Below are positions 1 through 47,340 of a DNA stretch of 47,340 bases, in pieces. Numbering within the stretch: position 1 is the stretch's first letter; each line of letters begins with the position of its first letter. Made by a program: the position numbers and the translations under genes. The notes beneath the pieces were generated by a model, which worked only from the letters and a program-made list of their open reading frames with translations, did not search any database and had not been told where the DNA came from. Source of the DNA: Sedimentisphaerales bacterium (GTDB taxonomy: Bacteria; Planctomycetota; Phycisphaerae; Sedimentisphaerales; SM23-30); the NCBI GenBank assembly GCA_028281535.1, contig JANQJS010000054.1, forward strand, positions 1 through 47,340. Reading direction: 5' to 3'.

Positions 1-2
1 AT

Positions 3-185
3 GAAATTGTTCAGGTTTCTCCAGGTGAAGTTAAAGTCAAAAAGAATGGCAAAGATTTTACGCTGAAAGTAACTAAAAAGAAGGCTAAGTCAACCGCTGT
101 GTCGCAAAATAAAAACAAAAAACAAACGAATGTAAAGAGGCCTACGCGTAGATCTCGTACGAATCGTGCGAATCAAAAAAGGTAG
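3..185 (+). CDS. 3' end of a probable GspC-like T2SS protein (partial)
   Basis: This open frame enters from the left edge and ends at a TAG at 183-185, leaving about 60 C-terminal residues. The readable part begins EIVQVSPGEVKVKKNGKDF, a short beta-strand pattern (valine strand, turn, N-G-K, hydrophobic strand) like the end of the homology region of GspC or of a PilP-type inner-membrane protein. A very basic tail of about 35 residues rich in K, R, N and T follows. Its place upstream of gspD, on the same strand, fits gspC, which often precedes gspD. The family assignment is inference from position and a short strand pattern; the N-terminus and any membrane segment lie outside the window. Confidence 0.45.
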   Translation, partial: EIVQVSPGEVKVKKNGKDFTLKVTKKKAKSTAVSQNKNKKQTNVKRPTRRSRTNRANQKR

Positions 186-208
186 TTTTAAATCAGCAAC
201 AGGAATGT

Positions 209-679
209 TTACGGTAAGTCTAAATACCAGGGTTCAGATATATGATTTCGATAGAAATAGAGAATGAATTTAGCACTTTGAGTTCTTTGGTTCGGTGCTT
301 TTTTGTAAATCAATTTGCCATGAGCCTGAGCCGAAAGTTGATCTTGAGAAAATGTTGTTGTAATCAGCTTTGCATTCCATTCTATGAGTACGGCAGCGTT
401 GGCGTCCGTCAGCAGGATTGAATCTGCGGCTTGTTTGCCTGATATGGAAGAGTGATTTGGCCCGATATTGTTTTTGATTTTTTCATAATTTTTTGTAGCG
501 AGGGCTAATAGGATATCGTCAGCAAATTTCATAATATGGCGATCTTGCTTGCTGATTGGAGAAGATTTTGCTTCTGGCTTATTTGTTGCTGGTTTTGATT
601 GTTTTGTATCTTCTGTTGACGCGCAACCTGTGGCTAGAAAAATGAATAATAATAATTTGATCTTGAAAAGGTGTTTCAT
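209..679 (-). CDS. Small outer-envelope lipoprotein of unknown function
   Basis: The 156-residue product starts with a lipoprotein signal (basic MKHLFKIK, a hydrophobic core, then LATGC with lipidated Cys19). A Lys/Ser/Pro-rich linker to about residue 45 suggests an exported, lipid-anchored protein. The remainder (about 48-156) is a small alpha+beta domain beginning with a helix and ending in strands with W-Y-L-D-L-P, reminiscent of NTF2-like folds; I do not recognise a named family. The gene lies opposite to and between the gspC-like end and gspD, diverging from gspD. That position makes a role with the secretin, such as pilotin, possible but unproven. Confidence 0.7.
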   Translation of the reverse strand: MKHLFKIKLLLFIFLATGCASTEDTKQSKPATNKPEAKSSPISKQDRHIMKFADDILLALATKNYEKIKNNIGPNHSSISGKQAADSILLTDANAAVLIEWNAKLITTTFSQDQLSAQAHGKLIYKKAPNQRTQSAKFILYFYRNHISEPWYLDLP

Positions 680-718
680 GGTTTTTAAACAATCGACAAT
701 ATTGAAAAATGAATTAAA

Positions 719-748
719 TTTACAAAAATATTTAAAACATAATATATT
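719..748 (+). promoter_or_regulatory. Possible promoter upstream of gspD
   Basis: In the A+T-rich divergent gap between the lipoprotein gene and gspD, TTTACA (719-724) is followed after 18 bases by TATATT (743-748). A Shine-Dalgarno AGGAG at 771-775 precedes the gspD ATG at 785. The match to a sigma-70 promoter is only fair and A+T richness raises the chance of a false match. Confidence 0.3.
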
Positions 749-784
749 TGCCGCGTCAACCGTTAATCTGAGGAGCTTATAGTA

Positions 785-3700
785 ATGGCATACGAGAAGG
801 GAATAAACTCATTTGCGAGCCGAAATAAATATGTCCTGGCGATGATTTGTACAACTTTGGTTATTTGGTCTGTTCAATATTTTGCAATTGCGCAGAATAA
901 TAACTCGGATCCAAATCAAGCTTCTCAGACAAAGCAAACTACAAAAAATGATGACGAAGCTCAGGCTGACAAGCAAGATGGAAAGTCGACTTCTAACTCA
1001 GTAGAACCTAGTGGTAAAAAGGCGACAAATGTTGACTATGATAAACGATTAAAAGAAATCGAAGCTGAAGTTTCTGTTTTAATGAAAGAGTTATTGTTAG
1101 CAACAACAAGTAATGAGCTTGATAGATCTGCTGCGATTTCAAAAAAGATGGATGTATTAAGTAAAGAAATGAATGAGATTCGTAAATTGACAGAGGGGGC
1201 AAAACAAACGAAAGGTTCGAATAATAATACAACAACATCTAAAAAGAGAAATTTAAAGACAATTCCCGAGTCACAAAAAACATCCAAAAAGGCTCCTAGG
1301 TCTCCTGTTAAGAAAATTCTTCCTAGGGGCTCACAATCCACTTCTGTTCCGGTTACTCAAAATACAAAACCAGGCAATAAGGCTGCCATTGAGGCTGAGC
1401 GTCTTAATTTGGCATCGGCAAAAAACTTGAATACTACAGTTCCTCAAAGCAATAATAGAGCCAGTGATCCAAATGGAGAGGTGGTTCAAAAAGTTAAACC
1501 ACCAGTTGTTACAGGAAAAAAAGATAAAGAAGAGCAAGTGAAAGAGGTTGAAACTCCTCCTCAAAAACCAATTAAATTCAATGGGGACGAAGTGGTTAAG
1601 TTGGATATGACCAATCATGAGTTGGATGTTGATATGCTAATCGAAAAAGTTGGTAAGGAGATGAATTTTAATTTTATCTATCCAGATAACCAACCTGTGA
1701 CAGGAAAAGTTCGATTGCAAAAATATGGCACAATACGTCATCGAGATTTACTTCCACTTTTGGAGTCAGTTTTAAGTTTCAAAAATTATACCATGGTAAG
1801 AGAGGATCCATTTATTCGGATCGTTAAGCGTGATGAAGCCATGAGAAAGGCTGAGCCTTTGTTAAGTGTCGGGCAGGAGTTGCCTGATCGTGAAATAGGG
1901 GATTCAGTTGTGACGCAAATTGTAGAAATACAACATGTCACGGTTGATCAAGCACGTGGTTTCTTAAGAAACTTTGCTGATGAAAAAACACTCTTAATTG
2001 TTCCGAATACTAAATATATCATTATAACAGAATATGCCTATCGGATGGATCGTATTATGGAGATGTTGAAACTGATAGATCAGCCAGGTCCATCGGTCTC
2101 AATGGAAATTATTCATGTTGAATATTTAACAGCTCAGGATGCTGCAAAACAGGTTAGTGAACTAATGAAAAATCTTAATCAAAGTGGTGCTAAACCTGCC
2201 GGTGGTCAAAGACAGCCTGCTCGAGCGGCAAGACAGCCGAGGGCGCAGCCTGCTAATAACCAGCAACCACGGAATAATGCAGCGGCGGCTAGTGGCACCG
2301 TGCAAACTGGAAATAATGGTCCAATGCTATATGTTGATGTGCGGACCAGTCGCATTTTTGCCATTGGAGATGAAGAAGGTTTAATTCAAGTAAAAGAATT
2401 ACTCAGTTTAATTGATGTCCCGAGTGGACCAGAAATTAAATTGTATCCAATTGAAATTAAACATGTATTAGCGGATGAAGTTGCGGCACAGATAGTGGGA
2501 CTCATGCAAGATTTAAACAAAGATGAATCTGCAAAATCTGCTAATAACACTTCTAGGAATGCAACGGCCCAGCGACGTGGTGGTCATGCCAACCGTAATC
2601 GAGCCAATACAAACCAGCCAAATTTGAATAACAGTCGTAGTCGAACCAGTCGTAGTGGTAGTGGCAGTCAAGTCTTTAAAGTTAGCGACATGGGGCCTTA
2701 TATTCATATTGATATTCGAACAAATCGTATGCTTATTCTTGGGTCCCAAGATCAATTGGACCAAATTATTGAATTGTTGCAATTATTGGATGTTCCGCCA
2801 CGTGAGTACGAAATGTTGACATTGAATGTCTATACACCTCAGTTTGTTGAAGCAGAAGAATGTCGAAAAATTTTAAATGATCTTGGTATAATTCAAACTC
2901 GACAATCAACCGCTCGTTCGCGAGCAAATCGACGGTCGAACAATACCGGTGGGGCGCAAGGTTCGACAGCTGATGCCAATCGTTCGTCTTTGATTCCAAC
3001 AGATCCTGAATTATTACCAGGAGAGCAAGAGGCTGAAATACGGGTCGCTGTCCAGCAGGCAACCAATACGATGTTTGTGTTGGCGACTCAGCGACAACAT
3101 GTTGTTATCAGTGAGATCATGACTAAAGTTGATAACGAAGTGAATAAGCTAGGTGATATTAGAATATATGCTTTAGAAAACCGTGATCCAAAATTTGTGG
3201 CAGATATGCTTAAAGAACTCATGGAGTCTTCTCAGCTTCAAGTGACCCAAAATAATGCAACACGAATTCCTGGTGTAGAAGGGGCACCGATTATTGTTCC
3301 TCTAGCAGACATCTATTCTGTTGCTGTTCGGGGGAGTAAAAAACAGCATGCGGATATAGAAAAAATTATAACGAACTTAGATCGACGATTGCCCAGTGTG
3401 TTGGTGGAAGCCATTTTAGTGACAGTTAATATCGATGATAAGATTGATTTAGGTGTCAGTTTAAAAAATAAAGGAACTGTAACTAATGATCCTACAAATC
3501 CTCGTTTAGTTTCTGGAACATCTCCTTTTAATATTGGTACGATAGCAAAAAGTACAAGCAATATCATATCTGGCAGTGGTGCGACTTTAGCTTTCTTCGA
3601 TGATGATTTTATTTATGCAACATTAGAGGCGCTGGAAGAGGAGGGGAATTCACGAGTCATTTCTCGGCCACGTATTTTAGTCAATGATAACCAAACGGGT

Positions 3701-4288
3701 GTGATCGACAGTAAACGTGAAGAACCTACCACGACACAAACTTTTCAGCAGGGATCAGAAAATGCCGTAGTGACTTTTTCTGGTTATGAAGAAGCGGGTA
3801 CAAAATTAGATATTATTCCACATATTGGTAGCAATGAATCAGATATGCTTCAGCTTGAAATTAAGCTCGATGTCGCCAGCTTCGTTGGAAGCCGAATTGG
3901 TGATATCCCACCTCCTCGTGAGACCAACAGTGTCTCAACATGGGTGACTGTACCGGATGGTAAAACCATCGTTCTTGGTGGTTTGGTTACAGAGACAGAT
4001 TCTACAAAAGTACGTAAAGTGCCATTGTTGGGTGATATTCCCATATTGGGAGCAGCGTTTCGATCAATCGGACGCACCAAGGATAAAGGGGTGCTTTATG
4101 TGTTTATAAAAGCTCATGTGGTTGGTAGAGATGGGGTGGATGACAAAGTACCATTGGATGATTTGTCTGATGAAGCAAAACAGGAAGTGAATAAATTTGA
4201 TTTACAAAATTCTCAGCATTCGATTATTCCTGGATTGCCTGATAATAAAAGTAAGCGAACAAAACTGTTTAAAGATGGAAATAACTAA
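785..4288 (+). CDS. gspD: Type II secretion outer-membrane secretin GspD, enlarged
   Basis: This 1167-residue secretin forms the outer-membrane gate of the T2SS; typical GspD proteins are about 650-750 residues. An N-terminal hydrophobic segment (about 15-37) acts as export signal or anchor, followed by a low-complexity, partly coiled region to about 265. An N0-type domain (about 269-350) is followed by about five secretin-N modules (roughly 375-435, 437-545, 550-669, 675-788, 789-868). Three of these contain long Arg/Asn/Gln/Ser-rich insertions. The C-terminal secretin barrel (about 868-1120) has SRVISRPRILVNDNQTG and the signature VPLLGDIPILGAAFRS. AGGAG lies 9 bases before the ATG. It begins the gspD-M operon, with gspE 15 bases downstream. 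The identity is secure; the extra modules are the unusual part. Confidence 0.95.
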   Translation: MAYEKGINSFASRNKYVLAMICTTLVIWSVQYFAIAQNNNSDPNQASQTKQTTKNDDEAQADKQDGKSTSNSVEPSGKKATNVDYDKRLKEIEAEVSVLMKELLLATTSNELDRSAAISKKMDVLSKEMNEIRKLTEGAKQTKGSNNNTTTSKKRNLKTIPESQKTSKKAPRSPVKKILPRGSQSTSVPVTQNTKPGNKAAIEAERLNLASAKNLNTTVPQSNNRASDPNGEVVQKVKPPVVTGKKDKEEQVKEVETPPQKPIKFNGDEVVKLDMTNHELDVDMLIEKVGKEMNFNFIYPDNQPVTGKVRLQKYGTIRHRDLLPLLESVLSFKNYTMVREDPFIRIVKRDEAMRKAEPLLSVGQELPDREIGDSVVTQIVEIQHVTVDQARGFLRNFADEKTLLIVPNTKYIIITEYAYRMDRIMEMLKLIDQPGPSVSMEIIHVEYLTAQDAAKQVSELMKNLNQSGAKPAGGQRQPARAARQPRAQPANNQQPRNNAAAASGTVQTGNNGPMLYVDVRTSRIFAIGDEEGLIQVKELLSLIDVPSGPEIKLYPIEIKHVLADEVAAQIVGLMQDLNKDESAKSANNTSRNATAQRRGGHANRNRANTNQPNLNNSRSRTSRSGSGSQVFKVSDMGPYIHIDIRTNRMLILGSQDQLDQIIELLQLLDVPPREYEMLTLNVYTPQFVEAEECRKILNDLGIIQTRQSTARSRANRRSNNTGGAQGSTADANRSSLIPTDPELLPGEQEAEIRVAVQQATNTMFVLATQRQHVVISEIMTKVDNEVNKLGDIRIYALENRDPKFVADMLKELMESSQLQVTQNNATRIPGVEGAPIIVPLADIYSVAVRGSKKQHADIEKIITNLDRRLPSVLVEAILVTVNIDDKIDLGVSLKNKGTVTNDPTNPRLVSGTSPFNIGTIAKSTSNIISGSGATLAFFDDDFIYATLEALEEEGNSRVISRPRILVNDNQTGVIDSKREEPTTTQTFQQGSENAVVTFSGYEEAGTKLDIIPHIGSNESDMLQLEIKLDVASFVGSRIGDIPPPRETNSVSTWVTVPDGKTIVLGGLVTETDSTKVRKVPLLGDIPILGAAFRSIGRTKDKGVLYVFIKAHVVGRDGVDDKVPLDDLSDEAKQEVNKFDLQNSQHSIIPGLPDNKSKRTKLFKDGNN

Positions 4289-4303
4289 AGGTAAAGAATA
4301 CTT

Positions 4304-6040
4304 GTGTCACAGATAACAGAAAAACATGGACAGAATTCTTTGGCTAGCGATATTCTTGCCACAGCTCAGAAAATGGGGCTAGAGAATATTGATCAGTTAA
4401 CAGAGTTGTTGTCGAAAAATCAAGAAAATGCTAAGTCCTTAGATCGGGTCTTATTGGAATCGGGTTTATTGACCGAAGAGCAAATATTAACTCTTTTTGG
4501 CGAATATTTTGGCGTTGAAGTTCGTTTGTCGCTTGATACGACTGATGTGCCAGCAGAATTTGTTACTCGTATTCCAGCAAGTTATGCGCAAAATCATAGT
4601 TTGCTTGTGGTTGAAAAAGAGGAAGCTCAAGTTGTTGTTGCAACCAGTCGTCCATTATCATTTTATCATGTTGATAATGTTGGAAAAATGATGAAGTGCG
4701 GTGTTCGATTAATATTTTCAACTCAGGCAGCGATTAGTTCGGCTATTAATACCGCTTATGAACAGCGATCAACTGTTCTTGAGGATGTCGCTGAAGATCT
4801 TGATGAGAAGAATATTGAAGGTCTGCTAGGTGAAATTGCATCATCAGAAGATTTACTGGATGTTGTTAATCGACCTCCTGTTATTCGGTTAGTGAATGAT
4901 ATTTTATTTCGTGCTTTACAGATGCGTACATCGGATGTTCATATCCATCCTTTTGAAAATAAGATCCTGGTTCGTTATCGAATTGATGGTTTAATGTATG
5001 ATATGCTTTCGCTAGATGCTCATGTGCTACCAGTGATTGTGTCGCGTATCAAAGTGATGTCAGGTATGGATATCGCAGAGCGTCGAATGCCTCAGGATGG
5101 CCGTTGCTCGGTTAAAATTGGTTCGCGTGAAGTGGACTTGCGTGTGAGTACAATTCCTACAGGTTATGGTGAACGTACAGTATTGCGTTTGTTAGATAAG
5201 AGCTCTGGCGTTTATAGTTTGACTGATTTAGGTATGGCACAACATGATTTGGACCGCCTTGACTTATTGTTAAAACGAACCCATGGCGTCTTTTTTGTTA
5301 CGGGGCCAACAGGGAGCGGTAAAACGACGTCGCTTTATAGCTTTTTACAACGTATCGATGCCACGGAAAAGAATATCATTACCATAGAAGATCCTATCGA
5401 ATACCAATTAGATGCGATTAGCCAGATACAGGTTGCAGCTAAAAAAGGTATGACGTTTGTGACTGCATTACGACATGTTTTGCGTCAAGATCCTGATGTT
5501 ATCATGGTCGGTGAGGTTCGTGATCAGGAAACAGCCAGGATGGTGATCCAATCGTCTCTAACAGGACACCTTGTGTTTAGTACTTTGCATACGAATGATG
5601 CTCCTGGTGCTATTACTCGTATGTTGGATTTGGGTGTTGAGCCTTATCTCGTTGCTTCATCAGTGATTGCTGTATTGGCGCAACGGCTAATTAGGCGTAT
5701 CTGTCCTGAATGTAAAGAATTGGTTACGGCGGATATGAAACAGTTAAGAGATTTGGGTTTAAGTATCGGTGCCTTTGAAAAAGTATATCATAGTGAAGGT
5801 TGTGAGGCATGTTTTAATACTGGTTACCGTGGTCGAACCGGTATTTACGAATTAATGTTGGTAGATGATGATGTTCGTCATTGTATTTATAAGCAGGAAT
5901 CAGCTGGGCAGATTAAAAAGGTTGCCTTAGAGTCAGATAATATGACGACGTTAAGAATGGATGGGTTGCGCCGTGTACAAAGTGGCGAAACCTCTTTAGA
6001 AGAAGTATTGCGTGTGGTACACACAGACGAAGTGGATTAG
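4304..6040 (+). CDS. gspE: T2SS cytoplasmic ATPase GspE
   Basis: The 578-residue secretion ATPase powers pseudopilus assembly at the inner membrane. An N-terminal GspE_N/MshEN-like domain (about 40-150) leads into the ATPase core. Visible motifs are Walker A GPTGSGKTTS (about 333-342), an Asp box around IITIEDPIEYQ, Walker B DVIMVGEVRD (about 398-407), a His box STLHTNDAPG, and the four-cysteine zinc knuckle CPEC...CEAC from about 466, followed by GYRGRTGIYE. It starts with GTG at 4304, 15 bases after the gspD stop, preceded by AAAGG. Length and motif order are normal for GspE/PilB; the neighbouring gspD, gspF and gspG favour GspE. Confidence 0.96.
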   Translation: MSQITEKHGQNSLASDILATAQKMGLENIDQLTELLSKNQENAKSLDRVLLESGLLTEEQILTLFGEYFGVEVRLSLDTTDVPAEFVTRIPASYAQNHSLLVVEKEEAQVVVATSRPLSFYHVDNVGKMMKCGVRLIFSTQAAISSAINTAYEQRSTVLEDVAEDLDEKNIEGLLGEIASSEDLLDVVNRPPVIRLVNDILFRALQMRTSDVHIHPFENKILVRYRIDGLMYDMLSLDAHVLPVIVSRIKVMSGMDIAERRMPQDGRCSVKIGSREVDLRVSTIPTGYGERTVLRLLDKSSGVYSLTDLGMAQHDLDRLDLLLKRTHGVFFVTGPTGSGKTTSLYSFLQRIDATEKNIITIEDPIEYQLDAISQIQVAAKKGMTFVTALRHVLRQDPDVIMVGEVRDQETARMVIQSSLTGHLVFSTLHTNDAPGAITRMLDLGVEPYLVASSVIAVLAQRLIRRICPECKELVTADMKQLRDLGLSIGAFEKVYHSEGCEACFNTGYRGRTGIYELMLVDDDVRHCIYKQESAGQIKKVALESDNMTTLRMDGLRRVQSGETSLEEVLRVVHTDEVD

Positions 6041-6049
6041 GGAAAACTT

Positions 6050-7267
6050 ATGCCAACGTATGAATATATAGCATTGGATCATACAGGCAAGCAGAAACGT
6101 GGCAATGTTGTTGGGGATTCGCCGGGTGCTGCTCGTCGAACATTGCGCGGTCAGCGTTTGCATGTAAAAGAATTGCATCCGGTGAGTGAATCTGCACAAG
6201 CTGCAGGGGCAGGTTTTAGCCTGTCCAAAGGTAGACGTCGACGTGATGTTTTAGAAATTACACGCCAATTGGCAACGATGATTAAAGCCAATGTGCAGTT
6301 AACAGAAGCTTTAGCTGTGTTAAGTTCGCAGGCTATAGACCCCAAATTAACTCAGGTTCTGCAGAGCATAAGAGATCAGGTTTTATCTGGTGACTCATTT
6401 GCCGACTGTATTAAACAATACCCGGGCTGGTTTGATACCATTTATTTGTCTATGGTTCGAGTGGGTGAAGCTACGGGTAATTTAGGAAGTACGCTTAATA
6501 TATTAGTTGAATATATGGCTAAGCGGCAGCAGTTAGAGGGCAAAATCAAATCGGCTTTGGTATATCCCATTATATTGGTCATTATGTGTGTGGCTGTAAC
6601 CTTGACATTAATGACATTTGTTGTTCCTCGCATTACAAGTATCATACAAAGTGCTGGAAAACAACCTCCAGCAATAACGCAATTCCTAATAAATACGAGT
6701 AAGTTTTTAACTGATTATGGTTGGTTAATGGTGTTGTGTTCTGTTCCCATCTTTTGGTTATTTATGAAAAGTTTGCAAACGGAGAAAGGGCGTTTTGCCT
6801 TTGACCGATTCAAGTTAAAAATTCCTGTTATAGGAGAATTGATACGACAGTCAGTGGTTGCTAGATTTGCCACCACTCTAGCTGCTTTGATTCGTAGTGG
6901 AATGCCAATGGCAGATAGTTTGCAAGTTGTATCTGAGGTGACAGGAAATGCGGTGATGACTCGAGCGGTTAATAATGCACGTGAACGCATTATGGCAGGG
7001 GCAGATGTTGCTACACCTTTACGAGAAAGTGGTGTTGTCGATATTGCAACGTCCCATATGATATCCGTTGGTGAACGCACGGGTGAATTGGAAGATATGT
7101 TAGTATCAGTTGCTATAGGAATTGAAGAAACAACCGATATTCGAGTTCAGAGGATTAGTTCCGTCATCGAGCCAGTAGTGATTGTTGTCATGGCAATGAT
7201 TGTCGGGTTTATTATTATTGCAACCATGTTGCCTATATTTGAAATATCGAATATAGCAAACAGGTGA
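6050..7267 (+). CDS. gspF: T2SS inner-membrane platform protein GspF
   Basis: The 405-residue protein is the polytopic platform on which GspE acts. It has the usual two GspF repeats: cytoplasmic domains at about 65-165 and 265-365, and membrane segments at about 168-193, 222-242 and 374-400. The N-terminal MPTYEYIALDHTGK is typical of the family, as are GEATGNLGSTL and its second-repeat counterpart GERTGELEDML. It begins 9 bases after the gspE stop and is followed 16 bases later by gspG. Length matches the family. Confidence 0.95.
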   Translation: MPTYEYIALDHTGKQKRGNVVGDSPGAARRTLRGQRLHVKELHPVSESAQAAGAGFSLSKGRRRRDVLEITRQLATMIKANVQLTEALAVLSSQAIDPKLTQVLQSIRDQVLSGDSFADCIKQYPGWFDTIYLSMVRVGEATGNLGSTLNILVEYMAKRQQLEGKIKSALVYPIILVIMCVAVTLTLMTFVVPRITSIIQSAGKQPPAITQFLINTSKFLTDYGWLMVLCSVPIFWLFMKSLQTEKGRFAFDRFKLKIPVIGELIRQSVVARFATTLAALIRSGMPMADSLQVVSEVTGNAVMTRAVNNARERIMAGADVATPLRESGVVDIATSHMISVGERTGELEDMLVSVAIGIEETTDIRVQRISSVIEPVVIVVMAMIVGFIIIATMLPIFEISNIANR

Positions 7268-7283
7268 TATAAAGGAGATAAAA

Positions 7284-7760
7284 ATGAATAAAGTTTATAG
7301 ACAACATCGTAAAAAAACAGCAGGTTTCACTTTGGTTGAAATCATGGTTGTTATTGTGATTATAGGGATCTTGGCAGGTATCGTAGGCGTGAATGTGATT
7401 TCATATTTGTCCAAAGCAAAAGTGAATGCCGCCAAAACACAAATAGCCAGTTTGCATAATGCCGTCAATATGTACAAAATTGATACTGGCGAATATCCAG
7501 ATAACGCAACGGGATTAAGTGCTTTGGTCGTTCAACCACCAGGTGTTACCAATTGGAATAGTGATGGTTATTTGGATGGTAAAAATGAAATTCCTCTTGA
7601 TCCTTGGAATAATGAATATGAATATCTGTATCCTGGAAGTTTTTCGAAATTTGATATTTTGACCTTGGGTGCAGATGGCGTAGATGGTGGTGAAAATGAA
7701 AATGCCGATATCTATAATAGTGATGTTGTTAACAAAACACAAAGTAGCCTTGGTGGGTAA
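7284..7760 (+). CDS. gspG: Major pseudopilin GspG
   Basis: The 158-residue product is the main pseudopilus subunit. A 14-residue basic leader ends in Gly14, followed by the class III signal FTLVEIMVVIVIIGILAG with Phe at +1 and Glu at +5. The globular part has the GspG hallmarks: YKIDTGEYPDNATGLSALV, a proline-containing LDPWNNEYEY strand, and a late calcium-loop region LGADGVDGGENENADI. A good Shine-Dalgarno, AAAGGAG, precedes the ATG. Prepilin peptidase (35214-36407) would cleave and N-methylate it. Confidence 0.95.
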   Translation: MNKVYRQHRKKTAGFTLVEIMVVIVIIGILAGIVGVNVISYLSKAKVNAAKTQIASLHNAVNMYKIDTGEYPDNATGLSALVVQPPGVTNWNSDGYLDGKNEIPLDPWNNEYEYLYPGSFSKFDILTLGADGVDGGENENADIYNSDVVNKTQSSLGG

Positions 7761-8313
7761 TCACATTTTCCGTCGGCGTTTGCGAAACAGAGGGCTCTCT
7801 CTTCTCGAGACGATCTTAGCTGCAACTATTTTAACTCTATTAGTTGGACTAGTCATCTTTGATACAGTGGGTGTGTTTCGTGGTCAGCGCCTAAATAGGG
7901 ATGTGAGTCGTTTTGTTCAAATTATGACACTGACGGCTCAGCAAGCTGTTTTTAATTCAAATAATTATTTGGTATTTATTGATGTTAATAGTGGTATATA
8001 TACCGTGTATGAAGAAGTCAGCAAAAATACATATGATGAATTTGATCCATTGATTGATGCGAGCAGCTTGGATTGGTGTTACATCGATGAGATTCTGTAT
8101 GATGATGGAAGTAACCAATATTCAGGCGAATTAATTTTGCGAGCAACGCCACGAGGATGGGATCGTTCCGTATTGCTTAATCTTATAGATGACCAAAATG
8201 AATATCGTCGATACGTTCGGTTTGAGCGACATACGTTAAATATTAATGTGTCAAATTTACCATTGGATTTTCCGGAAGCATATGAAGAATTGTCGATGGA
8301 TTCACCCATTTAG
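7753..8313 (+). CDS. gspH: Minor pseudopilin, GspH-like
   Basis: This is a pseudopilin with leader RRRLRNRG, then LSLLETILAATILTLLVGLV, with Glu at +5. The frame extends upstream to 7684 and has an ATG at 7723. I prefer GTG at 7753, which overlaps the gspG stop and gives a 14-residue leader like those of the neighbouring pseudopilins (186 residues in total). No strong ribosome site is visible for any candidate start, so translational coupling to gspG is likely. The globular domain is not strongly diagnostic; its position between gspG and gspI supports GspH. Confidence 0.8.
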   Translation: MGNHIFRRRLRNRGLSLLETILAATILTLLVGLVIFDTVGVFRGQRLNRDVSRFVQIMTLTAQQAVFNSNNYLVFIDVNSGIYTVYEEVSKNTYDEFDPLIDASSLDWCYIDEILYDDGSNQYSGELILRATPRGWDRSVLLNLIDDQNEYRRYVRFERHTLNINVSNLPLDFPEAYEELSMDSPI

Positions 8314-8325
8314 ATAGAGAAAACC

Positions 8326-9183
8326 ATGTCAAAAAAGTCAACCATATTTATCAAAGCAACACGAAAGGCTTTCACTTTTATAGAGGTGATGGCTGCTGTT
8401 TTGTTATTGAGTATGATATTGGCAGGGATGTATGTTGGTATGGAAAAGACGGCTGATAAAGTCATGGATCAAACGCAGCGACAGAGAGCAATGGCTGTTG
8501 CCCAGCAAAAAATGGAATTATTGATTGCCACCAAAAAGGAACCCGAAGTAAGCCAAATGAGTGGGCGCGATCGCATGGATCCCGAATTTGTATGGCATTG
8601 GAATTTAACACGGGAAAATTTTAGTCCACTCCCCAATAAACCAGATTTGTCAAATACGGTGATTAAAGCGACCATTACTGTTATTTGGGAGGACAAAGAT
8701 ATTCAGCAAGTAGGATTTGAAGATCCATCATATCGTCGTAATGAAAATTTGCGAGATGGTCAACGTCGAAGAAATTCAAGCTCGGATCCACTAGGATATT
8801 ATGATGATCAGGGAAATTACGTAGAGGATAATTATGAATATCAAGAAAACTATAGTGAGTATGAAGAACTAGATTCTCAAAGCGGAACAGAAGGTTTAGG
8901 GATGAAATTGGAGGATGGTCGTCTTAGGGCTACTAAATCTGTAAGTAAACAGTCCAAAATATTTTCTGGTATTGAACAAAAAGTAGAATTGTCCCGATTT
9001 TTTGCCCATATTGGGTTTAAGCCGCGTAAAGGGCAAACAGTCGCTGTGCCTGCTCAAGATGATGCTTTGCCAGACCGTTGGTATATGGATTTAAAGCAAA
9101 AGTTTGGAAGAGAGCCGTTTCCTGAAGAAGTCATGGAATATCTCATGAATAATCTTGAAGTGGATGTAGATAGTTATTTTTAA
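8326..9183 (+). CDS. gspI: Minor pseudopilin GspI, with a long acidic insert
   Basis: The 285-residue protein has leader MSKKSTIFIKATRKA followed by FTFIEVMAAVLLLSMILAGM (Glu at +5). The residue before the cleavage point is Ala rather than the usual Gly. The helix continuation QRQRAMAVAQQKMELLIATK is the GspI pattern. GspI proteins are usually about 120-130 residues; here about 145 extra residues are present, including an acidic, Tyr-rich stretch near 150-185. It is followed by gspJ 11 bases later. The tip complex of the pseudopilus (I-J-K, with H) is the likely location. Confidence 0.85.
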   Translation: MSKKSTIFIKATRKAFTFIEVMAAVLLLSMILAGMYVGMEKTADKVMDQTQRQRAMAVAQQKMELLIATKKEPEVSQMSGRDRMDPEFVWHWNLTRENFSPLPNKPDLSNTVIKATITVIWEDKDIQQVGFEDPSYRRNENLRDGQRRRNSSSDPLGYYDDQGNYVEDNYEYQENYSEYEELDSQSGTEGLGMKLEDGRLRATKSVSKQSKIFSGIEQKVELSRFFAHIGFKPRKGQTVAVPAQDDALPDRWYMDLKQKFGREPFPEEVMEYLMNNLEVDVDSYF

Positions 9184-9194
9184 GATGTTGTGAA

Positions 9195-9803
9195 ATGAAT
9201 AAATTGAAAATACATAGCAATAGACAGATTGGTTTCACTTTGTTGGAAATGATCGTAACGATGGCAATCACTGCGATTTTGATTACCGCGGTATTCAGTT
9301 TATTAGAGCAGACTAAATATTATATCGATTTTATTGATGATGAAATGACCCAAAGATCAACCTTGAATGATAGTATGGATCGTCTTATGGAAGACATGGT
9401 GACTGGGGTTGGTGATCAGTTCCAGTTAGATATTCAACAGAACCTTACCTGGGAGACATCTGAAGTCGTTTTAAAACGCGACGGGCGTGATGTGGGAGTA
9501 ACATATGGTGATAGTCTATCTCAGGTTAATTGGATAGGTGTGCCAAGGGATTTTGAGCAAGATTTAGGTTTATTTCGAAAAGAGATTCAACCTGGTTCAG
9601 AAACAACACCTGTGTATGTTTCACAATGTGATAATTTGCAGTCATTCATTGTAGATCAACTTGACCCAAATGGAGACCCTATAAAAGACCCGAATATGAG
9701 TTCTACAGTGATTGATATTCATTCGCAAATTTATCGTAAAGGTAATCGTCAAGATGGACGTACGATTACAGTAAGACGTACTTTTTCTTTGCATCGGTAT
9801 TAA
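9195..9803 (+). CDS. gspJ: Minor pseudopilin GspJ
   Basis: The 202-residue protein has leader MNKLKIHSNRQIG and then FTLLEMIVTMAITAILITAV with Glu at +5, followed by a long amphipathic helix. Downstream regions with RDGRDVGVTYGDSLSQVNWI and a late beta strand are in keeping with GspJ, whose typical length is about 200. It sits between gspI and gspK, with gspK starting five bases after the stop. No strong Shine-Dalgarno is visible. Confidence 0.85.
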   Translation: MNKLKIHSNRQIGFTLLEMIVTMAITAILITAVFSLLEQTKYYIDFIDDEMTQRSTLNDSMDRLMEDMVTGVGDQFQLDIQQNLTWETSEVVLKRDGRDVGVTYGDSLSQVNWIGVPRDFEQDLGLFRKEIQPGSETTPVYVSQCDNLQSFIVDQLDPNGDPIKDPNMSSTVIDIHSQIYRKGNRQDGRTITVRRTFSLHRY

Positions 9804-9808
9804 TAGAT

Positions 9809-10993
9809 ATGTTAAATAAAATGAGACGACAACTTTTTAAAAGACAGCAAGGTGCCGCTCTTTTTATTACCTTGTTGGTACTGTTTATACTGACGACTGT
9901 CATTGTACAATTTCAAGTAAAAGCCAGTTTGTATTTACGATCGAATTTACATCGCGAAGAAAAACTAACATGTCAATATGCAGCAGAATCTGGTGTTATC
10001 ATCGCGATGAGTGTGTTAAAAGAAAAATTGCGATCTCCTAATTTATTAGAAGGTGTTGGCAAATCAGGTGGAAAGGGAGGCTCTGGGCCGTTACCGGTTC
10101 CTGCGATCCCAATTCCAGGGCTTGGTGGCACAGGAGGGGCAAATGAAGATGATCCAAATCTTCTTGACCCTAATTCTCAAGACGGTAATTTAGAGCTGCT
10201 ACCTGATAATGTGGTCGTTGTCGCAAAAGATACCATTGAATTTGATGGAATTACCGTTGACTATGAAGTGCATGATGAAAATGCTAAATTCCCAATGATG
10301 TGGATGGTGCCAAATGGTTCCCCCTTTTCATCCAATGGTGTAAAACCAGCGGATCGACAATTTAATCGTTTAGCTCAGTTGTTAATAGCGGATAAAAATG
10401 CCATTCTGGCAGCGATGGACATGGCTGTAAACATTGGTAATATGGTGAATATGCCTCAGCAGGACGTGAGTATTATAGGTCAGGGAAGGCAAAGGCGGCG
10501 CCGGATTCGTGGTCAATCTAAGCGCCTTCAAGTTGAACGTAATAGAAGAAACGCCATGGGGCTATTTGTCGATAGTTATTATAAATATATGAAAGAAGAA
10601 CCTGTTTTGGCAAAATTGAATGAGCCATTAGAAAACAGGGAAAATACATTTATGGATTATATGGGGTTTTGGGGACATAATAAATTGAATATCAATACGG
10701 CATCCCCAGAAGTTCTTGAAAGTGCTTTTCACTCCATTGGTTTAGATAGTAAAAAAGTACAGGCTATTGTTGATTTTCGAGAAACGGATAAGTTTAGTTC
10801 GGCGAATGATCTTCAAAAAGTTGATGGTATTGATTTACGCTTTGTTCAAACGATTAAACCATTGGCTATTGGGCGGAGTGAAACTTTCAGCATTCATGTT
10901 GTAGCCAAGGCAGGACGTACTGAATATCGATTGCGAGCAGGTGTCTATTATCATCGAAATCGATTAAATCGTATCGCTGTTTTGAAAAACTAA
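9809..10993 (+). CDS. gspK: Minor pseudopilin GspK (pseudopilus tip)
   Basis: The 394-residue tip pseudopilin has a basic leader ending RQQG, followed by AALFITLLVLFILTTVIVQF. It lacks the +5 glutamate, as is normal for GspK. After the helix (CQYAAESGVIIAMSVLKEKL) come a Gly/Pro-rich insertion near 85-120 and the large SAM-like domain. A helix-hairpin-helix part near 295-345 contains NINTASPEVLESAF and a second KVDGIDLRFVQTI element. Its place after gspJ confirms the call. Confidence 0.9.
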   Translation: MLNKMRRQLFKRQQGAALFITLLVLFILTTVIVQFQVKASLYLRSNLHREEKLTCQYAAESGVIIAMSVLKEKLRSPNLLEGVGKSGGKGGSGPLPVPAIPIPGLGGTGGANEDDPNLLDPNSQDGNLELLPDNVVVVAKDTIEFDGITVDYEVHDENAKFPMMWMVPNGSPFSSNGVKPADRQFNRLAQLLIADKNAILAAMDMAVNIGNMVNMPQQDVSIIGQGRQRRRRIRGQSKRLQVERNRRNAMGLFVDSYYKYMKEEPVLAKLNEPLENRENTFMDYMGFWGHNKLNINTASPEVLESAFHSIGLDSKKVQAIVDFRETDKFSSANDLQKVDGIDLRFVQTIKPLAIGRSETFSIHVVAKAGRTEYRLRAGVYYHRNRLNRIAVLKN

Positions 10994-11010
10994 TTCGGAG
11001 ACAAGATTCA

Positions 11011-12468
11011 GTGAATAAAAAATGTTTAGGAATATTTTATAGCCAAGATGAACTAAGTGCCATTCTTATAGAAAAGAATGGTACCAGTTATTCCATTCTT
11101 CATTCGCAAAGCGTCCAATTGGAAGCTCATAGCGATCAAGATAAACCAGAATCTGACGCAGATGATCATCGTTTGCAAGATATTGCTTTAGACAAAGGGC
11201 TGGCAAGTATTGCTGCTTCTGTTATTGATGACAAAGGTCGATTGCCAGATACCGCACTCGCGTTGGCAAGTGATCAATATCATATTATGGATTATCATAG
11301 TGCTTTTGAAAATACCAAGCAAATTGATGAAACACTTCGTTTTGATATTGAAGAAGAATTTTTAGAAAATACTGAAGAGACCTGTATCTGTTTTGATAAA
11401 AAGCCTACATCTGAGCAAGGAAGTGATATTGCGATATACGCGACAAATCGTGAACAGTTATCAAAGCTAACCAATTCATTTGATCTGGCAGGGCTAGATT
11501 GTTTGATCGTCAAGCCTGATATTGTGGCTTGGAGTAACTATCTGGCCAAACAAGAAGTCGTTGGTTCTGGAGATAATTACTTGGTTTTAGGCCGATGTGC
11601 CAACATATTATACTTTATTATTATGGATGCAAATCACCAAGTCGTTTCTTCTCGAAGCTTAATGTGTCCTGTAAGAATTCCCGCCGAGCAATACCGTTCA
11701 GAGTGTCAACGTTTTATCGTGACTTTACCTGAAAAATTCCGGCCCCAAAAAATATACTACCATTCTCATGATATCGATGTTGATGAATTGAAAAAAGCCG
11801 TTTCAGCATTAGGTATGACCATTGAGCCTCTACAAGAAGAGGATATGAAAAATGCCATTGCAATGGGCGTTGCTATTTCCTGGATAGAATCTGAATCTCT
11901 TGATGATTTTAGAGCTGACGGGTTACCGCCACGATCACTCATGGCAAAAAAACAGAAAGCCTTCATCGGGTTGTCTGCATCAGTCTCATTATTATTCCTT
12001 ATGGTTATTCTTTTAACCGGATGGTATGGGGCTCGCCACGAAGGAAATATTGATTGGGTGACCAAACGTTACAGGGAAATATTTAAAGAGCTGCGTCCCA
12101 ATGATAGAGTTCCGCGAAGCGAAAAAAACATTAAAAGTGTTATCGCAAGTATGAGAAATAGCTTGTCAAAAAAAAGCTCTATGAATTCAGGGAACGGTTT
12201 AGCAAAATCGGCAAGTCCAACATTTCAAAAGATTCTTGGTGTGTTAGTAGAATTACCAGAAAAAGATTTGTTGATAGAAAAATTGCAAGTTTCAGACAAT
12301 ACCGCGATTTTATCTGGCTCGGTAGCAGATATCGGTGGAAAAGTGGAGTTAGATAAAATTATTGAAAAATATGATCTTAATATCGATAAATGGGATGTTA
12401 GTTTTAGTGAGAATCGACGTTCTTTTAACATTTCAATGCAAACGAATCAGGAAAAAACTCGAAAATAA
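11011..12468 (+). CDS. gspL: T2SS assembly protein GspL-like
   Basis: The 485-residue protein has an N-terminal cytoplasmic actin-like region (about 1-290, starting KKCLGIFYSQDELSAILIEK), one transmembrane helix at about 314-338 and a periplasmic domain of about 145 residues. That is the layout of GspL, which links GspE to the membrane; PilM/PilN-type proteins are related. It starts at GTG 11011 with CGGAGA just upstream. The periplasmic end resembles a ferredoxin-like GspL/PilN fold (ILGVLVELPEKDLLIEKLQV). Sequence similarity by eye is weak, so the call rests on architecture and position. Confidence 0.75.
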   Translation: MNKKCLGIFYSQDELSAILIEKNGTSYSILHSQSVQLEAHSDQDKPESDADDHRLQDIALDKGLASIAASVIDDKGRLPDTALALASDQYHIMDYHSAFENTKQIDETLRFDIEEEFLENTEETCICFDKKPTSEQGSDIAIYATNREQLSKLTNSFDLAGLDCLIVKPDIVAWSNYLAKQEVVGSGDNYLVLGRCANILYFIIMDANHQVVSSRSLMCPVRIPAEQYRSECQRFIVTLPEKFRPQKIYYHSHDIDVDELKKAVSALGMTIEPLQEEDMKNAIAMGVAISWIESESLDDFRADGLPPRSLMAKKQKAFIGLSASVSLLFLMVILLTGWYGARHEGNIDWVTKRYREIFKELRPNDRVPRSEKNIKSVIASMRNSLSKKSSMNSGNGLAKSASPTFQKILGVLVELPEKDLLIEKLQVSDNTAILSGSVADIGGKVELDKIIEKYDLNIDKWDVSFSENRRSFNISMQTNQEKTRK

Positions 12469-12488
12469 ATTATATAAGGAATGCCAAT

Positions 12489-13019
12489 ATGGCACAGGTG
12501 AAAATAGATAAAGAATCATTACAAAAACCCGAATTCTGGATGGTCGTTGTGCCTTTGGTGCTTGGATTATGGGCAATGCTAAGCCTATTTAGTGTTTATG
12601 CTAAAAGCAGTCGAGCTGAAGTTAAAATTAAAAATATTAAAAGAGTTGAACAAGATGCCAAACTCATTAAAGAATCCCAGGAAAAATTAGGTGGCGTTAC
12701 AGGGCAGAATGCTATTAAGGAATTTCAAGGATTGGATTCTGCGAATCAATGGGCAAAAAATGAACGATTAAAAGAATCGAGTATGCCACGCGTTGAAAGT
12801 CCTACTCCAAAAATTAATAAAAGTGATGGGACAATCATTAACCGAGAAACTTATGTGTTTTCTAAAATACGTCTTCTGCAATTGGTTAAGTTTGTAGATT
12901 TTGTAGAGTCGAATTATTCTAATACCAGCTGTACAAATATTGTCATTAATTATGTGCGAACTAAAAGCAAAGATTCGTGGGATGCTCGTGTTAATTTGGA
13001 ATATACGGTGCAACCATAA
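12489..13019 (+). CDS. gspM: T2SS assembly protein GspM-like
   Basis: This 176-residue protein has one N-terminal membrane helix (about 15-36), a charged coiled region (about 40-75) and a small periplasmic domain ending in beta strands. The layout and length match GspM, the usual partner of GspL, and the gene follows gspL by 20 bases with an AAGGAA ribosome site. It is the last gene of the T2SS run; the following gene is convergent. No gspN or gspO follows; the peptidase is elsewhere at 35214. Confidence 0.68.
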   Translation: MAQVKIDKESLQKPEFWMVVVPLVLGLWAMLSLFSVYAKSSRAEVKIKNIKRVEQDAKLIKESQEKLGGVTGQNAIKEFQGLDSANQWAKNERLKESSMPRVESPTPKINKSDGTIINRETYVFSKIRLLQLVKFVDFVESNYSNTSCTNIVINYVRTKSKDSWDARVNLEYTVQP

Positions 13020-13024
13020 CCGGG

Positions 13025-13864
13025 CTATTTAAACAGTAGTAGAGTAAAAATCATCACTCCATTAAATAATGCATGGATTAAGATGGGAATAAATAAATTA
13101 CCATGTCTTTCGTAAATATAACCTAAGAGTATGCTAAATATTGTCAAGGCTGGCCAGTGTTGTAAATCTGCATGCCATGACGCAAATAAACATGATGTTA
13201 CTATTATAGCCGTCCAACGTACAATAGGTTTAGGGGGGCGAGATTTATTTGTTAGGTTTAATCCTTTGATGACTAATGGTTGAAAACAGCCTCGAAAGAT
13301 AAACTCTTCCCATATTGGAGTGAGAATCACTGTGGTTAAGATTGGGATTAACTTTTCACGAAGATGGGTTGAGGAGAGTAAGTCTTCGAGCGTAGAATGG
13401 ATTTGAACTTCTTCATACCCAACCAAGCTGCATATCCAAATGGTTGTTATTAAAACCAAATGGGTGATCCCATTGGTAATAATATAATAGAATGTCGACA
13501 TCGTCCATTGACTAAAAAAATTGGTGAGGCGAAATCCAAATAATCCTGATTCAATGTTAGAATTCGTTTTAACAAAAGCAATTAGCAATGGAGTTATTCC
13601 GAGAGCAATTATACCTAAACAAAAGAAATTATCTTTTGTTTGCCATTCAATAATTTCTTTCGTCGAATGATAGTGTCGTAGTAGGGACAGTGAAACTACC
13701 AAAATAGTGATACTGATATAGATCTCAAATACTCCAAGTTTATGATGGTTGGTTGGTGCATCATGAAGGAGTAAGGTTTTTTTATCCTGCTTTATTAGCC
13801 AAACGCATAATAGGCATAGGCTAATGAATGGCCAGATTAAATCAGCTAATGAAAAGTTCTCCAT
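13025..13864 (-). CDS. CPBP-family intramembrane metalloprotease
   Basis: The 279-residue polytopic membrane protein carries the three conserved motifs of the CPBP (CAAX protease and bacteriocin-processing, Abi) family: EEFIFRG (near 185-191), a FASWH motif, and HALFNG near the C-terminus. These Glu and His residues form the metal/catalytic site in membrane. Substrate is unknown; members act in membrane-protein proteolysis, maturation or bacteriocin self-immunity. It lies six bases from the convergent gspM stop and seven bases downstream of proC on the same strand, so it may be cotranscribed with proC. Confidence 0.88.
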   Translation of the reverse strand: MENFSLADLIWPFISLCLLCVWLIKQDKKTLLLHDAPTNHHKLGVFEIYISITILVVSLSLLRHYHSTKEIIEWQTKDNFFCLGIIALGITPLLIAFVKTNSNIESGLFGFRLTNFFSQWTMSTFYYIITNGITHLVLITTIWICSLVGYEEVQIHSTLEDLLSSTHLREKLIPILTTVILTPIWEEFIFRGCFQPLVIKGLNLTNKSRPPKPIVRWTAIIVTSCLFASWHADLQHWPALTIFSILLGYIYERHGNLFIPILIHALFNGVMIFTLLLFK

Positions 13865-13871
13865 GGATTAA

Positions 13872-14672
13872 TTATTGTCCCAATTCTTTGCTTCGCTCTG
13901 TAGCACGTACAATCATTGCTTCAATGGTCTGCTTGGTTTGTGAATTTTCAAGCACTTCGCGCCCGGCGACTGTTGTACCGTTGGGAGATGAAACCATTTT
14001 GATTAATTCTTCGGGTGACATTTCCCATTGTTCGAGTAGGCGTGTGGTGCCTGAAAATGTTTTTAAAGCAAGCTGACGAGCGATCGAGGGATCCAGGCCT
14101 GCTTTTGTTCCTCCATCGATCATGTATTCAATCAATCTTGCGACAAAGGCTGGGCCGGAGCCACTTAGACCTGTGACAGCATCCATGTCTTCTTCATTTA
14201 CTTGAATAGCGAGTCCCGCAGCATTTAAGATTTTCTCAACATTTTCTAAATCAGAGGAGGTTAATTCATCGCCAGTAGTATAGCCAGCAGCCATTTCACC
14301 GATGAGGCAGGCCGTATTTGGCATAACGCGAACGATTCGTGGGCTTAGATGATGTTGTAATTGATCGATTTTTATTCCTGCCATGATAGATATAAAAATA
14401 TGATGCGCCTTAATGTCATTCGATAATTCAGTAATGGCGTCAGGGAAATTCTGTGGTTTGAACCCAAGAAAAATGATATCCGCATTGGCTAACACCACTT
14501 TATTATCAGTGGTCGTTTCGACGTTTGTTTCTTCTTTGAGTGAACTAAGTGTCTCTTCAGAAATATCATGGCACGTAATATCTTTGGGCGATGAAATTTT
14601 CGATTTAAGAATCGATAATATGATCGCCTTAGCCATTTTACCTGATCCTAAAAAACCAATTTTTAAAGACAT
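13872..14672 (-). CDS. proC: Pyrroline-5-carboxylate reductase
   Basis: The enzyme reduces 1-pyrroline-5-carboxylate to proline using NAD(P)H. The start chosen is ATG at 14672, giving 266 residues, the normal length; GGAG lies about 8 bases upstream on the coding strand. An upstream frame to 14780 would add 36 unmatched residues. Motifs seen are the Rossmann IGFLGSGKMA at the start, VRVMPNTACLIGEMA, and the signature around GLSGSGPAFVARLIEYMIDG with the following T-KAGLDPSIARQLA helix. It is followed closely by the CPBP gene on the same strand. Confidence 0.95.
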   Translation of the reverse strand: MSLKIGFLGSGKMAKAIILSILKSKISSPKDITCHDISEETLSSLKEETNVETTTDNKVVLANADIIFLGFKPQNFPDAITELSNDIKAHHIFISIMAGIKIDQLQHHLSPRIVRVMPNTACLIGEMAAGYTTGDELTSSDLENVEKILNAAGLAIQVNEEDMDAVTGLSGSGPAFVARLIEYMIDGGTKAGLDPSIARQLALKTFSGTTRLLEQWEMSPEELIKMVSSPNGTTVAGREVLENSQTKQTIEAMIVRATERSKELGQ

Positions 14673-14930
14673 ATTAAAAAATCTCCAATTGCCACTAAGA
14701 TGTAAGTTCTTGTGGAGCAATGTTATATGTGAGTCGTTTTTGGGCTTGGTTTCTGATGTATTCCTCAGTGAACCAACCATTCAGAAATTCGTATTATTTA
14801 ATGAAAAGGTTATACGAACTGAGCCTAAAAATAAAGAAACTTTATCTCGCCTCCTCCTTTTATGTTAGTTGAAGGTGTAAGCTGGCTTCTTGCCTCCTAA
14901 GACCAGCTTGCATCTTCAGATACATTTCTT

Positions 14931-14949
14931 ATATCTTGTGACAAGATAT
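14931..14949. promoter_or_regulatory. Perfect 19-bp palindrome, operator-like
   Basis: ATATCTTGT and ACAAGATAT flank a single G, giving a perfect inverted repeat. It ends 27 bases before a TATAAT at 14977-14982 and 62 bases before the CYTH start. The size and placement fit a dimeric regulator site just upstream of a promoter. The regulator is unknown. Confidence 0.45.
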
Positions 14950-14953
14950 GCTC

Positions 14954-14982
14954 TTTTCCTGCTGTGAAATATATTCTATAAT
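14954..14982 (+). promoter_or_regulatory. Probable promoter of the CYTH gene
   Basis: A consensus -10 TATAAT (14977-14982) lies 17 bases after a weak -35 TTTTCC (14954-14959). The predicted transcript would begin near 14989, leaving room for the GGAAGGA ribosome site just before the ATG at 15012. The weak -35 next to a palindrome could indicate activator dependence. Confidence 0.45.
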
Positions 14983-15011
14983 TATGCTCCAGTAAGATTT
15001 GGAAGGAAATT

Positions 15012-15479
15012 ATGGGACAAGAAATAGAACGGAAATATTTAGTGACTGGTGATGGTTGGAGACAAGCCGATAGAAAGAGTCATTACCGCCAGGGGTATCT
15101 AGCCATTCAGGATCATGGCGTGGTTCGCATTAGAGTGTCTGACGATAAAGCCTGGCTTACGATCAAGGGGAAAATGCAGGGAATTGTCCGAAGTGAATTT
15201 GAGTATCAGATCCCACTAGCTGAAGCAAATCAAATGTTGGATCAATTGAGTGTCAATAATGTCGTTGAAAAAATGCGATATTTTATCGACTATAAAGGAA
15301 TGCTTTGGGAAGTTGATGAATTCCTAGGGGATAATGAGGGGCTATTACTTGCAGAGGTTGAACTGGAACATGAGGAGCAAGAGGTTTCATTGCCTGATTG
15401 GGTTGGACAAGATGTTTCAACTGAGCAGAAGTATCACAATGCTTATTTGTCTAAATATCCTTACAAAACCTGGAAATAA
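15012..15479 (+). CDS. CYTH-domain protein (triphosphate tunnel metalloenzyme)
   Basis: The 155-residue protein is a single CYTH domain, the fold of inorganic triphosphatases, thiamine triphosphatase and class IV adenylate cyclase. The N-terminal signature EIERKYL supplies the metal-binding glutamates. RQGYL, VRIRV, AWLTIKGK and RSEFEYQIP are the expected basic and acidic strands lining the tunnel, and EVELEHEEQE is the late acidic motif. The substrate cannot be decided from sequence; stand-alone bacterial members commonly hydrolyse tripolyphosphate. GGAAGGA precedes the ATG. It converges on the sigma factor gene. Confidence 0.92.
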   Translation: MGQEIERKYLVTGDGWRQADRKSHYRQGYLAIQDHGVVRIRVSDDKAWLTIKGKMQGIVRSEFEYQIPLAEANQMLDQLSVNNVVEKMRYFIDYKGMLWEVDEFLGDNEGLLLAEVELEHEEQEVSLPDWVGQDVSTEQKYHNAYLSKYPYKTWK

Positions 15480-15489
15480 GTAACGAGCA

Positions 15490-16392
15490 CTATTTTCTTA
15501 AAAAACCAATGGTCGATTCCATGATGCGTTGGCGAAAAACAGTTTGTTCTTGTTTGGATTCATCTTTCTGTTTGATATCTGATAAATTGGCATGGCAAAA
15601 TTCACAGCCGAGTTGATTTAAATGAAAGTCAACAAAATCCATCCATTCTTTCTCAAGGGTTTCTAGATAATAACCACCGATCGTAGAGCGTTTAGGGCAG
15701 CTGAGCCTTTGTTCTAGCCATAGAGTCTTAACAAGTGACTCGAGATTGATATGTCTTAAATCAAAACTCTGGTCTAAATGAGATAGATGATCTCTGAGTT
15801 GTTGGATGTAACGATGTTTAATGATTCCTACATTATTAACTTTCACGTCAAGCGTTTCGGCAATTTTCTGGTTTGACCAATTAAAATAAAATAGCATCTC
15901 AATAATCTGTAAATCACGGATGTTTTTTTTCTGCTTGATATCATCAATCAAACTATTGATCGCTTCAGATAATGTTGATTCATGAAGGTGTTTATTTTCA
16001 TCATTACGAGCATATCTACTGGCAGTCATCTCATCAGATGCATGATGCTGAAAAAGTCCTGAACCGCTATCCTGGTCTCCAGAGGCCATATCATCTAGAA
16101 GCATCATATGTTTGTGGTTGGCGCTACGATAAACATCAATAATCTTGCGGCGAAGAATGGAAAAGAGGTAGGTCTCGATGCTGGATTGACCACGGAAATT
16201 GGCGATACTTTTCAAAAAGGAGATAAATGTATCCTGGACGATATCTTCCGCATCGGCTGATTGCCTGAGTTTTGTTTTAGCAAATGCCAGGAGACGTCCT
16301 TGATAGCGATCTAATAATTGCTGCCAAGCGAGGCTGTCACCTTGACCGATTTGATCCAGCAGAAGTTGATCTGCCTTGTTAATTTGACCCAT
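15490..16392 (-). CDS. ECF-type sigma factor with a Cys/His C-terminal extension
   Basis: The 300-residue product begins with sigma-70 region 2 (ALLAFAKTKLR-like helix, AEDIVQDTFISFLKS, then SSIETYLFSILRRKIIDVYR) and region 4 with a helix-turn-helix (NWSNQKIAETLDVKVNNVGI). Unlike a normal ECF factor of about 180-200 residues it has about 90 further residues, including SCPKRSTIGGYY and H257-x5-C263-x2-C266 (HLNQLGCEFC), reminiscent of zinc anti-sigma motifs. I chose ATG 16392, 14 bases beyond the preceding gene's stop; the frame stays open to 16464. It is the last gene of the leftward FHA-like/kinase/membrane protein/sigma unit. Confidence 0.9.
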   Translation of the reverse strand: MGQINKADQLLLDQIGQGDSLAWQQLLDRYQGRLLAFAKTKLRQSADAEDIVQDTFISFLKSIANFRGQSSIETYLFSILRRKIIDVYRSANHKHMMLLDDMASGDQDSGSGLFQHHASDEMTASRYARNDENKHLHESTLSEAINSLIDDIKQKKNIRDLQIIEMLFYFNWSNQKIAETLDVKVNNVGIIKHRYIQQLRDHLSHLDQSFDLRHINLESLVKTLWLEQRLSCPKRSTIGGYYLETLEKEWMDFVDFHLNQLGCEFCHANLSDIKQKDESKQEQTVFRQRIMESTIGFLRK

Positions 16393-16406
16393 TGTAACCG
16401 TTCGAC

Positions 16407-17858
16407 TTAAAATCTGGCCGCTGAATGATTCATCCAGACCAGAATCAATATGATTGAGACACAAACCACTGCCATGACACGTAAGGCAATTGAATAATAT
16501 CCTTTTGTAGCATAATTGAGAAACAAGTAAAGGCCAAAAATCAACCCAAAGAGTCCTGCTAGAGACAAAACATGATTTCGTATCGAACGGTTACTTGCAA
16601 TCGACTGGGAAATATCTTCATTCATATCCTCTTGGATTTGATAGGCAAGATTGTCTAGTTGATCATCTTGATTGACTTTCATGAGAATTGCTTCACGCCA
16701 GATAGATGTACCAGTGTTACCTTGAAGCTGTTGACTGAAGCGATCTGCAATGAAATCATTGCGTTCAATTTCTTCGAATGTGGCCGGGCGTATATCAGCA
16801 AATTCTTCATAATCTCCAATTTCATTATTAAATACAGCTACGACTTGTTGTTCGGCATCCAACTTTGCGTGTTGTGGGTCAGTATGACTTGTCTGTGAAT
16901 AAGCTACAAGCCAGTTATCATTTGGGTGTTGGTTGCTAAAATCAGAGTAATCATTGAGCCAGGGCTTATTGTATAAATTTCGATTATTTGAATAGGTTCC
17001 ATATTTGCTGGCTAAATCAAACTTCAAGAATAGAGATTGGCTAACCATGGCGTCATCAAACATGGCTTGATCGTCTATATGAAAATTGATTGTAAGAAAA
17101 ATAATCTTGCTAGATTGAGGATTAGAAGAATCGTTCAAAAGGTTTCGTTTTGAAAAATTTGAATTAAAATTAGAATGCGAAATATCAATATTTTTAAAGC
17201 GGTTATTTAGTTTTTCTTCAATAAATTCAATTGCTTCTGGAGGTAGTTGTGAATCTTGAGGAGTATTAATTTCTAAAGAAAACGGATTACTCTGAAATCT
17301 TAGCAATTTCTCTACTGCTTTTTCCTCAAAGATTTCATCTAATAATGAATTACACGCAGTCAAAAGGGAATGGTGGGTAATGATTGCAAAACTATCTTCA
17401 ATCCCTTTTTTCCAAATGTTAGGGATGGTAGGTGGTTTCACTCTATTTGTGTATACTGTGGCGTCTTGTTGAAGCTCAAAATGGTTATTTGTGTGAATTT
17501 CAGTAGAAGATATAGACACGCCATTTTTATTAATTGAAATTCTATTGTTTTGGCCAAATTTATTTGGTTTGTCAGAGATATAAATGCCATCATCGTTGAT
17601 TTGAACTCTGGGGACATAATGATGATTCCAAGCGTTTGCTTCTTGGTTATGATGTATTCGACTCATCGACATGAACCTAAGTAAAGTGACGACGCCCACT
17701 AAGACCATTATGACAATCAAAGAATTTATAATAGGGTTGGTGCGTTTACTTTTTTTGGTAAGAGAAATAAGTATATAGCTAATAGCTATTATTATGAGAA
17801 CGAATAGGATGATTGTACCCCAAGTTAATCCAAAACCAGATATATAGGTTGATTCCAT
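16407..17858 (-). CDS. Membrane protein of the kinase-sigma locus, unknown family
   Basis: The 483-residue protein (start ATG 17858, preceded by GGGAGAG; the frame is open to 17915) has two N-terminal membrane helices (about 12-34 and 45-62). A long soluble region of about 340 residues follows, then two C-terminal helices (about 418-440 and 447-470). The soluble region has a short strand-rich repeat early on (QINDDGIYISD, SINKNGVSISS) and a mixed alpha/beta remainder; no family is recognised. It starts four bases after the kinase stop and ends just before the sigma gene, suggesting a partner in the same signalling path, perhaps as sensor or anti-sigma; this role is inference. Confidence 0.75.
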   Translation of the reverse strand: MESTYISGFGLTWGTIILFVLIIIAISYILISLTKKSKRTNPIINSLIVIMVLVGVVTLLRFMSMSRIHHNQEANAWNHHYVPRVQINDDGIYISDKPNKFGQNNRISINKNGVSISSTEIHTNNHFELQQDATVYTNRVKPPTIPNIWKKGIEDSFAIITHHSLLTACNSLLDEIFEEKAVEKLLRFQSNPFSLEINTPQDSQLPPEAIEFIEEKLNNRFKNIDISHSNFNSNFSKRNLLNDSSNPQSSKIIFLTINFHIDDQAMFDDAMVSQSLFLKFDLASKYGTYSNNRNLYNKPWLNDYSDFSNQHPNDNWLVAYSQTSHTDPQHAKLDAEQQVVAVFNNEIGDYEEFADIRPATFEEIERNDFIADRFSQQLQGNTGTSIWREAILMKVNQDDQLDNLAYQIQEDMNEDISQSIASNRSIRNHVLSLAGLFGLIFGLYLFLNYATKGYYSIALRVMAVVCVSIILILVWMNHSAARF

Positions 17859-17862
17859 TTTT

Positions 17863-20382
17863 CTACTCTCCCATATGGCTAGATTTTGTCGAAAGCTGCT
17901 TGGGAGGCCAAGCAAAAATCATAATGGTGATTATAATTAAAACGGTTACAGGAATAAAAACATCATTTGTAAACACTTCCAGATATTGACCAATTGCAAT
18001 CGAGTTCCTTTTGCGACTTTCTAGGATTCTTTCGATTTGATACAGCCCAATTGTGTCTGATGTAAGTACAAATATGATCGTTATGCCCACGATACCCATG
18101 ATTGCTCTTAGCATATGTTTTATGCCATGTCTACGGCGAGAGATTAGCAAGCATATCGTCGCAATCAATAGTAGCATTGATGTTAAAATTAATCCCATAG
18201 ATGAAAGAATATTTGCCCAATTATCTGATTGAAATAATTTTGTCATTTCACGATTAGCGGAGTAATCTCCAGCTAAAAGATGGGGTATTTTGCACGCGAC
18301 AAGCATGCCAATAACAAAACCAATAAATATGAAAAAATAACCAACAATAGCTAATAACATTGGAAAAGGATTCAGTGAATTTAGAGATAATTGCGAAGTG
18401 TGCTCCTGTGGCTTGGCAGGAAACGTATTTTCTTTGAGAGCAACATACCCTTCACGGTCAGTGTTATCGTTAAAGGCATCGGCTTTTTGATGTGAATCTA
18501 GTGGAGAATCGTATGGGCGATCTTTTTTTGGGGTTGGATGTCGAAGATTCATACTAGCAATCTCTGAATCACTTTCCCATACCTTTAGAGGTAAATCTCG
18601 AAAATCCCTAAAATTTCCAAAAATAATAAAGATGGCATCAATAATTTGACCCAGCCCCAAAAACCCAAAAGTGATTAGCCATAATATACCAGTAACATAT
18701 TTACCTACATAAAAGCGTTGTAAGCCACATATACCTAAAAAACTCCCTCCACATAATAGTAATGCCCAGAGTCGTTTAAATGGAGATATGTTGAGGTTAT
18801 TATAATTGGGTTGTTTATGTTTTGGTATTTCTTTGACCGGTTTGGTGTTTATCGAGTAATTTTTGTATTTTTTTCGTAGAGATTTTGGGATATATGGGCT
18901 GCTAACTTGCACTAAAAGGGTTGTGCCAGCGAGAATACTTGCCGTAAATATAGCGTCTGTTGTAAATATCGAAGCTGCGATGAATCCGAAAAACCCTTTG
19001 CCAATGCTTAATCCAAGAGATACACGTTCATCTCTGAGCGGATTGGTGTGTTTATGCCAATTCGTCATTAGTAAAACGATGCTGATGGGGAAAAATGATT
19101 CATTGATATCTGCAGACGTATAGTTGATACCTGCAAATCCAACCATGATACCTAAAACCGCACCTGCACCACCCGTAATAATATTATTAAGCCAGTTTGA
19201 TTCTTGTTCCAATTGCTTAAATAAAAACCAACGAGATAAGAAAATCCCCATAGATGTTGCGATAAATATTGGAAACGTATATTCCCAAAACGTAAACATC
19301 CAGGATTGAAATCCAACAAATGCTGCAGAGCCAATCGATACAAGAATCAGTGTAATGGCATATAAAAATAGTCTTTGTGATATTTCAAGCGGATCATACT
19401 GAATTGCTGTTCTTAAATCAGGAATATTAATTACAGGTTTATTCTTTAATTTAGGTTTTGGCGACTCTTTGGGTTTGTCCTGGTTGATATTATCAGAAGG
19501 ATCAGGTGGCGTTGCTATTTTATGACCGATGTTTTCAGCGATGATTGATAAGCTGTCGGGAGAAAAATGCGACACACTATTGCGGATATGCTCTGTTCCA
19601 AAAACGTCTTCTACCATTTCCTGGATATTCTGGTAGCGATCTTTAGGGTCTTTTTCCAGTGCTTTGGTGATAACTTTTTTAAAGGGTTCTGGAATATTAG
19701 TCAAATCTGGCTTGTTGCTCATGTGTTTCATAAGCACTTCAGTTGGGCTGGAACCAAAATAAGGAACTTGTCCAGTCAGCATCTCATAAATTAAAATACC
19801 CATGGCATAAATATCAATGCTGCTATCATAGCAACCTGCGCCAATTTCAGGTGCCATGTAATGAACAGTCCCAACGGTAATGGTTTGGTTGCTATTAGCA
19901 CCAGTTTGGATGGCTTTACTTAGGCCATAATCACCAATTTTGACATAACCATTTTCATAAAAAATATTTCCTGGCTTAAGATCACGATGGACAATACCAT
20001 GATCATGCAGGTAAGATAGTCCTTTGGCGATTTCTCGTAAAAAGAAGGCTGTTTTTTGTTCCCCAATACCGCTGGGCGATTCATCAATGATATCCCGAAG
20101 TGAAGGCCCAGAGACATATTCCATAATTACAAAAGGCTTTTGCTGCTCATTGTATTTCACATCAAAAATTGTGACTAAGTGAGGATTTTTAAGATTCATA
20201 CATTGGCGAATGCCCCGCAATTCTATTTGTTCATAATTTTGAACCGCTTTAAGTGCGACTTGCCGACCACCATCACTCAGGGCATAGTAAACTTCACCAA
20301 ATCCTCCTCGACCAGCTGCCCGTTCGATGGTGTATCCTTCCAGCGGGCGATCTTTATATTGATATTGAAATGTTTGTTGCAT
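17863..20382 (-). CDS. Transmembrane Ser/Thr protein kinase with TM2-like segment
   Basis: The 839-residue protein starts with a full Hanks-type kinase domain (about 17-260): glycine loop GRGGFGEVY (24-32), Lys45, catalytic HRDLKPGN (132-139), DYG (151-153, replacing the usual DFG) and GTVHYMAPE before the activation-loop end. A short linker leads into four or more membrane helices (about 335-500). A TM2-like pair around 530-590 contains LGICGLQRFYVGKYVTGILW and FLGLGQIIDAI. Several further helices follow at about 665-835. It lies 21 bases after the FHA-like gene and 4 before the membrane-protein gene. Kinase residues look complete, so activity is expected; substrates are probably neighbours. 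Confidence 0.93.
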   Translation of the reverse strand: MQQTFQYQYKDRPLEGYTIERAAGRGGFGEVYYALSDGGRQVALKAVQNYEQIELRGIRQCMNLKNPHLVTIFDVKYNEQQKPFVIMEYVSGPSLRDIIDESPSGIGEQKTAFFLREIAKGLSYLHDHGIVHRDLKPGNIFYENGYVKIGDYGLSKAIQTGANSNQTITVGTVHYMAPEIGAGCYDSSIDIYAMGILIYEMLTGQVPYFGSSPTEVLMKHMSNKPDLTNIPEPFKKVITKALEKDPKDRYQNIQEMVEDVFGTEHIRNSVSHFSPDSLSIIAENIGHKIATPPDPSDNINQDKPKESPKPKLKNKPVINIPDLRTAIQYDPLEISQRLFLYAITLILVSIGSAAFVGFQSWMFTFWEYTFPIFIATSMGIFLSRWFLFKQLEQESNWLNNIITGGAGAVLGIMVGFAGINYTSADINESFFPISIVLLMTNWHKHTNPLRDERVSLGLSIGKGFFGFIAASIFTTDAIFTASILAGTTLLVQVSSPYIPKSLRKKYKNYSINTKPVKEIPKHKQPNYNNLNISPFKRLWALLLCGGSFLGICGLQRFYVGKYVTGILWLITFGFLGLGQIIDAIFIIFGNFRDFRDLPLKVWESDSEIASMNLRHPTPKKDRPYDSPLDSHQKADAFNDNTDREGYVALKENTFPAKPQEHTSQLSLNSLNPFPMLLAIVGYFFIFIGFVIGMLVACKIPHLLAGDYSANREMTKLFQSDNWANILSSMGLILTSMLLLIATICLLISRRRHGIKHMLRAIMGIVGITIIFVLTSDTIGLYQIERILESRKRNSIAIGQYLEVFTNDVFIPVTVLIIITIMIFAWPPKQLSTKSSHMGE

Positions 20383-20403
20383 CTTTATGCTACACGTTTC
20401 TTT

Positions 20404-21969
20404 TTATGTTAGTTGTTTTAATACGACCGTTAATGTGCCAATTCGAATAGGGCAATTCATTTTTAAACCTTCTTCCGCTTGAATTTCATGATTACCGACA
20501 ACAATGGCTTGTTTTGTACGAACGGTTAGTTGTCCATTTTTGAGGAAAAATACCAAGTTCTCTTGGATAAGATCCGTTTGAATATGACTAGAAGCATGTG
20601 GGCCAATAATGATATCTTTATCCATTAATATAATATGTCGAACATCAGGAATGGGCAATTTGGCAGATGTCAAAGAGAGCATGGCTGTTTGGCTTGCCGG
20701 ATTCGTTTTATGAAATCGAAAGCGACATTTGTTTGAGAGTTCAATACGATCACCATCAATAAGTAATTTCCGATCTAAGCTTTGATCATTAATTTTAATC
20801 GCACTTTCTGATTCTAGCATATAATCTTCATCCAGCCGCTGAAAAGAAGCGATGGGATGATTGGGGGGCATAATAAATCCAATGTCTGGCCTATTTGAGT
20901 GGCTGACTGGTCCTGCTATAAATCGAGGATTGCCTACAACCAGATATGCCCCAACACCATCGACCTGTAAAAGAAAATGATCCGGAAGCCATTCCGGTTG
21001 CGAGTTCTCCAGAGAAAGGACATCTGATTTTTGGGGTTCAGGGCTATTTGGCATTAGATCCATAATACTGTCAAAATCATCTGTTTGGTTAATGAGTCCC
21101 ATTGGACCGGCAAGCAATTTTTCTGTATTTTCCGCAGTAATGCGTGTTTGATCAATCGCTTCTTTGAGCCATTTTGCCTTTGGGTATTGACCTTGTAATT
21201 GTGTCAAATATCCCAAAGCTTTTCGGGGCTGTGATTTTTTGATTAATGAACTTATTTTTTGGCATTGTATGATGGCCTGGCCAAGACCTTGCAATTCAAT
21301 GGAAAGGTGCATCAAAGGTTTTACATGCCCAATAAGACGTTGTGCTCGATCGATTTGTCCCAGATTGAACATTTCTTCTATTTTTTGTTCTGCAATGCGG
21401 CGAACATCCTGAAGTATCGCTGAAACCTGTTCGTTAGAAAAACGATGTAGATCTTGGTTTACAGTTAACTCTATGGCCTCAAGGTATTCATCCTGTTTGA
21501 GGGCATGTTGGATTTTAGCAATACATTGCTGGAGATTCATACGTTTTGCCTTTGCTTCCAATAGGGCGGTTTGTGCCTGGTTGGGTTCAATATCTTCCAG
21601 CAATTGCTCGCCAATTGATAAATGGCCATGCTGAATGTGCTGTTTGGCTATATTTAAACTCTGATTCTCTATATAATCTATGCGTTTCTTAGATTGCTGT
21701 TCGTCGATAATCTGTTTTCTTAGCGACCCGATCGTTTCAAGGTTGCCAGCTAAATTTTGAGCTTTATTGCAATCAATGATCGCCAGATCTGGCCGGTCAT
21801 TCTCGATATGCTGTCTAGCCCGTTTCACATAAGCTTCGGTCAAATGTCCAATCAACTGCTGACCCTGACGATGAGTTTTCACATCATCGTAGCGGCAAAG
21901 CTCATAAGCTTGATCGAGTCGATCGTCAGCTAAGGCGTGTTGAGCTTGCTTGAGTCGTAGAAAAAGCAC
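20404..21969 (-). CDS. TPR-like protein with C-terminal FHA-like domain
   Basis: The 521-residue product starts at GTG 21969 with AGGAGA just upstream. Residues about 1-285 are helical repeats of TPR-like character (LDQAYELCRYDD, DRPDLAIIDCNKAQ, HLSIGEQLLEDIEP). Residues about 335-425 form a strand-rich region with an FHA-like order (YLVVGNPRFIAGP, an IASFQRLDEDYMLES core, LIDGDRIEL), and about 440-520 a second, more degenerate one (IILMDKDIIIGPHASSHIQT). FHA domains bind phosphothreonine. Next to a Ser/Thr kinase, a phospho-dependent adaptor is the natural inference. It is the first gene of the four-gene leftward unit. Confidence 0.72.
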   Translation of the reverse strand: MLFLRLKQAQHALADDRLDQAYELCRYDDVKTHRQGQQLIGHLTEAYVKRARQHIENDRPDLAIIDCNKAQNLAGNLETIGSLRKQIIDEQQSKKRIDYIENQSLNIAKQHIQHGHLSIGEQLLEDIEPNQAQTALLEAKAKRMNLQQCIAKIQHALKQDEYLEAIELTVNQDLHRFSNEQVSAILQDVRRIAEQKIEEMFNLGQIDRAQRLIGHVKPLMHLSIELQGLGQAIIQCQKISSLIKKSQPRKALGYLTQLQGQYPKAKWLKEAIDQTRITAENTEKLLAGPMGLINQTDDFDSIMDLMPNSPEPQKSDVLSLENSQPEWLPDHFLLQVDGVGAYLVVGNPRFIAGPVSHSNRPDIGFIMPPNHPIASFQRLDEDYMLESESAIKINDQSLDRKLLIDGDRIELSNKCRFRFHKTNPASQTAMLSLTSAKLPIPDVRHIILMDKDIIIGPHASSHIQTDLIQENLVFFLKNGQLTVRTKQAIVVGNHEIQAEEGLKMNCPIRIGTLTVVLKQLT

Positions 21970-22040
21970 GGATTATCTCCTAGAACATAGCGATGTTTGA
22001 CTATCCCTGACAATCGATTAACTGTAATTTAAATAACGCC

Positions 22041-22069
22041 ATTATACTTCATATTTTACGAAAAAGCAA
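22041..22069 (-). promoter_or_regulatory. Sigma-70-like promoter of the FHA-like/kinase/sigma unit
   Basis: On the minus strand TTGCTT (22069-22064) and TATAAT (22046-22041) are separated by exactly 17 bases. Transcription would start near 22034, giving a leader of about 65 bases before the GTG at 21969. This is one of the best promoter matches in the window. Confidence 0.65.
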
Positions 22070-22107
22070 CGGATACATATTGCAATAGTATCTTGCCAGA
22101 CAAAGAC

Positions 22108-22959
22108 TTAGAGGGTATTTGAATCCCCGTTTTCAGCAGGGTTTAATTGAGCGGCTTTTTGCTCATCATGCGGTTGATCAGAATTTTCCAGAAAATATGC
22201 ATCAACCTCACTCATCAGATCACTTTCATCGATTCCATCTAGAGGGGCTATTTCGATATAGCGTGATTCATGAGCCAAGATACGTTCGGCGACATCCAGA
22301 CGGTTTTTGATCTTTCCGATGAGTTTTTCCGTTTGAGCGAGTTTGCTATCGTCAAATTGAATTTCAGAGCCGACAGCAGATGCTTTGACTAGGCGATGTT
22401 GGCTTTCCAGCGTTTCGATTTTATTAGCCAGCATTCGTTTTTGGCTTCGAGTTTTTTCCAGTAATTGCATTGCTGCGGCAAGAGAGGTTTCTCGTGAAGT
22501 AAGCAGGCGTTTTTTGCTCTCTAAAATCGCTTCATTTTCCTTATATTGATCAAACTGATGCGATAAATCCTTGAGCAGTGTTTCACGAGAGACGGTGTGT
22601 CCTTTGTATTTATAGGTGACATTATGCCTATCGCAATTTTGTCGCAATTTGGAAATTCTGGTTTTCTGCTTATCCAGAAATTCTTCTGAATCTGAGATTT
22701 CAATTTTGAGTGCCGCGATGTCAACTTCTTCTTGAGCGATCAATTTGATATTGGTATGCATTTCAGGGATGATTTCTTCTAGAAGATCGCGGGCTCGCTG
22801 CAATTCAAAATCGATTGGAACAGCGTTTTTAACTTTGGTCTGGAATGATTTCGAGCTGCTATGGATGTAGCTGGCAAGGTCTTCTCCAAATACCAGAAGG
22901 CCGCCCAGGATCGCGACTAGCACAAGAATAACGAAAGATTTAATTCCTTTAAAACACAT
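22108..22959 (-). CDS. Membrane-anchored coiled-coil protein
   Basis: The 283-residue protein has one N-terminal membrane helix (about 8-26), a short loop with VPIDFELQRARDLLEEIIPE (about 48-67) and then an almost unbroken coiled coil to about 235, with an acidic tail. AAGGAG precedes the ATG at 22959. Similar anchored coiled-coil proteins occur in planctomycetes, and the helical region recalls PspA-like proteins, but I cannot assign a family by eye. The 65-residue gene upstream points the same way; the FHA-like unit downstream has its own promoter. Confidence 0.8.
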   Translation of the reverse strand: MCFKGIKSFVILVLVAILGGLLVFGEDLASYIHSSSKSFQTKVKNAVPIDFELQRARDLLEEIIPEMHTNIKLIAQEEVDIAALKIEISDSEEFLDKQKTRISKLRQNCDRHNVTYKYKGHTVSRETLLKDLSHQFDQYKENEAILESKKRLLTSRETSLAAAMQLLEKTRSQKRMLANKIETLESQHRLVKASAVGSEIQFDDSKLAQTEKLIGKIKNRLDVAERILAHESRYIEIAPLDGIDESDLMSEVDAYFLENSDQPHDEQKAAQLNPAENGDSNTL

Positions 22960-23090
22960 GACTTAACTCCTTATGTGGTATTAGGGTTTTTATAGCTTTT
23001 TACTTAATACATAAGGGTAGTCGAGACGTATAGATATGCATTACAAATAAAAGGAAAAATAAATCTACAAAGACAGGATGGAAGGGGGGG

Positions 23091-23288
23091 TTAGTGTTTT
23101 TGCTGTTGTAATCGAACAGCTAGAAGAATATGGCGGAGTCGGCCGATCGATAATCCGTCGAGGAATTCTTCGGTAAAATCGAGCTGAAAAAGGCCATCAA
23201 AATTGAGTAGTTCGCTTTTGACTTTTTCCCGACTCAGAAAAGAGATCTCATTGACAATCTCATCAGTGCTTTTAAGTTCAGTTTGCAT
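23091..23288 (-). CDS. Small hypothetical protein (65 residues)
   Basis: This short frame encodes a charged helical protein ending FLDGLSIGRLRHILLAVRLQ, a regular amphipathic pattern that looks selected rather than random. It has no signal peptide or membrane segment. The start at 23288 lacks a clear Shine-Dalgarno. It lies 131 bases upstream of the coiled-coil gene on the same strand and diverges from queA. Function unknown; a small regulator or adaptor for the coiled-coil protein is one guess. Confidence 0.5.
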   Translation of the reverse strand: MQTELKSTDEIVNEISFLSREKVKSELLNFDGLFQLDFTEEFLDGLSIGRLRHILLAVRLQQQKH

Positions 23289-23404
23289 TCAACCATGCCA
23301 GAACAATGTATTGTTGTGTTCACTACGTTATGTTTAACGTATCGTCCGACGGGTAGCTAGTTCTTTTCAAAAAATCAAAAGTTTTTTAAAAAACATAAAA
23401 TTTC

Positions 23405-23436
23405 TTGCTAGCACGGGCTGGGGAAGGTCTTATAAT
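23405..23436 (+). promoter_or_regulatory. queA promoter with -10 very close to the start codon
   Basis: A consensus TATAAT at 23431-23436 ends only nine bases before the queA ATG at 23446. The nearest -35 candidates are imperfect: TTGCTA (23405-23410, spacing 20) or TAGCAC (23409-23414, spacing 16). A start site seven bases downstream of the -10 would leave two or three bases of leader, so the transcript may be leaderless. Confidence 0.45.
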
Positions 23437-23445
23437 CCTTTTTCT

Positions 23446-24507
23446 ATGAAAACTGACGAATTAGACTATCACCTACCAGAATCTCTCATTGCCCAGAATC
23501 CACTCGAAAAAAGAACAGAATCGCGATTAATGGTTATCGATAGGAATCGCTCAGACCAAACGCATGATCTGTTTAAAAACATCTCAGATTACTTGCAGCC
23601 AGGTGATTGCTTGGTTCTTAATGATACCAAGGTCATCCCTGCCAGATTCTTTCTGAAACGGCAAACTGGTGGGAAAATCGAAGGGCTGTTTCTGGATCAA
23701 GCCGATCAGGGATTTTGGCATGTTATGCTTAAAAACGCCTCCAGGCTCAAGGAGAAAGAACTCATTTCAATGCTCTCGCTAAATGAGCAAGTTGAATCAG
23801 ACCCTTCATATACTTTCAAGGTTGTTCAGAAACAAAAAGAAGGGCATTGGTTATTGGACCCACAGTTCGAATGTGAGCCATACGCCCTATTAGAACGATT
23901 AGGTGTTATTCCACTACCACCTTACATCCATCGCCAAAAGAGTGAACTGAACCAGTCTAATGATTTATTGAGATACCAGACGGTTTATGCCAATCAGCCT
24001 GGCTCGGTTGCTGCGCCGACTGCGGGCCTGCATTTCTCTGATGACTTAATCGAAAAGCTGGAATCGAAAGGAATCCAGTTTGCTCGACTTACATTACATG
24101 TTGGTTTGGGAACGTTTAAGCCGGTTAGCGTGGATGATTTGCAAGACCATGTCATGCATTATGAAACATATTCTATCGGGCCTGATGCCGTAAAGACTAT
24201 CCTGGAAGCTTTAGATGGAAATCGACGTGTAATTGCCGTGGGAACCACCTCTGTTAGAACTTTGGAAGCTGTGGCACAAAAGGGCCGACTCAAACCAGCG
24301 AGTGGACAGACCAATTTGTTTATTACTCCTGGGTATGAATTTAAAGTTATTAGCGGAATGATTACTAATTTTCATTTGCCGAAATCGACCTTACTGGCAC
24401 TGGTCAGTGCCTTTGCTGGCCTTGATCGGGTGAAGGCCGCATATCAAGAGGCCGTAAAAGAAAAATACCGATTTTTTAGCTATGGCGATGCCATGTTGCT
24501 GATATAA
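23446..24507 (+). CDS. queA: S-adenosylmethionine:tRNA ribosyltransferase-isomerase
   Basis: The 353-residue enzyme transfers and isomerises the ribosyl part of SAM to preQ1-modified tRNA, making epoxyqueuosine in the wobble position. Family motifs are clear: the N-terminal DELDYHLPESLIAQNP, LNDTKVIPARF, YANQPGSVAAPTAGLHFS, THVGLGTFKPV-type RLTLHVGLGTFKPVSVDDL, GTTSVRTLEA and the C-terminal TNFHLPKSTLLALVSAFAG. Length is normal. No tgt or other queuosine gene lies in the window. No Shine-Dalgarno is evident at the usual spacing. Confidence 0.97.
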   Translation: MKTDELDYHLPESLIAQNPLEKRTESRLMVIDRNRSDQTHDLFKNISDYLQPGDCLVLNDTKVIPARFFLKRQTGGKIEGLFLDQADQGFWHVMLKNASRLKEKELISMLSLNEQVESDPSYTFKVVQKQKEGHWLLDPQFECEPYALLERLGVIPLPPYIHRQKSELNQSNDLLRYQTVYANQPGSVAAPTAGLHFSDDLIEKLESKGIQFARLTLHVGLGTFKPVSVDDLQDHVMHYETYSIGPDAVKTILEALDGNRRVIAVGTTSVRTLEAVAQKGRLKPASGQTNLFITPGYEFKVISGMITNFHLPKSTLLALVSAFAGLDRVKAAYQEAVKEKYRFFSYGDAMLLI

Positions 24508-24546
24508 ATATAGTCCAGTTATTATTAGAATGTTTTTGGAGACTAT

Positions 24547-26358
24547 ATGATCAATAAACCATCACGCTCTGTCGCATCAATTTCTTGTATTAGTTTTTTT
24601 ATTTTTGTACTCACAGGTACGGTCTATTCCGGTTCCACATTTAAAGCATATTATGTTTCGAAAGATGGAAAAAAATATTCATCAACTGCAACACTTGCCA
24701 TGACTGATATTATTGTCGAGATTCCTAAGCAGAAGGGGATATTATGCTTTAAGAAGTATTCAGGATTTTTCCCTGAATGGAAAACAGTTGTTGGAAAGTG
24801 GATGATTGATCCTCTTGAAAATTCCACTGATTTTTTTGCAGTCTATCCAGTAAATGAAATAGTATCGATGGCAAGAATCATTAAATCGAGTGAAAAAGAA
24901 ATTCTCATTCATTGTCGATATGCGAAGAGTTCAATTGATGTTATTGAAGATTATTATTTAATCACATCTGATGGAGAAGTTGTTAGGTCTAATAAGAGAT
25001 CTGAGGAAAAGATTGCGAGTTGGTTAGATTCTAATAATATTATCCGGCAAGAAATGACTCTCACTGAAAAAGGTATTAAAGAGGCAAAAATACATTTTCC
25101 AGAGCTTAAGAGTAACTTTTCAAAGGTAAAAGGATCTCGTATGGTTCTGGATACCATTATAGAACCAAAAATGTGGTGGAAATTTGATGAAGCTCGCGGC
25201 GATATGACCCTTGAAGCGATAAATCGATATCAAGCACATATTCTTGGTCATAAAAGTGTCTGGAGAAAAGGGCTTTCCTTAACATCGCTACAATTTGATG
25301 GAAGATCAACACAAGTAATTATGCCTGCGGCAAAGGTTCCAGTATTTACCACTGAATTTTCTGTTGAGGGATGTTTTGCAATGGCATCCTATCCTTCGAG
25401 TTTGATCCCGATTATCCAGCAGGTAGATGAGCAGGCAGGAATACATAATTCCAAAATAGAGAAACGTGGATTTTTTTTGGGGGTTAATGATTCTGGCCAG
25501 CCTGCGTTTGGATGTAATATTGAGGGCAATTGGGAACAATTGATTGGTGATGAAGCGATACCTTTGAGACAATGGGCTCATTTAGCTGGAACATTTAATG
25601 CGTCAAAGGGCTTAATGGTCTTATATTTGGATGGTAAAACAATTAAACAAAAAAGTGTATCTCAGTCACAAATATTTATGTCTGGCGATAATCTGAAAAT
25701 TGGACATGCAGGCAGGCGATATGTCCGCAAGCAAGGTCTGTCGTCTGTTACTGGGCATGTATTAGATGGATTGATTGATGCCATTCGACTTTATGATAAA
25801 ACCCTTACGCCAAAGCAAGTAAAGATTTCCTATAAAAGTTTTAGAGGGGCACGAGACCAAATAAATAATCCTGATATTGAAACTCGTAAAAAACCTTTAG
25901 TACCAACGGATGATAAATTTTCTGCGAGCTATACAAGATTGCATTACTTTGAAGGCTGGGATAATCAGTTTCGATTGGGAACGCATAGTGATATTGTTAT
26001 TAATTTTAAGAATAGTAATAATCGAATTGTTTTTTGGCATGGTCGGTCTTACAGGCCATTCTTTGTTGATGGTAGTAATGAGTGGTGGGATCGAGCAATG
26101 AAATTTATTAAAATTAATGAGACAAGTCTTGTCTCTGATGACTGCCATATTGATTCTCAATTAGGAAATGTTCGAATTGTTGAACAGACTGAGTCACGAA
26201 TTGTCATCCAGGCGATTATGCCAAAGACATTGTACCCATTGGGAGAAAAAACATGGGGTGAATCATTTCGTCAAAGTAAATTTGTCCGAATTAATTATGT
26301 GATATCGCAAAATGAAACGGTGGAAAGAATTTCTCATCTTTATCAAAATGGAACGTGA
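24547..26358 (+). CDS. Secreted LamG-domain protein
   Basis: The 603-residue protein has a probable signal peptide (hydrophobic segment about 10-28), an N-terminal beta-rich region (about 30-200), and a LamG/concanavalin-like jellyroll (about 208-415) recognised by MWWKFDEARGD, LQFDGRSTQV, RQWAHLAGTFN, LYLDGK and DGLIDAIRLYDKTLT. A C-terminal beta domain (about 458-603) contains RLHYFEGWDNQFRLG and NNRIVFWHGRSYRPFF. Similar LamG proteins, as I recall, continue beyond the point where this one stops, so the C-terminus may be short. GGAG precedes the ATG. Carbohydrate or surface binding is the general expectation; substrate unknown. Confidence 0.85.
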   Translation: MINKPSRSVASISCISFFIFVLTGTVYSGSTFKAYYVSKDGKKYSSTATLAMTDIIVEIPKQKGILCFKKYSGFFPEWKTVVGKWMIDPLENSTDFFAVYPVNEIVSMARIIKSSEKEILIHCRYAKSSIDVIEDYYLITSDGEVVRSNKRSEEKIASWLDSNNIIRQEMTLTEKGIKEAKIHFPELKSNFSKVKGSRMVLDTIIEPKMWWKFDEARGDMTLEAINRYQAHILGHKSVWRKGLSLTSLQFDGRSTQVIMPAAKVPVFTTEFSVEGCFAMASYPSSLIPIIQQVDEQAGIHNSKIEKRGFFLGVNDSGQPAFGCNIEGNWEQLIGDEAIPLRQWAHLAGTFNASKGLMVLYLDGKTIKQKSVSQSQIFMSGDNLKIGHAGRRYVRKQGLSSVTGHVLDGLIDAIRLYDKTLTPKQVKISYKSFRGARDQINNPDIETRKKPLVPTDDKFSASYTRLHYFEGWDNQFRLGTHSDIVINFKNSNNRIVFWHGRSYRPFFVDGSNEWWDRAMKFIKINETSLVSDDCHIDSQLGNVRIVEQTESRIVIQAIMPKTLYPLGEKTWGESFRQSKFVRINYVISQNETVERISHLYQNGT

Positions 26359-27115
26359 TGAACGTTTCATTGTTGAGATGGTAAACTGGATAAGGAGGGT
26401 GGGGCTATCCACTCGGGGGAATCTAAATGAAATGTGGGGTGGGGTATTAATTAATACAGGTCGTAAAAGCGTTAATTTTTGAAAAACACTGGGGAAAATC
26501 TTGGAAAATTATTGTAGAAATCTCAGATTTTAACATGGGTTGTATGTTAGACTTTCCTGTAATAGTTCGGATTTATTCGAGCTCGAAGGGGTGTGGTTTG
26601 TATAAGTGTTTATATTACAGATATATATGCCTGACGGTAGATAGTTTTGGTCGGGAAACGTAGGGATTACTACCCACCGCCAGACGGGGTTCCTATTATT
26701 ACGAGCGTTTACTGCGATACGAATGTTGATAGGAAAATAAAAAATATTAAAAAAAATTTCCGCTTAAATTTTTGGGAATAAGGAGGGTCGGAAATCTAGC
26801 CAGGTCCGGGCGAATATTTTAGGGCGGCTATCTAGTACAATGGTGATATTTATCAATACCATAGTAAAAAAAAATACCTGTCCTGAAAAAATTCTAAATC
26901 CATTTCATTCATTTATTTGCTGAACTATCTGTGTACTGTTTCAAGGTAATCTTAAATTTTTAAATCAACATTGAAACATTTCCAGACGTTAGTGTTAGTG
27001 AAAGCGGATGAATGACAATTCAAACGTTCATGGCAACAAGTCTTAATATTGTCGTTTTGGACTAACCGTTTAAAGCGAGATTAACTCACAAGATTTTATG
27101 GAAGATGGTGCGCTT
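26359..27115. other. Long non-coding stretch with structured elements
   Basis: About 750 bases hold no convincing gene. Visible elements are an 11-bp direct repeat ATAAGGAGGGT (26390-26400 and 26778-26788), a 12-bp palindrome TTCGAGCTCGAA (26576-26587), and a long imperfect hairpin (26631-26683). A short frame (ATG 26348 to stop 26480-26482) overlaps the end of the LamG gene in another frame. G-rich runs contrast with the surrounding A+T-rich DNA. It could be a regulatory region, an RNA gene or a decayed element. Confidence 0.6.
26631..26683 (-). repeat. Imperfect inverted repeat, hairpin favoured in minus-strand RNA
   Basis: Arms CTGACGGTAGATAG (26631-26644) and CTACCCACCGCCAG (26670-26683) enclose a 25-base loop. 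In a minus-strand transcript the three mismatches become G-U pairs, giving an unbroken 14-bp stem; in the plus direction they are A-C mismatches. No T-run follows on either strand, so it is not an ordinary terminator. Confidence 0.5.
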
Positions 27116-28273
27116 ATGCATAAATTTCGTGACAACTTAGCATTAATTATTATTACGTTATTTTATTTTTGCAGTCATTGCTTTTCAGCTGTGAATGTAA
27201 AGATATTTCATGATGATGGGATTACACCCTATTCTGGTCAGAGTATTATGGTTGGAACAGATTTAATTGTTGTTGTGAATTCAGATCAAACGCAACCATG
27301 GAGTGGTGGGTTATTTTTGGAGGGCGAAAAGCGAGGTTTAGCTTCATTAACTGGAAGGAACTATGATCCCAATACAGAGGATTGGGCTGGGTCTCATTTG
27401 ATCGCTGCAGGTCCTGGTGCTCTTGTTCAATCTTATAAGGATTCTGCGATATGGGGATTTGATTTATTTACAGATACATCTCCTGCACCTACCGACTGGT
27501 TTGTGCTGGATTATAAAGCCATTGATGTTGGTGATCCTAATATGGGTTTTTATGACTACAGTGTTAGCTGGGAAGTACCTGGTTCATATTTAGATTTTAA
27601 ACATGTAGCGACTCGTGATTTTAATATGGATAAAAAAGTTGATATTAAAGATTTTTCAATTCTTCAGAAGCATTGGCTTAGCAATCAATGTGTGACTCCT
27701 CAATGGTGTGAAAGTACTGATATCAATCGTGATGGAATTGTTAATGTCGATGATTTATTGTTGTTTGAAACATTTTGGTTATTCGGGGCAGGGGGGGCAA
27801 ATTCAAATCAAGGTCCGCCCGATGTGACTTATAGCTTAGTTGATAATGTCGGTGCTAATGAAATTACCATGAATGTTGGTAGTACGGTAACCTTGTATGT
27901 CGACATGCAGACAGATCCAAATGTTGGTACAAATTCATTTCATTTGGATGTCGTATCAAATAATTATAACTTAGGATCTATTGATAATACTGCCATTGAT
28001 CCCAATTCGCCACCTGGTCCAGGTACTGCTCGCATTTTAGCACAGCCTCGGACTTCTACGTTTGATTATTGGGGCCCAAGTACTATTTCAACTGGTGGCT
28101 TAGAATTTCTTGCAATTAATACTAATCTAACAAATACAATGAATGATGGGAATATTGCAAGCTTTGAATATACTGCAAATCAGGTTGGTGATGTTGAATT
28201 AAGCATTATTAGTAGTAATTATTTCTTGGTTGAAAAACTTAATAAAATTATTATTCACCAAGTTGTTCCGTAG
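27116..28273 (+). CDS. Secreted protein with dockerin-like repeats and cohesin-like C-terminus
   Basis: The product of 385 residues (ATG 27116 preferred because the signal peptide MHKFRDNLALIIITLFYF then starts normally; a further ATG lies at 27098) is exported. A beta domain (about 25-160) is followed by two calcium-loop/helix repeats: DFNMDKKVDIKDFSIL (near 168) and DINRDGIVNVDDLLLFETFW (near 202), typical of dockerin-type EF-hands in Phycisphaerae. A final beta domain (about 235-385) with TLYVDMQTDPN and ASFEYTANQVGDVELSI looks like a cohesin-like sandwich. It may bind surface or matrix partners. Confidence 0.8.
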   Translation: MHKFRDNLALIIITLFYFCSHCFSAVNVKIFHDDGITPYSGQSIMVGTDLIVVVNSDQTQPWSGGLFLEGEKRGLASLTGRNYDPNTEDWAGSHLIAAGPGALVQSYKDSAIWGFDLFTDTSPAPTDWFVLDYKAIDVGDPNMGFYDYSVSWEVPGSYLDFKHVATRDFNMDKKVDIKDFSILQKHWLSNQCVTPQWCESTDINRDGIVNVDDLLLFETFWLFGAGGANSNQGPPDVTYSLVDNVGANEITMNVGSTVTLYVDMQTDPNVGTNSFHLDVVSNNYNLGSIDNTAIDPNSPPGPGTARILAQPRTSTFDYWGPSTISTGGLEFLAINTNLTNTMNDGNIASFEYTANQVGDVELSIISSNYFLVEKLNKIIIHQVVP

Positions 28274-28337
28274 ATTTATTAATTGTATCAAATAAGTAGT
28301 GGCTTCATGAACGAAATAGTATTTACAGGTAGATAAA

Positions 28338-30209
28338 ATGATTATAGCAAAACGAAAAATGTTTTTATTATGGATGGTGACGATGTTTTTTATAGCACAA
28401 AATACAGTATTTGCAGATAGGGCGTTAAGTCGCAAAGAAATCATTCAAATTCTTCAATTATTAACATCCGTACCAAAGGATTGCTGGGTCTCTTCGGGAG
28501 AAATTGTTGCTCGCCACGAACAATTCAAAGCCTCCAATTTAGATAGCGAAGAAGAGATTAAGCATTTGGTACAATATGAAAAAGATCAATATTTGGCCAA
28601 TGAAAATAAAGTTGAAATAGTGAATAAAAATCAAGCACTTCGTTTAAATTCAATTGATTTTAACATGCGATATAAACATCTTAATGAAATGACGATGGTG
28701 TCTGAAGAATCTGTTATTTGTGATAATGGACGTTTTATCTGGTCCATTGATGTATTATCTCGTATTGATTCGATCAATCAAAAAACAGCCAACCCTATGT
28801 CTGACCAATTTGATGTTAAACTGAATACTAGCCGAATATTTTGTTGGGATGGTAAGCAGTACACCCGTTATTACAAATCTGCCAATAGTGCTATTGTCAC
28901 TGAATCTGTTGATGATATTCCGGTCAAAGTTAATGGGCCATTAACTGCTGGTGTCGTTCCCTGGGGACATGGGTATTACTCACTGGAAAAACTATTGACC
29001 GGATCGATTAATGCGTTAGAAATTTTAGATGGTAATGTTAGTGAAATTCATATGAATATAGAATTTTCTAAAGACTATAAAGCTTCATTCATTCTTGACC
29101 CATCTAAGGAATATTCTGTTTTGAATGCAACTGAGATTCATTCAGAAGATAAAGTAACGATGAACACCTATGATGAATATGAAAATGTTGATGGCCAGTG
29201 GATTCCAAAGATCATCATGATTGAAAAATATGATTATTCTCATCGTCGTCCACTACGATCGCGTGACGTATGGAATATGTCAAAAATAGTAGTAAATAAA
29301 AAAGCAATGAGTTCAACTGTTTTTCAGGTCAATTATAATCAAGATGCCATTATTGAGCATCGTCCCTCATTTACCGATCAGATACAAATGTATCGATATA
29401 CTAAATCTGATGGTTCCAAAAAAAGTAGGACAATTAATACGGATAAATTACTGAAAGAGCGTTTGAAAATTGCTCAAACTTCGATAACTACAAATAAAGA
29501 GAATTGCGCTACTTTAGCGGTGCGTTATGTCGCTAGTCAACTGGAGATCCCTATGGATAATGTTGATTTAAGCATGTTAATTGATTCTAGTGGTAATGGT
29601 TCAAGTTTACTGGCCTTAAGTGATTATTTCGAAGAGTTAAGTTTATACCATAAAGCGGTAAAAACAGATCTGAAAACATTAAAATCTTTAAAAAATTGCC
29701 ATGTCATACTACATCTACCAGGTAAAAATCATTATGTAGTTTTGGGAGAATTTAATGATAAATATGTAAGGCTCATTGATCTTACTAAAGCCAATTTTTA
29801 TTACCGAATTGATACTAGTATGTTCTGGAAAGATTGGGGAGAAGGGGTTGCTTTAATTATTTCTGAATATCCTATCAATTTGCCAGAAACGTCGATTGAT
29901 ATTAATCCAATTGAACAGCAAGCAATTATTGGAGCTGATACCTGCAAATTTGGATGTTATCAATGCACTAAAGTCCTGCAATATTTCCAAACAGAATTCT
30001 GCCCTCAGCAAACTCCTCAAGGTGAATGCTTGGGGACGTATACTCGTCATCGATTTCGAAAGGGCTGTGATTCAGGGGGGACTGGAAGTTGTCTGGGTAC
30101 GACACTCATTAAAAAAGAAGTAGCCGGCTGTCGAGTAAAGGCCTTTTCTCCAAGCGAGTGCGAGCTAGATGGGAGTTGGGCGGTATATCATATGCGTGCA
30201 TGTCAGTAA
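28338..30209 (+). CDS. Secreted C39-peptidase-like protein with cysteine-rich tail
   Basis: The 623-residue protein has a signal peptide (about 1-26, FFIAQNTVFA) and a large beta-rich region (about 30-345) resembling a LolA/lipoprotein-carrier-like fold. A papain-like C39 domain (about 380-505) has candidate catalytic Cys390 (KENCATLAVRY), His465 (KNHYVVL) and Asp481 (VRLIDLTK). The usual Gly after the Cys is Ala, so activity is uncertain. The last 90 residues (about 532-623) contain ten cysteines, beginning CKFGCYQC and ending RAC, probably disulphide-bonded outside the cytoplasm. There is no ABC transporter domain. The solo prepilin follows 139 bases downstream. Confidence 0.78.
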   Translation: MIIAKRKMFLLWMVTMFFIAQNTVFADRALSRKEIIQILQLLTSVPKDCWVSSGEIVARHEQFKASNLDSEEEIKHLVQYEKDQYLANENKVEIVNKNQALRLNSIDFNMRYKHLNEMTMVSEESVICDNGRFIWSIDVLSRIDSINQKTANPMSDQFDVKLNTSRIFCWDGKQYTRYYKSANSAIVTESVDDIPVKVNGPLTAGVVPWGHGYYSLEKLLTGSINALEILDGNVSEIHMNIEFSKDYKASFILDPSKEYSVLNATEIHSEDKVTMNTYDEYENVDGQWIPKIIMIEKYDYSHRRPLRSRDVWNMSKIVVNKKAMSSTVFQVNYNQDAIIEHRPSFTDQIQMYRYTKSDGSKKSRTINTDKLLKERLKIAQTSITTNKENCATLAVRYVASQLEIPMDNVDLSMLIDSSGNGSSLLALSDYFEELSLYHKAVKTDLKTLKSLKNCHVILHLPGKNHYVVLGEFNDKYVRLIDLTKANFYYRIDTSMFWKDWGEGVALIISEYPINLPETSIDINPIEQQAIIGADTCKFGCYQCTKVLQYFQTEFCPQQTPQGECLGTYTRHRFRKGCDSGGTGSCLGTTLIKKEVAGCRVKAFSPSECELDGSWAVYHMRACQ

Positions 30210-30273
30210 GTTGCGGATGTAACCCATTGTTATAAGGAGAGATATGTTTAATGGGGTGTGTTTGCTGAAACCC

Positions 30274-30302
30274 TTGTAATTTTCTTCCAAATACGATATA
30301 TT
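30274..30302 (+). promoter_or_regulatory. Probable promoter of the solo prepilin gene
   Basis: TTGTAA (30274-30279) and TATATT (30297-30302) are 17 bases apart, 46 bases before the ATG at 30349. An A+T-rich inverted repeat (TTAATT...AATTAA, from 30301) overlaps the likely start site. This suggests the prepilin has its own transcript. Confidence 0.5.
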
Positions 30303-30348
30303 AATTATGTTAAATTAATTTATTGTATTTGGACGGGACAAGAATATT

Positions 30349-31320
30349 ATGAGGCGTGTAGGGTTCACATTAATAGAATTAGTAGTGGTTATTTCTATAA
30401 TATCACTCTTAGTAGCGATTCTATTGCCTGCATTGTTCAAAGCAAAATGTAGTGCTAAAGCTATAAAATGTGCATCAAATATTCGACAGATTTCCAAGGG
30501 ATTGGTTGAATATGATTTAGAGCAAGGCCGTTTACCTTATAGTTTGCGGGACAAAACATCTACGCCGAACGAACCCCCTGAACCTTCCACTAAATTTGCA
30601 GGTGATAGTATATACGACGTTGCCGGGTGGTGGTGGTTTGACTATATCGCACCTTATATTGGTACGGATGAATTTGTTATTGGGAGCGAATTGACCAAAA
30701 GTGTTTTACGATGTCCATCACGAAGTGGAGAAATAAATGAACCGCTTTATGGGGAAAACATTTTGTGGGGAAATTATGGCGTTAATCAGTCCCTTCTAAA
30801 AAGGCGTTATAATAATGATGAATCAGACATAGGGTTTAAAGAGTCACTTAAAGATCTTATGCAGGATGAGTTTTGGGGGATTCCATTATCAATAAGTTCA
30901 ATTTCAAATCCTTCTGAGACATTAATGATTGTGGATTGTGGATATGCTACTATTAATTGGCATCGTGTAACAGATGATCCTGTATTAAATCCAAGTAGGG
31001 AATTTTCTGGTGGGCCTTATGATACATCGAGGCAGGGGTTAACATATATTCCTGGTATGACTATAAATAGCGAAATAGTTATTTTAGGAACGGATGAATT
31101 AGCTATTTGGGATGATCAAAAAAGTGATGCCATAAAGGGTAGGCATTGCGGAAAAAAAGTTAATGTTGGTTTTGCAGATGGACATGTTGCTAGAGTTGAC
31201 TCAGACGAACTACTAGTTGAAACGGTACAAAATATAGAGATTTCAGTTTCGCAAACAGGTGGGGGCCTTGGAGCTACCTCAAAACGCTATGGGAATTTAA
31301 GACCGCTTTGGTCACCCTAG
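30349..31320 (+). CDS. Solo prepilin-type protein with C-terminal H-x-DG motif
   Basis: The 323-residue protein has a five-residue leader MRRVG and then [20 protein letters not shown] with Glu at +5: a standard class III signal for prepilin peptidase. The following helix ([20 protein letters not shown]) and the C-terminal [17 protein letters not shown] place it in the planctomycete/lentisphaera prepilin group (DUF1559-like). The usual spacing there is H-x9-DG; here it is ten residues. It lies downstream of the C39-like gene and converges on the anti-sigma gene, ending four bases into it. It is separate from the T2SS operon. Confidence 0.9.
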
Positions 31321-32765
31321 TTAGTATTTGGCATGGGGTTGTTTATTGCGGTAATTCGATTTAATGCGTTTGTCACATCTTGCTGGTTCACATAATCATA
31401 GGTCGTTAAACTTATTAATTTAAACGTTGGTGTTTCTATAGCATCAACAACCATATCTTTCCTAAATGTTTCAGTTTTCATGACAAGATTATTTTGTTGG
31501 CTGATATACCATAGTCGTTTGTAATGTGTGGTATTCGAATTAATTGAAGTCTTCCACTCGAGTTTATAGATGTCTAGATCAGGGGCGTTAGTCTTTGTTT
31601 GAAGTTTTTCGATGCTTGCATTCTCTGGTAAGCGACCATGTTCTCCCAATGGTATCAAATAAAACTGTGATGTGAAAATATTCTGAATGTCGGTGTTCGC
31701 CGCCTGGCTAAGGGGGGTTGTTAATATTTTATTCGAATTGAAATCATTTACAATTCGAGTTCGATTGATTAAATCAAAAACACCTGCTTGTTGTCTTTTG
31801 TGATCAATCATTACATATTTGCTTAAGGTTCTTGATGCCCATGTTTCCTGGTTAAGTTTGTTATTGTCACCAAAATATTCTTTGATGTGAATATTGTTAG
31901 CTTTTTTGATGGCTTCTGCGAGTTCATTGTGCTCAAAGGCGGTTAAGTTCTGTGAGTTGAACATGAAAAGGCCGAAGACAATTAGTAAAACAGCGGCCGC
32001 AGCAAAGGGCTTAATCCATTTAGGTGTTTTCGTTGTTCTGTTATTATTGTCTGGCAATATCAGATTTTGCTTGTTTGTATTTTGTTGAATGTCTGAGTCC
32101 GTATTAGCAGAGACAGTCTGTTTTGGAGTTAATAATTGGATGTCATATGGTAATTCGTCTGAATGCTCAGAAGTGTTTTCTGCGGTGAAGCGCGTAACGA
32201 CGCCTGAGGGTTCTCTGTGATATATTTCATTCGCTATACTCAATAATGCTTTATCTTCAGGTAAGTCGTCAGAGAAAAGCGTTTGTTTTGCTGCTTGTAT
32301 GAATGATTGGTTAATCGGGATTTTTTGAGAAAATAAACTCGATAATCTGATTGCCATTGTTTGGCTTAAATGCAAGCGTTGAAGTTTTTCCAGGTCACTC
32401 AGGCAGTTCTCGCAGTGTTCCAGATGGCTGGTGATTGGCGTTGCAATGCTGGTTTTCATCTCAGGGATTGCTAGCAATGGTAGAAAAGGTTTTGCGGTCT
32501 GGCAATCAATATCTTTACCAATAAAACTAAATTGCAATTGTAATGTTCTTGTCAAGGTTTGTGTTTTTTCACTATCATGATCACTTAAGTGCCGTTCGTT
32601 GGACACACAATCGTTCAATCGCTGTGTTTCTGCTTGGCAATGACTACAAACATTGTAATGTGTTATAATGTCTGCAGGGATCGTTGCAATAGCCTCTTGA
32701 TCTAATAAGTCAAAATAATAAGGCTCGACTTCACTACATGTTTTATTGAAATTCGCTGCGATCAT
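31317..32765 (-). CDS. Transmembrane anti-sigma factor with two zinc motifs
   Basis: The 482-residue protein has two H-x3-C-x2-C motifs of the zinc anti-sigma type: His36-Cys40-Cys43 (HYNVCSHC) and His114-Cys118-Cys121 (HLEHCENC). One membrane helix follows (about 249-268, [15 protein letters not shown]), then a long extracytoplasmic domain (about 275-482) that could be the sensor, with an order of strands like lipoprotein-carrier folds. Its ATG overlaps the sigma-factor stop (ATGA), showing translational coupling. It should hold the upstream ECF factor until an envelope signal is received; regulated proteolysis is a family expectation only. Confidence 0.85.
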
Positions 32766-33301
32766 TCATCCTCCCCTTGATATGCCATGGTTTTTCGTAA
32801 TTTATTCAAACCATTTGAGACATAGCGGCTAATTGAGCGCGATTTTACGCCCATTTTTTCAGCTGTTTCTTGAGTGTTATAGTTATTCATATATCTAAGT
32901 GTAATTGCTTGGGCTTCACTTTTGGAAAGTTGTTTTGTCAAAGCTTGAAACGTCATTTCCAAATCCTCCCTTTCAAGTTCTGTGACATTTGTTTTTCGTC
33001 GATCGTCGTTACTCTTTATGACATCAGTATAATTTTTTAGCTTTAGCTGATATCGCTTGGTGCGTCGAGATGCGTCGATAATATCATTTATGATAGATCG
33101 ATACAAATAACTTCTAATATTTTTAATATTTTCAGGAATTGGGTGGGTAATAAGTTTTAAGAAAAAGTCTTGAAATAGATCTTCAGCCAAAGTTTTATCA
33201 GAAACTTTAAATTGAATGATGGTCTTTATATAGTCCCCATGTTCAGAAAATATTTTTGTAGCATGATCCTGGTTTGTCATATTATTTAGTGCTTTTGCCA
33301 T
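32762..33301 (-). CDS. ECF RNA polymerase sigma factor
   Basis: The 179-residue sigma factor has region 2 (TLAEDLFQDFFLKLI, then IRSYLYRSIINDIIDASR) and region 4 (LSKSEAQAITLRYMNNYNTQ, followed by a helix-turn-helix EKMGVKSRSISRYVSNGLN). Length is normal for ECF factors. ATG 33301 is used; a second ATG eight codons in (33280) is possible. The gene overlaps the anti-sigma gene by four bases. A good promoter lies 62-90 bases upstream. Targets are unknown; the adjacent envelope genes are candidates. Confidence 0.92.
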   Translation of the reverse strand: MAKALNNMTNQDHATKIFSEHGDYIKTIIQFKVSDKTLAEDLFQDFFLKLITHPIPENIKNIRSYLYRSIINDIIDASRRTKRYQLKLKNYTDVIKSNDDRRKTNVTELEREDLEMTFQALTKQLSKSEAQAITLRYMNNYNTQETAEKMGVKSRSISRYVSNGLNKLRKTMAYQGEDE

Positions 33302-33362
33302 AAGAATGTGAACATAAAACCTCAGTTTACACCATATTAGTAGCTACACATTCAATACTCGA

Positions 33363-33391
33363 ATTTTAAGTGATTTTTCTTTAATTTGCAA
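33363..33391 (-). promoter_or_regulatory. Promoter of the ECF sigma/anti-sigma operon
   Basis: On the minus strand TTGCAA (33391-33386) and TAAAAT (33368-33363) are spaced by 17 bases. The predicted start near 33356 leaves a leader of about 55 bases to ATG 33301. It looks like a housekeeping promoter rather than an autoregulated ECF site. Confidence 0.55.
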
Positions 33392-33472
33392 CCCCTTTTA
33401 AGTTATTGGGGGGGAGTAGCTTATATGTCAAGATAGGGGGTTGGCGTGTTTGGGAGGAGTGTTTTTAGTATT

Positions 33473-33706
33473 TTATTTGATTGGACGGTCTTTTAAAAGA
33501 CTTTTAGAACGTAATTTGCTGCCCCGTGCAGTTCTTAGTTCTGAGAGCACGGCAAAGGTGCCTGTAAGCCAAAAAGGAATGAAAAAGAAGGCCAAATTTG
33601 AATAATCGCCTAACTTTTCACCTATCCAGTTGAATATATAGAATCCGCCCAGGATAGATGAGACCCAAAAAATAGCTCGACTAAATTGTTCAACTGGATT
33701 TGCCAT
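33473..33706 (-). CDS. Small membrane protein (77 residues)
   Basis: A two-helix membrane protein (about 8-27 and 38-58) with a basic tail ending KSLLKDRPIK. The ATG at 33706 has AGGACC a few bases upstream. No family is recognised. Codon usage and the clean alternation of hydrophobic and charged parts suggest it is real. It lies between the sigma operon and argG without obvious link to either. Confidence 0.6.
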   Translation of the reverse strand: MANPVEQFSRAIFWVSSILGGFYIFNWIGEKLGDYSNLAFFFIPFWLTGTFAVLSELRTARGSKLRSKSLLKDRPIK

Positions 33707-33947
33707 GGTGGTCCTGATATGTTGGTTGACATTTTGACATAATATTATAATGGAATTTGAATAATTAACAATATTCCTTGTGAGATATTTCTGGTAACCG
33801 GGAGTGCTAAAAATGATTTTAACTCAATTCTATGCTAGCATTTAGGCTAAAAATATGCTAAATTTCACAGCTGTTTTATTGAATGAATAATCAATTATAT
33901 ACATGAATGACATCTAGATACTAAGGAATAATTCAGGTAGTAAGTTT

Positions 33948-35171
33948 ATGGCAAAGAAGATTAAAAAAATCGTCCTGGCATATAGTGGCGGACTAGATAC
34001 CAGCGTTATTTTACCCTGGTTAAAAGAAAAATATGATTGCGAAGTTGTTGCGTTTGCCGCGGAACTCGGGCAAGGCAGCGAATTGAAAGGTGTTAAAAAG
34101 AAAGCTTTGGCCAGTGGGGCGAGTGAATGTATTGTTGCTGATCTCAGAAAACCTTTTGTCGAAGAGTACTTATGGCCCATGCTCAAATCGGGTGCTATCT
34201 ATGAAAATGGGTATTTATTGGGTACAAGTATAGCTAGGCCATTAATTGCCAAGGAGCAAGTTCGGGTCGCGCATGAAACTGGTGCCGATGCGGTGGCTCA
34301 TGGTGCGACGGGAAAAGGCAATGATCAGGTGCGATTTGAATTAACCTTTATGGCATTAGATCCTTCGCTGGAAATTATTGCTCCCTGGAAGGACAATAGT
34401 TTTGAGTTGACCAGTCGAGAGGCGGCAATTGATTATGCCAAGGCTCGCAATATTCCTATTGATCAAAGTAAAAAGAAAATATATAGCCGGGATCGAAATA
34501 TTTGGCATATTAGTCATGAAGGTGCTGATTTGGAGGATCCAACTAATGAGCCTCAAGATGGTTTATTTGTGATGAGTAAACCCATCAGCAAAACACCTGC
34601 AAAGCCTGATTATGTTGATATCACTTTCGATAAAGGTATTCCCGTCAAGCTGAATAAAAAGAAGATCGGCTCGGTTTTATTGCTTGAAAAATTGAATGAA
34701 CTTGGTGGTAAACATGGGGTTGGCCAGGTTGACTTAGTTGAGAATCGTCTTGTTGGCATGAAAAGTCGTGGTGTTTATGAAACGCCCGGTGGAGCTATTC
34801 TGTATACCGCTCACCGTGCACTTGAGACGTTATGCTTGGATCGCGATACGGTTCAATATAAAAAGCAATTGTCTTTGAAGTATGCACAGTTGGTCTATGA
34901 CGGTTTGTGGTTTGCACCGTTGCGAGAAGCATTAGATGCCTTTTTTGATTCAACCCAGGAAAAAGTATCAGGTGAAGTTAAGATTAAACTGTATAAGGGG
35001 CATTGTCTTCTGGCGAGTGTAGATAGTCCCAATAGTTTGTATGCTCCAGATTTAGCCAGTTTTACCATGGGAGCTGAATATGACAGTACTGATGCGACAG
35101 GATTTATTCGATTACTTGGTTTGCCATTAAAGGTTGCTGCAACACAGAAAAAGAATCGTAAAAGACGATAG
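33948..35171 (+). CDS. argG: Argininosuccinate synthase
   Basis: The 407-residue enzyme joins citrulline and aspartate with ATP in arginine synthesis. The N-type ATP pyrophosphatase motif LAYSGGLDTSVILPWL is near the start, and the other signatures (GATGKGNDQVRFE, SRDRNIWHISHEGADLEDP, VGQVDLVENRLVGMKSRGVY) are all present. Length is normal. About 240 bases upstream are non-coding and include a perfect ATGCTAGCAT palindrome (33832-33841); no clear promoter was found. No other arginine genes are nearby. Confidence 0.97.
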   Translation: MAKKIKKIVLAYSGGLDTSVILPWLKEKYDCEVVAFAAELGQGSELKGVKKKALASGASECIVADLRKPFVEEYLWPMLKSGAIYENGYLLGTSIARPLIAKEQVRVAHETGADAVAHGATGKGNDQVRFELTFMALDPSLEIIAPWKDNSFELTSREAAIDYAKARNIPIDQSKKKIYSRDRNIWHISHEGADLEDPTNEPQDGLFVMSKPISKTPAKPDYVDITFDKGIPVKLNKKKIGSVLLLEKLNELGGKHGVGQVDLVENRLVGMKSRGVYETPGGAILYTAHRALETLCLDRDTVQYKKQLSLKYAQLVYDGLWFAPLREALDAFFDSTQEKVSGEVKIKLYKGHCLLASVDSPNSLYAPDLASFTMGAEYDSTDATGFIRLLGLPLKVAATQKKNRKRR

Positions 35172-35213
35172 AGCTGTATTTTTAATTTCAGCGAATTGGA
35201 CAAGGATGTCAAA

Positions 35214-36407
35214 GTGTTAAATGTGCCAGATCCATTTTGGGTGATAACCTTATTTCTCTTAGGGTCATTTGTAGGGAGTTTTCTAAACGTCGTTATATAT
35301 CGACTACCTTTAGAAAAATCTGTCGTTTATCCTGGTAGCCATTGTCCACAATGTAATAAGAATTTGGCCTGGTACGATAATGTGCCTATCTTTGCATGGA
35401 TTTATTTAGGGGGTAAATGCCGAAACTGTAAAGCGAAATATTCCTTTCGCTATCCGGCCATTGAGTTATTAACAGCTTTGTTATTTGCTGGTTTTTACAT
35501 TGCTTATTTTATGTCTGATGTACGCCTGTTGATGCCAGAATTTTTGCATGGTGGCTGGATAATATATCTGGTTCATATTACGCTGGTAGCTGCTCTTATT
35601 GCCTCAACATTTATAGATGCTGATCATTGGATTATCCCATTGTCGGTTTGCTATATAACAGCAGGGGTTGGTGTGATCGGGGCGATGTTATTGCATTATT
35701 TTATTGATTTTCCAATTAGTCTTCATGGTCAGCAATGGCGGATGCTTCCTTTTGCTGGACCTAAAATGGCTGCTGCGGGGCTTGGTAGTTTGATTGGTTT
35801 AACATTGACTTATATGTTGATTAAATTTGGACTATATAAGCGAAGTTTTCATGAATTTGAGCAGGCTTGCCTTCAGGCTCAGGAAAATGATCAGCCGATG
35901 CCGTCTGAGGATGATGTCAATATTCGTCGAGAAATGGGCCGTGAAATCTTATTTCTGGCTCCGATAGTCATCATGACCTATTTGGCGGTTAAAATTCTAT
36001 CTGGACAGTCAGATGTAGCTTCAAAATGGGTAATATTGATAGATGAACAAAAGTGGCTTGCAGGCTTGCTTGGGAGCGTTTTTGGCTTTATGATAGGGGC
36101 TGGCGTTGTATGGGCCATTCGAATTTTGGGCTCACTGGCATTTGGCCGGGAGGCCATGGGGTTGGGCGATATGCATTTGATGGGTGCTGTAGGCGCTGTA
36201 TTAGGCTGGCAATCGTCAGTGGTTGCTTTTTTTGTGGCGCCCTTTTTTGGGCTTGGGTATGCGATCATGCGGCTTGTACTCAAAGGCAGTCGTGAGATAC
36301 CCTATGGACCATTTTTGTCAGCGGCAACGATTGTTGTGATGATATTTCATGATTCAATTATGGATTATTTAGGTGTATTATTTACACAACCATCTGTTGT
36401 GCCATAG
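35214..36407 (+). CDS. pilD: Prepilin peptidase / N-methyltransferase (GspO/PilD)
   Basis: The roughly 397-residue membrane aspartyl protease cleaves and methylates type IV prepilins and T2SS pseudopilins. I place the start at GTG 35214, with AAGGA about seven bases upstream; TTG at 35196 is also in frame. The N-terminal part has GSFVGSFLNVVIYRLP and two CxxC pairs (CPQC and CRNC). The catalytic aspartates are in FIDADHWIIP and GLGDMHLMGAVGAVLGW. A soluble insertion and extra helices of about 120 residues separate them, making it longer than the roughly 270 residues of proteobacterial PilD. It is the likely processing enzyme for the pseudopilins at 7284-10993. Confidence 0.93.
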   Translation: MLNVPDPFWVITLFLLGSFVGSFLNVVIYRLPLEKSVVYPGSHCPQCNKNLAWYDNVPIFAWIYLGGKCRNCKAKYSFRYPAIELLTALLFAGFYIAYFMSDVRLLMPEFLHGGWIIYLVHITLVAALIASTFIDADHWIIPLSVCYITAGVGVIGAMLLHYFIDFPISLHGQQWRMLPFAGPKMAAAGLGSLIGLTLTYMLIKFGLYKRSFHEFEQACLQAQENDQPMPSEDDVNIRREMGREILFLAPIVIMTYLAVKILSGQSDVASKWVILIDEQKWLAGLLGSVFGFMIGAGVVWAIRILGSLAFGREAMGLGDMHLMGAVGAVLGWQSSVVAFFVAPFFGLGYAIMRLVLKGSREIPYGPFLSAATIVVMIFHDSIMDYLGVLFTQPSVVP

Positions 36408-36424
36408 ATTAATAATTATATAAT
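36397..36424 (+). promoter_or_regulatory. Possible promoter of the LapA-like gene
   Basis: TTGTGC (36397-36402), overlapping the end of the prepilin peptidase gene, and TATAAT (36419-36424) are 16 bases apart, 17 bases before the ATG at 36442. The resulting leader would be about ten bases long. A+T richness here lowers confidence. Confidence 0.35.
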
Positions 36425-36441
36425 ATAATGGATTTTATCAA

Positions 36442-36765
36442 ATGACACTGAGAAAGTTTCAAATATATGCCAAACTTATCATGATAGGATTGGTCATATT
36501 ATTCAGTATCATTTTTGTATTGAGCAATAGAGAACCGGTAACGGTAAAATTTTTATGGATGTCAACGCCCCAAATACCAAAGTTTTGGTTTATTATAGCC
36601 GTGGCAGGATTGGGTGCGTTGTTGACGACGATTATCAGGTTTTTAGGTAAAGTCTGGCGAGATTATCGGCAGATGAAGCGTGAAGACAAAGCAAAAATGA
36701 AATTAATGGAAGACGCTAAGCGTTCTGTACAAGACTCAGGGAAACCTCAGGAAGGAGCCTCATAA
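36442..36765 (+). CDS. LapA/DUF1049-like membrane protein
   Basis: The 107-residue protein has two membrane helices (about 12-29 and 46-66) separated by the family motif NREPVTVKFLW, followed by a cytoplasmic basic/coiled tail (RDYRQMKREDKAKMK). This is the pattern of LapA-type (DUF1049) proteins, which in some bacteria help assemble lipopolysaccharide-transport components. Its stop overlaps the start of the OmpA-family lipoprotein gene (TAATG), so the two are translationally coupled. Confidence 0.8.
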   Translation: MTLRKFQIYAKLIMIGLVILFSIIFVLSNREPVTVKFLWMSTPQIPKFWFIIAVAGLGALLTTIIRFLGKVWRDYRQMKREDKAKMKLMEDAKRSVQDSGKPQEGAS

Positions 36766-37382
36766 TGAAATTGCGCAAAATAATTTTAGTGATAGGGATA
36801 TCTGCTTTTGCCATGCTGCCGGGTTGTGGCGAATGGGAAGAGAAATATAAAGCGTGTCGTGCCGAACTGGATAATCTGGAAGCATTATTTAATGGTTCTC
36901 AGCAAGCACTCCAAGATTGCGAAGCAGCTAAAATGCGTTTGTCGCAATTACTGGAATCTGAACGTAATAAGCCTGCTCAGCGTCAACAGACTTCTTTGGA
37001 AAAAGCAGGCGGCGTTTATGATGCTAGCCGTGGAACGATTACAGTCACTTTGTCAACGAATGTCTTATTTGATTCTGGTAAAGCTGTGCTTAAGTCCAGT
37101 TCAAAATCGAATTTGAATAATATTAGCGGTATCATTAAGCGTGAGCATGGTGGCAGTGAAGTGTGGGTGATTGGTCATACTGATTCAGATCCGATTAAAA
37201 AGAGTAAGTGGAAAGACAATTGGCAGCTATCAACCGAACGTGCATTGGCTGTGACTCGTCATTTGATTGGTACGGGTGTTTCTGCCAAGCAGTTGGTTGC
37301 AGGTGGACGTGGTGAGCACAAGCCTGTGGGATCCAGTAAATCGAAGAACAGACGTGTTGAAATAATGGTATATGTAAATTAA
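36765..37382 (+). CDS. OmpA/Pal-family peptidoglycan-binding lipoprotein
   Basis: The 205-residue protein has a lipoprotein signal ending LPGC (Cys21), a short coiled segment (about 25-70) and an OmpA C-terminal domain (about 88-205): FDSGKAVLKSSSK, VIGHTDSDPIKK, LSTERALAVTRHLI and RGEHKPVGSSKSKNRRVEI. It should anchor the outer membrane to peptidoglycan. No tol genes are near, so Pal itself cannot be claimed. Confidence 0.9.
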   Translation: MKLRKIILVIGISAFAMLPGCGEWEEKYKACRAELDNLEALFNGSQQALQDCEAAKMRLSQLLESERNKPAQRQQTSLEKAGGVYDASRGTITVTLSTNVLFDSGKAVLKSSSKSNLNNISGIIKREHGGSEVWVIGHTDSDPIKKSKWKDNWQLSTERALAVTRHLIGTGVSAKQLVAGGRGEHKPVGSSKSKNRRVEIMVYVN

Positions 37383-37410
37383 TGATCGTGTATGGGAGAA
37401 AAGCCATAGA

Positions 37411-38049
37411 GTGAAATCTATGGCAGTTGGTATGATTGGTATAATTGATTATGACATGGGTAATTTGCACAGTGTGCAAAAAGGTTTTGAACAGGTTGGA
37501 GTCGATGCGAAATTCGTTAGCCAGCCTGATCAGTTAGATGCTTGCGAGAAGATCGTTTTGCCGGGTGTTGGAGCTTTCTGTGATGCGATGCAAAGTCTTC
37601 GTGAAAAGCAATTAACTGATCCAATCATTTCTGCCGTTAAGCAAGGGAAACCCACTTTAGGTATTTGCCTGGGATTGCAGTTGTTGTTTGATGTTAGTTA
37701 TGAAGATGGTGAATATCAAGGCCTAGGGCTTGTGAGTGGGAGCGTTCAAAAATTTGATTTTGAAGGTACTGATCAAGCTTCGTTGAAAGTCCCGCACATG
37801 GGCTGGAATGCATTGGCCCAAAAATCTATTTCACCATTAAATCAGGATATCGAAGAGGGAGCTTACACTTACTTTGTTCACTCATATTATGTTGTCCCAG
37901 AGGACGCATCGGTTATTGCAACATCGACACAGTATGGCATCGAATTTGTGTCAAGTATTGTAAAAGATAATCTTATGGCGACTCAGTTCCATCCGGAAAA
38001 ATCGCAGCGAATTGGGCTTAAAATGCTTGAGAATTTTTCCAAGCTATAA
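37411..38049 (+). CDS. hisH: Imidazole glycerol phosphate synthase glutaminase subunit
   Basis: The 212-residue class I glutamine amidotransferase supplies ammonia to HisF in histidine synthesis. Motifs are GIIDYDMGNLHSVQKGFE, VLPGVGAFCDAM, the nucleophile elbow GICLGLQLLF (Cys86), VPHMGWN and the late FVHSYYV and QFHPEKSQ catalytic parts. The start is GTG 37411 (GGGAGAA ten bases upstream); ATG 37420 and 37432 are alternatives. Length is normal. hisF is not adjacent, unlike in many genomes. Confidence 0.95.
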   Translation: MKSMAVGMIGIIDYDMGNLHSVQKGFEQVGVDAKFVSQPDQLDACEKIVLPGVGAFCDAMQSLREKQLTDPIISAVKQGKPTLGICLGLQLLFDVSYEDGEYQGLGLVSGSVQKFDFEGTDQASLKVPHMGWNALAQKSISPLNQDIEEGAYTYFVHSYYVVPEDASVIATSTQYGIEFVSSIVKDNLMATQFHPEKSQRIGLKMLENFSKL

Positions 38050-38067
38050 CTTTAAGAGGCATATGCT

Positions 38068-39420
38068 ATGATCCTTCGAAAGTTGATTGTGATTTGTGCT
38101 TTTACTAGTTTCTTTTTTGTATTAACGAGCCATTCGTCAGCAGATGCTCTTAAGCCAGTTGCAATTCGATTTTGGGGTCAATCAATGATCTCAATTGAAA
38201 CATTCTGGAATTTGACGGTTGTGATTGATCCTTTTGACCCGGACATGACGGGGGTTGATAATCCTGAGATTCATGGTGATATTGTTCTGGTAACACATCG
38301 AGATGGCGATCATTCCAATGTAGACATGATTAAAGGCAACCCTGCTGTGGTGCATGGTTTGAATTCTGATGGACAAATTATGAAAACGGACATCATTTTT
38401 GAACGCCTTCCAAATGAAGATAGACCTAAGATCAGTGCCTACAACGAAACCAAAATCTACTCTGAGCATGCCATCCGTATCCAATCGATTGATTCGTATC
38501 ATGATAATGAAAAAGGTGCTAAGCGTGGCAATAATGTCATGTTTCTTATCGAAGTCAATGGCATTAAAATTTTACATGCTGGTGATTTGGGACAATTAGA
38601 GTTGACGTCACGCCAACTGAATAAGATTGGTAAAATTGATGTTTTGATGTTACCCGTTGGAGGTGTTTATACCATCGATGGCGTTCAGGCTGTAGGGATC
38701 ATTGAGCAGCTTTCTCCACACATGGTTGTTCCCATGCATTATAAGTTTGGTCCATTGAAAATCGATCTAAATACGATTGAACCTTTTTTAGAGAAATGTC
38801 CTGGTAAATATGAACGCGTAAAGACCAATGGCAATACTTTTGCTGTTCGCAAAGGGCAAATAAGTTCGTTTGCAAAGCCGAAATTGTTGCTATTAAAACA
38901 TAAGCCATGGGAGATGCCAAAGCAGCTAAAGGCATTGTTTCATCGCAAAGAGCATTCTGCTAGAAGTTGTATTCCGATATATTCTAATTTAAGTATTAAT
39001 CAGCTTAACCATAAGCCTTCAAATCGAACACATACAGTGCGATGGAATATCGATCATTTGACTGGTAGAGAGCTTTTGTTTTTTTCTCAAGTATATTCAT
39101 CTTTAGATTCTATGGTTCCTAAGCTCGATCAAAATCCAAAACAAATGCCACCTGATTATGTGCCACAGCGTCCGGAATGGACTGGGATGGAGGAAGCTAA
39201 GCATATAGAGAGAACATTGGCTTTTTCCAGGCGATTTGCTTATTTATTGCACGACATTGATATGGATAAAAAGTTTCGATTGTCTCGGTTTGAAGATGGT
39301 GAAACTCATGAATTTTATTGGAATATGTCTGAATTGTGTGGCCGCATGGAAGAGCATTATGCGTACCATACTGAACATGTAAAACGTAAGTTTGAACTGC
39401 CTGATTGGCCGACTGAGTAA
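38068..39420 (+). CDS. Secreted metallo-beta-lactamase fold/DinB-like fusion
   Basis: The 450-residue protein has an N-terminal signal (about 1-26), then a UlaG-type metallo-beta-lactamase domain (about 28-270). The metal motif reads T-H77-R-D79-G-D81-H82, with Asp at the place of the second His of the usual HxHxDH. Other ligands look present: His170/Asp173 (HAGDLG) and His224 (PMHYK). Residues about 315-445 form a four-helix-like region (TVRWNIDHLTGRELLFF, YHTEHVKRKF) resembling DinB/YfiT metal-binding bundles. It begins 18 bases after hisH. The combination in one exported chain is unusual; substrate unknown. Confidence 0.78.
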   Translation: MILRKLIVICAFTSFFFVLTSHSSADALKPVAIRFWGQSMISIETFWNLTVVIDPFDPDMTGVDNPEIHGDIVLVTHRDGDHSNVDMIKGNPAVVHGLNSDGQIMKTDIIFERLPNEDRPKISAYNETKIYSEHAIRIQSIDSYHDNEKGAKRGNNVMFLIEVNGIKILHAGDLGQLELTSRQLNKIGKIDVLMLPVGGVYTIDGVQAVGIIEQLSPHMVVPMHYKFGPLKIDLNTIEPFLEKCPGKYERVKTNGNTFAVRKGQISSFAKPKLLLLKHKPWEMPKQLKALFHRKEHSARSCIPIYSNLSINQLNHKPSNRTHTVRWNIDHLTGRELLFFSQVYSSLDSMVPKLDQNPKQMPPDYVPQRPEWTGMEEAKHIERTLAFSRRFAYLLHDIDMDKKFRLSRFEDGETHEFYWNMSELCGRMEEHYAYHTEHVKRKFELPDWPTE

Positions 39421-39453
39421 GCCGTCAGAAACTAAAGTAATAATTTCTACTGA

Positions 39454-41310
39454 ATGATTGATGGGTATTTCTTGTCAACGTCACTTCGAGAATCAAATAA
39501 TAATAGATTAATACTAATCGTAGGTAGTATATTTGTTTTATCAGTAGTAGCCTATGCGCATTGGCCAAGTCTTACTGCCAAGACAATTTCTTTTGATGAT
39601 CACGAATATTTTCTTCGTAATCATTTAGTGAAAAATCCCAGCTGGGCATCCGCTAAACAATTTCTCTCAGAGATGACTAAACCTTCCACAGTGGGAGGGT
39701 ATTACCAGCCTCTTTCGATGATTTCATTGATGTTGGATTGTCAAATGGGGGCTACTGATGAGAACTTGATGCCACTGCATCGCAGCAGTTTGATTTTACA
39801 TCTCTGTAATACGTTTTTGGTTATCTTAATACTGTATGCATTGTTTAAGAATCCTATTATTGCATTGATGACTGGACTATTGTTTGGGTGCCATCCCATG
39901 ACGGTAGAGCCTATTCCCTGGATTGGCGAACGTAAGACGGTATTGGCAGGATTCTTTGGGTTTTTATCTTTATTATCTTATATTAAATATGCCCAATCAA
40001 AAACTCTGGGGTGTTATATTAGTGCCTTGATATGTTTTGTATTAGCACTTATGTCAAAGCCAACCGTTACACCACTGCCAATCTTATTTATTCTACTTGA
40101 CTATTGGCCTTTGAAAAAACTGTCCATTAAATCATTATTGAATAAAATTCCTTTTTTTGCCATAGCGATTGTTTCAGGAATTATTACCATTATTTCGCAA
40201 AAAAGTGCCGCATTATCTGGGCCTGGAAATGAGACCTCACTTATTGACGTGCTAGTCATATTGTGTTACAGCAACAGTTTTTACTTAACGAAAATCTTTT
40301 GGCCGATCAATTTAACCTCACACTATCCATTTCCTGATCCAATTGCTCTTAGTAACCCTGATGTGTTAAAAGGGGTTGTTATTACACTTATCTTGATGGG
40401 CTGTGTTGCAGCAACTTGGCTTAAAACTCGAGCTTTTGTCGTTGGATGGTTGTTCTTTTTTATTGCTGCATTACCTACCATGCAAATACTCCGTTTTAGC
40501 GATGTGGTTGCCTCCGATAAATTTGCTTATTTTTCCTCATTTGGCTATTTGTTGATGGTTGCCTTTTTCTTTAGTGGTGTTTGGGCTATAAAGACAAATT
40601 CCCGGGTTGTGAGAATCGGCTTATCTTTCATTGTCGCAGGTATCTGTTTATGTCAAATCAAGACAACTCGAGCTTATTTGGTTGATTGGCAGGATACAGA
40701 ATCTCATTATCGTCGGATGATTCGTATAGAGCCTAAAGCGGCGGTGCCTTATTTTGCTTTAGGGTGTTACCTGCAAGAGCAACAACGCTTTGAGGAAGCG
40801 TTAGAGAATTTCAAATTAGCTGTTGAGTTTAAGCATGATTATCCTCAGGCGCATAATAATCTGGCAAAATCATATGAGGTGTTAGGACAGTATAATAAAG
40901 CGATTGCCAGTTACCAACAATTGGTTAAATTAAAACCGAATGATCATAATGCTTACTTTGCCTTAGCTACGGCATATGCCAAGCAAAATAAATATGATTT
41001 GGCCATACCTTTATTTCAGTATTCGATAAAATTACAACCTAATTTTGTTCAAGGGCACGGAAATTTAGCTATAGCATATTATCTTGCAGGTAAGTCTCAA
41101 AAAGCTAAAGAACATTTTACAACGGCATTGAGATTAAATCCTAATTATTTAGAAGGGCATTTGAATTACGCAATTATTTTGCAGAGTCTTAAAGAGTATA
41201 CCTTGGCACTTCACCATTACCAGCAAGTTATTAAGTTGTCACCTAATCATTCCAGTGCATTGTCAAATATTGAGAAAATTAAATCATTTATGTCTAATCA
41301 AAAGAAGTGA
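39454..41310 (+). CDS. Polytopic membrane protein with C-terminal TPR repeats
   Basis: The 618-residue protein has about ten membrane helices in residues 20-410 and five tetratricopeptide repeats in about 428-610 (e.g. YFALGCYLQEQQRFEEALEN, YPQAHNNLAKSYEVLGQYNK). The early loop ISFDDHEYF and the HPMTVEPIPWIGERKTVL segment are those of the GT-C-like, TPR-bearing proteins often seen in planctomycetes and related to eukaryotic TMTC O-mannosyltransferases. Glycosyl transfer is inferred from this resemblance. It ends ten bases from the convergent comEC stop. Confidence 0.8.
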   Translation: MIDGYFLSTSLRESNNNRLILIVGSIFVLSVVAYAHWPSLTAKTISFDDHEYFLRNHLVKNPSWASAKQFLSEMTKPSTVGGYYQPLSMISLMLDCQMGATDENLMPLHRSSLILHLCNTFLVILILYALFKNPIIALMTGLLFGCHPMTVEPIPWIGERKTVLAGFFGFLSLLSYIKYAQSKTLGCYISALICFVLALMSKPTVTPLPILFILLDYWPLKKLSIKSLLNKIPFFAIAIVSGIITIISQKSAALSGPGNETSLIDVLVILCYSNSFYLTKIFWPINLTSHYPFPDPIALSNPDVLKGVVITLILMGCVAATWLKTRAFVVGWLFFFIAALPTMQILRFSDVVASDKFAYFSSFGYLLMVAFFFSGVWAIKTNSRVVRIGLSFIVAGICLCQIKTTRAYLVDWQDTESHYRRMIRIEPKAAVPYFALGCYLQEQQRFEEALENFKLAVEFKHDYPQAHNNLAKSYEVLGQYNKAIASYQQLVKLKPNDHNAYFALATAYAKQNKYDLAIPLFQYSIKLQPNFVQGHGNLAIAYYLAGKSQKAKEHFTTALRLNPNYLEGHLNYAIILQSLKEYTLALHHYQQVIKLSPNHSSALSNIEKIKSFMSNQKK

Positions 41311-41320
41311 TTACGATATC

Positions 41321-43888
41321 TTATTTGTTAAAATAGTTGATTTTAAAATTCTCTGGATGTAATTCAATACTAATCGCACCTTTTTGAAATGTGTGTAATA
41401 TGGTATAGCTGGATAATAATGCTGTTAATTTTTTAAGTCTTTCAGGTTGAATAGTGCGGCTGCTGTTAATGATGTATTTGGGGTTAACGCAATCCGTAAA
41501 TTCTTTTAAGTTTCGGGTGATACTTCCATGATGAGGCAATAGCATTATGTCAGAGCGTAAATCATTTACGCGATTTTCAATTAACCATTTTTGAGGTATC
41601 TCACCTATGTCGCCGGTGAGTAATATGGAGCCATATTGGTCCGATATTTTTAAAACAAGAGAATGATCATTTGATGAAATATCTAGCGGTAATTTTATGT
41701 TTGGAGGCCACAATATCTTGATAGATGTCCTAGTTAATTCTAAATTGTCAAATGAGTAAGACGACATATTAAGTGGAATAATTGATTGCTCTAAGGATAT
41801 GATTTGACTAATAAACGATCCGGTAGCGGTGTGAGGTTTATTTGAATAGTTAGAGAGTAATTTTTCGCTGCAATATAACGAATTAATATTCAAGTTTTTG
41901 CATAGGTCGATTATGCCGACGTAATGATCAATGTTTGCATGTGAAATAAACATGGCGTCAATCGTTCCTATGCCTTTAGCTCTTAGGAATGGTAAAATCG
42001 TTGTTTGTCCAACATGGAAATTATTGATGCTTCCCGCGTCATAACATAGTGTTTTTCCGTCGCTGGTTTGATATATCAAGCATAAGCCATGTCCAACATC
42101 TAATGTATGTAGTGATGGATAGTTAGTCTTAGGATGAATGGCATGAATCCAAATAAATAATGAAAGCCAGATGCTTAACAGAATAGATGCTCTGGTTTTT
42201 TTGTGCTGTTTATATCGCAAGACTATGTAGAGAAGAATGGCGTAAAAAGAAATGGGAAATACTATATGATGATCAGAAATGATCCATTGCTTATATGGCA
42301 ATATCGAAAACCATGTGGCGGTTTCAATGGCAAATTGAGATGTCACAATAATACATTCATCCAGTATGTAAACCAAGCTGGGCAAGAGAAAGCTCAGAAA
42401 TATTTTTAAACAACCTAGCAACAATAGGATTGCAATAGGGATATATAAAAGTGTTGAAGCGAAAATACCCCATAGGGCAACACGGTTAAAATGGAAAGCT
42501 GACAATGGAAATCCCGTGCACCAGGCGATGAATGATATCGTCAGTAAGATAATGATATATTTGTATAGCTTCAAAATGACTTTTAATGCAAAAGGTCTTC
42601 TTTTTGAGGCATAATGGAGTCGGACGCGATCAAGTGATGTTTTTGGTTCTCGTAAAAGAAATTTCTGTATCGGAGCGGTAAAATAAATCAATCCAATAAC
42701 CACCAAAAAGGATAATTGAAATCCTGCATTAAATAGTTCGATAGGATTCAATAAAAGTATAATAATGGCTGCAAATGAGAGTAGGTTGATTGGATGGCTG
42801 GGGTGACGACTCATAAATGCTAAACTAAATACAATCGCAACGATTCCTGATCTCAAAATAGGGGCACGGACAGGAACAATACAAATAAATAGTATAATAA
42901 ATGCGATGGTGATCATTCCACGTAACCACCTTGGGGCATGAAACAGCCAGGTGATCCACCAAATAAATGATGCAAGAATGCCTACGTGTAATCCAGAAAT
43001 ACTTAAAAAGTGTAGGCAGCCACTTTGTATAAATATATCATTGAGATTCTCTTGCAACCCTTCGCGTTTACCTAGAAGCAGAGCACTTATGAATGCTTCA
43101 ATGTTTTTGTTTTTTCGAATAGCGTCTGTAATGATGATCTTTTGTGCATAATTTTTTATCGTATTGTGAATTTTATAAAAATTAAAAAGTTTATAGTTTT
43201 GGTTAAGAATAGTAATGGCTTCTGGGTAATCTACAAATGCGTTGACAAGCAATCGCTGACTTCGATTTAGATCTGTAGGGTCAAATTGCCCGGGATTACT
43301 GGGGCCTTTGTATTTTGATATCCAACAATCAAATTCAATTGTTTGGCCAGAAGTTAAAAAGCTTCCTGGGCGTTTCAGAAAAACTTTTATCATTCCTTGT
43401 GAATCTTGCCACTGGTTTTCTTTTTTTATTTTAGTGATTTTTAAAATGAAGCGAGTGTTTGGTTCATGCATAAAATCAAATTTGGCAAAAGTCCCGGAGG
43501 AGATTTTAATTTCTGGTGATGATTGTATGACGCCACGAATTGTTGCCAGTCGTGGCGTTTCTTGGCAATAGTTTACAATATGTGTTGTGGGATAGTGATA
43601 ATATACTAGGTGGTAACGAAGGGCTCCAATGCAAATACCACTGAGAAAGATGACTAAGGTTAGGATGTTATGATGATGGTTTTTATGTATTGATTTAGTG
43701 GATATTAGGAGTTGTATACCAGCTATTGCAAGTAAAATGAATAATATTATGAATATATGGATAGGATTGAAAGGTATATAGCGAGCTAGCAAAATACCCG
43801 TGATCAAAGAAAGAGATATTGCAACAAAGGGGGTTTGTTGCATCTTTCCATATAGTAGGCGCAATGACCTATATCCCATCCCTGACAT
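41321..43888 (-). CDS. comEC: ComEC/Rec2 DNA-uptake channel protein
   Basis: The 855-residue protein has the full ComEC layout: N-terminal membrane helices and an OB-like DUF4131 region (about 20-210), the competence channel domain with ALLLGKREGL and SGCLHFLSISGLHVGI (about 265-560), and a C-terminal metallo-beta-lactamase domain (about 585-850) with HTLDVGHGLCLIY, SHANIDHYVG and LLPHHGS. In the SHxDxDH motif the first Asp is Asn. ATG 43888 has AAGG seven bases upstream. It would carry single-stranded DNA across the inner membrane. No other competence genes are in the window. Confidence 0.93.
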   Translation of the reverse strand: MSGMGYRSLRLLYGKMQQTPFVAISLSLITGILLARYIPFNPIHIFIILFILLAIAGIQLLISTKSIHKNHHHNILTLVIFLSGICIGALRYHLVYYHYPTTHIVNYCQETPRLATIRGVIQSSPEIKISSGTFAKFDFMHEPNTRFILKITKIKKENQWQDSQGMIKVFLKRPGSFLTSGQTIEFDCWISKYKGPSNPGQFDPTDLNRSQRLLVNAFVDYPEAITILNQNYKLFNFYKIHNTIKNYAQKIIITDAIRKNKNIEAFISALLLGKREGLQENLNDIFIQSGCLHFLSISGLHVGILASFIWWITWLFHAPRWLRGMITIAFIILFICIVPVRAPILRSGIVAIVFSLAFMSRHPSHPINLLSFAAIIILLLNPIELFNAGFQLSFLVVIGLIYFTAPIQKFLLREPKTSLDRVRLHYASKRRPFALKVILKLYKYIIILLTISFIAWCTGFPLSAFHFNRVALWGIFASTLLYIPIAILLLLGCLKIFLSFLLPSLVYILDECIIVTSQFAIETATWFSILPYKQWIISDHHIVFPISFYAILLYIVLRYKQHKKTRASILLSIWLSLFIWIHAIHPKTNYPSLHTLDVGHGLCLIYQTSDGKTLCYDAGSINNFHVGQTTILPFLRAKGIGTIDAMFISHANIDHYVGIIDLCKNLNINSLYCSEKLLSNYSNKPHTATGSFISQIISLEQSIIPLNMSSYSFDNLELTRTSIKILWPPNIKLPLDISSNDHSLVLKISDQYGSILLTGDIGEIPQKWLIENRVNDLRSDIMLLPHHGSITRNLKEFTDCVNPKYIINSSRTIQPERLKKLTALLSSYTILHTFQKGAISIELHPENFKINYFNK

Positions 43889-43989
43889 CTCGAACCTTAA
43901 TTTTTTAAATTAACGACTAACGATAAATCTCAACCGATAATAGTTTCGTCGCTGGCGCTCTTTGCAAAAGGAATGTAACTTTGTAGGAA

Positions 43990-45009
43990 TTACAATACCT
44001 TATCAACGGCAGTCGCGACGCGGGCGGATCTTTCCATTAATTTTTTAAATTCTTTTGGATTAATTTGTTGAGCGGCATCGGTCAGAGCATGTTCTGGATC
44101 TGGATGCACTTCAACAATAACACCATCGGCACCAATGGCAATAGCGGCCAAAGTCATGTCTTCTACCATATAAGCATGGCCTGTGCCATGGGTAGGGTCA
44201 ATGACAATCGGTAAGTGGCTAACGCGTTTTACCGCAGACACAATGGATAACGCCTGAGTATTACGGCAGTATTCTTCAAATGTACGAATGCCACGTTCGC
44301 ACAGGATCACATTGGGATTACCTGCATTAATAATATATTCCGCTGCCAGCAAAAATTCTTCTAATGTTGAACTCATGCCGCGTTTTAATAATACTGGTTT
44401 TGGTTGCTTGCCAACAGCTTCAAGCAAATTGTAGTTCTGCATATTACGAGCACCGATTTGCAGTACGTCAGCATATTCGGAAACCATTTGTACTTGTGAG
44501 TTGGTCATTACTTCCGTGACGATCGGTAGACCAGTCATGTCACGAGCTTCTGCCAGGATTTTTAGACCTTCTTCACCTAAGCCTTGGAAGCTGTAAGGGC
44601 TCGTACGTGGCTTAAAAGCACCGCCACGAAGTGCTGTTGCGCCCGCTTCTTTCAATAGTGGGGCGACTTCGAGAATTTGCTCACGACTTTCTACGCTACA
44701 AGGCCCAGCGATCATGGCAAGTTTTTCTGTTCCAATGGTTGGGCCATTGGGAGCTAGTTCAATAACAGAACGATCTTTTTTGACCTCTTTACTGGCAACT
44801 TTGTAAGGTGCCAGGATCGGAACAATTTTTTCAACGCCTTCGACATTTTCGATAGCGCCTTTGTCAACATTTCGTTTATCGCCAACAGCAGCAACAACGG
44901 TACGATCCGTACCTTTGATGACATGGGATTTTAGGCCATATTCTTCGACCAGATCTATTACGTGTTGAAGTTGTTGTTCCGTTGCGGAAGGGGTCATAAC
45001 GACGATCAT
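43990..45009 (-). CDS. aroF: 3-deoxy-7-phosphoheptulonate (DAHP) synthase
   Basis: The 339-residue enzyme condenses phosphoenolpyruvate and erythrose-4-phosphate, the first step of the shikimate pathway. A ferredoxin-like N-terminal domain (about 1-70, MIVVMTPSATEQQLQHVIDL) precedes the barrel, as in Thermotoga/Bacillus-type enzymes. Motifs are AMIAGPCSVES, GGAFKPRTSPYSFQGLG, LQIGARNMQNYNLL, LLKRGMSSTLEE and DPTHGTGHAYMVE. It starts 23 bases after the serS stop, probably in the same operon. Confidence 0.95.
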   Translation of the reverse strand: MIVVMTPSATEQQLQHVIDLVEEYGLKSHVIKGTDRTVVAAVGDKRNVDKGAIENVEGVEKIVPILAPYKVASKEVKKDRSVIELAPNGPTIGTEKLAMIAGPCSVESREQILEVAPLLKEAGATALRGGAFKPRTSPYSFQGLGEEGLKILAEARDMTGLPIVTEVMTNSQVQMVSEYADVLQIGARNMQNYNLLEAVGKQPKPVLLKRGMSSTLEEFLLAAEYIINAGNPNVILCERGIRTFEEYCRNTQALSIVSAVKRVSHLPIVIDPTHGTGHAYMVEDMTLAAIAIGADGVIVEVHPDPEHALTDAAQQINPKEFKKLMERSARVATAVDKVL

Positions 45010-45032
45010 TGTTTCTCACCTTGTTCTAAATA

Positions 45033-46307
45033 TTACTTTTTTTCAATACGTTCTAAATTATGCATATAACCGCGAAGTGCCTTGGGGACTGTAATGGACC
45101 CATCTGAATTTTGATAGAGTTCCATGAGTGCAATCAAAATTCGAGGCGACGCTGCCACGGTATTATTCAATGTGTAGCAATGTTGTACCTTGCGGTTTTC
45201 ATCACGATATCTTAAGTTTAACCGGCGAGCCTGAAAGTCCAGCAAATTACTCGCTGAATGTGTTTCGCAATAGCCGCCACGACTTGGCATATAGGTTTCG
45301 ATGTCATACATGCGATATTTACCCATGCCCATATCACCGGTGCAAATTTCTAACACGCGGTAAGGCAATTCAAGGGCTTGCAAAACCTCTTCTGAATTTG
45401 CCACGATTTTTTCCAGCCAATCATTGGCTTCGTCGACATCGGCTTTGCAAATAATGACTTGTTCAACTTTTTCAAATTGATGAATCCGATACAGGCCATG
45501 CGTGTCTTTGCCGGCAGCGCCCGCTTCACGACGAAAGCAAAGTGATTGAGCTACATATCGTTTGGGTAACTCAGGTTCGGTTAATATTTCATTCATGTAC
45601 ATACTGGTCAATGGTACTTCTGCAGTACCCACCAGGTACAATTGATCTTCTGGGATTTCATAAACTTGTGATTTGCCTTCAGGAAACCAGCCAGTGCCGA
45701 TAAATGCTTCTTCGCGAGTGAAAACAGGTACTGTAACAGGCTCAAAACCTTTCTCGATCATGACATCGTTTGCTAATCGCAATACCGCTTGATGCAAGAG
45801 GGCTCCAGCACCACGTAATAGATAATTACGCGTACCACTTAATTTCACGCCACGTTCAATATCAACAATCCTTAAGTCTTGTCCAAGTGTTACATGATCT
45901 TTTGGTTCAAAATCAAAATCACGAACATCACCCCATTTTCGAACTTCCTGGTTACCAGATTCATCTGGGCCGACAGGGGCATCTGGGTGGGCAGGTTGAG
46001 GAACATACAAAAGCATTTCACTCAGTTTTGGTTCAAGATCTTCCAATTGTTGATCCAATTGTTTTTCCTGAACCTTGATTTCACTCATGCGATCAATGGC
46101 TTGTTGTCTTTCATCAGCATCCTTGATTTTTGCAATGGATTTTCCCGCCTGGTTTTTCTCCGTGGCGAGTTCCTGTTGCTGCTGGCGAATTTTGACAACA
46201 TTGCGGTCAAGATCTAATAATTGATCAATATCAACCGATTTATTCTTTTGTTCGCAAGCGGTTTTGTACCGCTCAGGATTATCTCTTAAGTCTTTTAAAT
46301 CTATCAT
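45033..46307 (-). CDS. serS: Seryl-tRNA synthetase
   Basis: The 424-residue class II synthetase charges tRNA-Ser. The N-terminal coiled-coil arm (about 1-110), which grips the tRNA long variable arm, begins MIDLKDLRDNPERYK. The catalytic part has the motif 2 region CFRREAGAAGKDTHGLYRIH followed by QFEKVEQV, and motif 3 NNTVAASPRILIALMELYQ. Length is normal. It lies between the fabF-like gene (98 bases upstream) and the DAHP synthase gene. Confidence 0.97.
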   Translation of the reverse strand: MIDLKDLRDNPERYKTACEQKNKSVDIDQLLDLDRNVVKIRQQQQELATEKNQAGKSIAKIKDADERQQAIDRMSEIKVQEKQLDQQLEDLEPKLSEMLLYVPQPAHPDAPVGPDESGNQEVRKWGDVRDFDFEPKDHVTLGQDLRIVDIERGVKLSGTRNYLLRGAGALLHQAVLRLANDVMIEKGFEPVTVPVFTREEAFIGTGWFPEGKSQVYEIPEDQLYLVGTAEVPLTSMYMNEILTEPELPKRYVAQSLCFRREAGAAGKDTHGLYRIHQFEKVEQVIICKADVDEANDWLEKIVANSEEVLQALELPYRVLEICTGDMGMGKYRMYDIETYMPSRGGYCETHSASNLLDFQARRLNLRYRDENRKVQHCYTLNNTVAASPRILIALMELYQNSDGSITVPKALRGYMHNLERIEKK

Positions 46308-46405
46308 CTTACTCTTCGATTTTTATAAATTTTGCCTACATTTTATGCGGTTAGGAAAATCATGTATTATAGTTGAGATGGGGGGAGATTATTAGTGTTT
46401 TTTGG

Positions 46406-47340
46406 CTAATTTGGATATTTTTTGATGATAATTGTGTTGTTTTGGCCACCAAATCCAAAAGAATTGCTCATAGCGATATTAACCGGCCGTTTTCGGGGTT
46501 TATTAGGGACATAATCGAGGTCCAGGTCGCTATCTGGGGTCGATAGATTGGTTGTGGGGGGGATGACACTGTCTCGAATGGCTAGGATGCAGGTGATCAA
46601 TTCCACAACACCTGCCGCAGCAATGAGGTGACCTAGCATGCTTTTTACTGAGCTAATAGGAACATTATAGGCATGCTCACCAAAAACCGATTTGATTACC
46701 TGGGTTTCAATCGAATCATTCTCTGCGGTTCCTGTGCCATGAGCGCTGATATAATCGATTTGTTCCGGCGTAAGGTCAGCATCTTTGAGAGCTAGCTGGA
46801 CAGCTGCGATGCCACCTCGACCATCCTCATGTTGGTCCGTGACGCGAAAAGCATCAGCGGTGCTGCCATAGCCAATCACTTCAGCTAAAATAGGAGCACC
46901 TCTTTTTTTGGCACTTTCTAATTCTTCCAAAATGATCACGCCAGCACCTTCGGCAAGAACGAACCCGTCACGATCTTGATCAAATGGGCGAGACGCTGTC
47001 ATGCAGCTATCATTCCGAGTTGACAAAGCGGTAAGACGGTTAAATCCTGTGACTCCTAATGGGTGAATCATCGAGTGAGTTCCGCCAGCTATAATGATGT
47101 CCGCTTCATTATTTTTTATAATATCAGTTGCTTCACCAATAGCTTGAGTGCTGGCCGCACAAGCGGTCAGGCAACTCATGCAGGGGCCGCGCAATTTGAA
47201 AAGTTGAGCCAGGTGACCACCTGGTAAGTTGGGTTCCTGTTCAAGTTCATTGTTTGGAACCATGCGATCAAATGCAACTTGAGCCCATTTTTGCCAATCC
47301 ATGTCATTATCATCTGACAACCAGGCTTCAACGGTCGGTG
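46406..47340 (-). CDS. fabF: Beta-ketoacyl-ACP synthase, FabF-like (5' end outside window)
   Basis: The reading frame is open to the right edge, so only the C-terminal 311 or so residues are present (full enzymes are about 410). The active-site Cys is in SCLTACAASTQAIGEA, the first His in SAHGTGTAENDSIE, the Lys/His partner region in SSVKSMLGHLIAAAGVVE, and the glycine-rich end in MSNSFGFGGQNNTIII. These are the condensing-enzyme motifs of FabF/KAS II. The segment before the Cys (KLRGPCMSC) is a little unlike standard FabF, so a specialised paralogue is possible. No stop-proximal terminator is obvious. Confidence 0.9.
   Translation of the reverse strand, partial: PTVEAWLSDDNDMDWQKWAQVAFDRMVPNNELEQEPNLPGGHLAQLFKLRGPCMSCLTACAASTQAIGEATDIIKNNEADIIIAGGTHSMIHPLGVTGFNRLTALSTRNDSCMTASRPFDQDRDGFVLAEGAGVIILEELESAKKRGAPILAEVIGYGSTADAFRVTDQHEDGRGGIAAVQLALKDADLTPEQIDYISAHGTGTAENDSIETQVIKSVFGEHAYNVPISSVKSMLGHLIAAAGVVELITCILAIRDSVIPPTTNLSTPDSDLDLDYVPNKPRKRPVNIAMSNSFGFGGQNNTIIIKKYPN

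What the first reader, a model, noticed from the sequence alone, without database searches (positions are those of the whole stretch)
28338..30209. Secreted C39-like peptidase with a ten-cysteine tail
C39 domains usually sit on ABC transporters and cut double-glycine leaders inside the cell. Here the domain has its own signal peptide, follows a large lipoprotein-carrier-like region and ends in a ten-cysteine module. Cys390, His465 and Asp481 are in proper order. The Cys-rich end could be a binding module, a pro-peptide or a peptide released by self-cleavage.
Basis: partly seen in the sequence, partly recalled or inferred. Interest (0 to 1): 0.6.

Follow-up and report, generated by a model that had tools for sequence, protein, structure and literature searches.

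The report
Exported protease fused to its cargo
A group of uncultured planctomycete bacteria makes an exported cysteine protease whose own tail carries a cutting signal of the kind this enzyme family recognises, so the protein probably cuts itself outside the cytoplasm and releases a small disulfide-rich peptide without the usual ABC exporter.

Summary
In detail: window 28338-30209(+) encodes a 623-aa protein with a signal peptide, a LolA/LolB-like domain, a C39 domain (Cys390/His465/Asp481) and a ten-Cys tail. Between the C39 domain and the tail lies a double-glycine leader (hydrophobic at -12/-7/-4, then G-G/A/S). It was not in the finding and occurs at that junction throughout the family. 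AlphaFold2 is confident about this segment only when the C39 domain is present. One relative carries a split version: two small exported proteins (signal peptide + GG leader + eight-Cys domain) beside a tail-less LolA-C39 protease. Eight tail cysteines are conserved in 54-55 of 55 homologues; the window's extra two occur in three. The family was found only in Sedimentisphaerales (Phycisphaerae), in a conserved cassette with a dockerin-like secreted protein, an H-X9-DG pseudopilin and an anti-sigma/ECF-sigma pair. Cleavage and the peptide's role are inferred, not shown. Closest known: PCAT/ComA double-glycine proteases and the periplasmic C39 protease FapD, whose target was unclear in 2017. Verdict: new variant of a known kind.

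The parts
28338..30209 (+). whole gene: signal peptide - LolA-like domain - C39 protease - double-glycine leader - Cys-rich tail (623 aa)
28338..28415 (+). Sec-type signal peptide, aa 1-26 (by inspection)
   Evidence: sequence; the other full-length homologues shown have comparable hydrophobic N-termini
28434..29372 (+). LolA/LolB-like domain, aa ~33-345
   Evidence: Foldseek and VIA-align matches to LolA/LolB
29433..29873 (+). C39 peptidase domain, aa 366-512
   Evidence: Pfam PF03412 52.7 bits; PDB sequence matches ComA 3k8u E 2.9e-7; VIA Z 14.3 to 6mpz, 5xe8, 8vp5
29505..29507 (+). catalytic Cys390 codon, 55/55 conserved
29730..29732 (+). catalytic His465 codon, 55/55 conserved
29778..29780 (+). 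catalytic Asp481 codon, 54/55 conserved (Asn in one)
29898..29936 (+). double-glycine leader, aa 521-533 (DINPIEQQAIIGA); predicted cleavage after A533 (between 29936 and 29937)
   Evidence: helix 524-529 with high pLDDT only when the C39 domain is present
29937..30206 (+). predicted released peptide, aa 534-623: all-beta, ten Cys (eight conserved in the family)
27098..28273 (+). cassette partner F2: secreted protein with dockerin-type repeat, upstream in 26 of 30 loci
30349..31320 (+). cassette partner F1: type IV pilin-like (H-X9-DG) protein, in 28 of 30 loci
31317..32765 (-). cassette partner F3: zinc-finger-type anti-sigma-like membrane protein, in 25 of 30 loci
32762..33301 (-). cassette partner F4: ECF sigma factor, in 22 of 30 loci
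26964..26990 (+). candidate ECF-type promoter ATCAAC-N15-GACGTT upstream of F2
   Evidence: shared ATCAAY-N15-RACGAC motif; suggestive only

Best explanation
This is a self-processing exported precursor. The polypeptide leaves the cytoplasm by the Sec route. Its C39 domain recognises the double-glycine leader just downstream in the same chain (hydrophobic anchors at -12, -7 and -4 seated in the C39 groove, small residues at -2/-1 in the active site). It cuts after A533, in cis or between two copies, and frees an ~90-residue disulfide-rich peptide in the periplasm or beyond. Shown by computation: the domain order, the conserved triad, the leader motif at the junction, the split version, and the cassette. 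Inferred: that cleavage happens, where exactly, and what the peptide does. My guess for the last is a regulated surface or signalling product, made with the pseudopilin and dockerin-like protein under the neighbouring ECF sigma/anti-sigma pair.
For: (1) C39 fold and triad: nearest solved relatives by sequence are the double-glycine proteases ComA and PCAT1; VIA Z 14.3 to 6mpz, 5xe8 and 8vp5; triad conserved 55/55, 55/55, 54/55. (2) Leader: across 55 homologues -12 is I/L/V in 55, -7 is L in 39, -4 is I in 45, -2 is G in every aligned residue (53), -1 is G/A/S in 50 of 51. The full five-position motif sits at the junction in 41 of 55, against 0.15 chance sites per whole shuffled protein. The published consensus is L(-12)xxxE(-8)L(-7)..G(-2)G(-1), with hydrophobics at -4/-7/-12 and GG/GA/GS (PMC6959990, PMC6363468, PMC10885120). 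Tails alone weakly hit leader families: GG_sam_targ_CFB E 0.0027, ComC, Bacteriocin_IIc, bacteriocin_sig. (3) AlphaFold2: aa 521-530 mean pLDDT 96 in the full protein but 57-69 for these residues in the tail-only model; helix 524-529 is -10 to -5, where the bound CtA and LahT-substrate leaders are helical. (4) Split version in G483 (L153): two exported small proteins, each signal peptide + GG leader + eight Cys, beside a tail-less LolA-C39 protease. (5) The window's genome (99% complete) has no other Pfam C39 domain. (6) Cassette conservation and co-occurrence with the anti-sigma gene, 27/1/2/29, Fisher p 2e-13.
Against: No cleavage data exist. No model coordinates were available, so docking of the leader near Cys390 was inferred from confidence and helix position, not measured. 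The window's own leader has Gln at -7 and Gly-Ala at -2/-1, so it meets four of the five positions. A few homologues have M, L, Q or T at -1. The oxyanion Gln common in C39 (six before the Cys) is missing (T384; Gly in 29 of 55), although its role is doubted in LahT150 (PMC6363468). The split protease keeps Cys and His but not the Asp, was not recognised by Pfam C39, and the split form was found in one genome only.
Confidence: 0.7

Rival explanations
1. The tail is a permanent binding or anchoring module. The leader-like segment docks on the C39 groove to hold or autoinhibit the enzyme but is not cut; the protease acts on another exported protein.
For: Protease and tail stay fused in all 55 full-length homologues aligned, and a split form was found in one genome of 161 searched. 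Tail identity (0.41) is close to that of the protease (0.45), unlike a fast-evolving cargo. A few members have unusual -1 residues.
Against: Small residues (G/A/S) at -1 in nearly all members and the invariant -2 Gly are cleavage-site features, not just docking features. The split version shows the tail as a separate exported protein with its own GG leader.
Confidence: 0.15
2. The Cys-rich tail is an inhibitory pro-domain. Self-cleavage removes it and the freed LolA-C39 enzyme then processes a neighbour, such as the pseudopilin, the dockerin-like protein or the anti-sigma factor.
For: Tight genomic association with an anti-sigma/ECF pair, even where they are unlinked. Weak tail similarities to cystatin-like folds (Z 2-3), not significant.
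Against: No double-glycine leader was noticed in the pseudopilin and dockerin-like proteins on inspection of their alignments. The separate small exported proteins in L153 look like products, not inhibitory domains.
Confidence: 0.12
3. The C39 domain is catalytically dead and serves only to bind, like the C39-like domain of some type 1 secretion systems (HlyB).
For: The oxyanion Gln is missing and the split protease lacks the Asp.
Against: Cys390 and His465 are invariant in 55 of 55; the C39-like domains without catalytic activity (PMC5557850) have, from general knowledge, lost the catalytic Cys.
Confidence: 0.03

Closest known systems
PCAT/AMS double-glycine proteases (ComA, PCAT1, LahT)
   Same: C39 fold (Z 13-14), Cys/His/Asp triad, leader with -12/-7/-4 anchors and GG/GA/GS site
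   Different: No ABC transporter; exported by Sec; protease and leader-cargo are one polypeptide; extra LolA-like domain; no oxyanion Gln
FapD, periplasmic C39 protease of the Pseudomonas amyloid system
   Same: Sec-exported stand-alone C39 enzyme; the only NCBIfam match (18.4 bits, far below the 330 cut-off); FapD needs its Cys for function (PMC5557850)
   Different: No fused cargo is described for FapD and its target was unclear in that paper; here the likely substrate is in the same chain, plus a LolA-like domain
LolA/LolB lipoprotein carriers
   Same: N-terminal domain fold
   Different: Fused to a protease; lipid or lipoprotein binding not tested
Double-glycine-leader bacteriocins and pheromones (ComC, class II bacteriocins)
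   Same: Leader consensus at the junction; weak profile hits
   Different: Leader lies in the middle of a Sec-exported enzyme, or in the split form behind a signal peptide; the cargo is a conserved eight-Cys domain with no match in PDB sequences and no significant fold match

Membership tests
Peptidase family C39 (PF03412) | Profile match above the curated cut-off | tested here: met
   52.7 bits vs 22
Peptidase family C39 (PF03412) | Cys-His-Asp catalytic residues in order | tested here: met
   C390, H465, D481 in 55/55, 55/55, 54/55
Peptidase family C39 (PF03412) | C39 papain-like fold | tested here: met
   VIA Z 14.3, rmsd 2.3-2.8, 122-133 aligned, to 6mpz/5xe8/8vp5
Peptidase family C39 (PF03412) | Oxyanion Gln six residues before the Cys (common, not defining) | tested here: not met
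   T384 in the window, mostly Gly in the family; role doubted in LahT150 (PMC6363468)
PCAT/AMS bifunctional transporters | C39 domain fused to ABC transporter membrane and ATPase domains | tested here: not met
   Only Peptidase_C39 found in the Pfam scan; the remaining sequence is LolA-like and Cys-rich
Double-glycine leader peptides | Hydrophobic -12, -7, -4 and G-(G/A/S) at -2/-1 | tested here: met
   All five in 41 of 55 homologues at the junction; the window itself meets four of five (Gln at -7)
Double-glycine leader peptides | Cleavage after the -1 residue by a C39 protease | not testable with these tools
   Needs expression and mass spectrometry
FapD (NF058616) | NCBIfam equivalog score of at least 330 bits | tested here: not met
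   18.4 bits
LolA/LolB superfamily (N-terminal domain) | LolA/LolB fold | tested here: met
   Foldseek E 4e-8 to LolA3; VIA Z up to 12.3
LolA/LolB superfamily (N-terminal domain) | Binding of lipoproteins or lipids | not testable with these tools

The most novel reading that the evidence does not exclude
An order-wide, sigma-factor-controlled peptide export route that needs no ABC transporter: Sec moves a protease-leader-cargo fusion out of the cytoplasm, the C39 domain frees the cargo outside, and the disulfide-rich peptide acts as a signal, effector or building block of a pseudopilin/dockerin surface structure.
Probability: 0.3. Interest if true: 0.8.

Novelty: new variant of a known kind. 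Interest (0 to 1): 0.62.

Why it matters
Double-glycine proteases are known mainly as cytoplasmic parts of ABC exporters that cut separate precursors. Here enzyme, recognition signal and cargo appear in one exported chain, which would be an exporter-free way to make small disulfide-rich peptides. It also gives a system with a built-in candidate substrate for studying extracytoplasmic C39 enzymes such as FapD, whose target was described as unclear in 2017 (PMC5557850). It could serve as a self-contained tool for releasing disulfide-rich peptides in the periplasm, and it points to an uncharacterised regulated cassette in Sedimentisphaerales.

Tried and rejected
A single-sequence scan of genome contigs found nothing; the alignment query worked. 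PF13529 (C39_2) is absent from the genome. The tail has no PDB sequence match, no Foldseek match at E <= 0.001 and VIA Z at most 3.3, so no fold is named; cystine-knot and cystatin-like rows are at noise level. Tail members had no Pfam family better than E 0.02. PHROGs and PADLOC gave nothing, so no phage or defence link. Hits outside the order cover only part of the query, nearly all of them the C39 region. Homology between the anti-sigma protein F3 and the LolA-like domain was tested and not found. The apparent stand-alone tails in G501 and G458 were chance and that in G527 is a contig-cut member. Literature searches found no report of this fusion in the held library.

Full report
Check of the observation. 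Pfam finds Peptidase_C39 at aa 385-509 with 52.7 bits against a cut-off of 22. The N-terminus is a Sec-type signal peptide by eye. AlphaFold2 on 55 sequences gave mean pLDDT 89.6 and pTM 0.88. In that model aa 366-512 match ComA, LahT and PCAT1 protease domains at VIA Z 12-14, and aa 33-345 match LolA/LolB. By sequence the best solved relatives are ComA (3k8u, E 2.9e-7) and PCAT1, all double-glycine proteases.

Family and distribution. A search of 59 related genomes found homologues in 29, one of them only a weak C39 match. A second scan with an alignment brought 64 named loci, whose titles where specific read Sedimentisphaerales, Phycisphaerae, Phycisphaerales or Planctomycetota. A phylum-wide sample gave the full protein only within the order; hits outside cover only part of the query, nearly all the C39 region. 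In 55 full-length members Cys390 and His465 are invariant and Asp481 is kept in 54. Eight tail cysteines (543, 555, 564, 577, 585, 598, 608, 622) are kept in 54-55. The window's extra pair C536/C540 occurs in three members, always together, and one of these has lost C577 and C585 together; this suggests C536-C540 and C577-C585 disulfides, by inference.

The leader. The key point is at the junction. Across the family, aa 521-533 follow E/D-[ILV]-x4-L-x2-I-x-G-[GAS]. That is the published C39 substrate signal: L(-12), E(-8), L(-7), hydrophobic -4 and GG, GA or GS (PMC6959990; PMC6363468; PMC10885120). Counts are 55/55 hydrophobic at -12, 39 Leu at -7, 45 Ile at -4, every aligned -2 is Gly, and 50 of 51 aligned -1 residues are G/A/S. 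All five positions are met at the junction in 41 of 55 proteins, against 0.15 such sites per whole shuffled protein; related sequences are not independent, so this is a description rather than a p-value. Tail segments scanned alone weakly hit leader families: GG_sam_targ_CFB E 0.0027, bacteriocin_sig, ComC and Bacteriocin_IIc. The window's own leader is one of the weaker ones (Gln at -7, Gly-Ala at the site).

Structure of the junction. In the full-length model aa 521-530 have mean pLDDT 96 and aa 524-529 are helical. In a model of leader plus tail alone the same residues fall to 57-69. So the segment is confident only when the rest of the protein is there, which fits docking on the C39 domain. 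Leaders bound to PCAT1 and LahT form a helix at -10 to -4 and -11 to -4 in the C39 groove (PMC6959990, PMC6363468); here the helix is -10 to -5.

The split version. In genome G483 (L153) two adjacent genes (609-992 and about 1297-1677) encode small exported proteins with a signal peptide, a textbook leader (VIPDDEAAQVTGG and AVPESEAALIVGG) and eight cysteines after the leader. Next to them lies a 466-aa LolA-C39 protease that ends where the leader would begin. The same genome also has a fused copy. This shows that leader plus Cys domain is a separable substrate-like unit. Limits: it was found in one of 161 genomes, the split protease keeps Cys and His but not Asp and is not recognised by Pfam, and the two small genes have dN/dS about 1 (0.29/0.28), which is compatible with diversification or with relaxed selection.

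Neighbourhood. In 30 loci the gene is flanked in the same order by a dockerin-like secreted protein (26), an H-X9-DG pseudopilin (28), and on the other strand an anti-sigma-like protein (25) and an ECF sigma factor (22). The gene and the anti-sigma family co-occur in genomes 27/1/2/29 (Fisher p 2e-13, without correction for ancestry), including G017, G055 and G058, where they are on different contigs. A candidate ECF promoter, ATCAAY-N15-RACGAC, lies upstream of the first gene in many loci (window 26964-26990). A matrix built from those sites also picks out 7 of 22 sigma-gene upstream regions above the background 95% level. This is suggestive; several of those loci are close relatives and the window's own sigma gene lacks it.

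Mechanism. Best supported: Sec export, then C39 cleavage at the double-glycine site, releasing a disulfide-rich peptide of about 90 residues. Whether the cut is in cis or trans, and what the peptide does, is not known. The window's genome holds no second Pfam C39 domain, which makes this tail the obvious substrate. Two rivals remain open: a docked but uncut tail, and an inhibitory pro-domain whose removal frees the protease for a neighbour.

Comparison. It is a member of peptidase family C39 by profile, triad and fold; the common oxyanion Gln is missing (T384), which lowers certainty about activity, although in the LahT co-crystal that Gln lies 4.3 A from the oxyanion and the catalytic His was proposed for the role instead (PMC6363468). 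It is not a PCAT transporter. It resembles FapD in being a Sec-exported C39 enzyme but is not FapD (18.4 of 330 bits). The fusion of protease, leader and cargo was not found in the held literature, which is limited to open-licence papers.

Verdict. A real, order-wide, previously unnamed architecture (as far as the held library shows); a new variant of a known kind, with a clear and cheap decisive experiment.

Noticed in passing
L050:160-1719 (G002:C21): A different C39 protein in the window's own family: lipobox-like N-terminus, C39 domain (E 5e-16), then DUF1573/Ig-like domains and no Cys tail.
   Followed up: partly
L153:609-1677: The two stand-alone Cys-rich precursors diverge with dN/dS about 1 while keeping all eight cysteines.
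   Followed up: partly
L106:3984-5524 and L191 (G515:C284, likely the same contig): The homologue is split into two overlapping frames just after the catalytic Cys; a frameshift or assembly error.
   Followed up: no
window 31317-32765 (-) and relatives in A5: The anti-sigma-like family has repeated H-x3-C-x2-C motifs and varies from about 430 to 600 aa; longer members seem to carry extra copies of the zinc-finger-like part.
   Followed up: no
window 30349-32765: The pseudopilin and anti-sigma genes are convergent and overlap by four bases at their stop codons.
   Followed up: no
L022, L024-L027, L029 (F5 family, about 320-350 aa): A further gene family recurs beyond the sigma factor in several loci (8 in all); not identified.
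   Followed up: no
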